64,000 bases of DNA, taken from positions 3,483,484 to 3,547,483 of the forward strand of contig NC_009253.1 in assembly GCF_000016165.1 (NCBI RefSeq), in the 5' to 3' direction. This DNA is from Desulforamulus reducens MI-1. GTDB taxonomy: Bacteria; Bacillota; Desulfotomaculia; Desulfotomaculales; Desulfotomaculaceae. Below the pieces are notes generated by a model. That model did no database searches. It was not told the origin of the DNA and was given only the letters and a program-made list of their open reading frames with translations. Positions 1 to 64,000 of the stretch are shown here, one piece after another. The translations under genes were made by a program, and so were the position numbers. How positions within the stretch are numbered: position 1 is the first letter of the stretch; each line of letters starts with the position of its first letter.

Positions 1-479
1 GTCAGGGGGAGCAAAGATATCTGTGTGAATTGATCCTTCTTTATTATTGCCTGATCCTTGATGAGAAAAATCTCATTTTTCTCATCAACAATGCAGCAAG
101 GGACCCCTTCCTGTAAGGCCTTGGCCAATAAGTGAATATTGGCCAGACTGTGGTCAAAGCGGTCTCCCAAAACACCCAGCAGGATAATTTCCCCAGGTTT
201 GCGTTGTAACGCCCAGTTAAAGGCCATTTCCGTATCGGTCTCATCCTTCTGAACCGGATCACAGGATAAATATTCTTTGCTTTCTTCCTTTATCCTAGCC
301 AATTGGCTGTGGGTTACCGAATCAAAATCCCCTATGGCCATATCCGGGGATATACCGTTCTCGATGAGAAAATAGGCCCCCCGATCAACACCTAAAAGAA
401 AATCTCCCGGCGCTATTTTCTTTAAAGCCCAGGACCCCAGGTTACCCCCGGAAAATATTAACGTTCTGTTTTGTGTCAT
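1..479 (-). CDS. thiN: Thiamine pyrophosphokinase, 3' end beyond window
   Basis: This gene transfers pyrophosphate from ATP to thiamine, making TPP. About 159 codons are visible from ATG at 479 and the frame is open to the window edge, so the C-terminal part is missing. Motifs of the family are present: GDFDSV near residue 50, QKDETDTEMA near 77, and GDRFDHSLANIHLL near 105. It is the last visible gene of the riboswitch-led thiamine operon, and its start lies 38 bases inside the end of the upstream ABC ATPase gene, which suggests coupled translation. Family assignment is firm; the lost C-terminus cannot be judged. Confidence 0.9.
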   Translation of the reverse strand, partial: MTQNRTLIFSGGNLGSWALKKIAPGDFLLGVDRGAYFLIENGISPDMAIGDFDSVTHSQLARIKEESKEYLSCDPVQKDETDTEMAFNWALQRKPGEIILLGVLGDRFDHSLANIHLLAKALQEGVPCCIVDEKNEIFLIKDQAIIKKDQFTQISLLPL

Positions 480-1269
480 GAAGACGGTTCTCCTCCCAGT
501 TGAAAAGCCCATTCTCCAAATATCGGTAGACCTTTTCTTTTATTCGAGCAAAGGCACTGTTTGTTGTTATGCGCGGATTACGGGGTCTGGGTAACTGCAC
601 CATTATTTCTGCCTGTAACCTGCCCGGCCTAGGTGAAAGTAGGTAAATGCGGTCCGAAAGAAGAATGGCTTCATCTATATCATGGGTAACAAACAACACT
701 GAAGGCTTAAATTGCTCCCAAATATCCAAAAGCCATTGCTGCATTTGAATTTTTGTTAGGGCATCTAATTTACCAAAGGGCTCGTCCAGCAGCAGCAGGT
801 CCCTTTTGCATAGATACGTCCTTAATAAAGCCGCCCGCTGCCTCATACCGCCCGAAAGCATATCCGGGTAACTGTGGGCGAACTTCTCTAAGCCAAAAAC
901 CGGTAGTAAGTCCAAGGCTTCTTTGCGAGCCTCTGCGATACCGATCCTTTGTAATTGTAAGGGAATTATCACGTTATCAAGGACCGTTCTCCAGGGAAAC
1001 AGCAAATCACTCTGGGGCATATAGCTGACATAACCCCGTTTCCCAACAATGGACTGCTTTCCCAACAATATATCTCCCTCATCGGGGTTAGACAAGCCTG
1101 CCACCATATCCAACAAGGTACTTTTTCCGCAACCACTCGGGCCAAGGATGCTGACAAATTCTCCAGCCGCCACCGCCAGAGAAACACGGTCCAAGGCCAT
1201 GACAACCGGCTGATTATTTTGATGAAAACTTTTACTGACGGCCTTAACAAAAAGCCCGTGGTCCAGCAT
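442..1269 (-). CDS. ABC transporter ATPase, thiamine precursor uptake (ThiZ-like)
   Basis: Cytoplasmic ATPase of a nitrate/taurine/pyrimidine-type importer. Visible motifs are Walker A GPSGCGKST, signature LSGGMRQR, Walker B LLLLDEPFGKLD and the H-loop VTHD. I chose ATG at 1269, which has AGGTGGG four bases upstream, over the ATG three codons earlier. It lies between the binding protein and thiN in a TPP-riboswitch operon, so the substrate is most likely a thiamine pyrimidine (HMP or formylaminopyrimidine), as for ThiXYZ of other Firmicutes. The substrate is inferred from context; the ATPase family is certain. Confidence 0.9.
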   Translation of the reverse strand: MLDHGLFVKAVSKSFHQNNQPVVMALDRVSLAVAAGEFVSILGPSGCGKSTLLDMVAGLSNPDEGDILLGKQSIVGKRGYVSYMPQSDLLFPWRTVLDNVIIPLQLQRIGIAEARKEALDLLPVFGLEKFAHSYPDMLSGGMRQRAALLRTYLCKRDLLLLDEPFGKLDALTKIQMQQWLLDIWEQFKPSVLFVTHDIDEAILLSDRIYLLSPRPGRLQAEIMVQLPRPRNPRITTNSAFARIKEKVYRYLENGLFNWEENRLHDTKQNVNIFRG

Positions 1270-1289
1270 TTTACCCACCTACTTTAACT

Positions 1290-2300
1290 TTACTGGGGAA
1301 GGAATTCATTGGTAAAGGCCTCTTTCGGGTTTATATTTTTCTCAATCAAACCCCGTTGAAACATCCAATCGGCATAACGGGCCCAAACTTCTTCCTTCTG
1401 TTCCCCCCATCGTGGGGCATCTTCCTGATATTTTTGGCTTACCCACCCCTGACTGGCTTTTACCAGATCGGCATTCAATTCAGGTGCATTCTCTAATAGT
1501 ATTTCTGCGGCTCCAGTAGGATTTTCAATACTCCACTGGTAGCCTTTGGCTGTGGCAGCCATAAATTTTTTAACCAGTTCCTTTTGTTCGGAAATGTGTT
1601 GTTCATTTGTTGCAATAACCGGGGTATAGTAGTCCAGGGCCGGGTCTAAATCCTTCAGCATAATTAGATTTAGGTCCATACCCCTCCTTTGGGCTTCCAC
1701 ACCATCCCAGCCATAATAGATCCATTCAAAATCAGCATCCCGCCCAATGGAGTTGAAAAAATCCGTGGCACCCAGAGTTATATTTTGCACCTTTTCAGGA
1801 CTGGCACCAGCCTTTTCCATCACAGCCTTGATAACGGCTTCCTCCACCGGGGAGCCCCAACCACCATATCGCTTACCTGCAAAATCTTTGGGGGAATTGA
1901 TGTTTGCTTCCTTAAGTGAAGCAAAGGCAGAAGTATTATGCTGGATAATTGCTGCCACGGACACCAGGGGAATGCCGGTGGACCGAGCTTGGGTAACACT
2001 TTCTTGATAACTTATCCCAAAATCAGCTTTACCTGAAGCCACCAGTTGGTCTGCGGTAGTGCCTTCGCCAGGCTGTATAATTTCAACAGCCAGTCCCATT
2101 TCTTTGAAGAACCCCTTATCCTTCGCTACGTAGAGTCCGGTATGATTAGTATTGGGAAACCAATCCAGCATCACCGTGACTTTTTTTAGTTCTTTCTTTG
2201 GCTTTTGCTCCGGTGCTTCCTTTTTCTCCTGAGCACAGCCAGTGAACAACAGCAACAGGCAAGCCAGCAGACAAAAGACCTTTATTTTTATTCTTTTCAT
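1290..2300 (-). CDS. Pyrimidine-binding lipoprotein of ABC importer (ThiY-like, NMT1/THI5 family)
   Basis: Extracellular solute-binding protein. From ATG at 2300 (GAGGAGAG upstream) the product begins with a basic segment and a hydrophobic run ending in the lipobox LLLFTGC, so it should be lipid-anchored. The mature part has the NMT1/THI5-like start VMLDWFPNTNHTGLYVAKDKG, trimmed here to its core DWFPNTNHTG, and the GEGTTADQL segment typical of HMP-precursor binders. About 337 aa, normal for the family. It precedes the ATPase gene by 20 bases. Riboswitch control and thiN linkage support a thiamine pyrimidine ligand; a different aromatic ligand remains possible. Confidence 0.88.
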   Translation of the reverse strand: MKRIKIKVFCLLACLLLLFTGCAQEKKEAPEQKPKKELKKVTVMLDWFPNTNHTGLYVAKDKGFFKEMGLAVEIIQPGEGTTADQLVASGKADFGISYQESVTQARSTGIPLVSVAAIIQHNTSAFASLKEANINSPKDFAGKRYGGWGSPVEEAVIKAVMEKAGASPEKVQNITLGATDFFNSIGRDADFEWIYYGWDGVEAQRRGMDLNLIMLKDLDPALDYYTPVIATNEQHISEQKELVKKFMAATAKGYQWSIENPTGAAEILLENAPELNADLVKASQGWVSQKYQEDAPRWGEQKEEVWARYADWMFQRGLIEKNINPKEAFTNEFLPQ

Positions 2301-2316
2301 AGTAACTCTCCTCTCT

Positions 2317-3114
2317 TTAACCAAACAGGGATGTCTCCCTTTGCCGGTAATACCAAGGCATGATTAGTCGGGCTGCCCCTTCGATGATCAAAAAGATCAG
2401 CAGGCTGAGACAAGTAATAAGAATAATGGCTGCAAAGACTCGATCGGTTAAATAGGATTGGGAGGAGCGTGTCATGAAAATCCCCAACCCCTTGCTAGCT
2501 CCTAACCATTCACCGATGACAGCCCCCATGACACTATAGGTTCCGGCAATACGCAGCCCGGAAAAAAAGAACGGCAGCGCTGCAGGAAGCTTCACCATGG
2601 TAAAAATCCTTCCAGGGCCTGCTCCCATGGCGGACATAAGCCGAATCATTTCCCTATCCACCAATCGGTAACCATCGGCTAAGTTGATGGTAATGGGAAA
2701 AAAACAGACCAGTGCCACCACCAGAATTTTGGGAAGCAAACCATATCCAAACCATATAATCAGTAACGGTGCCACTGCTATTATCGGAATGGTCTGGGAA
2801 ATAATAAGCAAGGGGTAGATGGCCTTTCTCAGGGTCTCTGACCAGTCAATGACTGTGGCCAAGGCTATCCCAACAATAATAGCCAGGGAAAAGCCCAGAA
2901 AGGTCTCATAAATGGTTTGAACACCATGTTGCCAAAGAAGTTCCCTGACTTGCCACAGGGAAGTGACAATTTGACTTGGCCCCGGCAGTATCCAAGCTTC
3001 CACCTTGCTTACTTTAACCCCCAACTCCCACAGGACCAGCAACATAAAAAGGGTAAGCCCCGGCAGAAAGATGGTTGCAAAGTCCCTTCTAGCGGTACTT
3101 GGCGATCTTTTCAT
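2317..3114 (-). CDS. ABC transporter permease, thiamine precursor uptake (ThiX-like)
   Basis: Inner membrane permease of about 265 aa with roughly six hydrophobic segments and the binding-protein-dependent transport signature around residues 155-185 (SAMGAGPGRIFTMVKLPAALP). ATG at 3114 is preferred; AAGGAG sits upstream inside the preceding gene, which this gene overlaps by 26 bases. It also overlaps the region before the binding-protein start. It is part of the TPP-riboswitch operon, so thiamine pyrimidine uptake is the likely role. Related SsuC/TauC permeases look similar, so the assignment rests on operon context. Confidence 0.88.
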   Translation of the reverse strand: MKRSPSTARRDFATIFLPGLTLFMLLVLWELGVKVSKVEAWILPGPSQIVTSLWQVRELLWQHGVQTIYETFLGFSLAIIVGIALATVIDWSETLRKAIYPLLIISQTIPIIAVAPLLIIWFGYGLLPKILVVALVCFFPITINLADGYRLVDREMIRLMSAMGAGPGRIFTMVKLPAALPFFFSGLRIAGTYSVMGAVIGEWLGASKGLGIFMTRSSQSYLTDRVFAAIILITCLSLLIFLIIEGAARLIMPWYYRQRETSLFG

Positions 3115-3376
3115 CAAGGGTAACTCCTTCAGGACGATAGTGGATCTTTATGTAGGTCATCACTTCTGAAGCCCCGGCTGTGATGCAGGCCTCTTGGGCC
3201 CTTTTAACAATATCAATCAGTACGTCCAGTTCTCCTTCCATCACGGTTTCCATAGGGCCGACTTCGTACTTGACTCCGGATTTCTGCACTACCTCAATGG
3301 CTTTGTCCACAATTTGGTAACTATTATCCCCTTTGGTTTTGGGTAAAACTTGAAATCCTACATTAACAATAGACAT
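3089..3376 (-). CDS. MTH1187-family thiamine-binding protein
   Basis: A 95-aa soluble protein of the MTH1187/YqgV (DUF77) family, which folds like a ferredoxin and in some members binds thiamine. The sequence shows the family pattern: GFQVLP near the start, VGPMETVMEGE in the middle and IKIHYRPEGVTLDEK near the end. It is the first gene after the TPP riboswitch, with AGGAGGGG eight bases before ATG at 3376. Its place next to a thiamine precursor importer supports a role in binding thiamine or a precursor in the cytoplasm; the exact function is not established. Confidence 0.87.
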   Translation of the reverse strand: MSIVNVGFQVLPKTKGDNSYQIVDKAIEVVQKSGVKYEVGPMETVMEGELDVLIDIVKRAQEACITAGASEVMTYIKIHYRPEGVTLDEKIAKYR

Positions 3377-3422
3377 GAATTTCCCCTCCTTCGATGATTA
3401 GTATGCCTTTATTATTTAAAAT

Positions 3423-3455
3423 AAAAAATGAAAGCTACCCCCGAAGGATAGCTTT
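3423..3455 (-). terminator. Intrinsic terminator, TPP riboswitch expression platform
   Basis: On the minus strand a stem AAAGCTA...TAGCTTT with extra C/G pairs is followed by CATTTTTTAT. It lies between the riboswitch aptamer and the first gene start, so it most likely works as the ligand-controlled terminator. Confidence 0.8.
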
Positions 3456-3473
3456 GCTACACAAGTTAGAAGA

Positions 3474-3562
3474 TTCTTTCCCTCCGCTGGCATTACCCAG
3501 ATCAGGTTTACGGGTCGGTACCCCTAGGGCCCCCTCTCAGCCAGCTTTCCCAGCTCCCCGGC
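3474..3562 (-). promoter_or_regulatory. TPP (THI-box) riboswitch
   Basis: The minus strand carries the THI-box core: GCTGAGAG (near 3532-3541), then AACCTGATCTGGGTAAT, then GCCAGCGGAGGGAA. This is the TPP-sensing pyrimidine and pyrophosphate helix pattern. The downstream hairpin with a T run gives a transcription-termination switch for the thiamine transport operon. Confidence 0.95.
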
Positions 3563-3736
3563 CAATATTTAATTCTAGTTGTAACTATACCAGCAAGTCC
3601 TTGCTTTGTAAATGTGTCTGTTTTTCCAGAGAATCCTCCTTGCTGTTTATAAACTTTTTCTGTATTAACGTTATCACTACTCACTCCGATCTCCATCCAG
3701 ACAACACTAGGCAGACCGCCGGCGCCAAGCCAGCGT

Positions 3737-3776
3737 GTTGAAATACCTTTGTATTTGTGATTTCCTGCTTTGCCCA
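3737..3776. repeat. Short dispersed repeat, copy 1
   Basis: One of three related stretches in the window (others at 7601-7644 and 19866-19909) sharing GTATTTGTGATTTCC and the flanking GTTGAAATACCTTT. The 3563-3785 gap that holds it otherwise shows no convincing gene; an open frame on the minus strand runs through the riboswitch and is not credible. Confidence 0.4.
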
Positions 3777-3785
3777 CAACCAGAA

Positions 3786-3808
3786 AAGTCCGGGCTGCGC
3801 CCGGACTT
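3786..3808 (-). terminator. Intrinsic terminator of the glycine betaine operon
   Basis: Perfect 10-bp stem AAGTCCGGGC / GCCCGGACTT with a 3-base loop, followed on the minus strand by TTTTCTG. It lies just after the stop of the binding-protein gene. Confidence 0.85.
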
Positions 3809-3813
3809 CTGAA

Positions 3814-4704
3814 TTATTTATTTAAATCCTCAATAGAGTTAATATCCATGTAAGCAGGAACAACCAGTCCAATTCTGGTACCTTCCAGGTTTGGACCAAG
3901 ATCCTCAAACTTACCTTCAAATTCTTTATAGTAATCAGCATGGGTTGTGGGCAGCCAGGCCGCAACAATTGCATCCGCATCGCCGGATGCTAGTCCAGCC
4001 CACATAGGACCTGCTTCCACTTGACTTAGTTCTACTTCATAACCCAGTTTTTCCAGGGCAATTGCCACAACATTGGTGCTGGCAATCTCCGAATCCCAGG
4101 CAACATAGGCTAGGGTAATCTTATCCCCCTGTACAGTACTAATTCCTTCCAACCATTTATTCACTGTTTCTTCATTGTTTTTAATCCAATCCTTCGCAGC
4201 CGCTGCTGGTTCTTTTCCTTCCTGCATAGCCACCATCACAGACTCCATATCTGCGGGTTGCCAATTAAAGTTGTCCAGTAACTTATAGGCACTGGGATGA
4301 TCCCCTTTTAAACCCTTCCGTACAATGGTATGAATAAATTCAGCATCCCCATAGACTTTTTTGGGATCTTCTAAGTACTTGAGGTCATATTTTGCAAACT
4401 TCCAGTGGGGTGTCCAACCAGTTACAATAATGGGTTCTTTGTTCTCATAGGCCTTGGCTAAGGCTGCTGTCATGGCAGCACTGGAACCCTCCACCACTTC
4501 CCAGTCCTTCAATTCATACTCCTGTATAGCCTTGTCAGTTGCTTTCATTAAGCCAGCACCCGGATCAATCCCAATAATCTTATGTTTAACCTGATCCCCC
4601 ACGGTTCCCGACTGCTTGGACTCTGTCCCTCCGCCACCACAGCCCACTGCCAGTAGTGAGATCAACAGTCCAACCACCAGTAAATACCATCTTGTCCTTT
4701 TCAA
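3814..4704 (-). CDS. opuAC: Glycine betaine-binding lipoprotein of ABC importer
   Basis: Substrate-binding protein of about 296 aa for betaine-type compatible solutes. The start shows a signal segment with lipobox LLAVGCGGG. The mature domain has IGIDPGAGLM, GWTPHWKFAKYDLKYLED (an aromatic substrate box) and a C-terminal AWLPTTHADYY, all typical of OpuAC/ProX-II proteins. It follows the permease gene by 12 bases and is the last gene of the operon. Betaine is the likely ligand, but proline betaine, choline or carnitine cannot be excluded. Confidence 0.92.
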   Translation of the reverse strand: MKRTRWYLLVVGLLISLLAVGCGGGGTESKQSGTVGDQVKHKIIGIDPGAGLMKATDKAIQEYELKDWEVVEGSSAAMTAALAKAYENKEPIIVTGWTPHWKFAKYDLKYLEDPKKVYGDAEFIHTIVRKGLKGDHPSAYKLLDNFNWQPADMESVMVAMQEGKEPAAAAKDWIKNNEETVNKWLEGISTVQGDKITLAYVAWDSEIASTNVVAIALEKLGYEVELSQVEAGPMWAGLASGDADAIVAAWLPTTHADYYKEFEGKFEDLGPNLEGTRIGLVVPAYMDINSIEDLNK

Positions 4705-4716
4705 ACACTTTACCCC

Positions 4717-5553
4717 CTATACATGTTTTCTGCCAATATTCTGAGTCATTCTGTCCAATATAATGGCCAGAACAACAATGGCCAGCCCCGCTTCGAAACC
4801 TACTCCAATCTTAATTTGTGTTACTGCGCGGTAGACATCTGCCCCCAGTCCCTTGGCACCAATCATTGAAGCAATAACCACCATTGACAGTGCCAACATA
4901 ATACACTGGTTAATTCCTGCCATAATCGTTTGCTTAGCTAGGGGAAGCTGTACCTTTAAAAGTTTTTGTGTGGGAGTAGAGCCAAAGGCATCCGCCGCCT
5001 CTATCAATTCTGCCGGTACTTGTCGAATACCCAGATTTGTTAGGCGAATGGTCGGTGGCATGGCAAAGATCACCGATGCAATAACACCTGGTACCTTCCC
5101 CAAGCCAAAGAAAAAAATGGCCGGGATCAGGTACACAAAGGCAGGCATTGTTTGCATAAAATCCAGTAAAGGCATGACCAGATCCCTTGCCGTATCCTTT
5201 CTGGCACAGAGAATTCCCGTAGGAATCCCTACGATGATGGATATCAGCGCCGCGGTAAGCACCAGTGCCAATGTTTCCATGGTGTTTTCCCAATAGCCCA
5301 AATTACTAATTAAAAGCAATCCAGCCAAAGTAAAAAGAGCAATGGATCTTTTACTAAATTTCCAGGCCAGCAGTGTTAATATAGGGATAAAAACTCCCGC
5401 CGGGACCCCATTAAACAGAAAGGAGAAAAGATCAACCCACCCGGCAATGACCGCTGAGATAATGTCAAATAGCCCACCAAGATGTGCCCCTAAATAGTCA
5501 ACAAATTTTTCAACCCATTTATCCAAAGGAACTTTAGGAAATAAGTTTTCCAA
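4717..5553 (-). CDS. opuAB: Glycine betaine ABC transporter permease
   Basis: Membrane permease of 278 aa with an N-terminal amphipathic segment, about six to seven hydrophobic segments, and the transport signature AFGSTPTQKLLKVQLPLA near residue 190. The start is TTG at 5553, with GAAGGGG upstream; no closer ATG has a ribosome site. It is the middle gene of the betaine operon (24 bases after opuAA). It resembles OpuAB/ProW, which form the channel for betaine uptake under osmotic stress. Confidence 0.92.
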   Translation of the reverse strand: MENLFPKVPLDKWVEKFVDYLGAHLGGLFDIISAVIAGWVDLFSFLFNGVPAGVFIPILTLLAWKFSKRSIALFTLAGLLLISNLGYWENTMETLALVLTAALISIIVGIPTGILCARKDTARDLVMPLLDFMQTMPAFVYLIPAIFFFGLGKVPGVIASVIFAMPPTIRLTNLGIRQVPAELIEAADAFGSTPTQKLLKVQLPLAKQTIMAGINQCIMLALSMVVIASMIGAKGLGADVYRAVTQIKIGVGFEAGLAIVVLAIILDRMTQNIGRKHV

Positions 5554-5577
5554 CCTGTACAGCCCCTTCCTTAACCT

Positions 5578-6774
5578 CTAACAGATTTTTTCATCTTGGT
5601 TAACTTTTCCGGCAAGTCCACCCAGTACAGCTCCACGAACAATGACTCCTGATAAACGCCGTTGCTCATTTACCACTGCCAAGGGCACCGGAGAAAAGGC
5701 AATGATATCGAACAGATCATGCAACCGAGTATCCGGAGCTACAACCGGAACATCTGTTTCCATCACTTCCTCCAGGGTTAATCCCTCCTGCTTGGCCTTC
5801 GATACTGCGTCTGCCTTCACCACACCCAGTAAGGTCTTTTTGCTGTCTACGACATATAGGCTGGAAACTCCGCTATCCTTCATTAGTTGCAGTGCAACCC
5901 TTGGTCCTTTATTTAGGGTGATGGTCTCCGGTCTCTTCATCACGTGCTCTGCCGTTAATACCTTGGACATGTCCACATCTTCTACAAATTTTTCTACATA
6001 TTCATTGGCCGGGTTGGTTAGAATTTCTTCCGGCGTACCAATTTGTACAATTTTACCATCCTTCATCAGGGCAATTCTGTCCCCAATTTTCAAAGCTTCA
6101 TCCAGGTCATGGGTAATAAAGATAATGGTCTTATGCATAGTAGATTGCAATTCCAGAAGTTCGTCCTGCATGTCCTTACGGATTAAAGGATCAAGGGCAC
6201 TGAAGGCCTCATCCATCAGCAATACGTCGGGGTCATTGGCCAGGGCCCTGGCCAGCCCCACTCTTTGCTGCATACCACCACTCAACTGACCAGGATAACT
6301 GTTTTCCCAACCAGCCAATCCCACCAGAGCCAGTGACTGTACTGCCTTTTCTCTGCGTTCCTCAGGGGATACGCCCTGAACCTCCAAGCCGTATTCTACA
6401 TTTTGCTGGACAGTTCTGTGGGGGAATAGGGCAAACCGTTGAAACACCATGCTTAACTTTTTCCTGCGAACTTCCCGAAGCTGCTCCTTGCTCATGGTTG
6501 CAATGTCTTCGCCATCGATTTCGATTTTTCCACTGGTTGGTTCAATGAGACGGTTTAATAAACGTACCAGAGTGGATTTCCCACTACCGGATAACCCCAT
6601 GATGACAAATATCTCTCCTGCATAAACCTGAAAATTAGCTTGGTTTACTCCTACGGTTAATCCTGTCTCTTGTAATATTTCTTGCTTTGTTTTTCCTTTT
6701 TGTAAAAGTTCTATGGCTTTATTTGGTTTGGGACCAAAAATCTTGATCAGATTCTCGACCTTAATTTTTGTCAC
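5578..6774 (-). CDS. opuAA: Glycine betaine ABC transporter ATPase with CBS domains
   Basis: ATPase of 398 aa. The N-terminus has the OpuAA/ProV-specific region [18 protein letters not shown] before Walker [10 protein letters not shown]; then signature [15 protein letters not shown], Walker [13 protein letters not shown] and ITHDLDEA follow. A CBS pair occupies about residues 275-390 ([30 protein letters not shown]); in related transporters this senses ionic strength or c-di-AMP. First gene of the operon and divergent from the GbsR-type regulator. Very firm assignment. Confidence 0.94.
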
Positions 6775-6815
6775 GTTTTCACCTCAATTTTCATAATCAG
6801 TAAACTTCTAAATAT

Positions 6816-6844
6816 ATTGTATAGTCTATAAATATTTTCCACAA
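6816..6844 (-). promoter_or_regulatory. Candidate sigma-A promoter for the opuA operon
   Basis: Minus-strand TTGTGG (6839-6844) and TACAAT (6816-6821) are separated by 17 bases, about 45 bases before the opuAA start. The -35 box is imperfect. Confidence 0.55.
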
Positions 6845-6879
6845 AAACGGTATGGGATTATTACGGTTCATATACTACG

Positions 6880-6895
6880 TAAAGTTTAAACTTTA
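6880..6895. promoter_or_regulatory. 16-bp perfect palindrome, candidate GbsR-family operator
   Basis: TAAAGTTTAAACTTTA is a perfect palindrome in the AT-rich gap between the divergent opuA operon and the gbsR-like gene, about 36 bases upstream of the opuA -35 box. Its place suggests a shared operator; binding is inferred. Confidence 0.55.
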
Positions 6896-7016
6896 TATAA
6901 TTATAATTCCGTATACTCCGTTTTTCGTTTGAATATCCCTTTGTTTGTTCCTTTACTTTTTACAATAATCACAGTAAAATGTTAAAAGTAATTCTGCAGG
7001 AGGTTTTTCTCCCCTC

Positions 7017-7586
7017 ATGGATAAATTAGTTCAGCATGATGCAACTCCTTATGAGCAAATCATATATAAAGCCAGACACCGTGTCATTGATTCTTTGGCC
7101 CGCAATATTGATCTGTATGGTATTACCATGTCCATCGGGCATCTGTATGGAACCCTTCTTTTTCAAGATAAACCGATGACCCTGGACGAGATGGGTGAAG
7201 CCCTAGGAATGAGCAAAACCAGTATGAGTACCGGGGTACGGACCCTTCTGGATCTAAATATGGTGAATAAGGTCTGGATGAAAGGAACACGCAAAGATCA
7301 TTATGAAATTGAACAGGATTGGTACCAAAATTTTATTGACTATTTTTCAATAAAGTGGCGGAAGGGTATTGATGATAATATTCAATCCCTGCGCAAATCC
7401 TTGCAGGAATTAAAAACCTTACTGTCCAAGGATGATTTACCGACTCCATTACAGGAAATGGTACAGGCAGACATTGAAAAGATTAAAAATTCCCTGGAGT
7501 ATTACGATTGGTTAAATCGCCTTATTGATACCTTTGAATCCCATGAAATATTCAAATATGTACCTAAGAAGGAAGGAGCCGAGTAA
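7017..7586 (+). CDS. GbsR/MarR-type transcriptional regulator
   Basis: DNA-binding regulator of 189 aa. A winged helix lies at about residues 30-100 (MTLDEMGEALGMSKTSMSTG, one residue trimmed from a longer helix-turn-helix) and a helical C-terminal dimer domain follows. This matches the GbsR/OpcR family, which in Bacillus senses choline and represses betaine uptake or synthesis genes. AGGAGG lies upstream of ATG 7017. It is divergent from opuA, so control of that operon is a natural inference. The stop codon sits in the loop of its own terminator hairpin. Confidence 0.85.
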   Translation: MDKLVQHDATPYEQIIYKARHRVIDSLARNIDLYGITMSIGHLYGTLLFQDKPMTLDEMGEALGMSKTSMSTGVRTLLDLNMVNKVWMKGTRKDHYEIEQDWYQNFIDYFSIKWRKGIDDNIQSLRKSLQELKTLLSKDDLPTPLQEMVQADIEKIKNSLEYYDWLNRLIDTFESHEIFKYVPKKEGAE

Positions 7587-7597
7587 TCGGCTCCTTC
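7572..7597 (+). terminator. Terminator hairpin containing the gbsR-like stop codon
   Basis: Perfect 11-bp stem GAAGGAGCCGA / TCGGCTCCTTC, loop GTAA, then GGTTTATTG. The stop TAA lies in the loop. The T tract is weak. Confidence 0.7.
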
Positions 7598-7600
7598 GGT

Positions 7601-7644
7601 TTATTGATACACTTGTATTTGGGATTTTCCTTATCTCCGCTCAC
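7601..7644. repeat. Short dispersed repeat, copy 2
   Basis: ACTTGTATTTGGGATTTTCC followed by TTATCTCCGCTCAC, close to the copy at 19866-19909 and more distantly to 3737-3776. It ends at the stop codon of the TRAP permease gene. Confidence 0.4.
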
Positions 7645-9614
7645 TATAGATTAGGAAATCCCTTACCTGCTTGTATAGTATGTTTATCTTTTTTGCATTT
7701 TGCCCACTGCATAGCTAAACCAAGGACTAATAATCCTAGGCCTATCAAGTCTGTTAGCAGCTTAGGATCTATCATGAGCAAACCACCAACGAAAAATAAT
7801 AATCGGTTCAGCCCCTGGACATGGGTCATGAAATAGCCGGCCACCGCCGAGGCTATGGCTGTCATACCAATCAGTGAGGTTGTCAGCATCAGTAAGACCT
7901 TCGGTAAGGTGGTATCAATGAGCAACAATGACGGGGACAGGACAAAGATATAAGGAATCAAAAAGGCCGCTATGGCTAGTTTTGATGCGTTTACCCCTGT
8001 TTTCATAGGGTCACTGCCGGCAATCCCTGCTCCGGCAAAGGCTGCCAGAGCCACCGGAGGGGTAACATCCGCAATAATACCGAAATAGAATACAAACATA
8101 TGAGCCGCCAGCACCGGTACCCCCAGTTGGACCAGTGTGGGCGCAGCAATGGTTGAGGTAATAACATAGTTAGCAGTGGTAGGTACACCCATACCTAATA
8201 TAATGGAAGTAATCATGGTAAAGAACAAGGTTGGCAGTAATTGACCGTGGGCCAGATCAATGAGGGCTGACCCCAATTTAAGACCAAGACCTGTCTTGGT
8301 TACAACACCAATAATAATCCCTGCTGTGGCACAGGCAATAATAACACCCAGGGCAGACCTAGCACCTTCCTCCAGCCCTCTTATAATATCCCCCAGGGAA
8401 ATTCTGGTGGAACTACGCAGCATGGAGGCACCTATAGCCAATATTATGGCCCAGAGAGCTGCACGCATGGGAGTGTAGCCGCTAACCAGTAGGTAAACAA
8501 TTACCACTAAGGGAATCGCCAAGTGTCCCCGCTCTTTCAGGATAACCCCTACCTTCGGCAGTTGATGCCTGGGGATGCCCTTCAAGCCAGTTTTTTTAGC
8601 TTCCAGGTGAACTCCGATCCAGATACCGGTAAAATACAACAACGCAGGCAATGCTGCGGCCTTGACAACATTTACATAGGGTGTTCCGACAAACTCTGCC
8701 ATTAAAAAGGCTGCTGCACCCATAATGGGTGGCATAAGTTGGCCCCCGGTGGAAGCTGCAGCTTCTACGGCACCGGCAAATTCAGGTTTATACCCTAGCT
8801 TTTTCATCATGGGAATGGTTAAACTACCTGTTCCGGCAACGTTTCCCACAGAGCTGCCAGATACGGTGCCCATCAAACCACTGGAAAGCACCGCAACTTT
8901 AGCTGGTCCCCCACTGGCCCAGCCTGCAATGGCATTGGCCAGATCAATGAAAAACTTCCCCAAACCAGTTTTTTCCAGATAGGCACCAAATAAAATAAAC
9001 AAGAAAATAAAAGTCGATGATACACCCAACGGAATACCAAAGATTCCCTCGGTGGTATAGTAAAGATGGCCCACCAAACCACTGATGGTTGCACCTTGGT
9101 GTGCAAAGGCCCCGGGAAGATACGGTCCGGCAAAGGCATAGCCCAGGAAAAGGATTGCCACGGTGACAATGGGCCAACCCACTACCCTACGGGCTGCTTC
9201 CATCACAAAGAGGATTCCTAACCCTCCCATTAGCATATCTGTGGAGGTTACAATGCCCGCACGCATAACCAATTCCTTATAGGAGATCACGATATACAGC
9301 GGTGTCGTCACTGCTGCCACTGCCATCAATACATCAAACCAGTGGAGTTTACTCCGGGACCAAGACTTTCTAGCCGGATATAATAGATATACTAAGGCCA
9401 AACCAAAGGATAAGTGAATCGCCCTTTGAATTTGAGCATCTAAAACCCCGTAAACCGCAGTATATAATTGGAATAGAGAGAAGACGATGGCCAGTACTGT
9501 CACTGCAAGCCCAATTGAACCCTTCAATCTCCTGTAATCGGACTCTTTATCATACTTCGCCATAAATTCTTCTAAGTTTAGATTGTCTTGTGTTTTTGCA
9601 TTATTGTCTGTCAA
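7644..9614 (-). CDS. TRAP transporter, fused small and large permease subunits (TAXI type)
   Basis: Membrane protein of 656 aa. The N-terminal 190 residues carry about four hydrophobic segments (DctQ-like); the rest is the DctM-like large subunit with GTVSGSSVGNVAGTGSLTIP, EAAASTGGQLMPPIMGAAAF and MGVPTTANYVITSTI motifs, typical of fused TAXI-TRAP permeases. Start is TTG at 9614, with AAGGAGG upstream inside the preceding gene; the two genes overlap by 4 bases. With the TAXI binding protein it should import an organic acid driven by ions. Substrate unknown. Confidence 0.93.
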   Translation of the reverse strand: MTDNNAKTQDNLNLEEFMAKYDKESDYRRLKGSIGLAVTVLAIVFSLFQLYTAVYGVLDAQIQRAIHLSFGLALVYLLYPARKSWSRSKLHWFDVLMAVAAVTTPLYIVISYKELVMRAGIVTSTDMLMGGLGILFVMEAARRVVGWPIVTVAILFLGYAFAGPYLPGAFAHQGATISGLVGHLYYTTEGIFGIPLGVSSTFIFLFILFGAYLEKTGLGKFFIDLANAIAGWASGGPAKVAVLSSGLMGTVSGSSVGNVAGTGSLTIPMMKKLGYKPEFAGAVEAAASTGGQLMPPIMGAAAFLMAEFVGTPYVNVVKAAALPALLYFTGIWIGVHLEAKKTGLKGIPRHQLPKVGVILKERGHLAIPLVVIVYLLVSGYTPMRAALWAIILAIGASMLRSSTRISLGDIIRGLEEGARSALGVIIACATAGIIIGVVTKTGLGLKLGSALIDLAHGQLLPTLFFTMITSIILGMGVPTTANYVITSTIAAPTLVQLGVPVLAAHMFVFYFGIIADVTPPVALAAFAGAGIAGSDPMKTGVNASKLAIAAFLIPYIFVLSPSLLLIDTTLPKVLLMLTTSLIGMTAIASAVAGYFMTHVQGLNRLLFFVGGLLMIDPKLLTDLIGLGLLVLGLAMQWAKCKKDKHTIQAGKGFPNL

Positions 9615-10132
9615 ATTTTACCTCCTTCCAATGTTAATGCCAATATTTTGGCCGGTGTAAGTGTCTTAACCTTCAATGTAATCAATGAGCCAGCTTTAAA
9701 ATAATCCTTAAAATTATACCTTCCTCCTCGATATAGTAATGCAGGTTCGGTAAAAGGTATAACGCCGAAATTCAGTTGTTGAAAACGTCGATTCTGACCT
9801 TTAAGGATGAACTGGCCATTGCGATTTTCCAATTCACCTTCTCCCTGTAAAAACGGGGTTCCAACTCCATAGGATTTAAATGCCGTAGAGGTTAGTAACA
9901 AATTATTTCCCGGTGCAAGAAGGAAATTTTCTTGCACCGGGGTTTTAAGAACCGAATGAAGATACTCATAAGTAAAGGTCTTATCAAATATCAAGGGTAT
10001 TACAATATCAGGTTTACCCTGCTGCTGGCCCACCAGTAATGTGGGCACGGGAATGAAAAACATCGCTAATAGACTAATCAACAGCAAGCCAAATATTATT
10101 TTTGGGGAACGCTGTTTCATTTTAATTCTCAT
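9611..10132 (-). CDS. DUF1850-family protein of TAXI-TRAP operon
   Basis: A 173-aa protein with an N-terminal membrane segment (about residues 10-33) and an exported beta-rich domain. Conserved-looking pieces are FTYEYLHSV (near residue 55) and LLLTSTAFKSYGVGTPF. Proteins of this family commonly sit between the TAXI binding protein and fused TRAP permease, as here, but their role is unknown. The ATG at 10132 has only a distant GAGGA; ATG at 10120 is an alternative. Stop overlaps the permease start by 4 bases. Confidence 0.75.
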   Translation of the reverse strand: MRIKMKQRSPKIIFGLLLISLLAMFFIPVPTLLVGQQQGKPDIVIPLIFDKTFTYEYLHSVLKTPVQENFLLAPGNNLLLTSTAFKSYGVGTPFLQGEGELENRNGQFILKGQNRRFQQLNFGVIPFTEPALLYRGGRYNFKDYFKAGSLITLKVKTLTPAKILALTLEGGKI

Positions 10133-10147
10133 GGGTTAAAAAATCCT

Positions 10148-11125
10148 CTATTTCTCGTTGAAGAATTTTTCTGCACCGGCATGCATGGGGATGGATACGC
10201 CGTCCTTAGCAGTTTCTTTAGAAATATATTGGCCAACAGCATGGGCCGCTTTTAATTGATCCAAGTTGGTAAAGATTGCCTTGGTAATATCATAGGCGGT
10301 TTGCTCATCCATTTTGTCGGTGGCCACTAACATCGCCTTAACACCAACCGTTTCAATATCTGCACCTTGCTTATAAGCATCCGCAGGTATCACAACCTTG
10401 GTATAGAAGGGATATTTTTGAATCATGCTGTCAATTTTATCGGCTTCGATGGGTACCATGACTACTTTATGCTGGGCAGCAATATCCTGAACAGCTGCAG
10501 TGGGTACACCGGCAGTTAGGAAGGCAGCATCAATGTTACCATCCTTTAGGCTGTTGGCTGCTTCAGCAAAGGATAAGTATTGTGGTTGGATATCTTCAAA
10601 GGTTAGACCGTAGGCCTCTAATACGTGGCGGGAGTTACCGGTAACACTACTTCCAGCAGCACCAACTGCAATCTTTTTACCCTTCAGATCTGCAACACTC
10701 TTAATTCCTTTGCCTTCCAAAGTAACTAATTGAACAGTTTCAGGATAAATGGTAGCTAAGCATTTCAGGCCATCCACTTTTTTATCCTTAAACATTTCAG
10801 TACCGTTGGTGGCATAGTAAGCAATGTCATTTTGGACAAAAGCAATTTGTACATTACCTTCAGTTAACATGTTTACGTTAGCTACGGACGCACCTGTGGA
10901 CTGGGCAGTGGCGTTGGCTCCGGAGATGTTTTTGTTTATAATTTCAGCAATGGCACCACCCAGGGGATAATATACACCTGCAGTCCCCCCGGTTGCAATA
11001 TTAAAGAACTTTTTCTCTCCAGCAGTGTCACCGGTCTTTTGCTCTCCTGTTGAACCGCCGCAACCAGTGATAACAACCGTCAACATAGCAACAGCTGCTA
11101 ATAATGCAATAATACGCTTTTTCAT
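10148..11125 (-). CDS. TAXI-family TRAP transporter binding lipoprotein
   Basis: Solute receptor of 325 aa. It has a signal peptide with lipobox VVITGCGG, then the TAXI hallmark FNIATGGTAGVYYPLGG near residue 45, ISGANATAQSTGASVANV, and KKIAVGAAGSSVTGNSRHVL. The family binds small carboxylates such as glutamate or succinate; the ligand here is not deducible. GAGAGGAG precedes ATG 11125. First gene of the three-gene transporter operon. Confidence 0.92.
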   Translation of the reverse strand: MKKRIIALLAAVAMLTVVITGCGGSTGEQKTGDTAGEKKFFNIATGGTAGVYYPLGGAIAEIINKNISGANATAQSTGASVANVNMLTEGNVQIAFVQNDIAYYATNGTEMFKDKKVDGLKCLATIYPETVQLVTLEGKGIKSVADLKGKKIAVGAAGSSVTGNSRHVLEAYGLTFEDIQPQYLSFAEAANSLKDGNIDAAFLTAGVPTAAVQDIAAQHKVVMVPIEADKIDSMIQKYPFYTKVVIPADAYKQGADIETVGVKAMLVATDKMDEQTAYDITKAIFTNLDQLKAAHAVGQYISKETAKDGVSIPMHAGAEKFFNEK

Positions 11126-11295
11126 TATTACGACTCCTCTCTAAACTTTTAATTAATTAGCGTATGTTTTTCAACTTCCCTCCTTTTTGAATATTTATAT
11201 AATGGCCTAACCTTTCCAATAGTTTACTGTCTAGTTATTTATACAATATATATTTTCTATCAATACTAAAAAATCCTTCTTGAAAAAAATAAAAA

Positions 11296-11339
11296 AAGCC
11301 TACAAGCAGGTAATAATCTCTTTTACCCGTTGTAGGCTT
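11296..11339 (-). terminator. Intrinsic terminator after M29 aminopeptidase gene
   Basis: Outer stem AAGCCTACAA / TTGTAGGCTT with an inner GGTAA/TTACC helix; followed on the minus strand by a run of seven T. It lies about 110 bases after the aminopeptidase stop. Confidence 0.8.
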
Positions 11340-11417
11340 CTTTGCCTTAGTTGCATAATGTGCATATTCATTTATCTTGATTATACTGAAAATGAAACAA
11401 AATATCTACCCCCAATA

Positions 11418-11430
11418 GGGGTCAGACCCC
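11418..11430. repeat. REP-like palindrome GGGGTCAGACCCC
   Basis: Perfect GGGGTC-A-GACCCC palindrome. A longer relative built on the same GGGTCAG word is at 44252-44291. Such words occur as scattered extragenic palindromes in other bacteria; here only two copies are visible. Confidence 0.5.
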
Positions 11431-11450
11431 AAAGAAAAATGTCGAAGTAT

Positions 11451-12566
11451 TTACTTTAGGCCCTCGGGATTTAACCCTTGTAACTCCTGTAAGACAAAAC
11501 GCCCATCTTTTCGAATTAAAACATCGTCAAAGTATATTTCGCCACCGCCATATTCCGGTGTTTGTATATAAACCAGATCCCAGTGAATGGCTGACTTATT
11601 CCCGTTTGAACAGTGGTCATAGGCACTACCCGGCGTAAAGTGAATGGAGCCGGCAATCTTTTCATCAAATAAAGTATCCTTCATGGGTTTTGTAATAAAC
11701 GGATTGACCCCCAGAGCAAATTCACCCACATATCTAGCCCCTTCATCAGTGTCAAAGACCTTGTTAATCCTTTCCGTATCGTTGGCGGTTGCTTGAACAA
11801 TTTTACCATTTTTAAATTCCAATCGTATATTCTCATAGGTAAAACCCTGGTAAACAGCTGGCGTATTGTAGGTAATAAAGCCGTTCACCGACTCCCTTTC
11901 CGGTGCTGTATAAACCTCGCCATCCGGAATATTTCTCTTACCTGCACATTTGATACCCGGCAGTGTTTTAATAGAAAAATTTAGGTCTGTTGCCGGACCC
12001 AGTATCCTAACCCGGTCGGTTTTCTCAATTAGTTCCACCAGGGGGTCCATGGCTTTAGACATCTTGGAATAGTCTAAATTGCAGACATTAAAGTAAAAAT
12101 CCTCAAAGGCCTCGGTACTGGTATTGGCCAGTTGAGACATAGAGGGTGATGGGTACCGCAAAACCACCCATTTGGTCTGGTTTACCCTAATATCACCGTG
12201 CACTTTATTCCAATAGTGCTTAAAATAGAGTTCCATTTTTTCTGCAGGAACATCCGACAGCTCCGAGGCATTATCGCCGGAACGAATACCGATATAGGCA
12301 TCCATTTGCTTCATCCTAGCCGATTCATACTCTGCCATGGTTTCCATTTGCTCTTGACTGGCCCCCATCAGAATTGCCCTTTCCACTGAATTGTTCTTGA
12401 TAGAGGTGAAAGGAATCCCTCCAGCCAGATAAACTTGTTTGACCAGTTCCTTTACCAGGGGTGGTTCTAAACCAATGTTTTCAATAAGTATCTTTTCACC
12501 TGGTTTAATTTCACAGGAATAAATGACCAGGTTTTTTGCCAACTGGGTTATTCTTGGATCAACCAC
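11451..12566 (-). CDS. M29-family metallo-aminopeptidase
   Basis: Cytoplasmic aminopeptidase of 371 aa in the AmpS/AmpT (thermophilic M29) family. Metal ligands expected for the family are visible in the C-terminal half: the Glu of EGARYVGEFALG (about residue 275-285), and the His of SIHFTPGSAYDH and KSAIHWDLVYI. Length is near the usual 370-410. The gene stands alone with its own terminator. Members release N-terminal residues from small peptides; substrate preference cannot be read from the sequence. Confidence 0.9.
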   Translation of the reverse strand: MVDPRITQLAKNLVIYSCEIKPGEKILIENIGLEPPLVKELVKQVYLAGGIPFTSIKNNSVERAILMGASQEQMETMAEYESARMKQMDAYIGIRSGDNASELSDVPAEKMELYFKHYWNKVHGDIRVNQTKWVVLRYPSPSMSQLANTSTEAFEDFYFNVCNLDYSKMSKAMDPLVELIEKTDRVRILGPATDLNFSIKTLPGIKCAGKRNIPDGEVYTAPERESVNGFITYNTPAVYQGFTYENIRLEFKNGKIVQATANDTERINKVFDTDEGARYVGEFALGVNPFITKPMKDTLFDEKIAGSIHFTPGSAYDHCSNGNKSAIHWDLVYIQTPEYGGGEIYFDDVLIRKDGRFVLQELQGLNPEGLK

Positions 12567-12671
12567 AGCTAATTCCTCCTAACCGATTCCTCCGTTATCT
12601 GTAAACTGTGTATATTATATTGAAATATTAAAGATATTTTATCATATTTATTTTCCCCATTATGGAAAAAT

Positions 12672-12697
12672 ATACCCTGTCTTGGTAAACAGGGTAT
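12672..12697 (-). terminator. Intrinsic terminator after the Cys-repeat gene
   Basis: Stem ATACCCTGT / ACAGGGTAT, followed on the minus strand by ATTTTTCC; ten bases after the stop codon of the 228-aa protein. Confidence 0.8.
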
Positions 12698-12706
12698 GCT
12701 TTCTAA

Positions 12707-13393
12707 TCACTTATCTTTCTTTTTTCGGTAGGATGCTTCCACATAGTGTGGACAGCATCGAATATAGTTCTTTTTACAACAGGCATATTCATAAAAGTCC
12801 CGACAGCTATCTTTTATTTTTATCTTCCTTAATTTGCACCAGTCCCCATCCTTATAAATGCAACAATCATAAACTTTACCATAGTGTTTGTAACGAAGCT
12901 TCTCTATCTTCTCTAAGTAATAGGGGCACTGTTTATGGTAATGGGAAGTGGTGCAGGTATGTCGATAGAAGGTTCTATTCTTTTCATACATGTTGACTTG
13001 CCGTAATTCGCAAAACTCATTTACCAGATAGGGGCAGCAATAGGCCGGTTTAAAATAGCGGTTGGGCTTTATTTTAATAACTTTATCATAGAAATAGGAA
13101 CACTTATCATAGTATCTTGATGTGCAACAGGTATCATCATAAAAACTCTTGTGTTTCTTGCAGATCTGATAGCTGGTGACATCACATTTGTCTTCACAAA
13201 TGTATGGACAACTGCGGGATTTCCCAATAAAATGGTAGGTCTTGGCTGCGTATATTTTTCTAGTTAGATAAGGACATTTTTTTAGGTAATCAGACGAACT
13301 GCAGTTATTTTTAAAGAATTCCTCATCTTCTTTTATATTGGCCTTTGTTAACTTACACCGTTCTCCCTGGACGTAAGGACAGAAGTCCTCCAT
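12707..13393 (-). CDS. Four-repeat cysteine-rich protein, unknown function
   Basis: I do not recognise this 228-aa protein. It consists of four tandem repeats of 57-58 residues, each with C-x7-C-x17/18-C-x8-C. Ligand cysteines are C5/13/31/40, C62/70/89/98, C120/128/147/156 and C178/186/205/214. Each repeat begins CPY or CCxY and contains FY before the third Cys, and repeats are rich in Lys and Tyr. There is no signal peptide or membrane segment. The spacing suggests four Cys4 metal sites, or a reducible structural protein such as a spore or coat component. GGGGGTGAT precedes ATG 13393. It is monocistronic between terminators. Confidence 0.75.
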   Translation of the reverse strand: MEDFCPYVQGERCKLTKANIKEDEEFFKNNCSSSDYLKKCPYLTRKIYAAKTYHFIGKSRSCPYICEDKCDVTSYQICKKHKSFYDDTCCTSRYYDKCSYFYDKVIKIKPNRYFKPAYCCPYLVNEFCELRQVNMYEKNRTFYRHTCTTSHYHKQCPYYLEKIEKLRYKHYGKVYDCCIYKDGDWCKLRKIKIKDSCRDFYEYACCKKNYIRCCPHYVEASYRKKKDK

Positions 13394-13422
13394 TCATATC
13401 ACCCCCTGCACTTTTTATATTT

Positions 13423-13466
13423 TATTCCCAGATAAAAAAATGTTGCCACGTTATTTCTGGGAATAA
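13423..13466. promoter_or_regulatory. Inverted repeat upstream of the Cys-repeat gene
   Basis: TTATTCCCAGATAA and TTATTTCTGGGAATAA form a stem of about 13 bp around a 15-base loop, 30 bases before the start codon at 13393. It may be an operator or a leader hairpin. Confidence 0.4.
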
Positions 13467-13472
13467 CAAAGC

Positions 13473-13505
13473 AATCCCGTACCACTTTTAGGGTGATACG
13501 GGATT
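13473..13505. terminator. Terminator hairpin between symporter and Cys-repeat genes
   Basis: Stem AATCCCGTA / TACGGGATT with an inner CCAC/GGTG-like helix. It lies about 50 bases after the AGCS stop. The better T run (ACTTTTTAAA) is on the plus strand. Confidence 0.65.
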
Positions 13506-13553
13506 ACTTTTTAAAAATCTCTATATGGTTCCCAAGCTGCTTTAATTTATTGA

Positions 13554-14972
13554 CTAGGAAGTAATTTTTTTATGCTCTTCCCAGCACTCAACATTCTTTA
13601 GTCCCTCTATACTATTTTTATAGAATACAGGGTCCTTGCCTGCTTTTTTCTGATTGATATAATCCGCCAGGGCAGCTTTGGCAACCTTACCCAGCAAGGC
13701 AATGGCAATTAAGTTAGTAATGGCCATTAAAGCCATAAAAAGGTCTGCCATGTCCCAAACAATATCAATCTTGGACACAGAGCCAAAATACACCATGCCA
13801 ACCACAGATAAGCGGTAAATAGTTAACCAAACTTTACTGGTTTTAATAAATTCTATGTTGGTTTCACCATAATAGTAATTTCCTACGATGGAGCTAAAGG
13901 CAAAGAAGAGCACAATCAGGGCAACAAAACTAGTGGCCCAGTCCCCCATGTGTTTACTAAGGGCAGCCTGAACAAGCTCAATACCCTTTAAATCCCCTCC
14001 CGGCTTATAGGCACCGGATAAAAGAACTATAAAGGCTGTGGCACTACATACCATCAGGGTATCAACAAAGACTCCCAGGGCTTGGATAAAGCCCTGCTTG
14101 GCCGGGTGACTAACCTGGGCCGTTGCAGCTGCATTGGGCGCACTTCCCATACCTGCTTCATTGGAGAAGAGACCCCTCTTAATACCTAACATGATGGCTG
14201 CACCAACACTACCACCCACTACCTCCTGCAGTCCAAAGGCACTTTTCACAATCATCATAATAACACCGGGCAAAACGGTAATATTGGCTATCATAATATA
14301 TAATGCCAGCAGGATATAACCCCCCGCCATGATGGGCACCATCCACTGGGTAACAACGGCGATCCTCTTGATGCCACCAAAGATAATGATACCAGAGAAC
14401 CCTGCCAGAATGAGACCTAGGTTTGTGCGATCTATACCATAGGCATTTTGAAAAGCCAGGGTAATGGTATTAGCCTGTACGGCGTTAAACACAAGGCCAA
14501 AGCATAGGGTGATAAGAATTGCAAAAAGAATACCCATCCATCTTTGTCCCAGGGCTTTCTCCATATAGTAAGCCGGGCCACCCCGGAAGGATTTTTCATC
14601 CTTTACTTTATAAATTTGAGCCAGAGTTGCTTCAACAAAGGCTGTGGCTGAACCGATCAAGGCAATTAACCACATCCAAAAGATTGCACCAGGTCCACCG
14701 ACAGCAATAGCCAAGGCCACACCGGCCAGGTTACCGGTGCCTACCCGTGAAGCGGTACTAATACAAAAGGCCTGAAAGGAAGAAACACCCTTTAACTTGC
14801 CAGAATCCCCAATACCATGGCCTAAAAGCCTGAACATTTCACCGATCATTTTAAATTGAACAAAATTTGTGTTAAAGGTAAAATAAATCCCCAAACCAAT
14901 TAACATAACAATCAGTACATAAGACCACAAAATATCATTGCTCACTGCAACAAAACTCTGTAAAAACTCCAT
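13554..14972 (-). CDS. Sodium:alanine symporter, AGCS family
   Basis: Inner membrane transporter of 472 aa with about ten to eleven hydrophobic segments. AGCS hallmarks are FQAFCISTASRVGTGNLAGV near residue 65, GGPAYYMEKALG near 130 and GIKRGLFSNEAGMGSAPNAA near 265. It should import alanine or glycine with Na+. Single gene. Three phased TGTAC(A/C) words lie upstream at 15123-15151 and could be an operator. Confidence 0.93.
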   Translation of the reverse strand: MEFLQSFVAVSNDILWSYVLIVMLIGLGIYFTFNTNFVQFKMIGEMFRLLGHGIGDSGKLKGVSSFQAFCISTASRVGTGNLAGVALAIAVGGPGAIFWMWLIALIGSATAFVEATLAQIYKVKDEKSFRGGPAYYMEKALGQRWMGILFAILITLCFGLVFNAVQANTITLAFQNAYGIDRTNLGLILAGFSGIIIFGGIKRIAVVTQWMVPIMAGGYILLALYIMIANITVLPGVIMMIVKSAFGLQEVVGGSVGAAIMLGIKRGLFSNEAGMGSAPNAAATAQVSHPAKQGFIQALGVFVDTLMVCSATAFIVLLSGAYKPGGDLKGIELVQAALSKHMGDWATSFVALIVLFFAFSSIVGNYYYGETNIEFIKTSKVWLTIYRLSVVGMVYFGSVSKIDIVWDMADLFMALMAITNLIAIALLGKVAKAALADYINQKKAGKDPVFYKNSIEGLKNVECWEEHKKITS

Positions 14973-15122
14973 AATTTAGCCCACACACCTTCTTTCAGAT
15001 TTTTTTATAGATTAGGACCAATATACTTGGTTCTTGCTCCCAATTAACATCTCTTTGATTAGTTAAATAGTTTAATTATTTTAGGGTATATTAAAAATTT
15101 TTATGTTTTTCCACTGTGAAAT

Positions 15123-15151
15123 TGTACCATACATGTACAGTGGTTTGTACA
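15123..15151. promoter_or_regulatory. Three phased TGTAC words upstream of the symporter
   Basis: TGTACC (15123), TGTACA (15134) and TGTACA (15146) are spaced 11 and 12 bases apart, close to one helical turn, about 150 bases before the AGCS start. Possible regulator site; not a known box to me. Confidence 0.3.
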
Positions 15152-15203
15152 AGAAATTTTTTACACTATAAGAATATTTGCCATCCTTTAGCTTAAAAAC
15201 AAA

Positions 15204-15225
15204 ACCTTACCCTTTGAGGTAAGGT
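15204..15225 (-). terminator. Intrinsic terminator after M48 protease gene
   Basis: Stem ACCTTACC / GGTAAGGT followed on the minus strand by TTTGTTTTT; 25 bases after the stop. Confidence 0.8.
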
Positions 15226-15249
15226 ACAGGCTGTAGAAAACCCTAAGGT

Positions 15250-16482
15250 CTAGGGATTTATGTTTGTCTGCTGCAAGAGGTGAATACGATTTAATACCGC
15301 TGGGTGCGAATAGCTAAACCATTCAATAAAGGCTGGCGGAGATACATCCGAGGAATTTTTACTAACCAGATTTATCTGCAGACCAATGGCAGCGGCAACA
15401 TCCCCGGTCAACTGTATCGAAACCTGATCTGCTTCCTTTTCCATGCTTCTGGATATGGTATTTTGCAAAGGGCTTGTGGCAAAAGAGACCGTCAAAAAAA
15501 ACAGTATTGTAAGGGCCCAGGTATAGGGAGGATGGTATCGCGACGGTGGCAAAACTGATCTAATAAAGATAAATAACAGCCCCCACAATAGAAAATTACC
15601 GATAATCCCAAGGGTTAAACCCTTGATAATATGTCCCTGACGCCAGTGTGCCATTTCATGGGCGATCACCGCCTTCACTTGGTCAGGAGGATAATTCTTG
15701 AGCAGGGTGTCATAGAGGACAATTTGCTTGGTCCCAGCCAGTCCGGCAAAGTAAGCATTGGCCCGGGTGGTTCGTCGACTGGCATCCATCACCAATACCT
15801 CATCCACAGGGATATCTGCCTTACTGGCAAGTTCATTGACCATACTGAGGATAGCAGGGTCCTTGGCGGGCTCAAACCGATTAAAAAGAGGAGAAACCAC
15901 CACTGGCCAGATAAAATTTTGTACCACCAACCAAATTGAGAACAAGGATGCCCCCACCAGCCACCAAGTGCGCGGCCAATGCTTCAGAATCCAAAAGAAT
16001 AGCAAAACACCGAAAGCCGAAAAAATTAGGTCCAGGCCTGCTCCCTTTAAGTAATCCAGCCACCAGGAGCCTAGGGTCTGGGTAGAAAAACCCCACTTCC
16101 TTTGTAAATAAAAGCTGCCAAAATAAGATAGGGGTAAATGAATTAACCTTAGTACCACCCATAGAGCTAGAAAAAACAGGAGGCTGCTACGATAATAATT
16201 TCCACCATTTGCCCGTTGCAACCAACCACTAAAACCGGCCGCTTTGCCGCTCCATATAAACCATACTATTAGAAGTATTTCCGTCAGTACGCCGATTAAA
16301 AACAATAGTTGTTGGCTGCGACTGTGGTCTCTGCCCTGACTTATCTGCTCTGCTGAAAAATAATGTAGGGCTTCTGGTGCTACCTTACCAGGAAACAGGA
16401 TAAACCATAGATAAAGTAAAGAAAAACCCAATACTATGACCATTAAACCCTGCCATAGGATGTTTAATCTAGGCTGCTGCAA
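15250..16482 (-). CDS. M48-family (Ste24/CAAX-type) membrane metalloprotease
   Basis: Integral membrane zinc protease of 410 aa. The active site motif HEMAHWRQGH is near residue 275, with the third ligand in the later SMEKEADQVSI segment. The NAYFAGLAGTKQIVLYDTLL segment is typical of Ste24-like M48A members. About six to seven hydrophobic segments surround the site. In bacteria these enzymes have housekeeping roles in membrane protein quality control; prenyl-protein cleavage should not be assumed. Stand-alone gene with its own terminator. Confidence 0.9.
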   Translation of the reverse strand: MQQPRLNILWQGLMVIVLGFSLLYLWFILFPGKVAPEALHYFSAEQISQGRDHSRSQQLLFLIGVLTEILLIVWFIWSGKAAGFSGWLQRANGGNYYRSSLLFFLALWVVLRLIHLPLSYFGSFYLQRKWGFSTQTLGSWWLDYLKGAGLDLIFSAFGVLLFFWILKHWPRTWWLVGASLFSIWLVVQNFIWPVVVSPLFNRFEPAKDPAILSMVNELASKADIPVDEVLVMDASRRTTRANAYFAGLAGTKQIVLYDTLLKNYPPDQVKAVIAHEMAHWRQGHIIKGLTLGIIGNFLLWGLLFIFIRSVLPPSRYHPPYTWALTILFFLTVSFATSPLQNTISRSMEKEADQVSIQLTGDVAAAIGLQINLVSKNSSDVSPPAFIEWFSYSHPAVLNRIHLLQQTNINP

Positions 16483-16808
16483 CCCTAACCCCTCCCATCT
16501 AAGTGGTAAATACTTCTATTTATTATTCTACGGCTCGGTTCCATGGATTAGGCCTGATTTTTTAACTTTTACTAAATTATCATTTTAGCTCAGTTTTTAT
16601 TTTACCAGATAGACCATTAATCAACTGCCCGGTGATACTTATTTTAAAATGGTAGATTTGGTATTTTCTTTTGTTTTAAACCAGTAGTTATAAAATCAAC
16701 TTAGCTGGACTATCACCGAGGCTTATTGTATAATTTTAGCCATTGTGTCCTATGTTAGGAAGAAAGTGTCATTGGGGTAATGCTAATACAGTGAAAGGAA
16801 TTGAGGAA
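16483..16808. other. Divergent intergenic region
   Basis: AT-rich gap of 326 bases between the divergent M48 protease and RNA methyltransferase genes. It must hold both promoters, but no box stands out and no other element is visible. The open frame running upstream of 16809 is treated as leader. Confidence 0.5.
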
Positions 16809-18203
16809 ATGAAATTACCCGCTGCATTTTTAAGTAAAATGGAACAACTGGTGGGCGCTGATTACCCCCAATTTCTCAGGAGCTATGAAGGTTCTCGGCT
16901 AGCGGGGTTGCGGGCCAACGGTCTAAAAATATCTCCCTCTGATCTAAATGAACTGCTGTCCTTTTTAGAAGAACCGATTGCCTGGAGTAAGGATGGTTTC
17001 TATTATAATGAAGCAACAACCCGACCGGCCAAGCATCCCTATTATTATGCAGGTTTATATTATATCCAGGAACCCAGTGCTATGCTACCAGCGGAACTTC
17101 TCGGAGCGCAGCCGGGGGAAAGGGTACTGGATCTTTGTGCAGCCCCGGGGGGTAAGTCACTGCAGTTAGCTGCCCATCTAGGCAGAAAGGGCCTTCTGGT
17201 GACCAATGATTTACACCCCCAGCGAGCCAGGGTATTGTTAAAAAACATTGAGCGTTACGGGGTAGCCAATGCCATTGTCCTGAATGAAACTCCTTCACAC
17301 TTGGCTAAGGTATTTGCTGGCTTCTTTGATAGAATTTTGGTAGATGCCCCCTGCTCCGGTGAAGGTATGTTTCGCAAAGAACCGGATATGGCTAAGGAAT
17401 GGAGTCCTGAGGAAGTCAATAAATATGCCCGGTGGCAGCAAGAAATTTTGGAGGCCGTTCCTTCCTTATTAAGGCCCGGAGGAGAGGTTGTTTACTCCAC
17501 CTGCACCTTTTCCCCGGAAGAAAATGAACAGCAAATGCAGAGCTTTGTGGCCAAGTATCCCGATTTTGAATTAGTGGAACTGCGGCGATTGTGGCCGCAC
17601 CAAGTGAAGGGTGAAGGTCATTTTGTGGCCAAACTAAAGAATAAAACCCTTTTTGATCAACAGGAATACCCCATTCACAGAAAAAATAAAAAGGTTAAGA
17701 TAAAAAAGCAGTCCACTCCCTCTCTCAGTGAAAGTACAAAACAAGCCCTGGCGGATTTCTCAATGCAAGTTTGGCGAAATAAAAAGGGCTGGCAGGAATG
17801 GTTGCCCCTGGGTGGACAGGTAATCGAACGGGACGGTCATATCCTGTGGGAAAGTCTGGATTTGCCTGTATTACGCGGGTTAAAAGTTTTGCGTTCGGGT
17901 TGGCTTTTGGGAACCGTTGAAAGGGGGCGCTTTAGACCTAGCCCTGCCTTTGCCCTTGGACTACCAATGGGAGCAGTAAAATCAGCTGTTCAAAAATTGG
18001 TTTTATCGGCAAAAAGTCAAAGGGAGAATTCCCTGGTCCTTCGTTATTTACGGGGGGAGACCATTCAACAGGAGGGCAAAACCTGGGAGAAGGGCTGGCA
18101 CCTGGTGTGCCTGGATGAGTTTCCTTTGGGATGGGCCAAGGGAGATGGAAATTGGCTGAAAAATGGCTTTCCCCCTGGTTGGCGTTGGATTGACGGTGAA
18201 TAG
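16809..18203 (+). CDS. rRNA cytosine-C5 methyltransferase, RsmF/NOL1-NOP2-Sun family
   Basis: SAM-dependent RNA m5C methyltransferase of 464 aa. The SAM site is VLDLCAAPGGKSLQLA (near residue 110); the two functional cysteines lie in VDAPCSGEGMFRKEPDM and YSTCTFSPEENEQQ. The long C-terminal region (about residues 310-464) is the RsmF-type RNA-binding tail. ATG 16809 has TTGAGGAA directly upstream and matches the usual start MKLPAAFL; an in-frame ATG 22 codons earlier lacks a site. It ends 16 bases before the pseudouridine synthase start, so the two RNA modification genes form an operon. Confidence 0.9.
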   Translation: MKLPAAFLSKMEQLVGADYPQFLRSYEGSRLAGLRANGLKISPSDLNELLSFLEEPIAWSKDGFYYNEATTRPAKHPYYYAGLYYIQEPSAMLPAELLGAQPGERVLDLCAAPGGKSLQLAAHLGRKGLLVTNDLHPQRARVLLKNIERYGVANAIVLNETPSHLAKVFAGFFDRILVDAPCSGEGMFRKEPDMAKEWSPEEVNKYARWQQEILEAVPSLLRPGGEVVYSTCTFSPEENEQQMQSFVAKYPDFELVELRRLWPHQVKGEGHFVAKLKNKTLFDQQEYPIHRKNKKVKIKKQSTPSLSESTKQALADFSMQVWRNKKGWQEWLPLGGQVIERDGHILWESLDLPVLRGLKVLRSGWLLGTVERGRFRPSPAFALGLPMGAVKSAVQKLVLSAKSQRENSLVLRYLRGETIQQEGKTWEKGWHLVCLDEFPLGWAKGDGNWLKNGFPPGWRWIDGE

Positions 18204-18219
18204 AAAAGAGGTGATATGC

Positions 18220-18969
18220 TTGGCCGAAAATGAAAAATTACGGCTGGATCGGCTGTTAAACCATATGGGGTTAGGTACTCGAAAAGAGATTAAAAAATTG
18301 ATTAAAGCAAAACAAGTAATGGTTAACGGGGAATTGGCAATGGACCCTGGCTTACACATTTTTCCCCAGCGTGACCACATTGAGGTACAGGGTGAGGTTA
18401 TAGAGTATAGGGAATATATCTATCTCATGTTAAATAAACCCCAGGATGTTTTGTCCGCCACAGAGGATGCTTCAGACAAAGTGGTCATCGACCTGCTTGA
18501 CCCCACATATCATTCCTTTAACCCCTTTCCGGTGGGGCGGTTGGATAAGGATACCGAGGGGTTGCTGCTACTTACAAACAACGGTAAGCTGGCTCACCAA
18601 CTCCTCTCTCCGAAAAAACATGTGCCCAAAACCTATTATGCTCTGGTACAGGGCCTTGTTACAGAAGAAGACGTGGCCGCCTTTGCCCGGGGAGTGGAAC
18701 TGGATGACGGTTATCGCACCCTGCCAGGGCAGTTAAAAATTATCCGCTCGGCCCCTCAATCAGAAATTGAACTCACCATCTATGAGGGCAAGTATCACCA
18801 GGTTAAACGTATGTTTGAAGCCGTTGGCAAAAGGGTTATTTATCTTAAAAGGCTTAGCATGGGTCCCTTGGTGCTGGATAATAATCTGAAGCCCGGCGAA
18901 TATCGGGAACTAACGGATGAGGAAATTGCACTGTTACAGGAAGCAAAAACGAGGCACTCCGTCCAGTAG
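18220..18969 (+). CDS. 16S rRNA pseudouridine synthase, RsuA family
   Basis: Pseudouridine synthase of 249 aa. An S4 RNA-binding domain covers about residues 6-55 (LDRLLNHMGLGTRKEIKKL), followed by the RsuA/RluB catalytic domain with the active-site Asp in PVGRLDKDTEGLLLLTNN. The start is TTG at 18220, with AGAGGTG seven bases upstream; an out-of-frame ATG lies between. It is downstream of the RNA methyltransferase gene. Position specificity (16S U516 versus 23S) cannot be settled by eye. Confidence 0.9.
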   Translation: MAENEKLRLDRLLNHMGLGTRKEIKKLIKAKQVMVNGELAMDPGLHIFPQRDHIEVQGEVIEYREYIYLMLNKPQDVLSATEDASDKVVIDLLDPTYHSFNPFPVGRLDKDTEGLLLLTNNGKLAHQLLSPKKHVPKTYYALVQGLVTEEDVAAFARGVELDDGYRTLPGQLKIIRSAPQSEIELTIYEGKYHQVKRMFEAVGKRVIYLKRLSMGPLVLDNNLKPGEYRELTDEEIALLQEAKTRHSVQ

Positions 18970-18986
18970 ACGGCTGCCTCGTTTTT
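18946..18986 (+). terminator. Intrinsic terminator of RNA modification operon
   Basis: Stem AAAACGAGGCA / TGCCTCGTTTTT with an inner GTC/GAC pair; the stop codon at 18967 is inside the loop region. Confidence 0.85.
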
Positions 18987-19007
18987 CTAATAGGAAATTA
19001 AAAACCT

Positions 19008-19334
19008 CTATGACTGCCTGTTGACGAATCGTTTATAGCCGAACCCTACCATTAATAGTAAGAAAATATGCGGTAAGCCTGTTAAAAGCCAAACAATATT
19101 TTCATTCAAATGACTTAGAAGCAGTCTTTCCCCACAAATTGTTGCCGGGGTTTCTAAAATTACTACCAGCATAATCATTGCAAAGGCTGCCATAATAATT
19201 CTCATATTAAACACACCACGAAAAATATAAATCAGGCCAATACAGCTAATTGTTGAGAAGGAGATCATAAAAAATATAGAAACAAAGGGCAACAGTCTAA
19301 CTGCCCTGGTAATTAATAGTTTTATAAGTGCCAT
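19008..19334 (-). CDS. Small membrane protein, unknown
   Basis: A 108-aa frame with three hydrophobic segments (about residues 14-38, 44-68 and 80-100) and short charged loops. I do not recognise a family. The ribosome site is weak (AGAAG), so the start is uncertain. Single gene on the minus strand, ending 40 bases after the convergent RNA-modification operon. It could be a minor membrane protein or, less likely, a spurious frame. Confidence 0.45.
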   Translation of the reverse strand: MALIKLLITRAVRLLPFVSIFFMISFSTISCIGLIYIFRGVFNMRIIMAAFAMIMLVVILETPATICGERLLLSHLNENIVWLLTGLPHIFLLLMVGFGYKRFVNRQS

Positions 19335-19390
19335 TGCCAGTAGCTTCTTTGTATTTATGGGAATATTGGCTAGCTGAGCATACTTTATTA

Positions 19391-19440
19391 AAAAAAACAG
19401 AACCCCCTGTACTCACCCTAAAGGTAAGAAACAGGAGGTT
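19391..19440 (-). terminator. Intrinsic terminator after zinc-ribbon gene
   Basis: Stem AACCTCCTGT / ACAGGGGGTT on the minus strand with inner pairs, followed by CTGTTTTTTTT. Confidence 0.85.
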
Positions 19441-19456
19441 AAAAGTCTTCTTTCCA

Positions 19457-19702
19457 TTATAGAACTTTTTTTAATTTCTCCGCTTCAAAGGGTTTAACAT
19501 AGGTATTTTTATTTTCATCAATATATAAAACCTCTACCATTTGATCCTTTACCTTAAGAACCCTACCCTTGATTTTGGTGCCGATCACATTTACGGGTGC
19601 TTTTCTGGTAAGGTCCTTAATGTTTTGTGATTGGCAATAGCTACATTCCTCACTAAAATTGGCAATCCTTTTACAATCAACACAATAGCTTAAATTTTTC
19701 AT
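19457..19702 (-). CDS. Small zinc-ribbon protein, unknown function
   Basis: Protein of 81 aa from ATG 19702 (GGAGGGTG upstream). It starts with a short zinc-ribbon pattern, CVDCKRIANF then CSYCQSQN, at about residues 7-28. The rest is a small beta-rich segment (VIGTKIKGRVLKVKDQMVEV) that resembles an OB- or SH3-like strand set. No family name is recognised. It is monocistronic with its own terminator. Nucleic acid binding is plausible but only inferred. Confidence 0.65.
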   Translation of the reverse strand: MKNLSYCVDCKRIANFSEECSYCQSQNIKDLTRKAPVNVIGTKIKGRVLKVKDQMVEVLYIDENKNTYVKPFEAEKLKKVL

Positions 19703-19865
19703 TGACACACCCTCCATCTACGTTATATTAGACCTGGCAGGTATTAAATTTAACATAAATAATTATAGAAAATTGACAAAATTCCTTTAATTTTGTAAAG
19801 TTTTTAGGTTCTTTTTTAATTATTTTATTGCAAAAACAAAGCCAATACATTTTTGTACTGGCCGG

Positions 19866-19909
19866 TTGTTGGAACCTTTATATTTGTGATTTCCTTATTT
19901 CCGTTCACC
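19866..19909. repeat. Short dispersed repeat, copy 3
   Basis: TATATTTGTGATTTCC followed by TTATTTCCGTTCACC, preceded by GTTGGAACCTT; related to 3737-3776 and 7601-7644. It lies downstream of the ybaK gene. Confidence 0.4.
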
Positions 19910-19993
19910 CAAAATCTCCGCAACGGATAGTGTTAGAACTCCTTTCGGGTAAAATAGGCCGCTATATTCAGCGTCATTAGCACTATTATTTCA

Positions 19994-20479
19994 TTATTTG
20001 GTGATATCAATTATTTCTGCTTCGGTCACCGAGGCTAACTCTGCAACAGCCAGCTCAATCTGCAGGCCAATTTTCCCCCCGCTGACAATAATTTTTTCTA
20101 AGCCCTTTGCACTATCATCAATAAGGGTTTTATAGTGCTTTTTCATCCCCAGGGGTGAGCAACCACCCCTGATATACCCGGTGTGCTTTTGAATATCCTT
20201 GACTGGAATCATATCTACTTTTTTCTCACCAGTGGCCTTGGCTGCCTTTTTTAAATCCAGTTCCTCTTCCACTGGTACGATAAAAACATAGAGGGTCTTA
20301 CTATTCCCCTGGGCAACCAGTGTCTTATAAACAGACTGAGGATCCTTGCCAACTTTCTCAGCCACAGAAACCCCGTCAATTTTACCATCGTTACTGTCAT
20401 AGGTATAAACATCATAATCTATTTTTTTGCCATCTAGAATACGCATGGCATTTGTCTTTACCTGTGCTATTTTTCTCAT
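19994..20479 (-). CDS. ybaK: Cys-tRNA(Pro) deacylase, YbaK/EbsC family
   Basis: Editing enzyme of about 161 aa that hydrolyses Cys mischarged on tRNA-Pro. Family signatures are TNAMRILDGKKIDYD at the start, SVYKTLVAQGN with the conserved lysine region, and HTGYIRGGCSPLGMKK in the C-terminal half. ATG 20479 gives the usual N-terminus; GAAGGGG is very close to it. A longer frame would overlap topB and is not needed. It follows topB by 37 bases on the same strand. Confidence 0.88.
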   Translation of the reverse strand: MRKIAQVKTNAMRILDGKKIDYDVYTYDSNDGKIDGVSVAEKVGKDPQSVYKTLVAQGNSKTLYVFIVPVEEELDLKKAAKATGEKKVDMIPVKDIQKHTGYIRGGCSPLGMKKHYKTLIDDSAKGLEKIIVSGGKIGLQIELAVAELASVTEAEIIDITK

Positions 20480-20516
20480 CCCCTTCTCTATTCTGAAAAA
20501 ACTTTGTACCCACGAG

Positions 20517-22709
20517 CTATGATTTAAGCTTAAGTTTAGCCAGTGCTTCGGCAAGGGGATTGTTTAAAAAATCATCCTTTGTCTCTTGATTTCTCAGATA
20601 CTTGTTTACATCCTTTTTAGAAATGTTACTGCCCTTTTCATTTTTTCTTCTTTCATGAAAGGTCGTGAGTTTCTCTCGATAGCCACACTTACAGACAAAG
20701 ATTTGTCCTTCTCCTTCACCATGCAATTCCAGTCGTTTGTGACATTCGGGGCACCGGGCATTGGTTACTTTGCTAAGGCCTTTGCGATAGCCACATTCCC
20801 GATCCTGACAAACCAGCATCTTGCCTTTTTTTCCGTTCACTTCCAACATCCGTTTGCCACATTCCGGACATTTGGTTCCGGTTAAGTTATCGTGCCGGAA
20901 TCTATTTTCACTCTCTTTAATCTCGTGAACCACTGTTGTGGCATATTTTTTTATCTCATTGATAAACTGGCTTTTATTTAGTATACCCTTTGCAATGAAC
21001 TCCAGCTCTTTTTCCCAGCGAGCAGTTAAAGCCGGGGACCTTAACCCCTCTGGGACCAGTTCCAACAGTTGCTTTCCTTTGGAGGTTATGGCAATATGCT
21101 TTCCCTTCTTCTCGATCAGGAAGCTATTAAACAACTTTTCAATAATATCCGCCCTTGTGGCCACTGTGCCCAGGCCTCCGGTTTTGTCTAGAGTCTTGAT
21201 TAACTCTTTATTATCCTGGGACATATATTTTGCGGGGTTTTCCATGGCTGATAACAATGTGCCCTCGGTAAAGGGTTCCGGTGGTTTGGTCTCCCCCTTG
21301 GTTTGGGTTAGGGAGCGTACTTTTAAACAATCACCTCGTTTGATAACGGGTAAAGTTTGTTCGCTAAGACTATCCTTGGGCTCCTCTTCCTCTAAATCAT
21401 GCTGATAAACTTCTTTCCAGCCCTGGGCAATTACCACTTTACCCCTGGCAATAAAAAGCTCTTCCCCCATTTTTGCTTTGATGGTGGTTTGCTCATAGGC
21501 AAAGGGCGGATACAAAACAGCTAAAAAACGTCTTACAACTAAATCATAGATTTTTCTTTCCTTATCACTGAAGGTGCTGACCGTCACAGGCTGTTCTGTG
21601 GGAATAATAGCATGATGATCAGACACTTTGTTATCATCCACAAAGGACTTGCTGGGTTTTATGGGGTTTTTTAGAATCTTATAAGCCAATTTGGTATAGG
21701 GCTGATCACTGCAGGCCTTGAGTCTTTCTGCCAGCGTATCCACCATATCCGAGGAAAGATAGCGGGAATCTGTCCGCGGATAGGTCAGCACCTTATAATG
21801 CTCGTAAAGGCGCTGCATAATGGATAGGGTTTCCCGGGCCGAATAGCCAAAGAATTTATTGGCGTCCCGCTGCAATTCAGTTAGATCGTATAGTTGAGGC
21901 GAATAACTCTTTTTGGCCGTCTTCTCTACCTCAATGACCTCTGCGGTTTTCTGATTTAACAAGGACAGCACCTGATCACAGTGCTCTTTATGAAAGGTCT
22001 TTATATCTTTACTCTGACGGTCCTGCCAGGTTAATTTTAGTTGGTCTGTTACGACAGTTATACCGTAAAAGGTTTTGGGTCTGAAGTTTCTTATTTCCTC
22101 TTCCCGCTTGGCAATGATGGCTAGGGTTGGGGTTTGGACCCTGCCGCAGGAAAGTTGTGCATTGAATTTACAAGTTAGGGCACGGCTGGCGTTAATGCCT
22201 ACAAACCAGTCTGCCTCTGCCCGGGCCACCGCCGCTGCATAAAGATTTTGATACTCTTTACCATCCCTTAGCTTTTTAAAGCCGTCTTGAATGGCCTTGT
22301 CTGTGACCGAGGAAATCCACAGGCGTTTCAGGGGTTTGACCACCCTAGCCTTTTCAATAATCCACCGGGCCACCAGTTCCCCTTCTCGCCCGGCATCCGT
22401 GGCAATAATGATCTCTCGCAGATCTTTCCTGTTCATTTGCTCCCGAACGATCTGAAACTGCTTGCTGCTTTGCCGGATAACCACCAGTTTCAAAGGGGAG
22501 GGCAGCATGGGTAAATCTTCTAATCGCCAGGACTTATATTTTTCATCATAGACCTCCGGGTCGGCCAAAGTAACCAGATGGCCCAACGCCCAGGTGACAA
22601 TATATTTGTCCCCTTCTAAATAACCATTTCCTTTTTTATAACAGTTTAAAACCCTGGCTATGTCCCTTGCCACAGAGGGCTTTTCTGCTAATACCAAACT
22701 TTTATGCAT
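20517..22709 (-). CDS. topB: DNA topoisomerase III
   Basis: Type IA topoisomerase of 730 aa. The Toprim domain is at the N-terminus (VLAEKPSVARDIARVL, then IIATDAGREGELVARWI near residue 105). The catalytic tyrosine is in LTYPRTDSRYLS near residue 313. Residues 600-680 hold two four-Cys zinc fingers (CPECGKRML...CQDRECGYR and CPECHKRLEL...CKCGYR). It resolves single-strand links during replication and recombination. It begins 13 bases after the stop of a HAAS-like membrane protein gene. Confidence 0.94.
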   Translation of the reverse strand: MHKSLVLAEKPSVARDIARVLNCYKKGNGYLEGDKYIVTWALGHLVTLADPEVYDEKYKSWRLEDLPMLPSPLKLVVIRQSSKQFQIVREQMNRKDLREIIIATDAGREGELVARWIIEKARVVKPLKRLWISSVTDKAIQDGFKKLRDGKEYQNLYAAAVARAEADWFVGINASRALTCKFNAQLSCGRVQTPTLAIIAKREEEIRNFRPKTFYGITVVTDQLKLTWQDRQSKDIKTFHKEHCDQVLSLLNQKTAEVIEVEKTAKKSYSPQLYDLTELQRDANKFFGYSARETLSIMQRLYEHYKVLTYPRTDSRYLSSDMVDTLAERLKACSDQPYTKLAYKILKNPIKPSKSFVDDNKVSDHHAIIPTEQPVTVSTFSDKERKIYDLVVRRFLAVLYPPFAYEQTTIKAKMGEELFIARGKVVIAQGWKEVYQHDLEEEEPKDSLSEQTLPVIKRGDCLKVRSLTQTKGETKPPEPFTEGTLLSAMENPAKYMSQDNKELIKTLDKTGGLGTVATRADIIEKLFNSFLIEKKGKHIAITSKGKQLLELVPEGLRSPALTARWEKELEFIAKGILNKSQFINEIKKYATTVVHEIKESENRFRHDNLTGTKCPECGKRMLEVNGKKGKMLVCQDRECGYRKGLSKVTNARCPECHKRLELHGEGEGQIFVCKCGYREKLTTFHERRKNEKGSNISKKDVNKYLRNQETKDDFLNNPLAEALAKLKLKS

Positions 22710-22722
22710 GTTATTAACCCTT

Positions 22723-23415
22723 TCAAGACCGAATATTGTTTATGGTTTGTATTCCTTTGATCATAATAATCATGGCTACAAAGCCCGCTGCTATCTGATA
22801 GAGCTTTGCCGAAAAGAGTACAAAGGAACCAAGTTCCTTTGATACAACAAACAGTAAAGCAAAAAGTGTCCCAACGGCAAAGCCGCTGATCATACCCACC
22901 CTTTTTCTTAGGCTTTTTTTAGCTGATAAGGAAAAGCTATGTTTGCCAATGTATTTAACCGTAAAAATAGCTGCTAAAACGATAAGCAAGGCACTTATTA
23001 AAAAGCCTGCATTGACCTCGTAATTAAGCAGCGGTTTTTTGTATTGTATCATCTTTGGCAGATGTTCAAACACCAAGTCAATAAGCCATAATATTATGAT
23101 GGTGTTTATCCACATTTCCAAGTTGGCTAATGTTCTATGCCACTTATTCCTCCGGGGCTGAACAGAGGCCGCTGCAATTAGTGAATCACAAAAGGACCTA
23201 TAATCCGTGCCAATGGCTTGTTCAATCCTTTCTCCCCTGGACTGGGTACTGAGGAAAATCTCCAGTATTTCCTGAATGAGTTCTTCCACTTCTAATTCAT
23301 TCAGGGAACTGGTACGTAAGTAACATACGATATCCGTATAGATTACCTCGTTTCTAGGCGTTAATTGCTTGCTAAGTTCATAATTTTTCCGAATCATTCC
23401 TTCGATATCCTTCAT
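22723..23415 (-). CDS. HAAS/DUF1048-like membrane protein
   Basis: Protein of about 230 aa. The N-terminal 95 residues form a helical region ending in EEVIQ-like and IGTDYRSFCDSLIAA motifs, similar to HAAS or DUF1048/DUF1129 domains that accompany PadR or other regulators. Four hydrophobic segments follow (about residues 105-230). ATG 23415 has GAGGG upstream and is preferred over the GTG four codons earlier. The adjoining topB gene suggests co-transcription. The family call is tentative; no partner regulator is present. Confidence 0.6.
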   Translation of the reverse strand: MKDIEGMIRKNYELSKQLTPRNEVIYTDIVCYLRTSSLNELEVEELIQEILEIFLSTQSRGERIEQAIGTDYRSFCDSLIAAASVQPRRNKWHRTLANLEMWINTIIILWLIDLVFEHLPKMIQYKKPLLNYEVNAGFLISALLIVLAAIFTVKYIGKHSFSLSAKKSLRKRVGMISGFAVGTLFALLFVVSKELGSFVLFSAKLYQIAAGFVAMIIMIKGIQTINNIRS

Positions 23416-23583
23416 GGTAACCCTCACTTCTTAGGCGACACCGGGTATAGTTCTCCGCTGTGGCAAAAATATATGTCTGTAAATTTTACCCACATATTAT
23501 CATAAACCATAAAATGCTACAAGGCAAAACCTTCTCCCAAACAACAAAGCTGCTTCGACTGAATCTTTCATAAACAAAAATAT

Positions 23584-23612
23584 ACCCCCTAGGAACATTA
23601 ATCCTACGGGGT
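23584..23612 (-). terminator. Intrinsic terminator after amino acid permease gene
   Basis: Stem ACCCCGTAGGA / TCCTAGGGGGT followed on the minus strand by ATATTTTTG; 16 bases after the stop. Confidence 0.8.
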
Positions 23613-23627
23613 TTCGGCAAACACACT

Positions 23628-25031
23628 TTATGAGTTGCCCTGGGTAGATTCGCCTATAACAGGTATACATTTTTTATTTATACGCCGAAGCTTGTACCCA
23701 GCGTAAAGTACCGCAAACCAGACTGGTGCTACATATAGGGCTATACGGGTTTCTTCCATAAAGGCCATCAACAAACAAACCATTGCCATAAAGCCCAGGG
23801 TGAAATAGATGGAGTAGGGCCAAAAAGGCAACTTGAACTTTAGTTTATCTACCTCTGCTTGGGTTTTTGACCGCCGGAATTTATACTGAGCAACCAAGAT
23901 AATGGTCCAGATGGTAATCATGCCAACGGTGGCGATGGAGGAGATATACATAAATACCTTTTCCGGCATAAAGTAATTTAAAACCACTGCAATTAACAGG
24001 AAAAAGGCAGAAAACAATATTCCTATACTGGGAGTACTGGACTTACTTAATCGGCCAAAGATTTTTGGTGCATGGTTTTGACTGGCTAAGTTATATAACA
24101 TTCTGCCCGTACTGAACAAGCAACTATTAAATGCCGAAAGGGCTGCAGTTAACACAACGAAGTTAATAATTCCAGCAGCAGCCGGTATCCCCATTTTATC
24201 AAAAACAATAACAAAGGGACTGCCCTGAGTACCGATTTCATTCCAGGGACAAAGCAGCAACATGATGGCTATGGCCAGTACATAAAAAATTAATATTCTC
24301 CAAATAACATTATTAATGGCTTTGGGAATGGTTTTATCAGGATTGTCTGCTTCACCGGCAGTGACACCTATTAATTCCACCCCACCCAAAGAAAACATAA
24401 CCAACACCAATGCCATCAGTAAGCCCTGGATACCATTGGGCATAAATCCACCATTTACAATAAAATTATCAAAGCCCAAGGGTTGCCCGACACCTAGGCC
24501 AAAGATGATCATAAAAACACCAATGACGATCATGCCAACAACTGTAACAACCTTAATTAGGGAGAACCAAAATTCAAATTCGCCGTAGGATTTCACAGTG
24601 GTCAGATTAACACCGGTGATCAGCGCTAACACACCGAGGGCGGAAAGCCATTGTGGAATATCCGGGAACCAGAAATTCACATAAACACCAACCACCGTGA
24701 TTTCCACCATACCAATCACAATCCACAAAAACCAATAGGTCCAGCCAGTTAAATAACCAGCAAAGGAGCTAATGTATTTGTTGGCATAGTAACTAAAGGA
24801 ACCAGAAACCGGCTCCTCCACCGCCAATTCCCCCAAGGCCCGTACAATGGCAAAGGCGATTAACCCCCCTAGGAGGTAGCCCAGTGTTAAGGCCGGCCCG
24901 GCTAACTTTATGGCAGGTGCAGAACCATAAAACAAACCAGAACCAATGCCACCTCCAAGGGCAATCATTTGAATATGCCGATTTTTCAAACCCCTTTGCA
25001 AGGGTTTATTTTCATTGCTATGGTTATCCAT
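23628..25031 (-). CDS. Amino acid permease, APC superfamily (AAT type)
   Basis: Transporter of 467 aa with about twelve hydrophobic segments. The hallmark RHIQMIALGGGIGSGLFYGS is near residue 20 and GGVELIGVTAGEADNPDKTI near 220. ATG 25031 with AAGGGAGG upstream is the start; the upstream in-frame extension is leader. It lies downstream of the NhaC gene, separated by an inverted repeat. Substrate amino acid is unknown; AAT-type members carry proline, GABA, lysine or aromatic residues. Confidence 0.9.
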   Translation of the reverse strand: MDNHSNENKPLQRGLKNRHIQMIALGGGIGSGLFYGSAPAIKLAGPALTLGYLLGGLIAFAIVRALGELAVEEPVSGSFSYYANKYISSFAGYLTGWTYWFLWIVIGMVEITVVGVYVNFWFPDIPQWLSALGVLALITGVNLTTVKSYGEFEFWFSLIKVVTVVGMIVIGVFMIIFGLGVGQPLGFDNFIVNGGFMPNGIQGLLMALVLVMFSLGGVELIGVTAGEADNPDKTIPKAINNVIWRILIFYVLAIAIMLLLCPWNEIGTQGSPFVIVFDKMGIPAAAGIINFVVLTAALSAFNSCLFSTGRMLYNLASQNHAPKIFGRLSKSSTPSIGILFSAFFLLIAVVLNYFMPEKVFMYISSIATVGMITIWTIILVAQYKFRRSKTQAEVDKLKFKLPFWPYSIYFTLGFMAMVCLLMAFMEETRIALYVAPVWFAVLYAGYKLRRINKKCIPVIGESTQGNS

Positions 25032-25063
25032 TGTTACCTCCCTTAACAACTTTAAAAAAAGAT

Positions 25064-25105
25064 AAATGACAATATTTCTCATATTTGCGATAAATACTGT
25101 CATTT
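25064..25105 (-). terminator. Inverted repeat between nhaC-like and permease genes
   Basis: AAATGACAATATTT and AAATACTGTCATTT pair with one mismatch over 14 bp. On the minus strand the stem is followed by ATCTTTTTTTAAAG. It lies only 33 bases before the permease start, so it may be an attenuator or a partial terminator. Confidence 0.5.
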
Positions 25106-25174
25106 AATATCAATCTTTTTAAATATCATTCTGTCATTCTACATCTATTACTCTTGCTAGAAACGTGGCTTCTC

Positions 25175-26572
25175 CTATTTTTGACCGTTTTCCGGTGCAA
25201 TCTTGGTTATGGAAATACCGGTTATTCCATAGAAGGCGTTAAGAATTAGGACAAAGAAAACAAAGTATAGATATGGAATAAATTGCAGAGGTTCTACCCC
25301 TAAAATATTTTGGGCAAAAATTGCGGGTACACTCCAGGGCACCAGGTTAATCCCCACTGTGCCTGCTGCCTCCGAAACCCGAGATAAGTTTTTCGGGTGT
25401 AAGTTCATTTCCTTAAAGGCCGGTGGGAACATGCGGGCAGGCAGTACGATGGCCAACAATTGAGCACCGGTGGCAAAGGCGATTGCCAAACCGCTGAATA
25501 ATGTGGTCAGCAAAAGTTGAGCAGATGTTTTTATTCGCCGCATAAGGGTATGAAGAATAACCTCCAAGGCTCCGATCTTTTCCAGAATACCCCCTAAAGC
25601 TGTGGCCACAGTTAAAAGCAAAATTATACCACCCATTGAATTGATGCCGCCCCGGGAAAGAAGACTATCCAACATTTTAACACCGGTCTGACTTTGATAG
25701 CCGTTGGTCATTGCCTTTAATACTGCAGCCAAGTCAACTCCTTGCACCACCATTGCGCAAAGTCCGCCTAAAAAGGTTACGATGACTAAAGAAGGTACCG
25801 CTGGCACTCTTTTGACAGCAAGGGCAATGGTAATTACGGGAATAAGAAGCAACAGGGGATGAATGGTAAAGGCCTTTTCTAATCCCATGGTAATTGCTTG
25901 AATGCTTTCCGGCTGGGCAACAGATGCTGCTACATACTTCAGTCCCACAAAATAATAGGCAACCAGGGCTAACAACATACTTGGCAGGGTATCCCAAAGC
26001 ATATGTCCAATATGTTCGAATAGGGTACAACCTGCCATAGCTGGAGCCAAGTTTGTGGTATCCGAAAGCGGGGAGATTTTATCACCAAAAAAAGCACCAG
26101 AAATAACGGCACCTGCAACCAGGGGTGCCGGAAAACCCATTCCTATGCCCGTAGCCATTAATGCCAAGCCGATGGTGGCCATGGATGTAAAGGAAGTCCC
26201 GGTTGAGGTCGCTACGATGGCCGTTACAAAACATGTAGCGGGTACAAAGAAGGTGGGGTTAATGATTTCATAGGCATAATAAATCAAAGTAGGAATAATA
26301 CCACCAAGCATCCAGGTACCTATAATAGCACCAACGATCATTAAAATAAAGATGGCTGGTAACGCTCTGGAAACACCCTCAACCAAACCCTGTTCCAGTT
26401 CGGACCAACTGTAGCCTAAATATTTACCGATAATAGCTGCAACAACAATACTGGAAATAAGTGGGGCGTGCATGCCCGCTTTCCACTTTACCACTGACAT
26501 GAGACCCATAATGATAACTGTTAGTATCGGCAGGGCTGCCAGTAGAAAGGAAAGCTTTTTTTTCTGGTTCAT
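25175..26572 (-). CDS. Na+/H+ antiporter NhaC family
   Basis: Membrane antiporter of 465 aa with about eleven to twelve hydrophobic segments. NhaC-type motifs include ATSTGTSFTSMATIG near residue 120, FFGDKISPLSDTTNLAP near 160 and GGINSMGGIILLLTVATALG near 305. ATG 26572 has GGGAGGAG upstream. Related proteins exchange Na+ for H+, or malate for lactate in the MleN branch, so the substrate could be a metabolite. A candidate Crp-type operator lies 66 bases upstream. Confidence 0.9.
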   Translation of the reverse strand: MNQKKKLSFLLAALPILTVIIMGLMSVVKWKAGMHAPLISSIVVAAIIGKYLGYSWSELEQGLVEGVSRALPAIFILMIVGAIIGTWMLGGIIPTLIYYAYEIINPTFFVPATCFVTAIVATSTGTSFTSMATIGLALMATGIGMGFPAPLVAGAVISGAFFGDKISPLSDTTNLAPAMAGCTLFEHIGHMLWDTLPSMLLALVAYYFVGLKYVAASVAQPESIQAITMGLEKAFTIHPLLLLIPVITIALAVKRVPAVPSLVIVTFLGGLCAMVVQGVDLAAVLKAMTNGYQSQTGVKMLDSLLSRGGINSMGGIILLLTVATALGGILEKIGALEVILHTLMRRIKTSAQLLLTTLFSGLAIAFATGAQLLAIVLPARMFPPAFKEMNLHPKNLSRVSEAAGTVGINLVPWSVPAIFAQNILGVEPLQFIPYLYFVFFVLILNAFYGITGISITKIAPENGQK

Positions 26573-26638
26573 TGTTATCTCCTCCCGTGTTGTGAAAAAA
26601 ATATCTTGACATAATGTTATCTTAAATCTTGGCTTTTC

Positions 26639-26658
26639 CATGTAATTGTGATTACATG
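26639..26658. promoter_or_regulatory. Perfect palindrome, candidate Crp/Fnr-type operator
   Basis: CATGTAATTGTGATTACATG has perfect 8-base arms and reads TGTAA-N6-TTACA. It is upstream of the NhaC-like gene and beside a Crp/Fnr-family regulator gene. Binding is inferred. Confidence 0.55.
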
Positions 26659-26674
26659 AACATTAATAAAATAA

Positions 26675-26720
26675 AAAGCCCTTTCAAAATTCCTGGTTCT
26701 TTGGAAATTGAAAGGGCTTT
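26675..26720 (-). terminator. Intrinsic terminator after Crp/Fnr gene
   Basis: Stem AAAGCCCTTTCAA / TTGAAAGGGCTTT, followed on the minus strand by TTATTTTATT. Confidence 0.85.
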
Positions 26721-26726
26721 CTTATC

Positions 26727-27425
26727 CTAATGGCTGTTGCCAAATGCATTTTCATATAATTTATTCATATCCTTAATAACAATATGACCCTTGGTACATT
26801 TGTCGATGATGCCTTGTTTTTTCAAGCTACTGATCACATTTGTTACGGTTACGCGATGAATACAGGTTATAGAACCAATTTCTTTATGTGTAATGTCAAG
26901 GGTTATCTCTGTTCCTTCGGAGCGTTCTTGTCCATAACGGTGGGAGAGCATGTATAATAGTTTACTAATTCTAGTGGCCGGATTACTAAAACTAATGTCA
27001 TGAATTTGACTGATTAAGAGTCTTATTTTTATTGCCATCATTTCCAGCAAACATTCTGCAAAGCCTGGGTTTTCCCTTAAAATTTTGTTAAAGGTACACT
27101 TATCAAAGGTGTATAATTCACAATCTTCTTCCGCTATTAAAGCAGCATTGGAAGGAAAAGCATGAAAATAAGGAACATCCCCGATAATAAACCCTTCTGA
27201 GGCATACCAGAATAATTTCTCTTCACCGTTTTCAGTAAGTTGCTGTATTTTGACTTTACCCTTATTTAGATAATAAATGTTTCTACCTACTTCTCCCTGT
27301 TCTAAAATATAGGAACCTTTTTTATATTTTTGCTTCATTCCCAGATGAATATATTCTTTGAAACTCTCTTCCTTCACATCTAAAAAGGGAAGCACTGAAA
27401 TCAACGGATCAATTTCTTCTCGCAA
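26727..27425 (-). CDS. Crp/Fnr-family transcriptional regulator
   Basis: Regulator of about 232 aa. A cyclic-nucleotide-binding-like barrel lies at residues 20-130 (GSYILEQGEVGRNIYYLNKG) and a Crp-type winged helix at 165-225 (THKEIGSITCIHRVTVTNVI). It lacks Fnr-type N-terminal cysteines. The start TTG 27425 has GGGGGG five to six bases upstream, while ATG 27446 has none. It is 236 bases downstream of the ASST-like gene. The helix ITCIHRVTVTN has His and Arg where Crp has recognition residues. Effector unknown; the nearby palindrome is a likely target. Confidence 0.88.
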   Translation of the reverse strand: MREEIDPLISVLPFLDVKEESFKEYIHLGMKQKYKKGSYILEQGEVGRNIYYLNKGKVKIQQLTENGEEKLFWYASEGFIIGDVPYFHAFPSNAALIAEEDCELYTFDKCTFNKILRENPGFAECLLEMMAIKIRLLISQIHDISFSNPATRISKLLYMLSHRYGQERSEGTEITLDITHKEIGSITCIHRVTVTNVISSLKKQGIIDKCTKGHIVIKDMNKLYENAFGNSH

Positions 27426-27627
27426 AGAGGACCCCCCATTATACAAGAAATTAAACTATATTTAAAGACTATCATACTTATATTACATTGTTCTTTATAA
27501 AAAGCAAAGTTTTGTCATACTATACCTTAATAATTATTGTTTGCTCATCCAAATCCTAACACAGCAAAACCAATCCTATGAATGTAATTTCAACCAAGAA
27601 GTATTGTACTACACTGTATACATTTAA

Positions 27628-27650
27628 GGGGCAGCCTTTATAGCTACCCC
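27628..27650 (-). terminator. Hairpin after ASST-like gene
   Basis: Stem GGGGTAGC / GCTGCCCC (one wobble) 12 bases after the stop; the following TTAAATG gives only a weak T tract. Confidence 0.55.
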
Positions 27651-27661
27651 AAAACATTCCC

Positions 27662-29107
27662 TTATTTATTATCCACTTCATCTCCTGCGGCCACACATAG
27701 GGCAGTATCACCCTGATACGGTACTACCCCTGCCACAGTGGTCTCTTTCTTGACACCGGGTCCTGAAGCACCGGGCATACGGAAGGTGGTTACATCTACC
27801 CGTTCAACAGGAACTTCCTTGGGACGTTCCAACTGTGGTACCCAATCATAGGGTGCCCGGTAGGCCCGGTATACCATGTTTTGGTTCATCTTCTTACCCC
27901 AGTAGGGGCTGATATATTCCCAAACAATTTCAAAATCCTGGGTCACTTCAATGAGACGTCCACCCGACCCTTCGGTAATCAGTGTATTTCCATTGGGCAA
28001 TCGCTGTGCCCCACTAATAAAGGGGCTATAGAAGCGGTTAGAATCCACCGGGTGAAGGTAACCAGCTTCGCTGGGTGAGTACTGCCAAACAATTTTTAGT
28101 GTAGTGGGGTCAAATTCCAACACCCTTGAGTAGTCACGCAGGGCATTCATTCTCCCTGTGGGGGCACTGGGGTTAGGCAAACCATACCCGGCCCAGCCAC
28201 CGTTATCAAAAACTAAGATGTTCCCTTCCCCGGGTAATCCCCTAGGAATCATATGGGCATGGTGCTGCCCAATAATCCAACCCAGTTTCTTTAGTTCCTC
28301 ACTGGTGTCGTACTCCGGCCCTATTTTCCACACGATTTTACCGGTTTTTTTATCAGTAATGGCAATGATATTGGCCTCCCGGCTGTCCCAAATGATATTG
28401 TCGGGGTGGAAACGCTCGTCGCCGGCATCATACCATTTATTGGGTCCCAGTACCGACATGGAATTAATGTGCATCCAATCCCCCATGCCGCCCCCGGCAG
28501 AACGCATGTTAGGATCCCGATAGAGGATATTTTTAGCTGCTTCACTAAAGCCCAGTTCATCAAAGTGTTCATTGCAATTCCATTCCCATACAATGTCACC
28601 TTGCCAGTTTACTTCAATGATGGTGTCATCCAGCAGGACCTTTTCAGAGATCTTGGTATTCTTTACGTTTTTGTGGCAAAGTATGATGGTGTTGCCTTTG
28701 TCAACCTGCGGTTCCATGCCAGGTACATAGTAACCTACCGGGTTCCCTTCCCGTTGATAATCATGGTGTTGTCTGGCCATCCATTGGGGTGTTTCACCGG
28801 GGTCTTCAATAAATTCATACTGGTTGAATTTCCAAAGGATATTCCCTTCCCAGTCCACTTGGATCAAATCAATCATATCTTGCATGCCAAAGGCATTGTT
28901 TCTCTCACCGGACTGCCCCATTACCTGGCCCCCAGGCAGTAGTTTGTTTGGAAAACCGTGCAACCCCTTCCAAAGCTGTACTTCGGTTCCGTTCATATCG
29001 ATTAGCAGTGCACCACGCTCCTTGGCCTGGTAAATGGTGTAACCATTCCAACACTTCTCCGGATTATAAATTGTTACGCCTGTGGGATAAATACTTGGAT
29101 AAGTCAT
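27662..29107 (-). CDS. Aryl-sulfate sulfotransferase-like protein (ASST family), cytosolic
   Basis: Protein of 481 aa with a six-bladed propeller pattern of repeated aromatic pieces (GNILWKFNQYE, GDIVWEWNCNEHF, GKIVWKIGPEYD, LKIVWQYSPSE, FEIVWEYISPYW). Histidine-rich pieces RQHHDYQ, WMHINS and GQHHAHM match the positions of catalytic His in ASST enzymes, which move sulfate between phenolic donors and acceptors. No signal peptide is present, unlike enterobacterial AssT. Monocistronic, upstream of a Crp/Fnr gene. Function as a true sulfotransferase is inferred. Confidence 0.8.
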   Translation of the reverse strand: MTYPSIYPTGVTIYNPEKCWNGYTIYQAKERGALLIDMNGTEVQLWKGLHGFPNKLLPGGQVMGQSGERNNAFGMQDMIDLIQVDWEGNILWKFNQYEFIEDPGETPQWMARQHHDYQREGNPVGYYVPGMEPQVDKGNTIILCHKNVKNTKISEKVLLDDTIIEVNWQGDIVWEWNCNEHFDELGFSEAAKNILYRDPNMRSAGGGMGDWMHINSMSVLGPNKWYDAGDERFHPDNIIWDSREANIIAITDKKTGKIVWKIGPEYDTSEELKKLGWIIGQHHAHMIPRGLPGEGNILVFDNGGWAGYGLPNPSAPTGRMNALRDYSRVLEFDPTTLKIVWQYSPSEAGYLHPVDSNRFYSPFISGAQRLPNGNTLITEGSGGRLIEVTQDFEIVWEYISPYWGKKMNQNMVYRAYRAPYDWVPQLERPKEVPVERVDVTTFRMPGASGPGVKKETTVAGVVPYQGDTALCVAAGDEVDNK

Positions 29108-29264
29108 GTTCTTCTCTGCCCCCCGCTAGTTAATAGTTTATTTGGTACAAAATGTTAAACTCTACCTTTTATAGAGTATATGAGTAGTAGAACAACCATC
29201 TAATGAGAAAGTTTTCACATCATCCTTAGCTTAAGATTAACATAACCCTCGCCTACAGCTTGTA

Positions 29265-29540
29265 ATGGCAACTACATGCTATGGAATAATATCGCTGTAC
29301 AATGCTATAAAGAACCAGGTAGAGCATGACTGTGCTCTATTTATACAAAAAATGCAGGAAGAATTTAAAACAGACTGTATCGATATTACTAAATATACTT
29401 TGGCAAAATGGCGACATGAATTGCAGGATAAAGTTGACCAAGAGGAATTTATCCAAAATGCAACTATTATTGTTATGTGGATGTACACATTCATAACCTT
29501 GGGGAAAGGACTTAGAAAACTCCTCTCGGCAAAGCTTTGA
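29265..29540 (+). CDS. Small hypothetical protein
   Basis: A 91-aa frame rich in charged and amphipathic helix (residues 20-65) with a weak hydrophobic stretch near 67-80. No family recognised. There is no clear ribosome site and the start overlaps a palindrome-like TGTAATGGCAACTACA. A short, possibly real gene; it could also be non-coding. Confidence 0.35.
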   Translation: MATTCYGIISLYNAIKNQVEHDCALFIQKMQEEFKTDCIDITKYTLAKWRHELQDKVDQEEFIQNATIIVMWMYTFITLGKGLRKLLSAKL

Positions 29541-29699
29541 TGTTACTTAATACGTTGTCTTATTATTTACAAGAAGCAAAGGTTATATGGGAGCCGGCCG
29601 TTGTTAAGATTTTTTAGAAAGTGATATACTAAGATGGCACCAACAAAAACATGGGAAAACCACTACCCTGTGGCAATTTATAGAGAAGGAAGGCTAAAA

Positions 29700-30596
29700 G
29701 TGAAGTCTTATCATCGCCATAAGATATCCCAGGAACACGAGGGATTTACTGTTGAAAATTATCTGAAAAATATTTTGCAGTATTCCGGTAGAAAGATCCA
29801 GAAATTAACCCGACGCAAGGGTATTCTCTTGAACGGCAAAACCGTCTACCTGCAAAAAAAGCTAAATGCAGAGGATACCCTTAGTATCCTCGACTTAGAG
29901 GATACTAACTACGGTGTTCAACCAGAAAAGGGCGCCATTGAAGTACTCTATGAAGATGATTTTCTTTTGGTGTTAAATAAACCCGCTCACCAACTTGTTC
30001 ACCCCACCGGGCAGACAACCCGGGGCACAATGGCTAATTATTTGGCTTACTATCTTAAACAACGTAACGTAGTCAGTGCCATTCGCCCTGTACATAGGTT
30101 AGACCGGGAAACTTCCGGCTGTGTGATTTTTGCGAAGGACTCCCGCAGCCAATTCATTCTGGAACAACAATTAAAAGAAAGAACGCTGAAGCGTACCTAC
30201 TGGGCCTTGGTTAAAGGCATAGTCCATCCTCCCTCTGGAACCATTGACGCCCCCATTGGCCCGCACCCCAGCCTTGCAAACCGTCGGGCAATCAATGAAC
30301 ACGGGGAACAGTCCATTACCCATTACCAGACCCTGCGTAGTTTTCCGGAAATTTCACTACTGAAATTAAATCTGGATACCGGGAGAACCCACCAAATCCG
30401 CCTGCATTTGGCCCATTTAGGATATCCCATTATCGGTGATCGTATGTATGGTGTGCGGTCCCCATGGATCAACAGGCAGGCTTTGCATGCCTATGACGTT
30501 AGCTTTAGGCATTTAAAGGAAAATCATGAGATAGCCGTACACGCCCCTCTTCCGACGGACTTTGCCCAAGCCATTAATTTTTGCGATAAACCATAA
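29700..30596 (+). CDS. Pseudouridine synthase, RluA/RluD family
   Basis: Synthase of about 298 aa. An S4-like N-terminal region (about residues 15-60) precedes the catalytic domain with PVHRLDRETSGCVIFAKD, where Asp is the nucleophile, and LDTGRTHQIRLHLAHLGYPI. GTG 29700 has AGAAGGAAGG upstream; the ATG at 29634 lacks a site. The protein modifies uridines in 23S rRNA or tRNA; target positions cannot be assigned. Confidence 0.88.
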   Translation: MKSYHRHKISQEHEGFTVENYLKNILQYSGRKIQKLTRRKGILLNGKTVYLQKKLNAEDTLSILDLEDTNYGVQPEKGAIEVLYEDDFLLVLNKPAHQLVHPTGQTTRGTMANYLAYYLKQRNVVSAIRPVHRLDRETSGCVIFAKDSRSQFILEQQLKERTLKRTYWALVKGIVHPPSGTIDAPIGPHPSLANRRAINEHGEQSITHYQTLRSFPEISLLKLNLDTGRTHQIRLHLAHLGYPIIGDRMYGVRSPWINRQALHAYDVSFRHLKENHEIAVHAPLPTDFAQAINFCDKP

Positions 30597-30602
30597 AAAA
30601 CA

Positions 30603-30635
30603 AGTGCCACAGTGGAATTCCCTCCCTGTGGCACT
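30603..30635 (-). terminator. Intrinsic terminator between convergent genes
   Basis: Perfect stem AGTGCCACAG / CTGTGGCACT; the T run (TTGTTTTTT) is on the minus strand, so it mainly serves the OsmC gene. Confidence 0.8.
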
Positions 30636-30648
30636 AAAAATAAAGATA

Positions 30649-31140
30649 TTATTCAGTTACTAAATTTATCTCCGCTTGCAAGCTAAGTAAAACCGGTGAT
30701 TTCCTTAGGGCAAACTGAGCAATCTCTTTTACTTGTTGTTCTGTGGCAGTGGTAATCGCCCTTAACTTTATGGTTGGGTTTTGAATTCCCCCATGACCCT
30801 CTTTTATTCCTAAGAAAACAGCAGCATCTATATCCGCTTCAATTTGGGCTTCTACTTTTTCCAAGGCAATTCCCCGTTGGCTGGCTAACACTTCAAAGGT
30901 TATGGCAAAACACCCCACTGCTGCCGCTAACAAATATTCCACAGGATTAGGGGCTTTATTCATACCCCCTAACGGTTGCGGTTCATCCATTAATAAAGGT
31001 GGAAACTCCCCTATACTTGCTTGGTTTTGAACACCATCTTGCCAATTAATGCGGGCTGAAAAATTTTTCTTTCCTACCTCTGGGTCTGCTTTAATAGCAT
31101 TCATTGTTTGCTGTACATTTTCCAGTAAAATATTATTCAT
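30649..31140 (-). CDS. OsmC-family protein
   Basis: Protein of 163 aa with the OsmC/Ohr fold: NPVEYLLAAAVGCFAITFEVLA in the middle carries the conserved Cys (about residue 73). A second Cys is not evident at the usual later place, so classic peroxidase chemistry is doubtful. ATG 31140 has GGAGGGC upstream. It stands alone between a pseudouridine synthase and a Crp/Fnr gene. A YhfA-like role in thiol metabolism is possible. Confidence 0.82.
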   Translation of the reverse strand: MNNILLENVQQTMNAIKADPEVGKKNFSARINWQDGVQNQASIGEFPPLLMDEPQPLGGMNKAPNPVEYLLAAAVGCFAITFEVLASQRGIALEKVEAQIEADIDAAVFLGIKEGHGGIQNPTIKLRAITTATEQQVKEIAQFALRKSPVLLSLQAEINLVTE

Positions 31141-31289
31141 AAGTAAAGCCCTCCTTACAGTTACTAGATTTTTCCTACGGTAATAATAATTTTGTTGTGG
31201 ACCCAAACTTAAAAATTAAGTTTCTTAATTAATTTTATAAAATAAATTTTTTACGGTATGTAAGGAGGCTCACAAAATTAAAAAATTAC

Positions 31290-31928
31290 CTAATTGCTTT
31301 CCAACTTGACCCAGATTTTGCTTTTGTGCAAACGTATTATTCCAAACAATGCCAGCTTGTTTATCAACAAAGTTACCGTTTCACGACTGGATGCAACCAT
31401 ACCCGCCAAATCCTGGTGCGTGATTGCGGCAGGGATGGGGTACCAGCCATTATCTTCTTGATTAGTATCAGCTATTTTTTTTAATAAAAAGAGGAGCCGC
31501 TCTTCCACTTTTCCATAGGCCACTTGTTCAAGAATTTCAACGGTTTCCTGGAGTCTTTCTGATAAGTAACTGAGCAGGGACATGGCCAGCGGGGGATTTT
31601 CTTCAATAACTTTTCTCACTTCTGCTTTGGGAACGGCAATAACTGTCACTTCTGTTAAAGCTTTGGAAAAGGCACCACTTCTTTTTTTTGTAAAGATATC
31701 GATTAGATCAATAAAATCCCCCGCAGATAACAGCCCTAAAATACATTCCTTACCATCTTCATGAATGTGAAATAAACGGGCCTCCCCTTTTTTGATGAGA
31801 TAGATATCGTTGGTTAGCTTATCCGCACCGGTAATGTAGTTACCTCTCTTAAAATTAATTTCTTTTCCATGACTGAGCCACTCTTCAATCTTGCTTTTTG
31901 GAAATAACTGAACAATTTTTGATGTCAT
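31290..31928 (-). CDS. Crp/Fnr-family transcriptional regulator
   Basis: Regulator of 212 aa. It has the effector barrel at residues 15-120 (GNYITGADKLTNDIYLIKKG), a dimer helix and a C-terminal winged helix with the recognition pattern HQDLAGMVASSRETVTLLIN near residue 175. No cysteine cluster is present, so direct oxygen sensing through FeS is unlikely. It belongs to a different branch from the regulator at 26727-27425. It sits between the OsmC and nitroreductase genes, which may hint at redox control. Confidence 0.9.
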   Translation of the reverse strand: MTSKIVQLFPKSKIEEWLSHGKEINFKRGNYITGADKLTNDIYLIKKGEARLFHIHEDGKECILGLLSAGDFIDLIDIFTKKRSGAFSKALTEVTVIAVPKAEVRKVIEENPPLAMSLLSYLSERLQETVEILEQVAYGKVEERLLFLLKKIADTNQEDNGWYPIPAAITHQDLAGMVASSRETVTLLINKLALFGIIRLHKSKIWVKLESN

Positions 31929-32132
31929 ATAAAACCCCTCTGCAAAATTAACTTATTAAAGAAAACTTAGCTTACACCATAACCAACAATTCCTACTCTA
32001 ATTCTTTCCTTCAAGATAGTCCCTCCACTGTTACTATTTTCGTTTGCAAAAAAATTCTACAAAATTCCCCTAATTCCTATGGGATCGCTAGAGGTTTTAA
32101 ACCCTTTCTTATTAGCGTCTCTATGTTAAAGA

Positions 32133-32153
32133 GGCCCTCTGCTTCAGAAGGCC
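32133..32153 (-). terminator. Terminator after nitroreductase gene
   Basis: Stem GGCCTTCTG / CAGAGGGCC with one wobble, followed on the minus strand by TCTTTAACA. Confidence 0.6.
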
Positions 32154-32203
32154 CCTTAACCCTTATTCTTATCATTTTATCAGTGTTCTGCTGTTGTGCC
32201 TTA

Positions 32204-32851
32204 TTACTTAAAGAAGATCACATCTTTTTCCGGTTTTCTGGGAATAATGGGTGTTTCCTTGGCAGGATGACCCACAATAATGGCCGCTGTAATGACTTCT
32301 GTCTCAGAAATATTGAAATAGGATTTTATTTCGGCATATTTTTGATCATTGACAGCTACTAATTCGTTGTCTAATTCACCCACAATACAGGCACCTAATC
32401 CTTGATGCATAGCTTCTAAAATCATGAAAGCATAGGCTATTCCTATGTTCTCAAAGGTGCGGGCCATAATGGATGCCGGCTTGCCAGCTAAGGATTGGGC
32501 TAATTCATGATCCAGGTACATCTTTTTAATATCTTCATCGGCCATATTGACCCCGGTGGCACCAAACAGCTCTTTTAGCCGTGCAAGCTGATGATCCTTT
32601 ACCCAAGCTTCAAGTGTCCCGACGCACATAATAACGGCCGGAGCTTTCTTTATTAAGACGCCCATAGAAAATGCCTCGGCCAGCTTGGTACGATCTTTTT
32701 CATCCGTAACTGCAATAAATCTCCAGGGCTGAATATTCTTCCAGGAAGGACTTCTCCGCCCTGCTTGCATAATGCTTAAGAGCTGATCCTTTGTAACAGG
32801 CTCCGAGGAAAACTTTCTTACACTTTTCCACTGGGCAATCTCTTTTAACAT
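32204..32851 (-). CDS. Nitroreductase-family flavoprotein
   Basis: FMN-dependent oxidoreductase of 215 aa. The FMN-binding start RKFSSEPVTKDQLL and RRSPSWKNIQPWRFIAV (about residues 35-50) and the late GLGACIVGE segment are typical. ATG 32851 has AAGGGG upstream. Family members reduce nitro compounds, quinones or flavins, or act in specialised ring reactions; no partner gene narrows it here. Confidence 0.88.
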   Translation of the reverse strand: MLKEIAQWKSVRKFSSEPVTKDQLLSIMQAGRRSPSWKNIQPWRFIAVTDEKDRTKLAEAFSMGVLIKKAPAVIMCVGTLEAWVKDHQLARLKELFGATGVNMADEDIKKMYLDHELAQSLAGKPASIMARTFENIGIAYAFMILEAMHQGLGACIVGELDNELVAVNDQKYAEIKSYFNISETEVITAAIIVGHPAKETPIIPRKPEKDVIFFK

Positions 32852-32985
32852 ATTTTCATACCCCTTTCCGATCACTTATTTCCTTGTGTTCTTTGGTTTT
32901 TAAAGTTTCTAACCTTCTTCGGTAAAATATATTAAATTCCTTCCGAAAAATTTATTAAATATTCCGACATTTATTGTGGACTAAC

Positions 32986-33834
32986 CTATGATTGATAACC
33001 TAGGGCTGCCCAGTCTACCTTTGGAACCAATCCTTCTTGGGCGGCTCGGCTAAGCAAGGCTTCTACGGCCTGATACCCCATCTCACCTATATGCTCGGTG
33101 AATTCATTTACGTAAAGCTTAATATGCGCCTGCGCAACTTCGGGGGACAACTCTTGGGCATGTTCTAGCACGTACTGTTGTGACACCTCCGGCTGGGTCC
33201 AGGCATGTTTAACCGATGCACGAATCCAACCAGCAATGGCTGATAGATCCTGTGAGCGACGGGCAATAATTGCACCCAGCGGGATGGGCAGGTTGGTGTC
33301 TGCCTCCCACCAATTGCCTAAGTCGACCAAGAGAGTCAGCCCAAATGAAGGATAGGTAAAGCGTGCCTCATGGATCACCAGCCCAGCATCAACCAACCCG
33401 TCTCGTACCGCCGGCATGATCTGATGGAAGGGCAGAACTACTATCTCACCCACGCCCCCTGGCACATGTTGGGCTATCCATAACCGAAAGAGTAAATAAG
33501 CTGTTGATCGTTCACTGGGTACCGCCACCCGCTTTCCTGCAATCAACGTTGGATCTTTGATGCTGCCTACTTTGTTTGAAGTCAGTAGCAGTGGACCGCA
33601 GCCTTTACCCAACGCACCTCCACAGGGCAATAACGCGTATTCCGACAATACCCAGGGCAAAGCTGCGTAGGATATTTTAATTACCTCGGGCCCGTTGCTA
33701 CTGGCTGCCAAACTGTTGGTAATATCAATATCAGCATAGGTTACATCCAGCTTGGGGGCACCGGGTATTAATCCGTGTACCCAGGCATGAAAAATAAATG
33801 TATCATTAGGACAAGGTGAAAAGGCTATTTTCAT
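32986..33834 (-). CDS. mqnD: 1,4-dihydroxy-6-naphthoate synthase, menaquinone futalosine pathway
   Basis: Enzyme of 282 aa that turns cyclic dehypoxanthinylfutalosine into 1,4-dihydroxy-6-naphthoate. Family marks are FSPCPNDTFIFHAWVHGLI at the start, LPCGGALGKGCGPLLL, VPSERSTAYLLFRLW, and the catalytic-type His in VIHEARFTY. It overlaps mqnB by 4 bases (ATGA), a translational coupling. Other mqn genes are not in the window. Confidence 0.93.
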   Translation of the reverse strand: MKIAFSPCPNDTFIFHAWVHGLIPGAPKLDVTYADIDITNSLAASSNGPEVIKISYAALPWVLSEYALLPCGGALGKGCGPLLLTSNKVGSIKDPTLIAGKRVAVPSERSTAYLLFRLWIAQHVPGGVGEIVVLPFHQIMPAVRDGLVDAGLVIHEARFTYPSFGLTLLVDLGNWWEADTNLPIPLGAIIARRSQDLSAIAGWIRASVKHAWTQPEVSQQYVLEHAQELSPEVAQAHIKLYVNEFTEHIGEMGYQAVEALLSRAAQEGLVPKVDWAALGYQS

Positions 33835-34472
33835 CGCAGTACCTCCGATAATACCAAACTAGCCGCTTCTAGGACATCTAGGGCCTCTTTGATTCGCCAG
33901 GCAGACCGGTCCCGGGGACCCACTAGGTTTGAAATAGCACGAATCTCCAAAACGGGTATACCACAATCAAGGGCTGCCAGGGCCACGCCATATCCCTCCA
34001 TGGCCTCGGCAGTGGCCCCAGGCACCCGGGCAGCCCTTGATTGTGCACTGGCAGCGGTACCCGTGACAGTTGATACGGTGAGCACCGCACCAGTATTGAC
34101 TGGCAAATTAGCCAACAGCAGTGCCTCGTAAACCTGCTTCACCAGCCCTGCATCGATTTGGATGTAAGTGGAACCGAAGCCCAACTGATCCAAACTACAG
34201 AAACCCGCCGGGTTTTCTGCCCCTAAGTCGGCGGCAACAATCTGGTTGGCCACCACCAAGGAGCCTACTCCAGCTTTACCAGTAAAGCCTCCACCAATAC
34301 CGGCACTTACAACCAAGTCATACTGGGCGGTTGCCAACACCTTCGTTGTACTGACAGCAGCGGCTACCGGACCGACTCCGGCTATCCTGACATCAAACCT
34401 TGTATCATTGTTTAGACCACGTAATATCGCATCCCTCTCGGCCGAGACAGCAGTCATTACCAGAACACGCAT
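33831..34472 (-). CDS. mqnB: Futalosine hydrolase
   Basis: Nucleosidase of about 213 aa that removes hypoxanthine from futalosine. It shows RVLVMTAVSAERDAILRGL at the start, SAGIGGGFTGKAGVGSLV in the middle, and AEAMEGYGVALAALDCGI plus RAISNLVGPRDRSAW near the end, as in MTA/SAH nucleosidase relatives. The usual family N-terminus begins at ATG 34472, though no good ribosome site precedes it; the frame is open upstream to 34595, with GTG and TTG candidates near 34520-34535. Coupled to mqnD. Confidence 0.88.
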   Translation of the reverse strand: MRVLVMTAVSAERDAILRGLNNDTRFDVRIAGVGPVAAAVSTTKVLATAQYDLVVSAGIGGGFTGKAGVGSLVVANQIVAADLGAENPAGFCSLDQLGFGSTYIQIDAGLVKQVYEALLLANLPVNTGAVLTVSTVTGTAASAQSRAARVPGATAEAMEGYGVALAALDCGIPVLEIRAISNLVGPRDRSAWRIKEALDVLEAASLVLSEVLR

Positions 34473-34666
34473 TTCAGCTCTGCCGGGCATTAACCCATGG
34501 GGGGTTGCTACTTTTTCTACCAATTTTAGTTCCACTCTCTCCCTAGTATAAAATGACATCGTTTGTACTAAACATCGCCATATCTTAGACAACACTCTTT
34601 AGATAAATCTTATCATATTTTTATTATGCATATTATACCCAATGTTTTTCGATCTGATAAAAAATA

Positions 34667-34688
34667 AGCATGGTTTATTAACCACGCT
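34667..34688 (-). terminator. Intrinsic terminator outside the transposon ATPase
   Basis: Stem AGCGTGGTT / AACCATGCT with one mismatch, followed on the minus strand by TATTTTTTATC. Confidence 0.7.
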
Positions 34689-34886
34689 ATTACTTTCATA
34701 TTAAGTTGTTCAATGGTTAGTTAGCATCTTCCTATAATTTGTCAATTCTCAAATTAAATCATCCAGGATTCTTAAATTAAAAACTCTCTGTTTTATATAG
34801 TCCTATCAAAAATTATTAAATTGTAATGGCAATAATCAGTCTGTTTATCAAATTAAAATAGATTCGTTCCTCTAGGAATATAAAAA

Positions 34887-34915
34887 ACGCCGGGATGATA
34901 AAACCACCACAGCGT
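34887..34915 (-). terminator. Terminator after transposon ATPase gene
   Basis: Imperfect stem ACGCTGTGGT / ATCCCGGCGT followed on the minus strand by TTTTTTATA; 20 bases after the stop. Confidence 0.7.
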
Positions 34916-34934
34916 CTCCAAAGATTGAGTCTGT

Positions 34935-35735
34935 TCAAATATTAAGTTCATTTTGGGCCTGGTAAACTACCTCTTCATCAATTTGCCTTAACTTTTTGTA
35001 ATAAGCGTAAAGCAGACAATTAGTAACTAAATTGTTAATTAACCGTGGTAAGCCTTTTGTTGTGGCATAGATAGCGTCAATTGCTGAATCGGTGAAAATC
35101 TCTTCGATTAACCCTGCTTGCTTTAATCGGCTGGTGCAATAATCTCTAATTTCTTCAGGTTTTAACCCCTGCATAATATGTTTCACTACCAAACGTTGCC
35201 TTAGTGGGTTATTGATGTTGAGTGATAACTTAGATCGAATTAAAGGTTGTCCTGCTAAGACAAGAATAAAGGGATTTTGCGAGTCCATTTTAAAGTTAAA
35301 AATGAGCCTTAAATCCTCTAACAACTTGTTTGAAGCTAAATGTATTTCATCTAAGATAATTACCGGCGTAATCCGGCGTTCATAGTACATAGAATTGATA
35401 GCGCCCTGAATTTGACGGAAAATAGCTACCTTTTTGTGTTTAGGTTGCTCACCAAGTTCTAAGGCAAGTCCCTGATAAAATTCCAACACAGTAACAGTCG
35501 CCAAAGAAAAATAACAATGCTTGTAGAGAGCTGGGTTTAACTCATTAACAAATTTTCTCAAAGCTGTTGATTTGCCAGCACCTGGTTCACCTGCAACTAA
35601 CCCGATTCCACGGGTACTTTGCAAATATTTTAACCTCGATTCTAGTTCCAATAAGTCTTGGCTAATAAATAATTTGTCCGCCGGTACTTCTTTAGAAAAA
35701 GGGTTAAACTTAAGTCCAAAGAATTGTGTAAACAT
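34935..35735 (-). CDS. AAA ATPase of Mu/Tn7-like transposon (ExeA/TniB-like)
   Basis: ATPase of 266 aa. It starts with the ExeA-type FFGLKFNPFSKE, then Walker A VAGEPGAGKSTAL near residue 45 and Walker B VIILDEIHLAS near 125; arginine-rich sensor motifs follow (NNPLRQRLVVKH). In related elements this subunit picks the target and activates the integrase, like MuB or TnsC/TniB. The start overlaps the stop of the integrase C-terminal fragment by one base, as in an operon. The gene itself looks intact. Confidence 0.88.
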   Translation of the reverse strand: MFTQFFGLKFNPFSKEVPADKLFISQDLLELESRLKYLQSTRGIGLVAGEPGAGKSTALRKFVNELNPALYKHCYFSLATVTVLEFYQGLALELGEQPKHKKVAIFRQIQGAINSMYYERRITPVIILDEIHLASNKLLEDLRLIFNFKMDSQNPFILVLAGQPLIRSKLSLNINNPLRQRLVVKHIMQGLKPEEIRDYCTSRLKQAGLIEEIFTDSAIDAIYATTKGLPRLINNLVTNCLLYAYYKKLRQIDEEVVYQAQNELNI

Positions 35736-36134
35736 TAGCGATCACCTACTTCTCTTGACGATTGTTTAAGTTGGTCATCAATTTGAGCATAAGAAATACT
35801 AGGAGTTGCTTTCTGTTCCGACGTTTCAACCGATTCCAGTAACTCCTGTGATGACTGAGATTGCCGACCTCGACCCTTTCTTTTAGCCCTAGCATTGTCA
35901 AAAAAATTTACTTGTCTGGCCTCACCAACTTTCATACCATCCCGGTATAATAAAATTGGTTGGTTTGAATTAGCTAACCAATCTGGGTCGTACCGTACCT
36001 CTAGTCGTGAATTGGCTAAGCTTTGCTCCGTTTCATAAAGAATAGATTCAACAGACAGGGTCGCATCATGATTAACTTTTCTGGTAACGCGCAATAAAAA
36101 ATGCTCCTCTAATAATTGGGGGTTGGCTAAAAAA
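35735..36134 (-). pseudogene. Mu-type integrase, C-terminal fragment
   Basis: This frame begins at the IS1380 insertion and encodes the C-terminal beta-barrel of a Mu-type DDE integrase (DPDWLANSNQPILLYRDGMK, VGEARQVNFFDN) and a basic acidic tail. It has lost its start because the insertion separates it from the catalytic part at 37835-38814. Joining the two across the element, keeping one TTAAT, gives an uninterrupted frame: HNIN then FLANPQLLEEHFLL. The ATPase gene still follows it directly. Confidence 0.9.
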
Positions 36135-36139
36135 TTAAT
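36135..36139. repeat. 5-bp target duplication of IS1380, left
   Basis: TTAAT directly next to the IS left end; the same word is at 37835-37839. IS1380-family elements make 4-5 bp duplications. Confidence 0.85.
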
Positions 36140-37834
36140 CCTGAATCCGTAAAGTAATTTTCTGCCTCACCCCATAATTTATAGGGAAATGAAGGAATAT
36201 GTAGAAATATACATCTAATCGATATTTCTAATCTTCACCTCAGGGGTGCAACATGAAAAAGATAAGAAACAAGAAAATCAAAACCAAAAACAGAGACGAT
36301 GATAGGCTCACTATCTTTGAAATTGAACAAGGTGACGAAGAGCTAACCACCCATTCGGGCTTAGCTCTTATCGGAGCCTTACTGACTAATACCAAGATAA
36401 AAACACGACTGAACAATACAATGTCTGCTGAACAAAAGAAACCCCATATTTCTAATGGAAGTGTTGGTATTGCCTACATTGGCTTGTTATGCCAAGGCAA
36501 GAGTGATTTTGACCACATTGAACCCTTTCGAGAAGATAATTTCTTTGCAATCTCGTTAAACATCAAAGAGACACCGTCAAGCCCAACCCTTCGCCAACGA
36601 TTAGATATGGTTGCTAAAGATAAGCAATGGAATAATATCCTGTTGGAAGAATCTGCGGGGCTAATCAAAAAAACAAATGCACCACTAACCCCAGTGTACC
36701 TGGGTCAAGAAAATAGAGCTTATCTTCCACTAGATATTGATGTGTCTCCCTTTGATAACTCCAACACCAAAAAAGAAGGGGTCTCCCGCACCTACAAAGG
36801 CACCGATGGTTACGCTCCCATCTTTGCATATCTAGCAAAGGAAGGTTATTGCGTAAATACTGAGCTACGCCAAGGGAGTGAACATTGCCAAAAGAACACC
36901 TCAGAATTCGTTGCCGAAAGCATTCGCTATGCCAGAAAAATTACCCAGTTGCCTTTGCTTTTAAGGATGGACTCAGGCAATGACAGCGCTAGTAATATTG
37001 AAATTTGCTTAAATGATGATACTAAGGCTGATTTCATTATTAAGCGAAACCTTCGCAAAGAAACCCCTGAAGGGTGGCTACTATTGGCAAAGAACAATAA
37101 AGATATTTACTGCCAGGAACGTGAAGGTAAAAAAGTCTACTATGGTTCCATGATGAAATACAAAAAGGAGCTGAAAAGAGAAATCAGGGTAGTTTACAAA
37201 ATTACCGAAAGAACCTTTGGTAAAGATGGCCAGATATTTCTCGTACCCCAGGTGGAGGCAGAAACCTATTGGACCTCATTGCCAGACCCTCCACATGTAA
37301 TCGAAAGACTATACCACGAACATGGCACCAGTGAGCAGTTTCACAGCGAACTTAAGACAGACCTGGATTTAGAAAGACTGCCCTCTGGCAAATTTGACAC
37401 TAACAACCTAATACTACATTTTGGAGTAGTGGCCTACAATCTGTTGCGCATGATAGGACAATCAACAACTAGAATGCAGCATGTGCCCTTGCGAAAGCAG
37501 GCAGAACGCCGTAGGATTAGGACGGTGATTCAGAACTTAATCACGTTGGCATCACGGTTAGTTTCACATGCAAGAAAGAAGAAATTACGATTTGGAAAGC
37601 ACAGTCCCTGGTTTGAAACATTTAAACAAGCTTACTCTGTGTGTTTAGCAAGATAGAAATATCCACAGAACGATAAAACTTTGCACTAAAAGGAGTGCTT
37701 AGATTTTTATTGCCAAATTTAAGCTCAATACTATTGAGAGATTCATTAAATGCTAGTGGCAATTCTTAAAATATAAATTTTTACATATTTTACTGAAAGA
37801 TAAGGTTACAGAATAGGTAACTCACGGATTCAGG
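36140..37834 (+). mobile_element. IS1380-family insertion sequence, complete
   Basis: A 1695-bp element bounded by inverted repeats beginning CCTGAATCCGT (11 perfect bases at each end) and by a TTAAT duplication. It carries one transposase gene in plus orientation. Typical IS1380 length is about 1.7 kb. Intact ends and gene suggest a recent insertion into the Mu-like integrase gene. Confidence 0.93.
36253..37656 (+). CDS. IS1380-family transposase
   Basis: Transposase of 467 aa with a DDE core: the first Asp in DIDVSPFDNSNTKKEG near residue 160, the second in LLLRMDSGNDS near 240, and Glu in HEHGTSEQFHSELKTDLD near 365. The N-terminal lysine-rich part and THSGLALIGALL segment are typical. 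Full length with start ATG 36253 (CAGGGG upstream). It has no visible lesion, so the element may be active. Confidence 0.93.
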   Translation: MKKIRNKKIKTKNRDDDRLTIFEIEQGDEELTTHSGLALIGALLTNTKIKTRLNNTMSAEQKKPHISNGSVGIAYIGLLCQGKSDFDHIEPFREDNFFAISLNIKETPSSPTLRQRLDMVAKDKQWNNILLEESAGLIKKTNAPLTPVYLGQENRAYLPLDIDVSPFDNSNTKKEGVSRTYKGTDGYAPIFAYLAKEGYCVNTELRQGSEHCQKNTSEFVAESIRYARKITQLPLLLRMDSGNDSASNIEICLNDDTKADFIIKRNLRKETPEGWLLLAKNNKDIYCQEREGKKVYYGSMMKYKKELKREIRVVYKITERTFGKDGQIFLVPQVEAETYWTSLPDPPHVIERLYHEHGTSEQFHSELKTDLDLERLPSGKFDTNNLILHFGVVAYNLLRMIGQSTTRMQHVPLRKQAERRRIRTVIQNLITLASRLVSHARKKKLRFGKHSPWFETFKQAYSVCLAR

Positions 37835-37839
37835 TTAAT
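37835..37839. repeat. 5-bp target duplication of IS1380, right
   Basis: TTAAT matching 36135-36139, next to the IS right end. Confidence 0.85.
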
Positions 37840-38814
37840 ATTATGGACTTGAGCCATAAAAAAATCTAATGGACTCATATTTAAAGCACTATGGGTCTTG
37901 CGCTGATAATCTTCCTCCAGCCATTGCCAAAAATATAAATTTAGTTGGTCTAAACTTTTTAATTTAGTGGGGTCTAATCTAGATAAAAAGCGTTGCCTCA
38001 CAGTATGAAAAAACCTTTCAATTTTACCCTTAGACGTAGGGGTGAAAGGTTCTGTATGAATTAACGAGCAACCTAATCCAGCACAAAGCATATTTAGTTG
38101 ATCACTACGATAAACTTTTCCGTTATCTGTATAGATCATTTTGGGAATTCCTCGTTTTAGAACAGCCTCTTTCAAAGCTACTCGAAGAGCTACGAAGTTT
38201 TGAAAAAAGAAGAATTGTGCATGTGTTATCAACCTGGAGGCATCATCGATAAATGCGATTAGGTAGGCTTGTTTCTTTGATTTACCTATACTAATATATG
38301 GACCAAACATAATATCAGTTTGCCATAATTCATTAATTCTTTGGTGAGAAAAACGTTTAAGTTCCTTCTCACCAGGGTTTTCTGGATCTTTACCTGCAGC
38401 CAGTTCAGGATTAGCGACCAGAAAACGGTAAAAAGTCGCTCGTGACAACTTTTCCGGAAGAATAACTTTATCTTTAACTAACTCTTCATAGAGCAGTGCG
38501 CTAGTAATCCGTGGCATTTGGCTTCTTTTCTTACGAATTTCATCAGCAATCTCTAGGCTTACCTTTCGGCTTTTACCCTTATCCGATCGGTAACCTGGCT
38601 TTAATGAGTCTAATCCCCCACGACGATAATCACTTAACCAACACATAAGAGTTTTTGGGGAATACATCCTGAATCCATAATAGGGCATATCAATGGGCTT
38701 AACACATATAGTTTCGAAATAATCCTTTTGGTTTTTAACCTGGCCATTTAGTACTGGACTAATCAAAGAAAATTTCTTAAGAGCAATACTTTCCCTATCT
38801 TTGGCTGTGAGCAT
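37835..38814 (-). pseudogene. Mu-type DDE integrase, N-terminal and catalytic fragment
   Basis: Fragment of about 325 aa. It contains a helix-turn-helix region (residues 45-120), and an integrase (rve) catalytic core: Asp in ELWQTDIMFG (about 167 from the ATG at 38814), Asp in IYTDNGKVYRS (about 230) and Glu in SKGKIERFFH (about 266). It ends in sequence from the IS (LNP then stop). GGAGGTG precedes ATG 38814. Its C-terminal half is at 35735-36134. Without the barrel domain the enzyme should be inactive. Confidence 0.9.
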
Positions 38815-38977
38815 AACAAAATACACCTCCACCTGTGTGTTAACTGTCAGAGGAGGTCTAACCGGTTAAACTTCTCCCACAAACTGCATAATACCACCGA
38901 GCAATAGCCTTTCCTACGCAAAAGTTGTGTTTTTGCCTTCTCCACCAAAATTTAAGTTTAAAACTACTTTCAGTAGG

Positions 38978-39559
38978 TTAAGCTAATTTGCGAGAAGCCA
39001 TAAAAGTGTTATTGGATTGTGTGAAAAACCTTGTGGAGAAGGCCTGGATTTGACCGAATCCAGTTTTCACAATAATTAACACCTTTCGGGCTTCTTTTTT
39101 TATGTCATCTTCCTTTGGAAGAATTACCTGAGGCATCATTTGACGTAGTACTGCTTTGATAAATTTAAGGTTAGCTTTAAATCTACGGCGGTAAAATTGC
39201 AGATGTTGTCTTTGCCACTGTAACCTTGATGTTAATACTTTTAAAAGAGGAATTAGGTTTAAATAATGCCACAGTAGAGCCAAGAAGATCGTTACCAAGG
39301 AATACTGAAAGTATGGTAAGCAAAATGACGGCAGATAGGAAAAAGTATGGCCACAATACTTACAATAATATCGACGAATTAAGATGCGACCATTAAAACC
39401 AAGGGTTATTACATTGCGAATGTAGTATCCGTGAGGCCTGGGAGGTACAGGGATTTTGCAATCTGGATGTAAGCAAGTATGTGGCTTCGGAAAGGAATAT
39501 TCATAACCACATTGATAGTATTGTTTTGGTGTGGTCTTAGAATCAAAAATAAGTTGCAT
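38978..39559 (-). CDS. DUF6431-like Cys-rich transposon protein
   Basis: Protein of 193 aa. The N-terminal third has two cysteine clusters, CGYEYSFPKPHTCLHPDCK and YYCKYCGHTFSYLP, forming a zinc-binding region; the rest is helical and basic. This arrangement resembles DUF6431 proteins that precede Mu-type integrase and ExeA genes in Firmicutes. It may bind DNA. ATG 39559 has GAGGTGAT upstream. It is the first gene of the transposon and appears intact. Confidence 0.72.
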   Translation of the reverse strand: MQLIFDSKTTPKQYYQCGYEYSFPKPHTCLHPDCKIPVPPRPHGYYIRNVITLGFNGRILIRRYYCKYCGHTFSYLPSFCLPYFQYSLVTIFLALLWHYLNLIPLLKVLTSRLQWQRQHLQFYRRRFKANLKFIKAVLRQMMPQVILPKEDDIKKEARKVLIIVKTGFGQIQAFSTRFFTQSNNTFMASRKLA

Positions 39560-39706
39560 GATGATAATCACCTCGCAACTCAAAATACCCAATTAGGACT
39601 AAAATTATATGAGAAAAAATACTCAAATTAATTTAGTGCTTAAGCTATTCGCAGATTAGTTAATCTGATAATTATTGAGCCTATATAGCTAGATTAAATT
39701 GCTAAT

Positions 39707-41707
39707 CTACAATAATTGATCTTTGATAAAATCCGGAGCATTTGCTGCTTTAAAGCTACCAAAGCCTATGTTTACGTGCCCTTCTGTATAAAATCCAATG
39801 ATATAATCTTGATTCTCCCCATCCCACACTTCTGAATAGTTTCTTAAACAAATCTCAATCTGGTCTTTATCCTTGATTTCTAATCGTTTTGTACCTTTTG
39901 TATCCAGCCATTCTCCATTTCTCCGCTTTGCTTCCCATTGTTGTGTACTTTCTAGTTTTTCTACCACAATATAATCAATCTCCTCCGGGAGGATTCTTGC
40001 ATTTTTTAGATAGCCCTTGTCCTTTAACCATGCTTCAAAGTTGCCATAGGATTTCTCCCAAGAAGTATAGATTTCTCTTCTGTCCTTGTCCATCTCTCCT
40101 TTTCGGTATTTTTTCATTTTATCATCGGAGATCAAAAGACGGATGCTTGCCCATGCTGTTCTGTGGTCTGTCATCTGCTCATAGGTCTCAGCTTCAATAT
40201 CCTGTTTTAATATATGGAGGGCTTCTTTAATCTCCTCTGGATTTAGGATAACAGCTTCCTTCGTGTCTTGTCGATCCAGGGACGGTTGAATGGTCATTTT
40301 TTCAACATCCGAAGCGGCTACCCTTAAAGCATCATAATAGAACTTTTTATATTCTTTGGATTCATAAATGGGTTTTAAATATTGGGTGTAACAATCATCA
40401 TTAATGGAATAACCCCGGGTTATCTGGCTGCCATCCCTTAGGTGATAAACTAAAACCCTTTCTCTGGTTGATTTTTTATTACCATATTTGTTTTGCAATT
40501 TATCCTTTATCAGTTGCTGATGCAGGAGATATATATTTTTTATATTTGCCCTATCCACATATAATTTTTGCCCATTCTCAAATTCATAGAAGCCATTGCC
40601 AAAACTTATACTTTTAATCTCATTCACCTCGGGAAGCCGCCTCTCATAGCCCATCAGATCAAAATGCAGGCCCAAGAATATTACTATGATCACACCAGCA
40701 TAAATACCATAGTCCTTGATATTCTTGAAAACAAAAAAGGTTTTTTTCAGTACCATCTCTGCAACGTAATAACCAATCAGCGAACCAAAAACATAGCCAA
40801 ATATAATCCAGTTTATGTTGTGCTGGGTATGATAAAAATAAGAACCTGCCACTAACATGGTACATAGGGTGACACCAAATTTAAAAACCCAGCGAAAATG
40901 CTGAAAGGCAATGGTCTGAGAAGCTGTCTCTAACTTTCTTTTATCATATAAAAATTGAGCTAGAAAATACAAACCAAGGCAAACTATAATGTAGGTGGCT
41001 ATTTCTCCATTCCCCATCTTATTAGTATCATTGAAGCCATCCAGAAGCCTAACTATCGGGGAAAGCTTCTCCTCATTGATCTGCCAATTGTAAGCAAAAC
41101 CATACAGGAAAATATTCAGTGAATCCGTTAACAGTACAGTCAGGCCCAGGGGTAAAAATAGGAATATGGTAGCAATAATGCCTTGAACCACTGACATGCC
41201 CACCAGCATGCCTACAAAAACGCAAACAAAAAAGATCGCCAATTCTGTCAGGATTATAAAGCCTGCCCATATAGCAATGTCTAAAATGTTAAAATATGCG
41301 CCCAAATCTAAGGTCTGATTTAAGATTAATGAAATAAATGCCGTCAGCAAAACCGGTAAAATCAACAATATAAGGCTTGTTAAAATGTGAGTTCTATATA
41401 AGACCTTTCTTTTAATGGGTAAACTGTGCATCATATCTGATGAATTTTTCACCTGCATATAACGAAAGATAAAAATACCCATGAAAAGTGAAACGACCAG
41501 AACTAATACCCCTTGCATATCTCCGCCATTAAGATAAAATAACTCTTTTATAACGGTGTAATCTGGATCTTCTTGGCCATAGGTCATTAAAATGTGTAAC
41601 GGTACGACGAAGAACAAGGCGAGGGTATACAAAATGCCGAGCCAACTAAACCTTTTAAGATCATCCATAAAAACGCCTTTATTAAATAATGATGTTTTCA
41701 ATGGCAT
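39707..41707 (-). CDS. ABC transporter permease (YtrC/D-like, large extracytoplasmic domain)
   Basis: Membrane protein of 666 aa. About eight to ten hydrophobic segments fill residues 15-370; a hydrophilic domain covers 380-666 and resembles the DUF6449-type domain of multi-drug or peptide-sensing ABC exporters (ENGQKLYVDRANIKN, GSQITRGYSI). The start ATG 41707 has GGGAGG upstream and overlaps the ATPase gene by 26 bases. It is the third gene of a GntR-ATPase-permease operon. The transposon ends just beyond its stop. Confidence 0.8.
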   Translation of the reverse strand: MPLKTSLFNKGVFMDDLKRFSWLGILYTLALFFVVPLHILMTYGQEDPDYTVIKELFYLNGGDMQGVLVLVVSLFMGIFIFRYMQVKNSSDMMHSLPIKRKVLYRTHILTSLILLILPVLLTAFISLILNQTLDLGAYFNILDIAIWAGFIILTELAIFFVCVFVGMLVGMSVVQGIIATIFLFLPLGLTVLLTDSLNIFLYGFAYNWQINEEKLSPIVRLLDGFNDTNKMGNGEIATYIIVCLGLYFLAQFLYDKRKLETASQTIAFQHFRWVFKFGVTLCTMLVAGSYFYHTQHNINWIIFGYVFGSLIGYYVAEMVLKKTFFVFKNIKDYGIYAGVIIVIFLGLHFDLMGYERRLPEVNEIKSISFGNGFYEFENGQKLYVDRANIKNIYLLHQQLIKDKLQNKYGNKKSTRERVLVYHLRDGSQITRGYSINDDCYTQYLKPIYESKEYKKFYYDALRVAASDVEKMTIQPSLDRQDTKEAVILNPEEIKEALHILKQDIEAETYEQMTDHRTAWASIRLLISDDKMKKYRKGEMDKDRREIYTSWEKSYGNFEAWLKDKGYLKNARILPEEIDYIVVEKLESTQQWEAKRRNGEWLDTKGTKRLEIKDKDQIEICLRNYSEVWDGENQDYIIGFYTEGHVNIGFGSFKAANAPDFIKDQLL

Positions 41708-42581
41708 AGCCGATCCCTCCCATCTCATAGATAAATATTTCTTCCAGGGTCAAGGGTAAAATATCTAAAATCATTGGATTATGTTTATTAAACTGTTTTG
41801 TAAGCTCCTCTTTATTACCACGAATAATAAAAAGCTTCACACTGCCCCGAATCTCTTCATATAAAATTTGGGCATCCTGCAAAATTTGCTCAGGCACATC
41901 TTCTTTAAAGGCCACCTGAATTTTATGTACATCAGACTTAAGGTCATCTAGCTCTTTCTCTAAAACCAAGGTGCCCTGGTGCAAAATACCTATGGTGTCA
42001 CAGAGATCCTCAAGTTCTCTTAAATTATGGGAGGAAATTAAAACGGTCATTTCTCTCTCTGCCACATCTTGAATGATTAGGTTTTTTACTTTCTGCCTCA
42101 TGACAGGGTCCAGACCATCCAAAGGTTCATCTAAAATCAAATATTCAGGCATGGTAGACAAAGCAAGCCAAAAGGCTACTTGTCTTTGCATCCCCTTAGA
42201 GAGTCGATTGATTTTTTTATTAATATCAATACCAAAGGCCTCTTTTAGCTTATTAAAACGTTGCTGGTTCCAGGAAGGATAAATATTACTATAAAACTTT
42301 GCCATATCCCTTACGGAGTAGGTAGAAAAAAAATACAATGCATCTGGGATGAAAATAATTTTTGCTTTGATCTCCACATTCTCAAAGACCTCTTGTCCTT
42401 CAATACAACAGGTCCCCTGATCTCCCTGATAAACGCCCACCATGGTTTTGAGGAGAGTGGTTTTCCCTGCCCCATTGGACCCCACTAAACCATAAACAGA
42501 ACCTTTATTTACCTTGATGTTAACATTTTTTAACGCTGCCAAATCCTCAAAGGATTTACTTAAATCTTTTATTTCGATCAC
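41682..42581 (-). CDS. ABC transporter ATPase (YtrB-like)
   Basis: ATPase of 299 aa with Walker A GLVGSNGAGKTTLL, signature LSKGMQRQ and Walker B YLILDEPLDGLDP, the export-type class seen next to YtrA regulators. Start is GTG 42581, one base after the stop of the GntR gene and with GGAGGGGAG upstream. It should energise the large permease in export or in signalling cell-wall stress. Substrate unknown. Confidence 0.92.
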   Translation of the reverse strand: MIEIKDLSKSFEDLAALKNVNIKVNKGSVYGLVGSNGAGKTTLLKTMVGVYQGDQGTCCIEGQEVFENVEIKAKIIFIPDALYFFSTYSVRDMAKFYSNIYPSWNQQRFNKLKEAFGIDINKKINRLSKGMQRQVAFWLALSTMPEYLILDEPLDGLDPVMRQKVKNLIIQDVAEREMTVLISSHNLRELEDLCDTIGILHQGTLVLEKELDDLKSDVHKIQVAFKEDVPEQILQDAQILYEEIRGSVKLFIIRGNKEELTKQFNKHNPMILDILPLTLEEIFIYEMGGIGYAIENIII

Positions 42582-42582
42582 T

Positions 42583-42963
42583 TCATTCTCCCCTCCTAAC
42601 GGTACTCTCGACCTGTGAAATTATAGCCATAATTTCTTCATGCTTCATCCCCAGATACATGGCCTCCGATAGAATTTTTATCAAATCTTCCTTTAATTTT
42701 GCTAGTTTCTCGTTATTTTTCTGGTGGTCAATCCTGGCTACAAAGCTTCCTTTGCCTGGTAGGGAGTAAATATATCCCTGCCTTTCTAGCTCTCTATAGG
42801 CCTTTTGAATGGTGTTGGGGTTGATGGTTAATTGTTGAGACAGGATGCGTACAGAAGGCAGTTGCTCATCTGTTTTTAAAACTTCATTGATAATTGATTC
42901 CTTAATTTTTTCTACCAACTGTTCGTAAATGGGTAATCGACTTCTTAAATCTAAATCAAACAT
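42583..42963 (-). CDS. GntR-family regulator, YtrA subfamily
   Basis: Short regulator of 126 aa: a GntR winged helix (SRLPIYEQLVEKIKESIINE, then LTINPNTIQKAYRELERQG) and a minimal C-terminal helical tail, as in YtrA proteins that repress their own ABC exporter operon. GGAAGGGGGG precedes ATG 42963. A TACTAGTA palindrome at about 43003-43010 lies near the expected promoter. Confidence 0.9.
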   Translation of the reverse strand: MFDLDLRSRLPIYEQLVEKIKESIINEVLKTDEQLPSVRILSQQLTINPNTIQKAYRELERQGYIYSLPGKGSFVARIDHQKNNEKLAKLKEDLIKILSEAMYLGMKHEEIMAIISQVESTVRRGE

Positions 42964-43317
42964 CGGCTCCCCCCTTCCGTTACATCTGTATTATCTATAT
43001 TACTAGTATTAGTACGGTTACATTATAGATCTCCGTTTTGGATTTGTAAAGACTTAGAGCAAATGAAATTTGTTTAGGGTTTTCAGACTAAATATAAGAG
43101 ACCCTGAATAGGGTTCCACCCTACGGCTTGTCCTCTTGCCTGCTGCACCCTTTAATCTTAGCATTTTTAGCAAAACAGATATTAGGTTAATTTCTTTATG
43201 CAATATCACTCCAAGTATATTGACGCCGCAAATCTTCCGTGTTAAAATAATATTTTTTTAAATTTAACTGTTTATATGATATACTTAATAAGTTATCCTA
43301 AATAGGAGGTGGACTTA
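42964..43317. other. Divergent regulatory region with possible structured RNA
   Basis: This 354-base gap separates the GntR operon from carD. It holds a short palindrome near 43003 and a GC-richer block at about 43095-43160 whose minus strand contains AGGGTGGAACC, a T-box-like word. No stem I of a T-box is evident. No gene seen. Confidence 0.45.
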
Positions 43318-43785
43318 ATGTTTCAAATTGGCGATAAAGTTTTTTATCCTATGCACGGGGCCGGTGTTATTGAAGCAATTGAAGAAAAGGAGATACTTGG
43401 GAATAAACAACTTTATTATGTAATGCAGATCAGAAACATGCAAGTAATGTTTCCTATGAAGTCTGACATACCACTTAGACCTGTTGTGGATTTAGATATA
43501 TTAGACGTCTTATTTACGACTTTTAATGAAGAGGCACTAGATCTAACCCTCAAGCCAAACCAAAGATACCGTAGTAATATGAATAAAATGAAAAGCGGGG
43601 ATATTTACCAAGGGGTTCAGGTCATCCGTGACCTAATACTCATGAGTAAAAAAAGGACTCTTGCCACCGGGGATAAAGCAATGTTAGATAATGCGCTACA
43701 AATCTTAATTAGTGAACTTGTATTAGTAAAAGGAATTACTGAAGAGCAAGCCGTTGATTTAGTAAACGGGGTTATTAATCATTAG
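43318..43785 (+). CDS. CarD-family transcription factor
   Basis: RNA polymerase-binding protein of 155 aa. The N-terminal Tudor-like domain shows FQIGDKVFYPMHGAGVIEAI and the C-terminal part is helical (GDIYQGVQVIRDLILMSKKR, one residue short of the helix), matching CarD/CdnL. These stabilise open promoter complexes, often at rRNA and stress promoters. AGGAGG lies seven bases before ATG 43318. It is monocistronic and shares a bidirectional terminator with the cold-shock gene. Confidence 0.88.
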   Translation: MFQIGDKVFYPMHGAGVIEAIEEKEILGNKQLYYVMQIRNMQVMFPMKSDIPLRPVVDLDILDVLFTTFNEEALDLTLKPNQRYRSNMNKMKSGDIYQGVQVIRDLILMSKKRTLATGDKAMLDNALQILISELVLVKGITEEQAVDLVNGVINH

Positions 43786-43826
43786 GTAGGTACCGCTGGA
43801 AATAAAACTCTATATTTTAAAAACAA

Positions 43827-43863
43827 AAAACTGCCTCTAACAAATGTTAAGGGCAGTTTTTTT
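43827..43863. terminator. Bidirectional terminator between carD and csp
   Basis: Stem AAAACTGCC / GGCAGTTTT with inner AACA/TGTT pairs; T runs lie on both strands (TTTTTTT on plus, TTTTTTG on minus). Confidence 0.9.
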
Positions 43864-43868
43864 ATCAA

Positions 43869-44066
43869 TTATAGCTTTACAATATTCTCTGCTTGGGGTC
43901 CACGATTACCCTCAACAACATCAAACTCAACACGTTGGCCTTCTTCCAGTGTCTTGTAACCATCACCAGTTATGGCACTGAAGTGGGCGAACACATCCTT
44001 GCCACCTTCCACTTCGATAAAGCCAAAACCTTTCTCCGCATTAAACCATTTTACTGTACCTTGCAT
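43869..44066 (-). CDS. Cold-shock protein, CspA/CspB family
   Basis: Single-stranded nucleic acid-binding protein of 65 aa. RNP1 (EKGFGFI) and RNP2 (DVFAHFSAI) motifs are intact and the sequence [17 protein letters not shown] is standard. GGAGGT precedes ATG 44066. A stem-loop followed by a T run lies in the upstream leader region (44130-44179). Confidence 0.96.
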
Positions 44067-44129
44067 AGAATTACCTCCAAAAATTAATTTAATATGCTCT
44101 TTTTTATTTTTCCAAGAAATAAAAAAATC

Positions 44130-44179
44130 ACACATTGTAAAAGGTTCCATTGCACAAATAATAACCCTTTACAATGTGT
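44130..44179 (-). terminator. 17-bp stem-loop upstream of cold-shock gene
   Basis: ACACATTGTAAAGGGTT and AACCTTTTACAATGTGT pair on the minus strand with one mismatch, then GATTTTTTTATTT. It lies about 64 bases before the csp start. It is either the terminator of the upstream (now dead) two-component genes or a csp attenuator. Confidence 0.7.
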
Positions 44180-44251
44180 AATTTAGGTTTAATTTATGAC
44201 AACTCACTATACCACATATTATATTACAATGCAAGTTATTACCAAATAATA

Positions 44252-44291
44252 GGGTCAGACTTAATTATCGAGAATAAATTAAGCCTGACCC
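44252..44291. repeat. REP-like hairpin with GGGTCAG ends
   Basis: GGGTCAGACTTAATT and AATTAAGCCTGACCC pair with one mismatch over 15 bp around a 10-base loop. It shares the terminal word with 11418-11430. Confidence 0.5.
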
Positions 44292-44300
44292 CTACTCCAC

Positions 44301-45828
44301 TTACCCTAGGGTATTTAGTGATATCGTTATTTTAAATAAATCACCATCCACCTCAATATCCAGGTTGCCCTGGTGTAGATCTACAATGGATTTTGCAATG
44401 GCCAAGCCAAGCCCCGATCCTTCTGTATGCCGGGAGGTATCACCACGTTTAAAACGTTCGAAAAGCTCATCGATATTTTCACCCAGTTCATACTTGGCAA
44501 TGTTTTTAAATACAATTGTTGCTTTATTGGGCAAAGCCTTTATCGAAATATAGACTCTGGTATTTTCCAGAGAATATTTCAAACTATTGCCAATGAGGTT
44601 ATCAAATACACGCCACATTTTTTGCCCATCCACAATGGCATAAACAGGCTTGTCAGGCTTGGTAACCCGAAATTGTAAGGTGGATTCACTTATTGCCTCA
44701 TTATGTTCGGCAAGTGCTTGCTCTAAGAGCTGAACAAGATCCACTTTTTCCTTTACTAACTCAATGCTGCCGCTGGCCATTTTGGAGGCTTCAAAGAGGT
44801 CATCGATAAGTATCTTTAATCTTTGGGACTTACGGTCAATAATTTCAATATAAGCCTCACGATCTTCCTATGGGATATCCGGTGTCTTCAGTAGTTTTGT
44901 ATAGGTAATAATGGATGTAAGGGGTGTGCGCAGATCATGGCTAACATTGGTAATCAGCTCTGTTTTTAATCGTTCACTTTTAGCCTGTTCCCTTTGGGAG
45001 GTTTTAACGCCATGCTTTAGGCTGTTGATATTGGCGGCTAAAGTTGCCAATGTGGATTTGCCTATTATAGGTACGTCTGGACCCATTTCTCCTTGTGCCA
45101 ATTCACTGGTATTTTGTACAATCCGATTAAAATAACCGCTGCACTTAAAAATGATCACCAACAGGGGAATCCCCACAACCATGAATAGGGGGCCATAAAA
45201 AAGGATAACCTCGGGCACCACAACCACAACGGCAGCACCGAAACCAAAGCCAAATACCACAATTAGAAGAAGTACTACCTGGGTGCCCACACTGCGATTT
45301 AGAAATGCTTCCTTTATCCCCTGGAATAACTCTACAATTTTGTATTCAATGGGTGTTAGTCTTACAACTTCTCCATTTACGGTGACTTCTTTGGCGGACT
45401 GGTCTAAGGTAAGACCCTTAAGATCAATGACCTTATTGATCCCTTCATAGGTACCCAATGTAACGTATCTTCTCAACTGCGATTTAACCCGGGCAATTAG
45501 TTCCAATGGATTAAAGGGCTTTGTGACATAATCATCGGCGCCCACTTGAAGTCCTAAAATTTTATCCATATCTTCGCTTTTGGCACTGAGCATAATAATG
45601 AATATTTTGTTTTTCCCATATCTTAAAGGTTGTGGCAATACCATCAAGCCGCGGCATCATAATATCCAAAATTATGAGGTGAATGGTATGTTCATTTAAT
45701 TTTTCAATGGCTTCAATGCCGTCCTTTGCTTTGATAACCGTAATACCTTCATTCTTTAGGTATATTTCAATGGCATCTCTGATTTCTTTATCATCATCAA
45801 CAACCAATACAAAATAATTCATTTGCAC
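44301..45828 (-). pseudogene. Degenerate fused response regulator / histidine kinase
   Basis: Remains of an OmpR-type two-component pair. The receiver domain starts normally (VLVVDDDKEIRDAIEIYL, IIDLIMMPRLDG-like) but a frameshift near 45600-45640 breaks it; the second frame has IMLSAKSEDMDKILGLQVGADDYVTKPF. The winged helix is cut after TPIEYKIVELF and joined in frame to a kinase membrane region (QVVLLLIVVFGFGFGAAVVV), so a deletion fused the two genes. The kinase H-box NVSHDLRTPL survives, but a TAG at about 44868 stops the frame at KTPDIP; the ATPase part (NSLKYSLENTRV, GSGLGLAIAKSIVDLH) is open in the last frame. Three lesions make it a pseudogene. Confidence 0.88.
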
Positions 45829-45969
45829 TCTCCTTTCCTCAATATATTATTATTTTTCTTGTCACTAGCCAAATTATAAAATGAAATTCTTAATATCTGG
45901 GCAGTATAAAACTTAAGACTTTCTTGATTTAACAATTTTTTTAAGAAGGGTCCCCCTCAGAAGAACAAT

Positions 45970-46060
45970 AAAAAGCTAGAAGAAACACAAAATGCACCCC
46001 ATAGATTAGACTTTTTAAGTGTCTATTCTATAGGGTACATTTTAATTAACTTCTAGCTTT
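45970..46060. repeat. 91-bp near-perfect hairpin, MITE-like
   Basis: Arms of about 41 bp (45970-46010 and 46020-46060) pair with roughly eight mismatches around a 9-base loop. They start AAAAGCTAGAAG and end CTTCTAGCTTTT. T runs follow on the minus strand. It may be a head-to-head pair of IS ends or a long-stem terminator after the SNF2 gene. Confidence 0.6.
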
Positions 46061-46097
46061 TGCATCAAAGTAACCTCTTGAAGACTTGAGAAAACCG

Positions 46098-49000
46098 TTA
46101 TATACCCAAAATTTCTTTAAGATCATCCTCGGAGAGGCTAGCCATTGCCGTTTCCCCGGGCCGGATAACTTGTTCAATTAGTTCTTTTTTCTGTTGCTGC
46201 ATCTCATATATTTTTTCCTCAATGGTTCCTTTAGTAATAAGCTTTATCACCTGAACACAATTCTTTTGTCCCATGCGGTGGGCTCGTCCAGCTGCCTGCT
46301 CTTCAATGGCAGGATTCCACCACAGATCATATAAAATGACTGTATCGGCACCTGTTAAATTCAGTCCGGTTCCGCCGGCTTTTAAAGAGATAAGAAAAAG
46401 ATCCTTCTCCCCATTATTAAAACGTTGCGTCATTTCTACACGATCCTTGGCAGGGGTCTGTCCATCAAGGTAAAAATAGCTCTTGTTCAGCCGGTCTAGT
46501 TCTTCACAAATAATACCAAGCATGCTGGCAAATTGAGAGAATACTAGGAGCCTTCGTTTGTTTTCTAAGGTGTTTTCAATTATTTCCATAAGCTGCTCTA
46601 GTTTGCCTGATTGGCCGCTATAGTTTTCCAGGAAGAGCGAAGGATGACAACATAATTGTCTTAGGCGTGTTAATCCTGCTAAAATCTTAATACGGCTTTT
46701 TTCAAATCCTTCTATTTGTAAGGCATCTTTAGTTTCTTGTCTTATTTTTTCTAAATAAGCTAGATACAGTTCCTTCTGTCCTTTGGTTAATTCCGATTGA
46801 TGAACGGTTTCAATTTTTTCCGGCAGCTCTCTCAATACATCTTGTTTTACCCGCCTTAATATAAAGGGGCGTACCATCCGGGCAATGCGGTCCCGGGTAA
46901 GTTTGCTAAAGGCACGTTGACTTTGAAAAAAACCAGGCTGTATGGCGTCAAAGAGAGACCAAAGTTCGTCTAGGGAATTTTCAATCGGTGTTCCACTCAA
47001 GGCAAATCGTTTGGCTGCCTGGAGCCGTTTCACTGCTTTGGCTGTTTTAGTCAAATGGTTCTTAATGGACTGGGCTTCATCTAAAATAAGGGAGTCAAAT
47101 TCTTTCTCTGCGTATACATCCTGGTCCTGTCGCAGTAGCGGGTAAGAGGTGACGAAGACATCTGGTTTACATTCACGCAGTAGTCTGTCCCGCTCCTCCG
47201 GCGGGCCGTAAACCACCACAACATCTAAGTGGGGTGCAAATTTTTCAAACTCACTTTTCCAGTTGTAAACCAGGGAAGCCGGAGAAACAACCAGTGAAGT
47301 CCTTCTCTTCTTTTCATCTTGATTTTTTTCGGAAAGAAGATAGGCAATGGCTTGCAGGGTCTTGCCCAGCCCCATGTCATCGGCCAAGATGCCGCCCAGC
47401 TGATAATGGGCCATGGTTTTCAGCCACTGAAAGCCAGTTTGTTGATACTCCCGCAATGTTGCATTTAAATCCGCGGGCAATGCAAAATCAATGGCATCGG
47501 GATTCTTCAAATCTTGGATCAGGCGGCGAAATTTCTTGCCTAGCTTGATTGAACTTTGATTTACGCCGTTCATGATACTTTCAACTTGTAAACCACGATA
47601 AACAGGGAGCTGGAATACGTCCCTCTTAAATTGCCCCTTGTGGAGGTGTAATTCCTCAAACAAATGATTCATCTCTCGAAAGGCTTCATCTTCCAGTGAA
47701 ACGAAAGCGCCGCTGTTCAATCGGTAATATTTTTTCTTTTCCACCACAGATTGCAAAATATGTGTAACTTCTTGGTGGTCAATTCCCTCCAAGTCAAAGC
47801 TAATCTCCAATAAATTGCCCTCTGAATTAATATCAATCTTGGTCATGGACGCATGTTGTTTGGGCATAATCAGAGCTTTGACGGCACTGGTTAAATATAA
47901 CTCCGCCTGTTCTTGAAGTTTTGGCAGAGAGGTATATAAGAAATCGTAAATCTGATCCTCACCATCCAGGTAACATTCCTTGCCGTTATACCTTAAAGGA
48001 GTATTTTCAAAGATTTTCATGATTTCCTGTTCTTTTTCCACCTGCCGCAGGAGGATTATTTCTTTTTCTGTCTTTTCTGTTGCCGCCGATTGAAAGGGAT
48101 CAATGATAATGTCTCCATAATGGTATTCGATTTTTGCCAATATCCGCTCGTCTTGCCGATCCACAAATACCTTTACGGTTAGGTCCGGGCTGATAATTTG
48201 ATTGGACACTTGGGCCGCTATTTCCACTCTACCTAGCTTCTTTAATCCAGGTATCACATGGGAGATAAAGGGCTGTATTTGGCTTTGTGCCACCTGTAAA
48301 GTGTTTCCATTGGGTTCCTGTAAAAAACGGTAAATATTATCTAACAAAGACTGCTGGGTGGGGGATAATTTATAAACAACATTGTTCTGGACCAGCCAGC
48401 CATAGGACTCATAGTAAGAGGTCCGCTCCAATGAAGTCAAATCAATTTGAAAATCCCCGTTGGACCCTTTTTCTAAGTTAAAAGTAAATGGTAGTTTACA
48501 TTCTTCACTATAGGGCTCAAAAATTAGGCCAGCTTGTTCTTCGAAGGTAACATTTCTACCTTGTAATTTGGCAAAAAGCTTCTCCGCCAACATTGGCGGA
48601 ATAACTAGCAACCGCTCCCCCTCTATTTTTGAATGATAATAACTCTGTTGCTTGTGGTAAAATTCTTCCTGTTTGTTAATCTCCTGTAGGATTCGAATAA
48701 TTTCTTGGTCCTCTTCTAAAAAGGTATGTTCCGTAGGTTGATAGGTAAATTTTTTCGTAAAATAGTAGTTATCTTGTTTTTCAATACACTGCAAAAATTC
48801 GCGAAGGTTTTTGACAATGTAGGGCCGCTTTTCTCCTACTTTTAACTCTATCTTGAGTAGCTTGTTCCGGGAAGGCAGCCCGTAGAAATACTCTTTAATA
48901 ATATATTCAACTGTTAATACTTGTTTATGGTGGTTCTGCTTATCCTTTTCCGTCAGGTTGAGTCCATTCACAAAGGAATCAATCAGTTGTCCCGCTTTGT

Positions 49001-49352
49001 AATATTTGCGTGAAGCCCCTTTGTTCTTTTCTGGTTCTGCAATATTCCGGGGTGCTTTCCCCATGTCTTCTCGTTGTAGTTGCTCAATTTCCAGCAAAAC
49101 TGCAATAATGTGTTTACAGGTCCAATAGGTTTCATAAGCTGGGCAGTCGCAGGTGGCATCTATGTCATGATCCGTCAAACGAATAACTACCTGATATTCC
49201 TCACTGCCAACCACTTGGGCATAATAACTGTCTTCATCGAAATCCTGAATTAGTTCAAGGACACGCCCCTGTCTAAAATAAGAGACCCCCCGCTGGTAAA
49301 TAGAAGGGGAGCCGCACCATTTCTGAATATATTTGGTTGATAATAAAATCAT
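46098..49352 (-). CDS. SNF2-family helicase with SWIM zinc finger
   Basis: ATP-dependent DNA translocase of 1084 aa. A SWIM finger lies at about residues 65-90 (CDCPAYETYWTCKHI), then a SNF2-associated region, and the two RecA-like domains: GGILADDMGLGKTLQAIAYL (near 645), LDEAQSIKN, TPIENSLDELWSLFD, SQFASMLGIICEELD and AGRAHRMGQKNCVQV. ATG 49352 has GAGGTG upstream. It is a single gene. The bacterial group acts with RNA polymerase or nucleoids (RapA/YwqA-like), but targets are unknown. Confidence 0.93.
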   Translation of the reverse strand: MILLSTKYIQKWCGSPSIYQRGVSYFRQGRVLELIQDFDEDSYYAQVVGSEEYQVVIRLTDHDIDATCDCPAYETYWTCKHIIAVLLEIEQLQREDMGKAPRNIAEPEKNKGASRKYYKAGQLIDSFVNGLNLTEKDKQNHHKQVLTVEYIIKEYFYGLPSRNKLLKIELKVGEKRPYIVKNLREFLQCIEKQDNYYFTKKFTYQPTEHTFLEEDQEIIRILQEINKQEEFYHKQQSYYHSKIEGERLLVIPPMLAEKLFAKLQGRNVTFEEQAGLIFEPYSEECKLPFTFNLEKGSNGDFQIDLTSLERTSYYESYGWLVQNNVVYKLSPTQQSLLDNIYRFLQEPNGNTLQVAQSQIQPFISHVIPGLKKLGRVEIAAQVSNQIISPDLTVKVFVDRQDERILAKIEYHYGDIIIDPFQSAATEKTEKEIILLRQVEKEQEIMKIFENTPLRYNGKECYLDGEDQIYDFLYTSLPKLQEQAELYLTSAVKALIMPKQHASMTKIDINSEGNLLEISFDLEGIDHQEVTHILQSVVEKKKYYRLNSGAFVSLEDEAFREMNHLFEELHLHKGQFKRDVFQLPVYRGLQVESIMNGVNQSSIKLGKKFRRLIQDLKNPDAIDFALPADLNATLREYQQTGFQWLKTMAHYQLGGILADDMGLGKTLQAIAYLLSEKNQDEKKRRTSLVVSPASLVYNWKSEFEKFAPHLDVVVVYGPPEERDRLLRECKPDVFVTSYPLLRQDQDVYAEKEFDSLILDEAQSIKNHLTKTAKAVKRLQAAKRFALSGTPIENSLDELWSLFDAIQPGFFQSQRAFSKLTRDRIARMVRPFILRRVKQDVLRELPEKIETVHQSELTKGQKELYLAYLEKIRQETKDALQIEGFEKSRIKILAGLTRLRQLCCHPSLFLENYSGQSGKLEQLMEIIENTLENKRRLLVFSQFASMLGIICEELDRLNKSYFYLDGQTPAKDRVEMTQRFNNGEKDLFLISLKAGGTGLNLTGADTVILYDLWWNPAIEEQAAGRAHRMGQKNCVQVIKLITKGTIEEKIYEMQQQKKELIEQVIRPGETAMASLSEDDLKEILGI

Positions 49353-49451
49353 GTAAAACACCTCAAAATTTTGGACATTGAAATAGCCATTACTACTACT
49401 TTATCATTAACCAGCAGTTTTCTAAAAGGTAATTGTTTCTTTGAGGGTCCC

Positions 49452-50717
49452 TTACAACCTTGTGCTTTTAAAGTAGTCGGTAATATTCAAGGTGGCAAAG
49501 TAATCTGCCGGTGTTTCTGCCCTACGGATCAACTGGGTGCTGCCGTCCTCTTTCAATAAAATCTCTGCCGAGCGCAGTTTTCCATTATAGTTATAACCCA
49601 TGGCAAAGCCGTGGGCACCTGTGTCGTGTATGACAAGCAAATCACCGATGTCAATTTTCGGTAACATCCGGTCAATGGCAAATTTATCATTGTTTTCGCA
49701 AAGTCCCCCGGTGATATCATACTTATGGTCACAGGGCTGATTTTCCTTACCCATGACGGTAATATGGTGATAGGAACCGTACATGGCTGGACGCATCAGG
49801 TTGGCAGCACAGGCGTCTAGCCCGATATAATCCTTGTGGATGTGTTTCTCATGCAGGGCCGTTGCAACAAGGCATCCGTAGGGCCCCAACATAAATCTAC
49901 CCAGTTCTGTGTAGATGGCCACATCATCCATACCCGCTGGTAACAGGACTTCTGCATAGGCCTGTTTAACACCTTCACCAATGGCCATAATATCGGCTGG
50001 TTGTTGCTCAGGCTGGTAGGGTATCCCCACACCACCGGAAAGATTAATAAAGGAAATGTGTGCACCGGTTTCGTCATTCAACTCGACAGCTGTTTTAAAA
50101 AGAATCTTGGCCAACTCGGGATAATATTCATTTGTGGTAGTATTGCTGGCCAAAAAGGCGTGCAAACCAAAATGCTTCACACCGTATAATTGTAGTTTTT
50201 TAATGGCCTCGGTTAGTTGACTGCGAGTCAGGCCATATTTGGCCTCACCGGGTTTATCCATAATGGCGTTGCTGATTTTAAAATCACCACCGGGATTATA
50301 CCGCAGGCTGATGGTTTCAGGCATTTCCGCAATCTGCTTAAAAAAGTCGATGTGGGTTATATCATCAAAATTTATAATAGCTTGAAGTTTGTTGGCACAG
50401 ATAAAATCTTCGGCTGGTGTGACATTGGAGGAAAACATAATTTCCTCTCCAGCAAATCCTACGGCCTCTGCCAGCATTAATTCTGTCAGAGAGGAACAAT
50501 CCGCACCGCAACCCTCTTCCTTTAAAATATTAAGGATAGCGGGATTGGGTGTTGCCTTTACCGCGAAATATTCCTTAAACCCTTTGTTCCATTGGAAGGC
50601 CTTTTTTAATCTACGGGCATTTTCTCGGATACCCCTTTCATCATACAGGTGAAAGGGCGTAGGGTATTGTTCTGTAATCTCTTTTAATTGTTCTAAATTG
50701 ACAAAGGGTTTTTTCAT
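49452..50717 (-). CDS. lysA: Diaminopimelate decarboxylase
   Basis: PLP enzyme of 421 aa (fold III) making L-lysine from meso-DAP. The PLP lysine lies in EYFAVKATPNPAIL near residue 53; GGGVG-type loop is INLSGGVGIPY, and the other half-site is GGLCENNDKFAIDR with the Cys-containing CEN. It overlaps the TrmB gene by 4 bases, so lysine synthesis is under that regulator. The family also includes other decarboxylases (arginine, carboxynorspermidine), so DAP is likely but not proven. Confidence 0.85.
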   Translation of the reverse strand: MKKPFVNLEQLKEITEQYPTPFHLYDERGIRENARRLKKAFQWNKGFKEYFAVKATPNPAILNILKEEGCGADCSSLTELMLAEAVGFAGEEIMFSSNVTPAEDFICANKLQAIINFDDITHIDFFKQIAEMPETISLRYNPGGDFKISNAIMDKPGEAKYGLTRSQLTEAIKKLQLYGVKHFGLHAFLASNTTTNEYYPELAKILFKTAVELNDETGAHISFINLSGGVGIPYQPEQQPADIMAIGEGVKQAYAEVLLPAGMDDVAIYTELGRFMLGPYGCLVATALHEKHIHKDYIGLDACAANLMRPAMYGSYHHITVMGKENQPCDHKYDITGGLCENNDKFAIDRMLPKIDIGDLLVIHDTGAHGFAMGYNYNGKLRSAEILLKEDGSTQLIRRAETPADYFATLNITDYFKSTRL

Positions 50718-51418
50718 TTTTCATTACTTCCTTTCATGATATCAATAAGCCTTATTTCGTTCTTTATAGAGTCCTTTAATAGTTCCACCAGGTTTTCCTT
50801 TTTTGAAAATAGGCAGGTTGAGTTTTCGCCGTCCGCAATATCACCGGTTAAAACATTTGCAGAATCGGCAATCAGTCTTATTTGATGTTGGGGCTTTTCC
50901 GCATGATATACTATTGCACCGGCCAGTTCAAAGGGTTGATTGGTAATGATGACAATTTTAAGTCCCCGGGCTATACCATCCTTTAATTCTGCCAGAATAA
51001 CGTTGCATGTTTTCTCAGCTACTGAAAGATATACCCGTTGTTTGGCTTCAAGGATCATATTTCTCATTTTATCTAAAATATGTTTCTCTCCCTTGACAGT
51101 AATATATCCTTCGCTTTCTTCTCTTTTGTCGGGCATACTTTTTATTAAATCCTGCTTAGTTTGCTGCAATTGTCGAATTTTGTTTTCGCAAAATTCTTCA
51201 ATTGGCACAGGCGTATAACGTGTTGCTGTTCCTTCAATTACATAGGCTGCACCCTTTTCCACCAACCCGGCCAGGGATGTATAGGTATTGGAACGTGAAA
51301 TACCAGTTAACTTAGCAACCTCATAACCCGTTAATTCACCTTCTACGGAAAGGGTTGTATAAATCGTTGCTTCCTGTCTTGTTAAATTAAAATGCATAAG
51401 TAATTCATTTATATCCAT
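50714..51418 (-). CDS. TrmB-family transcriptional regulator
   Basis: Regulator of 234 aa. The N-terminal winged helix is typical (LTRQEATIYTTLSVEGELTG, then ISRSNTYTSLAGLVEKGA) followed by a coiled linker and a PLD-like effector domain (LDKMRNMILEAKQRVYLS). TrmB proteins usually control sugar or amino acid genes. Here it precedes and overlaps lysA, so its ligand may be lysine or DAP. A consensus promoter lies 150 bases upstream. Confidence 0.88.
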   Translation of the reverse strand: MDINELLMHFNLTRQEATIYTTLSVEGELTGYEVAKLTGISRSNTYTSLAGLVEKGAAYVIEGTATRYTPVPIEEFCENKIRQLQQTKQDLIKSMPDKREESEGYITVKGEKHILDKMRNMILEAKQRVYLSVAEKTCNVILAELKDGIARGLKIVIITNQPFELAGAIVYHAEKPQHQIRLIADSANVLTGDIADGENSTCLFSKKENLVELLKDSIKNEIRLIDIMKGSNEK

Positions 51419-51563
51419 GCTGTCACCACACTATCTAGTAACTATATCTTTTTTAAAATAATTATCATTTACCAAAACCCTTACTAATTCTTAACTAAAA
51501 GAAAAACTTGTCCCACTCTTCTGTAATACCCTTTTTCATTTTTTAGTGTTCCTGATTACGAAT

Positions 51564-51592
51564 ACTATAATGTGTCTCCTGTATTTTGTCAA
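51564..51592 (-). promoter_or_regulatory. Near-consensus sigma-A promoter of trmB-lysA
   Basis: TTGACA (51587-51592) and TATAGT (51564-51569) with a 17-base spacer on the minus strand. One mismatch to TATAAT. Confidence 0.85.
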
Positions 51593-51620
51593 CCTAAATA
51601 ATAGTCAGCATGATAAAAAA

Positions 51621-51651
51621 ACAGAAGCCTGGGAAATTACCCGGCCTCTGT
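51621..51651 (-). terminator. Intrinsic terminator upstream of trmB-lysA promoter
   Basis: Stem ACAGAGGCCGGG / CCCAGGCTTCTGT (one bulge, one wobble) followed on the minus strand by TTTTTTATC. No intact minus-strand gene ends here, so it probably belonged to a lost gene. Confidence 0.75.
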
Positions 51652-51893
51652 GAAACAACGGTTTCGATAGTCTTTAAAACCTTCATTTATTCATATATGG
51701 TTACTTTTATCTTGCATAATATTTTATAAACCCTAGGTAAATCAACTCAGATTCTCAGGTCTTTTTCAAAGATTGCTATATCAATTAAGACCAAAGTTCA
51801 TTAAAGAAGCCATAAGCTTGGCTATTTCTGTATTCTCTTTGAAACCACCGAACTTTTCTGCCCCTTCACCTTGCTTACATTAGTCCCTATGGC
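51652..51893. other. Gap before decayed oxidoreductase
   Basis: About 240 bases with no intact gene. The stretch near 51840-51893 may encode a corrupted start of the Gfo/Idh-like gene that follows. Confidence 0.4.
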
Positions 51894-52133
51894 ATGGCAG
51901 CTGACTTTTTATCTCAAAATAAAGCAGTACTGTTGGAAAAACCCTTTACTTTTTTTTACCATGACGCGGAAGCTTTAATAAAGCTGGCTGAAAATAATCA
52001 TACCCTTTTAATGGCCGGTCATTTAATGGAGTATCACCCGGTAGTTCTAAAACTGGCAGCCCTAATGGGCAAGGGGCAAATGGTTCCGTTACGATATATG
52101 TTGTTGGAATGCACAAACCTAGGAAAATATTGA
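51894..52133 (+). pseudogene. Gfo/Idh/MocA oxidoreductase fragment
   Basis: A 79-aa frame matching the middle of the NAD(P)-binding fold: AADFLSQNKAVLLEKPF and ALIKLAENNHTLLMAGHLMEYHP, the EKP motif of the family. The N-terminal Rossmann glycine loop and the C-terminal domain are missing. It is a remnant, probably of a sugar or coat-polysaccharide gene. Confidence 0.8.
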
Positions 52134-52265
52134 ATGTATAAAAAACAACTCACCTCCTAGAACCGGAACTGCAGATATCCTGTGGGTAACAAAGGGCATG
52201 GGCCTGGTTGAACACTCACTCCTAAACAACGGAGTAAGGCTTGCCTGGGATTGAAGGTGATATAG

Positions 52266-52932
52266 ATGTTAACTGTCAAGGAATATGAGCAGGGGTGCCA
52301 AAAGGAATGGGGTGATTTTGTGAATATCCTCTTTATTGAAATAGATCCTCAGTATTTACTGGGCTTACCACCGGCCTTTGAAGAGCACGGCTGTGAAGTT
52401 AAGATATTAAATGATATTATTGAAGAAGAATTGGAACAACTGTTAAGCAAGTTCCGACCAGACCTTTTAGTCACTGCGGTATAATCGATTTTTACTGGCA
52501 TTACCTGCGTCTCAACTTAGCATCACCTACCTGTTGGATTACCCGAATAAAGATATTCCTACCCAGTTAGCTCACTATTCACTAAGTCATTCTACAGATT
52601 TTGCTACAGAACTGGCGCCAGCAAGGTCATATATCATTAAAAGCGAGTATGAAACGGTTTCTGGATTAATCGGTGAAAATATACAGGCTATTTTTGTCGC
52701 TTCCTCAAAGGAACTTGATTTTTATAGCCAGCATAAAGCTGACATTGCAAAGAAAACCGGCGCCAAAGTGTTTACGAACGAGCCAGATATATTAAAGATA
52801 TGCAGTGATAAATGGCTTACGGTAAACTTTTTAAAAGAGCATGGCTTTAATTATCCTCTTACCCTACGCTATCCGGAAGATCAGGATCAAATCGAAATTC
52901 TAGGGGAAAAATTAAGCAAACTACAATATTAA
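52266..52932 (+). pseudogene. Glycosyltransferase / ATP-grasp remnants
   Basis: Two frames: VNILFIEIDPQYLLGLPPAF (52266-52484), which looks like a CgeB/DUF3880-type glycosyltransferase start, and a second (52534-52932) that ends like the ATP-grasp entry TNEPDILKICSDKWLT. They are separated by a stop and frameshift, and each lacks its C-terminal domain. A further piece, at about 52172-52257, encodes ILWVTKGMGLVEHSLLNNG. All point to a decayed polysaccharide or spore-coat glycosylation cluster. Confidence 0.7.
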
Positions 52933-53101
52933 AATGCAGTTTAATCAGGCAGTATAGAGATTACCTTGTCCCCTCTGAGAAAATTGTTTTACTACAGAAG
53001 AAAAAGCAAATAGAGGCCAACCAGTTAACAGGTAACTAAGGGTTTAAATCTTTATCAGGTACGGATGTTAAGATTAATTTTTTAACTGTAAGTGGCAAGC
53101 T

Positions 53102-53136
53102 AAAGCCCCTTCAAAGATATTCTCGGAAGGGGCTTT
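53102..53136. terminator. Terminator after isocitrate dehydrogenase gene
   Basis: Stem AAAGCCCCTTC / GAAGGGGCTTT; 11 bases after the icd stop on the minus strand. Confidence 0.75.
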
Positions 53137-53146
53137 TAACTGGAAA

Positions 53147-54355
53147 CTATAAGCTTTTCATTAAGCGTATATTAATTTCCTCAAGAAACTGCCTGGTATT
53201 GACTACCCTTTTGTCTCCTTCGACAAGAAGGGCCAGGTCCTTGGTCATGATTCCTTGCTCAATTGTCTCTATGGACGCTTTTTCCAGTTTATTGGTGAAT
53301 TCCACCAAGGCATCAAGCTGGTCCAGCTCACCCCTTTTTCTTAAAGCACCTGTCCAGGCAAATAAAGTTGCCACCGGGTTGGTTGAGGTTTCCTCTCCCT
53401 TGAGATGTTGATAATAATGTCTTGTTACTGTTCCATGGGCCGCTTCATATTCATAATGTCCTTCGGGTGAAACTAAAACCGATGTCATCATGGCTAAACT
53501 ACCAAAAGCAGTGGCTACCATATCTGACATTACATCCCCATCGTAGTTTTTACAGGCCCAGATAAAACCACCTGAGCTGCGGATTACTCTGGCCACAGCA
53601 TCATCAATCAAGGTGTAAAAATACTCAATCCCCGCAGCGGTAAACTTTTCTTTGTATTCCCGGTCATATACCTCTTGGAAAATATCTTTAAAGGTATGGT
53701 CATATTTTTTAGAAATTGTGTCTTTAGTAGAAAACCATAGGTCTTGTTTTTGATCCAGGGCGTAATTAAAGCATGCTCTGGCAAAACTCTCAATGGAGCG
53801 GTCCAAGTTGTGCATACCCAACAGGATACCTGGGCCAGCAAAATTATGGATTACTTCCTTCATTGCCTGACCATCTTCCCCGGTAAAAACTAATTCCGCT
53901 TTTCCTTTGGTCTTAACTTTTAATTCCACATCTTTATAGACGTCGCCGTAGGCATGTCTGGCAATGGTAATGGGTTTTTCCCATGTTCTGACAAAGGGTT
54001 TAACATTCTTTACAATAATTGGTGCCCGAAAAACCGTTCCATCTAAAATGGCTCTTATGGTGCCGTTCGGGCTTTTCCACATTTGTTTTAAGTTGTATTC
54101 CTCTACCCGTTGGGCATTGGGGGTGATGGTGGCACACTTCACTGCAACACCATATTTTTTAGTGGCCTCGGCAGCTTCCACAGTGATCTTATCCTCTGAC
54201 TCATCCCGTTTTTTGAGACCCAAGTCATAATACACAGTTTGTAAATCTATGTAAGGCAGTAAGAGAATATCCTTAATCTGCTGCCATATCACTCTGGTCA
54301 TCTCATCGCCATCCATCTCCACCAAAGGAACCTTCATTTGAATTTTGTCCGCCAT
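53147..54355 (-). CDS. icd: NADP-dependent isocitrate dehydrogenase
   Basis: Enzyme of 402 aa converting isocitrate to 2-oxoglutarate. It belongs to the eukaryote-like homodimeric subfamily: [18 protein letters not shown] at the start, [36 protein letters not shown] with metal-binding Asp, and [14 protein letters not shown] with NADP-binding residues. ATG 54355 has AAGGGATGA upstream. It gives NADPH and 2-oxoglutarate for biosynthesis. Single gene. Confidence 0.94.
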
Positions 54356-54468
54356 TGATTTCATCCCTTCTGACCTTTTTGAAATATTAAGGTATTATAC
54401 AACATCTAAAACCAGAAATGAACCTCTCCGGCGTATGCATGCAAAATACATAACCCGAAATAAAAAAT

Positions 54469-54675
54469 CTATCCCAATTCTTTTTCGGTTATCAAAAGTT
54501 CTACTAAACGTATGTTTGTCAATCCTGCTTTTTTTCCGCTATCAACCAATACATTAATATTTTCATGGGAAAGGGTATTGAATACACTGGCTTTTTCAAG
54601 GGGAACGCAAACAGGAGCCTCGGAATTGCTATTCTTGAGGTAACCCTGATCTGATTTAACCACAAATAATCTCAC
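54469..54675 (-). CDS. Small conserved-looking protein after trpD-like gene
   Basis: A 68-aa soluble frame starting at GTG 54675 (AGGGGC about ten bases upstream), ending IRLVELLITEKELG. Its compositional pattern (GYLKNSNSEAPVCVPLEKASVF) looks like a real small protein, but I recognise no family. It lies 60 bases after the TrpD-like gene and could be the third member of the cobalamin-riboswitch operon. Confidence 0.5.
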   Translation of the reverse strand: MRLFVVKSDQGYLKNSNSEAPVCVPLEKASVFNTLSHENINVLVDSGKKAGLTNIRLVELLITEKELG

Positions 54676-54735
54676 TTAATTATCAGCCCCTTCAGCTTCT
54701 TTTAAAGAAAACTTGGCTTCCGCTATACCCTATAA

Positions 54736-55860
54736 TTAGCCCTCTAATCCTGCTGTTGCTAACACCATCTTTAATTTTGCAAGTCCCTTTTGGGTTTCTC
54801 TGTTTTGCTCTTTAACCCAATCTTTCAGTTTGTTAAGCGCAGACCCCGAAGCAATAATTTCTTTAGCATAAATGCATCCTTCTCTTATGCTGCTGCTTAA
54901 TCCCATCATATAAAAAATTAACGCAGCATTAAGACAAACAATATCCTGCCTTGCTTCATCATCTTTTTTGCTTAAAAGAGTGACCAGCCTTACAGCTTCC
55001 TTCTTTCTCTCCCCCAACGGCTGCAGCTTGTGTTTTTGGGTTCTTTGAATTCCCATATCCTCGGGAGAAAAAGAGTACTTAACAATTTTGCCATCTTCTT
55101 TTAGCTCCGCAATTACCGTTTCGCCAAGCGTAGAGGCTTCGTCCATACCATACTTCCCGGTTTCATCCATCCCATGCACAACAAGAGCCTTTTTATAGCC
55201 AATTTCCCGCATAACTTTGGCAACAGGTTCTACCAGTTCCGCTGAATACACACCCCGTACCCCATATTGCGGAAGAGCAGGATTGGCAAGGGAAGCAGCA
55301 ATATTTAAAACTGTCCCAAAAGAAATTTTTGATAAAATCCTACCCAAGGCCTGAGGATGCACCTTTGGACTCATTCCATTAAAAATTCCTATTCCTGCTT
55401 GTTCAATACTTTGTTTTACAACTGTAGTATCGCATTCAACATCTACACCCAGTTCTTCCAGAATATCTATCGTCCCGCACACAGAGGTAATGGCTCTAGC
55501 GCCGTGTTTGGCCATTTTAACTCCCGCCGCCGCCGCAATAATAGAAGCAGCAGTGCTAATATTAAAAGTTTTTATTGTATCCATACCCGTCCCACAGTTA
55601 TCTACCAAGGGGGATGAAATATAGGGATTTACTTTCACTGTATCTAGCTCATAAATCGCCTCCCAAATTCCTGCTATTTCAGCAGCTGTTTCCCCCTTTG
55701 CTGTTAATGCCGCCAGAAATGCTCCTTGCTGCATTTCCGTTTGCGTATTGTTTAACACTTCAGAAAACTTTTCTTTCGCAGTGGCACGGTCCATATTTTC
55801 CTTCTGAAGCAATCTGGTGATGAGACCACCAAATTCTTTTTGCTTTTCAATACTCATCAT
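54736..55860 (-). CDS. Divergent anthranilate phosphoribosyltransferase-like protein (TrpD paralogue)
   Basis: Protein of 374 aa in the TrpD/nucleoside phosphorylase fold. It keeps an N-terminal helical region (residues 8-70), NCGTGMDTIKTFNISTAASI (PRPP-type loop, GTGMD in place of GTGGD), and AKHGARAITSVCGTIDILEELG (KHG retained, then A where TrpD has N). The usual TrpD segment GPLLNP is replaced by IAASLANPALPQYGV. No other trp gene is near; it follows a dehydrogenase by 19 bases under a cobalamin riboswitch. It may therefore use another aromatic or heterocyclic acceptor. AAGGAG precedes ATG 55860. Confidence 0.75.
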   Translation of the reverse strand: MMSIEKQKEFGGLITRLLQKENMDRATAKEKFSEVLNNTQTEMQQGAFLAALTAKGETAAEIAGIWEAIYELDTVKVNPYISSPLVDNCGTGMDTIKTFNISTAASIIAAAAGVKMAKHGARAITSVCGTIDILEELGVDVECDTTVVKQSIEQAGIGIFNGMSPKVHPQALGRILSKISFGTVLNIAASLANPALPQYGVRGVYSAELVEPVAKVMREIGYKKALVVHGMDETGKYGMDEASTLGETVIAELKEDGKIVKYSFSPEDMGIQRTQKHKLQPLGERKKEAVRLVTLLSKKDDEARQDIVCLNAALIFYMMGLSSSIREGCIYAKEIIASGSALNKLKDWVKEQNRETQKGLAKLKMVLATAGLEG

Positions 55861-55879
55861 TCATTTCTCCTTATCTAAT

Positions 55880-56917
55880 TTAACATTTAACAACAATTTT
55901 AAGTTCTGCCAGTTTCTCCACCATTCTAAGTCCCTCTTTTATATCTTCTAACGGAATAATTTTTGTAATGAGATTATCCACCTCCAGCATCCCGGAAGAT
56001 AATAATAACAATGCTTTTTTATTGTGTTCCGAAGAACACCCATAGGCTCCAAAAAGTCGGATTTCCTTGTAGTGAAAATTATTCAATTCACCGACAGAAA
56101 CGGCATGCTCCCCTACAAGACCACTGAAAAAGCCAAATTTTCCCCTTTTACGAAGAATAGACAATCCCTGCCGGAAGGCTGCAATATCTGGACAGCAAGG
56201 TATAACGGCCTCTGCTCCAGTTCCATCGGTAAGCTCACGGACTACTTTGACAGGATCTTGCTCCAAGGGGTTAAACAAATGGCAAAATGCAAAGCCGGCA
56301 GCCTGGTGGAGTCTTTTTTTATTAACATCAAAAATTGCAATATTTTTTGCACCGCGCAGCTTGGCCAGTTTTGCATTCAAAATCCCCACTGGCCCGGCTC
56401 CAAAAATAATAATAGTATCTCCTGAGCCAATGTCCATAGACTCCTGAATGTTAATACAGCATGCCAAAGGCTCTGTCAAAGCAGCAAGTTCTATAGGAAA
56501 GTGATCCGGTAGTTTGTTAAGCACCTTTGCCTTGACTCCTTTGGAAGGAATCAGCACGTATTCAGCAAAGCCGCCGTCATAGTGAAAGCCCATTATCTCA
56601 ATATTTGGGCAAAGATGATTTAATCCTGTAAGACAATTTGGGCATACACCGCAGGGCAAACCAGGAGAAACCTGAACTCTTTCCCCACAATGTACTTCTG
56701 TGACCCCTGCTCCAATTTCTACAACTGTTCCGGCTATTTCATGCCCCAAAATTCTTGGTAAATGCAAATCTCGATGGCCTAGACGGTATGATTTCATATC
56801 TGTTCTGCAAATACCACAGGCAGCAACCTTTACCAGTACTTCCCCTGCTTTGCAGCGGGGTATTTCTATTGTTTTAAGCACCAAATTATTTGCCTGCTCC
56901 AATAAAAATGCTTTCAC
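55880..56917 (-). CDS. Zinc-dependent medium-chain alcohol dehydrogenase
   Basis: MDR oxidoreductase of 345 aa. Catalytic zinc ligands are Cys in AACGICRTDM (near 37), His-Glu in LGHEIAGTV and a later Glu; the structural zinc loop is CGVCPNCLTGLNHLCPN. The NAD site is IIFGAGPVGILNAKLAKLRGA near 170. It resembles sorbitol/threonine/butanediol-type enzymes. The start is GTG 56917, with AAGGAG eight bases away; the longer frame crosses the terminator and is excluded. First gene behind the cobalamin riboswitch. Substrate unknown. Confidence 0.85.
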   Translation of the reverse strand: MKAFLLEQANNLVLKTIEIPRCKAGEVLVKVAACGICRTDMKSYRLGHRDLHLPRILGHEIAGTVVEIGAGVTEVHCGERVQVSPGLPCGVCPNCLTGLNHLCPNIEIMGFHYDGGFAEYVLIPSKGVKAKVLNKLPDHFPIELAALTEPLACCINIQESMDIGSGDTIIIFGAGPVGILNAKLAKLRGAKNIAIFDVNKKRLHQAAGFAFCHLFNPLEQDPVKVVRELTDGTGAEAVIPCCPDIAAFRQGLSILRKRGKFGFFSGLVGEHAVSVGELNNFHYKEIRLFGAYGCSSEHNKKALLLLSSGMLEVDNLITKIIPLEDIKEGLRMVEKLAELKIVVKC

Positions 56918-56944
56918 CTCTTGCACTCCTTTCAATTTATTGCC

Positions 56945-56985
56945 AAAAAAAAATAAAGTCCACACCAATAATTGGTATGGACTTT
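56945..56985 (-). terminator. Intrinsic terminator, cobalamin riboswitch expression platform
   Basis: Stem AAAGTCCATACCAAT / ATTGGTGTGGACTTT with one mismatch and no loop base to spare, followed on the minus strand by ATTTTTTTTT. It stands between the aptamer and the dehydrogenase start. Confidence 0.9.
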
Positions 56986-57033
56986 CCACATCCTTACTTA
57001 GCTTGCCTTAATTTTAAGGCAACATTGATAATT

Positions 57034-57180
57034 TCAGGCAGGTCTCCTGACTCAGGATCATTACCCTATGCTCCCTTCCCCTTCTTCAGAGTGGATCAAT
57101 GCATGGATTCCCCATTCACAGTGGCGGGCCCGTTCGAGATTTCCACTCGATTCCCTATTCTCCCATTACAGGCACCTGAA
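57034..57180 (-). promoter_or_regulatory. Cobalamin riboswitch
   Basis: Minus strand shows the B12-box GCCACTGTGA (near 57115-57125), GGGAATCGAGTGGAAATC in the 5' domain, and GAGTCAGGAGACCTGCC at the 3' side. Outer ends TTCAGG/CCTGAA close helix P1. A terminator hairpin follows, so high cobalamin should stop transcription of the dehydrogenase operon. Confidence 0.93.
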
Positions 57181-57229
57181 ACCAACACTATTTAATTAAT
57201 ATTTATTATATTTATCCTTTTTTACCATG

Positions 57230-58065
57230 TCAATATCTTCCAAAAGACATGATATATTCTATGTCATTACTATCTTTATTTAATTGCTCAGTTACCGTAT
57301 TAACTAAGTGAGTTAACGCTTTCATTACGCCGGTATTTCTAGCAACTACGTAATCTATGGGTGCTGAACCACTCTCATCCAGATGCTTCTGTCCTACCGA
57401 CGTCACTGGTTTCTTTATATTCTTGCAGCCTGATTCTGCTAAAACCAACACCGTCATGGTGGCGTTTAGCAATTGGTTTGTATCCTTGACATGAAAAAAC
57501 TCTCCATGGGTAAAAAAAACTGCTGTAGGTGCTATTTCTTGAAAGGGTTCGGTTTCTATCCTACTTAAATCCTGCAGAAAACCCCTTCTACATTCACAGG
57601 AATAGATAAAAACACTTTCAACAGGTTACCGCCTGGAATCCCTTTTAACATCTGGTCGGAATCAAACGAAACTCCCGTAGCAAATAAAATTAATAGCTTG
57701 GACTTGTCGCTGCCTAGCGTAGAGGCAACCTCTCGGCCTAAATTAAATTCATCCTGGTCTTCTTTATAAAAAATACCCGTTTTGACAGTGGTATTTCGAA
57801 AAACTGTAAAAGATAGAACAATCTTAAGCCCAGTTACCTGTCCATTCATGATCTCGCCAGAAGTAGTAGTACCAATAATCTTTGCATGAGGGACTAGCGT
57901 GGCAATCTCTGCTGACAATCTCGCAATTACATCCTGTTTATATAGGCCACTAAATATCTGTACTAAAATATCTGATCTTTCCGAATCAAACAATAAGCCG
58001 TGGTTACTTTCTACAAATTCTGATAAGTGAACATAATCCTCATAGTATGTATTGATTGACTCCAC
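57230..58065 (-). pseudogene. FIST-domain sensor, frameshifted
   Basis: The first frame (58065-57565) holds a FIST N domain: SERSDILVQIFSGLYKQD, IIGTTTSGEIMNG and GREVASTLGSDKSKLLILFATG. A frameshift near 57575 moves the continuation (GFLQDLSRIETEPFQEIAPT, FIST C-like GEFFHVKDTNQLLNATMTVL) to another frame ending at 57230. The protein would be about 278 aa, without the kinase or chemoreceptor output domain that FIST sensors often have. FIST domains bind small ligands such as amino acids. Confidence 0.78.
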
Positions 58066-58645
58066 GTTTTGTACCCCCCTATATGCAAAAGAACAACGTT
58101 AAATATTCTGGCTGAGTCTCTTAAAATAGTAAACCCTGTCCAGAACAAAAGGGGCTCTACCTATGAAAAATACCATAAGGCAAAACCCTATCCAGTTTAA
58201 TTCGGTAACCAGAAATTATAACCTTATGGCCTTAGACTTATGGTTTTGTATCCTAAAACTACTATATTAATCAATTTAATGAAGCTATTGTTTTTCTACT
58301 TTCTTCGCATACATATATTCTTTTTCTTTGGATAATAACATTATATTGAATTAAATACAATAAATATAGGTGTCTCCTCTGCCCCCGCTTTCCTCTCTAT
58401 ATATACATAATATTCAGTAATTTAATACTATATCAATTATGCCAAATGAGGCCCCTCTTTTTCGCTTCTCTGCTTGTCACGTCACCTACACTATTTCCGA
58501 AAAACAGGCGTAAAAAGTAATAAGTAAATCGACAAAGTATGTTACAATATGTCTAATTGGCTAAAATTTATGTTTATAAAAAACGTCAAAAACTATGCTT
58601 TCTTCTAGTTACTAATCTTAAAAATAAGGTAGGGTTTTATTTTAT
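58066..58645. other. 580-base AT-rich gap
   Basis: No gene, tRNA or known riboswitch seen. It should hold the old FIST promoter (minus) and the DUF2062 promoter (plus). Short inverted words around ACCATAAGGCAAAACC and TTATGG occur at 58165-58245 but have no clear structure. Confidence 0.5.
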
Positions 58646-59080
58646 ATGAGCAAAATAATAAATCAAATTAAAGAAGCATATAAGAAGATTCTCTCTACCA
58701 AAGGTTCACCTAAGGAAATAGCTTTAGGTGTAGCCATACCAATTGGTATAGAGTTTTTGCCCATACCACTTATTAACATTCCAGTAGCTTTAGCTATCTC
58801 AAAAATCTTCCGAGCAAATGTAATCATAACTGGGGTAGTCTCAATTGCAATAAAACCATTTTTCCCTTTATTTGTTTCTTTTAATTTTTTTGTGGCAAAA
58901 TTACTGTTCTCCCACTTCAAATTACCCAAGAGAATGATGAAAATATTCGGTATATTTGAAGGATATGGTTATAAATACCTTACAGCGAGTTTATTTGACT
59001 GTATAATCATGGCCGTAATATCGTATTTTATAATATACAACCTATTAAAAAAGTATCGAAAAAACCAAACAAAAGAATAA
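58646..59080 (+). CDS. DUF2062-family membrane protein
   Basis: Protein of 144 aa with three to four hydrophobic segments and the DUF2062 pattern GSPKEIALGVAIPIGIEFLP near residue 20, a glycine-rich turn, then KPFFPLFVSFNFFVAKLL. Function of the family is unknown; some members sit by polysaccharide genes. ATG 58646 has a poor ribosome site (GGTAGGG further upstream). Single gene with its own hairpin. Confidence 0.8.
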   Translation: MSKIINQIKEAYKKILSTKGSPKEIALGVAIPIGIEFLPIPLINIPVALAISKIFRANVIITGVVSIAIKPFFPLFVSFNFFVAKLLFSHFKLPKRMMKIFGIFEGYGYKYLTASLFDCIIMAVISYFIIYNLLKKYRKNQTKE

Positions 59081-59086
59081 TTTATT

Positions 59087-59143
59087 TATAGTTTTAAACA
59101 CCTTTTTCGGGCAAAAGGCTTGGAAAAGGTGTTCAAAACTATA
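59087..59143 (+). terminator. Long hairpin after DUF2062 gene
   Basis: TATAGTTTTAAACACCTTTTTC pairs in part with GAAAAGGTGTTCAAAACTATA across a 14-base loop: about 20 bp with one mismatch and one bulge. No strong T run follows. Confidence 0.6.
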
Positions 59144-59342
59144 ATTTACCTAAGTTTTGTCTACTTACACCCTTCTTATAGTTTCACAAATAATTGCAGA
59201 CCAGTCTTTTCCTTTATAAGCATTGTACCCACGCGTGTGAGCATAACCACATATCTTATCATTTCCTATACGATCCTTTTGAAATATATAACCATAAGTT
59301 TCTCCTCTTATCGCACGCTGCACCGCTTCAAGGTGATTTAAG

Positions 59343-59817
59343 TTATCGCTTAGAATACCCTTGCGACTTCCGGCAAGCTATGATATATCCATGTTTATTA
59401 ATAATAAATATGTCTCCGTTCTGACCAATCCTGGCTGAATCAATAATGTCATAAATGTCAATTAGCTTTTTCAATAGTTCATTCGCAGCTGTAATACGGT
59501 CCGATTCTGTTGAATAAAAGCAACTCTTTACTTTATCGAAACTTGCCCAAGCTTGGGCATCACAATTTCGTTCAAATAGGTTTCTATCAATCTTGTCAAT
59601 GGTATCATAAGCCACTACACTAAATCCTCTGCCAAGCCTCTCCTGCCCTTGCTGCTTCGATAGCAGAGTTTAATGATAATAAATTTGTACGAGCAGCAAT
59701 TTCTCGAATAGAATGGATAATCTGGTCCATTTCATTACTGGCACTTTTAAGTTCACCAATTAAGATAGATGCATCAATAGCTAGATTATTTTCTCTCAAA
59801 ATACATTCACCCCACAT
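59343..59817 (-). pseudogene. Chemoreceptor (MCP) fragment with frameshift
   Basis: The first frame (59817-59620) carries the MCP signalling tip IAARTNLLSLNSAIEAARAGEA and then goes off frame. One extra T near 59637 explains this: without it the frame reads GEAGRGFSVVA and continues as YDTIDKIDRNLFERNCDAQA to the stop at 59343. The N-terminal ligand domain and most of the coiled coil are absent, so the gene is dead. Confidence 0.85.
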
Positions 59818-60026
59818 AAAAATAATAGCCTACCCCAAATCGGGGTAGGCATCATTGCCAAACTTATTTAATTTATATCATTATATAATAAGTACAACAT
59901 TTTTCAACTTTTTTAAGTTATGTAAGTATGCTTTTCATCGCTATTATAAATCCCGACAATTGTTGTAACTGTATATAAAAGGTGATTTCCTTTCCCATAT
60001 TCACTTTCTCAAACGAAATGAGGGAC

Positions 60027-60800
60027 TCAGCCATTATCTGCGCTGTCACACAGATGTTTTCTTCTGTAGGCTTTGGGGGTCATATTCATTTGCTGTACGA
60101 ATACACGATTAAAATAGGAGGGATCGGTAAAACCACATTCACTGGAAATGCGATAGGCGGGATAGTTGGTTGTTTCCAATAATTTACAGGCATGCTCAAT
60201 CTTTAATTTATTTACATAATCTATATATGAGACCCCTACTTCTTTTTTAAAGATGCGGCTGAAATATTGGGGATTCAAAAATACATAGGATGAGACCAAT
60301 TGCAGGGGTAATTTTTGCTTAAAGTTATCGTGAATATATTTTATTGCTTTTTCAATAAAATATATCTGGTCGGTTTTTGGTTCCATAATTTCTTCGTCAA
60401 TTTCTTCGTTGTCATGTATCTTGCATGTAGTTACAGTATTTAACAAATCATGAAATACCTGTTTGAAAATGGACGGTTTGATGGGTTTCAGCAAGTATTC
60501 CTGGACTCGGAGGCGAATTGCTGTTTGCGCATAGGAAAAGTCTGAATAGGCCGATAGAATCAAAACACATGCCTGGGGGAGGAATTTCCTTATCTCCTGC
60601 AGAGCCTGTAAGCCGTCCTTTTCAGGAATAAGTATATCCATCACTATGATGTCTGGCCGATACTGTTTGGCTAGTTTGACAGCCTGAATACCACTTTGAC
60701 AAGTGATTATTTTATCTTTAGCGAGGAGTTCTTCGGCCACAATCGATTTAAGAAATTCCAATTCGAGTATTTCATCTTCCACTATTAAAACTACACTCAT
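60027..60800 (-). CDS. Response regulator with AraC-type output domain
   Basis: Regulator of 257 aa: a receiver domain (phosphoacceptor Asp in IIVMDILIPEKDG near residue 55, Lys in LLKPIKPS) and a C-terminal AraC helix-turn-helix pair (VSSYVFLNPQYFSRIFKKEV, ISSECGFTDPSYFNRVFVQQ). ATG 60800 has GAGG upstream; GTG 60803 is the alternative and overlaps the kinase stop. It pairs with the PocR-type kinase directly upstream. Confidence 0.93.
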   Translation of the reverse strand: MSVVLIVEDEILELEFLKSIVAEELLAKDKIITCQSGIQAVKLAKQYRPDIIVMDILIPEKDGLQALQEIRKFLPQACVLILSAYSDFSYAQTAIRLRVQEYLLKPIKPSIFKQVFHDLLNTVTTCKIHDNEEIDEEIMEPKTDQIYFIEKAIKYIHDNFKQKLPLQLVSSYVFLNPQYFSRIFKKEVGVSYIDYVNKLKIEHACKLLETTNYPAYRISSECGFTDPSYFNRVFVQQMNMTPKAYRRKHLCDSADNG

Positions 60801-60802
60801 CA

Positions 60803-61996
60803 CTATCGCCTCGCATTGGGTTTGGTGGGAATCGAGATGGTGACAGTACTTCCACTATAGTCTGATTTTATGATTTTCAACCCGTAACAATCTCCAAAAT
60901 ATCGTTTCAATCGTTTGTCCGTACTGCGAAAACCTATTCCTAGCTTATTTTCCGGTTGTTGCAAACTTTGTAAGACTTCTTTGGGAAAACCATTTCCATT
61001 ATCCATAACAAAAATATTTATGTCATTTTTATATTTTTCTGCATAAATTTTTATCCTGCCTCCGTCCCTTTTAGGGGAAATGCCATGGATAAGAGCATTC
61101 TCAACAATAGGTTGTATAATCATATTGGGTATTCTATGGTGCTTAATATCATCTGCAATATTTATGTCATATTCCAGACGATTTTTAAATCTAACTTTCT
61201 GAATATAAAGGTATTTCTCTATATTATCCATCTCGTTTCCGATAGTGTGCAACTCGTCGTCTTGCTTTAAGTTATATCGCAATAAATCGGAAAGACAGTA
61301 AATGAGTTCTTCCGTTGTATGGGATTTTTCAAAATAGGCAATGCGTGCTATGGAGTTCAAGGTATTAAACAGGAAATGGGGGTTAACTACCAAAGACATA
61401 TTTTTAGCTTCTAAGTCAAGAATCTTTTTTTCCAGCATTTCTTTTTCTATTGACAATCTTGCTATGGCCTTATCGGTATTATTGATGCTTTCAGAAAAGT
61501 CATAGGAGATATTTTTGGCAATATGGTTACAAAGTTGTTCATGAATATCAACTTTGTTTGCTTCTATTGTTTTTATCGCTGCAATTGATTTAGCAATAAA
61601 TTCCGGTTCCAGTTTTTTATCCTTTGCTATTGCCATTATGTCAATCAGATATTTCTGATATTCACTATCCGGTGAATAAACCTGCGCTCCGACGACATAC
61701 CCAATAGTTTGCTTGTTAACATCCACTGGCAAAAGAATGTTTGTAAGTCCGTACCGACAGGTGAATCGGTCTCCTTTACCTGATTTTAATCTAGAAATAT
61801 AGTCCGAGCATATACGCTTATCATCTTCTTGGCAAACAAGTTTACAAAAATCGGGAGACGGGTTAAACTCAAGCAGAATATCGCCATTGGTATCGATCAG
61901 TTGTAAGGAAATATTGGATAGGGATAAGAATCCGCTATATCGAGAGTATAGATTGGAATTAACTAAATTTTTTAATGTTTTGTTAGTTTTGTTCAT
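60803..61996 (-). CDS. PocR-domain sensor histidine kinase (LytS/YesM type)
   Basis: Sensor of 397 aa without membrane segments. Residues 10-165 form a PocR ligand domain with CX3C-like SPDFCKLVCQEDDKRICSDY and RYGLTNILLPVDV; PocR senses propanediol-like diols. A coiled coil precedes the LytS-type H-box VNPHFLFNTLNSIARI near residue 205; the ATPase has MIIQPIVENALIHGI. GGAG precedes ATG 61996. Its gene and the response regulator follow the microcompartment operon, so it probably induces that operon. Confidence 0.9.
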   Translation of the reverse strand: MNKTNKTLKNLVNSNLYSRYSGFLSLSNISLQLIDTNGDILLEFNPSPDFCKLVCQEDDKRICSDYISRLKSGKGDRFTCRYGLTNILLPVDVNKQTIGYVVGAQVYSPDSEYQKYLIDIMAIAKDKKLEPEFIAKSIAAIKTIEANKVDIHEQLCNHIAKNISYDFSESINNTDKAIARLSIEKEMLEKKILDLEAKNMSLVVNPHFLFNTLNSIARIAYFEKSHTTEELIYCLSDLLRYNLKQDDELHTIGNEMDNIEKYLYIQKVRFKNRLEYDINIADDIKHHRIPNMIIQPIVENALIHGISPKRDGGRIKIYAEKYKNDINIFVMDNGNGFPKEVLQSLQQPENKLGIGFRSTDKRLKRYFGDCYGLKIIKSDYSGSTVTISIPTKPNARR

Positions 61997-62411
61997 GTTT
62001 TCTCCAAAAATTCCTTTTCTCTGACTGATTGTATTAATTTCATAAAGTATTTACACAAATGCTGTGAATCCATCAAAAAAGAAGGCATCCGGGGCATGTG
62101 GCCAAATTCTTTAAGTTGCTGAGGACTAAAGAAAGAGAGGTCACGATTCAGATGTAACCTATTTTCGCCGATAAAAGTCGAATAAAACAGAATTTTATAT
62201 TTTAATAATACAATACCCTTATAAAAATGTAAATAGGATAAGCCTTTAGTCCAGCATAACGGGCCATGAGCCGTGTACCATAAGCTAACTACCCCTAAGC
62301 AAAACATATACAAAAAGCCCAAGGCCCAAGACTCATGGCACACGGCTTATAAGCTAATGGCTAACAGCTAAAGGCTAACGACTATTTTCCTACTAACAAT
62401 CACATTAATAT
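61997..62411. other. Gap with short inverted repeats
   Basis: Over 400 bases between the kinase and shell-protein genes. A 116-codon frame ends at the kinase start but is low quality. Near 62257-62390 the words GGGCCATGAGCCGTGTACC, CATGGCACACGGCTTATAAG and GGCTAA repeat in both orientations, like degenerate filler sequence. No gene is called. Confidence 0.5.
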
Positions 62412-62448
62412 AAAGGGGCTGCCTCATTTTTATTGAGGCAGCCCCTTT
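62412..62448. terminator. Hairpin after microcompartment operon
   Basis: Perfect 15-bp stem AAAGGGGCTGCCTCA / TGAGGCAGCCCCTTT with a 7-base loop, 25 bases after the shell gene stop. T runs are weak on both strands. Confidence 0.7.
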
Positions 62449-62473
62449 GTCGTATGGCCTGTTTAGTTGATTC

Positions 62474-62761
62474 TTATGCTTCTTTCTTGGCGGGGAGTAT
62501 CATTTCTACGTCGCTGTGTGGACGGGGAATGACATGAACGGAAATTAGTTCGCCAACTCGCTGAGCAGCAGCAGCACCGGCATCGGTGGCTGCTTTTACA
62601 GCACCAACATCTCCTCTTACCATAACGGTTACCAGAGCACCACCGACTTTTTCATAACCAATCAGTTGAACATTAGCAGCTTTAACCATGGCATCTGCCG
62701 CTTCAATTGATCCTACCAGACCTTTGGTTTCAATTAATCCTAATGCATCAGATCTACTCAT
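62474..62761 (-). CDS. Bacterial microcompartment hexamer shell protein (EutM/PduA type)
   Basis: Shell protein of 95 aa with one BMC domain: [20 protein letters not shown], then [35 protein letters not shown]. The pore-loop region [13 protein letters not shown] is intact. AGGAGG precedes ATG 62761. It is downstream of pduL and aldehyde dehydrogenase. Such hexamers tile the shell around aldehyde metabolism. Confidence 0.95.
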
Positions 62762-62781
62762 TTTTGTTTCCTCCTAAAATT

Positions 62782-63423
62782 TTATTTTACAATCGTTATT
62801 TTTGATGTTGATGTGAGATTCATAGCATTCGCTTCTTCTGTGTCGATATGAAACTCAAGAGCCGAGGTGTTGTTGGCTCTGATGACAACATTCGAGTAAG
62901 TTCCTCCCCGAAGTCCATCTACTCGGATGGTTACCGACTCTCCATCCTTTACACCTAAGTTTTTTGCATCTTCAAGGTTCATATGAATATGTCGCTGTGC
63001 AATCAAAAGGCCTTTGGAAAGAAGAATACTTCCTTTGGGGCCAATAAGAGTGATTCCCGGAGTTCCTTGCAGGTCTCCAGACAACCTCACCGGCGCAGTT
63101 AAGCCAAGTTTGAAACAATCTGCTTGGAGTATTTCTACCTGAGATTCGCTTCGCACTGGCCCAAGGATGCGAACTTTTTCTATAGCACCTTTGGGACCGG
63201 CTATGGTCAGGGTTTCCTTACATGCATATTGCATGGGTTGGGACAAATCCTTGATTTTTGTTAACTGGTAGCCCGCACCAAACAGGGTTTCCAAATCTGC
63301 TTGGGAAAGATGGATATGACGGTTAGATATTCCCACAGGTATGGAGTTGGCGTCCTTTTTAAAGTCACCCCCTTCTTTGATTGCTTCCAGCAGAAGCGCT
63401 GCTAAAGCGTCATATTTTCCCAC
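62782..63423 (-). CDS. pduL: Phosphate acyltransferase, PduL family
   Basis: Enzyme of about 213 aa that makes acyl phosphate from acyl-CoA in microcompartments. It has the repeated zinc-binding His pairs: SNRHIHLSQADLE near residue 35 and AQRHIHMNLEDAK near 145. The N-terminal KYDALAALLLEAIKEGG is an amphipathic helix like a shell-encapsulation peptide. The start is GTG 63423 with GAGGTG nine bases upstream; GTG 63435 is possible. Follows the aldehyde dehydrogenase closely. Confidence 0.92.
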   Translation of the reverse strand: MGKYDALAALLLEAIKEGGDFKKDANSIPVGISNRHIHLSQADLETLFGAGYQLTKIKDLSQPMQYACKETLTIAGPKGAIEKVRILGPVRSESQVEILQADCFKLGLTAPVRLSGDLQGTPGITLIGPKGSILLSKGLLIAQRHIHMNLEDAKNLGVKDGESVTIRVDGLRGGTYSNVVIRANNTSALEFHIDTEEANAMNLTSTSKITIVK

Positions 63424-63424
63424 T

Positions 63425-64000
63425 TTAGTTTTCACCTCTTTTTTTCAGTAACGCAATGACTTCATTCACAACATTCATAATCTGATCTTCACTGATGTCA
63501 CTGGAGCTGCAACTCTGTGCCACGCAGGCTGAGGGAGTTGTGTTTTCGGCAAATTCTTTGATTCCATAGGCTACACGTTTTTTATTGATCAAATGCATGG
63601 GAGTTACATTATCGGAGGTTGCACTGCCGCCCCAGGTACCGCAACCCAGTGTAAAGGCCGGGGCTAGTCCGGTGCTTGCTCCCACACCGCCCTGGGTGGA
63701 AGGTGTGTTAACTAAGATTCTGAATACAGGCTTTGAAGCAAATTTCATAGCCATTTCAGGGTTTTCCGTATGAATGGAAAGGCTGTGACCCACACCACCA
63801 TTTTTCAATAATTTGATGCATACATCACATGCTTCTTCCCAATCTTTTACGGTATAAAAGGCTAGCACAGTAGTTAACTTTTCGAAAGACAGGGGATAGT
63901 CTTTACCCACGCCCTTTTGTTCACCCAACAAAACCTTGGTTCCCGGGGGAATGGTTATGCCAGCACTTTCTGCTATAACTGCTGCGGATCTGCCTACAAA
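63425..64000 (-). CDS. CoA-acylating aldehyde dehydrogenase (PduP/EutE), 5' end beyond window
   Basis: The C-terminal 191 residues are visible and the frame is open to the edge. They contain FEKLTTVLAFYTVKDWEEAC, GGVGHSLSIHTENPEMAMKF and TLGCGTWGGSATSDNVTP, standard for microcompartment CoA-aldehyde dehydrogenases. The catalytic cysteine falls outside the window. It converts an aldehyde to acyl-CoA inside the shell; the substrate (propionaldehyde, acetaldehyde or other) cannot be fixed from this part. Confidence 0.92.
   Translation of the reverse strand, partial: FVGRSAAVIAESAGITIPPGTKVLLGEQKGVGKDYPLSFEKLTTVLAFYTVKDWEEACDVCIKLLKNGGVGHSLSIHTENPEMAMKFASKPVFRILVNTPSTQGGVGASTGLAPAFTLGCGTWGGSATSDNVTPMHLINKKRVAYGIKEFAENTTPSACVAQSCSSSDISEDQIMNVVNEVIALLKKRGEN

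Follow-up and report, generated by a model that had tools for sequence, protein, structure and literature searches.

Which organisms are able to use a cobamide depends on its lower ligand. In a 2018 survey of 11,000 genomes, in which bluB, bza and arsAB served as the lower-ligand markers, 42% of the predicted bacterial cobamide producers were without known genes for benzimidazole synthesis or phenol attachment; the same survey grew Desulfotomaculum (Desulforamulus) reducens MI-1 for corrinoid analysis and reports five newly verified producers (PMC6461909). Among the genes of the published bza operon is also cobT (PMC8123684), and CobT converts NaMN to α-ribotides (PMC9561151). Here we report on an operon in a 64,000-nt window (the whole stretch of D. 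reducens MI-1 DNA that was analysed) that comprises the genes for a zinc dehydrogenase (M), a TrpD-like phosphoribosyltransferase paralogue (T) and a small conserved protein (S68). The best explanation of our data, to which we assign a probability of roughly one half, is that M, T and S68 constitute a cobamide-repressed accessory module that acts in the lower-ligand (CobT) branch of nucleotide-loop assembly. The M-T pair might share a role in lower-ligand supply with the BluB and BzaABCDEF routes, to which it has no homology. T and CobT or ArsAB occupy a common pathway neighbourhood and are predicted to transfer phosphoribose to a ring compound; however, T belongs to an unrelated sequence family and co-occurs with CobT, which uses NaMN (PMC9561151). 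Among the open-access papers searched we found none tying TrpD-like proteins to cobamides, and the one Chlorobium paper with both terms names trpD only in a figure legend.

The leader and the genes M, T and S68

On the minus strand the order is promoter, aptamer, terminator and then M, T and S68, with gaps of 19 and 60 nt between the three genes. The predicted sigma-70-type promoter (TTGACA-17-TATAAT; positions 57205..57233, minus strand) matches the consensus at 12/12 bases with a spacing of 17 nt. It is followed by a cobalamin riboswitch aptamer that covers the full RF00174 model (57020..57194, minus strand; cmscan 107.3 bits, E 6.6e-26), well above the gathering score of 31.5 bits, and by an intrinsic terminator (56955..56985, minus strand) having a 14-pair stem, a 3-nt loop and a T-run (U9); the fold z of the leader is -3.15. 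This agrees with the preliminary description, which had noted a complete cobalamin riboswitch and a terminator. The terminator sits between the aptamer and M, the first gene, and would as such be an expression platform able to shut off the downstream genes. With adenosylcobamide bound to the leader the terminator would form, such that the operon would be on only when cobamide is scarce; we infer this regulation by cobamide from the conserved riboswitch element. Besides the cobalamin aptamer, Rfam matched the window at one place only, a TPP riboswitch aptamer (RF00059, 62 bits) at positions 3462-3570 on the minus strand. Upstream of the cobalamin riboswitch (57230-58065, minus strand) there are two ORFs that read like fragments of one FIST-type sensor protein, and these perhaps represent a broken gene.

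M (55880..56917, minus strand) is an NAD-type zinc MDR dehydrogenase with the domains ADH_N and ADH_zinc_N. Translation probably begins at GTG 56917, which AAAGGAG precedes by eight bases, and not at the longer start in the ORF list (GTG 56989), since the latter falls inside the terminator region. Threonine dehydrogenases are the nearest solved structures, and M has the fold family, the zinc ligands (which are conserved) and the NAD-type nucleotide site in common with L-threonine 3-dehydrogenase and other zinc MDR polyol dehydrogenases. However, it scores 201.7 bits against the Tdh equivalog, under half of the cut-off (458.35), and in contrast to L-threonine 3-dehydrogenase it carries a conserved signature of its own (G-x-R-D-L-x-x-P-R, I-x-G-F-x-x-D-G-G-F and H-Y-x-E-x(4)-G-x-Y-G-C). 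T (54736..55860, minus strand) follows M, and S68 (54469..54675, minus strand) encodes a protein of 68 aa. All three genes had been proposed previously, S68 only tentatively; homologues of S68 lie just 3' of T in 29 of 95 T loci, and it is thus a real conserved gene. The S68 family has no Pfam or PHROG match. Its predicted model is confident (pLDDT 93) and gave no confident match in the PDB comparison, and identification of S68 by fold was therefore dropped.

T and the anthranilate phosphoribosyltransferases

T scores 283.6 bits against the TrpD equivalog (TIGR01245), exceeding the cut-off of 199 bits. Its domain matches are Glycos_transf_3 and Glycos_trans_3N only, and it does not match the CobT family (DBI_PRT, PF02277). 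The AlphaFold model of T (pLDDT 92.5) superposes on AnPRT with PRPP (1zxy) with a Z of 43.6 and 1.8 Å over 340 residues, and the fold is accordingly that of anthranilate phosphoribosyltransferase TrpD (1zxy/1zyk, 9ucw). For comparison of individual residues, 36 T proteins were aligned with 21 true TrpDs, among them the S. solfataricus enzyme, identical to 1gxb. The PRPP/magnesium residues G79, T80, G81, D83, N89, S91, T92, D223 and E224 are kept in 36/36 T proteins, and position K106 is K in 32 and R in four of the 36. On the other hand, all 36 have A or S for N109, L for R164, S for P178 and M for G82, while the true TrpDs have N, R, P and G at these positions in 21/21 cases. T has in other words the residues by which TrpD holds PRPP and magnesium and lacks those by which it binds anthranilate, the Asn of KHGN and the Arg at position 164. 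The change in the GP loop and those giving GTGMD for GTGGD and KHGA for KHGN, the latter two of which had been noted before, are hence real and family-wide in the 36 aligned T proteins. According to the PDB entry titles, the M. tuberculosis AnPRT variants N138A and R193L have been solved in complex with PRPP (4x58, 4x5b). We take N138 and R193 to correspond to alignment positions N109 and R164 of T. Because the PRPP/magnesium residues are kept, the anthranilate residues are lost and the two variants hold PRPP, T looks, from its sequence and model, like a naturally occurring AnPRT whose donor site still works and whose acceptor site has been erased and made more apolar.

In a midpoint-rooted tree T and TrpD split cleanly, with node supports of 0.57 for T and 1.0 for TrpD, where the midpoint labels are no strict test; T forms its own clade in this tree, apart from the 21 true TrpDs, and a clustering with true TrpD, which the preliminary description had named among the refuting outcomes, was not seen. 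A separate true TrpD (300-440 bits) was found in all 18 T-carrying genomes that were searched and CobT is present in nearly all T-carrying bacteria, so T replaces neither TrpD nor CobT. For annotation, the TrpD equivalog models pick up a different enzyme, which calls for caution, and the M-T pair is likely to be mislabelled as trpD and an alcohol dehydrogenase.

Distribution of the pair and its linkage to cobamide genes

Scanning 84,980 genomes, we retained the best 80 T loci (54-72% identity; more distant relatives fall outside this sample), and further loci from whole genomes gave 95 in total, many of them from draft genomes; all locus counts below carry phylogenetic dependence and are not independent samples. 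The best 80 include Peptococcia, Desulfosporosinus, acetogens, Syntrophomonas, Dehalococcoidia, Omnitrophota, Desulfobacterota, Methanothrix, Methanomassiliicoccales and ANME-1-type archaea. M adjoins T in 92 of the 95 loci, in bacteria as well as archaea, and the three exceptions include contig ends; the pair is thus conserved far beyond D. reducens, as one of the checks proposed earlier had asked. The gene order varies (M-T, T-M and T-S68-M), which argues that the link between M and T is selected and not merely inherited. T was found in 8 of 249 genomes of the phylum of D. reducens and in 9 of 247 genomes of the phylum of a Desulfobacterium MAG. The pair is absent from all eight congeners that we examined and is therefore accessory and not core, and its distribution is scattered, in keeping with an accessory function that can be transferred.

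A cobalamin riboswitch lies directly upstream of the pair in 11/11, 8/8, 11/11 and 7/11 bacterial loci in four sets, i.e. in about 35 of 39 distinct loci as two were counted twice; one locus without a riboswitch hit is a truncated contig. These loci include Firmicutes, Dehalococcoidia and Desulfobacterota. CobT adjoins T in 36 of the 95 loci, some with the bacterial and others with the archaeal type, and at a generous 1% chance per locus the probability of at least 36 such adjacencies is near 1e-46, shared ancestry being ignored. M is fused to CobT in proteins of about 705-720 aa in five loci (L054, L076, L111, L112 and L118), and in L025, L055, L066, L078, L114 and L115 the pair is within late cobamide operons. 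In several phyla it lies among cobS, cobD, cbiB and cbiP or next to btuCDF, e.g. in L078 (cobT-cobS-cobD-cbiP-cbiB-M-T-btuFCD) and, where names outside the reference set are our reading of the sequence, in L115 (cbiB-cobD-cobS-cobT-T-M, followed by cobA, cobU and cbiP) and in L117, in which T-M is inside an anaerobic corrin operon next to btuCDF and cbi ring genes. The pair is accordingly linked to, and has regulation in common with, known cobamide genes across phyla. That it would be found beside such genes had been put forward as a check on the preliminary description, and the CobT adjacency and fusions together with the riboswitch bear this out.

CobT was detected in about 31 of 34 bacterial T-carrying genomes; those without it are two MAGs and one case in which T is a fragment at a contig edge. 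Archaeal CobT is hard to detect with PF02277, and archaeal absence counts are not evidence. Within the phylum of D. reducens CobT is present in 7/8 genomes with T versus 119/241 without (p = 0.07), an enrichment that is weak because few genomes there carry T. In D. reducens itself cobT lies away from the M-T operon, near feoB and cobalt-transport-like genes. A T-specific CobT clade was not seen in the tree, where only the M-fused CobTs branch on their own, and T and M are found alongside bacterial, archaeal and fused CobTs alike. Given this, and given that nearly all T-carrying bacteria have CobT, we suggest that T and M support the step catalysed by CobT rather than substitute for it. The corrin-ring marker CbiL is clear in 30 bacterial genomes and weaker yet present in several archaea. 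Since several T-carrying genomes without clear CbiL keep CobT and other late genes (G273 and G528, Dehalococcoidia; G535, Omnitrophota; G524 and G481; mostly draft assemblies), we place M and T at late steps.

Some loci have additional neighbours. In ANME-1-type and related archaea (L018, L020, L021, L024, L029, L030, L040, L042 and L072) a divergent gene for a ribbon-helix-helix and AIR-synthase-like protein adjoins T or CobT-T, and judging from its domains this is possibly a regulator sensing a pathway compound. The Acetobacterium operon is followed by a gene for a cytosolic 5'-nucleotidase (PF06189; 3' of T in L061, L062, L063, L067, L073 and L074), which could dephosphorylate ribotides. 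Away from the M-T operon, a second CobT is found near an ACT-domain-like protein in Acetobacterium (L156, 4823-9919), there also near an apparent phenylacetate-CoA ligase, and in Eubacterium callanderi (L157, 8917-10434). In one member of the Desulfobacterota (L158, G361) there are four CobT genes, one of them in fusion with M, and a few kb away lies a separate operon resembling cobT-cobC-cobS-cobU. Finally, in the Aquificota MAGs L015 and L016 a small radical-SAM gene directly follows T-M, ahead of btuF/btuC/btuD.

Lower-ligand supply and the possible roles of M and T

BluB was not found over the cut-off in any of 26 T-carrying genomes (0/26). A single ThiC-family gene is normally the thiamin enzyme, and 17 of the 26 have at most one; hence most T-carrying genomes are without a recognised base source, which suits a role of the pair in making or preparing the lower ligand. 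It is possible that the lone ThiC-family gene is BzaF in some of these genomes. Two or three ThiC-family genes are present in the other nine, several of which have BzaAB-like tandem pairs, and the M-T pair is therefore not simply a substitute for Bza. T as part of the BzaAB route was also considered and rejected, as there is no consistent link, the pair being present with and without BzaAB.

An AnPRT-type inverting enzyme acting on α-PRPP should yield a β product, whereas cobamides need the α form. Direct base activation by T alone would thus be chemically awkward, and for the same reason CobT or M most likely acts on the T product before CobS does. We infer the donor and acceptor of T, the order of the steps and the role of S68. 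T would use PRPP-Mg like AnPRT, and PRPP is the likely donor; in place of anthranilate it would accept an uncharged aromatic, in all likelihood the lower-ligand base or a precursor. As a Zn/NAD dehydrogenase of alcohols or polyols, M would oxidise the precursor or the ribotide, CobT would then produce the α-ribotide, and CobS would attach it. That the module belongs to cobamide assembly we hold with high confidence, and it probably acts at CobT or the lower-ligand branch, while the exact chemistry of T and M as outlined here is tentative. At odds just short of even, the pair represents a new step in cobamide assembly in which a TrpD-derived phosphoribosyltransferase and a Zn/NAD dehydrogenase jointly make the lower ligand or its ribotide in bacteria and archaea alike, by hitherto undescribed chemistry, either an oxygen-free route using neither BluB nor Bza or an activation based on PRPP and not on NaMN. 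The lower-ligand link suggested in the preliminary description is accordingly well supported at the pathway level by the riboswitch, the CobT adjacency and fusions, and the conserved pair.

We favour T and M acting upstream of CobT over three other ways of accounting for the link to cobamide assembly. T might remake the phosphoribosyl donor of CobT, e.g. NaMN from nicotinate and PRPP, with M carrying out a redox step alongside. Two successive inversions, to β by T and to α by CobT, would fit the stereochemistry, and linkage to CobT whatever its type or clade and independence from BzaAB suit a base-independent function. However, an acid such as nicotinate fits poorly with a site that has lost its anthranilate-holding residues, and M is left unexplained. 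NAPRTase-family genes are moreover present in 6/26 genomes with T and 2/20 without, such that T does not complement an absence of NAPRTase; T as a NAPRTase stand-in was rejected on this ground, and a donor-side role is on the whole unlikely. Slightly less probable again is that the pair serves salvage or remodelling, i.e. recovers or removes unwanted lower-ligand nucleotides or α-ribosides so that the preferred base is attached: the pair adjoins btuF/btuC/btuD in L015, L016, L078 and L117, several T-carrying genomes without CbiL look like salvagers and a 5'-nucleotidase is near T in Acetobacterium, but in most T-carrying genomes CbiL is present, as would be expected of de novo producers, and the tightest partner, CobT, catalyses a building step.

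An activation independent of both NaMN and CobT, in which T uses PRPP to convert the base into its β-ribotide and M epimerises C1' through transient oxidation at C2' to give the α-ribotide, would draw on the conserved zinc ligands and Zn/NAD-type alcohol dehydrogenase character of M, and on its fusion to CobT in five loci. We regard it as improbable, since about 31 of 34 bacterial T-carrying genomes keep CobT, by which T as a CobT replacement was rejected, and we know of no member of this dehydrogenase class that carries out such an epimerisation. Very improbable, finally, is that the cobalamin riboswitch controls T as an ordinary TrpD duplicate or the pair as a B12-independent alcohol pathway. 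T does pass the TrpD equivalog cut-off and annotation pipelines will name it TrpD, but every one of the 18 genomes searched has a true TrpD besides it, the anthranilate-binding residues are lost throughout the aligned family, and the context of cobamide genes across phyla speaks against either possibility, including the alcohol route that the preliminary description had offered as an alternative.

In all likelihood, then, the M-T pair is a hitherto undescribed component of cobamide assembly and not a set of tryptophan or alcohol genes. Being widespread, riboswitch-controlled and tied to CobT, it is a concrete candidate for part of the 42% gap, and it is found in acetogens, methanogens, ANME-1, Dehalococcoidia and sulfate reducers, all groups with a corrinoid-driven core metabolism.
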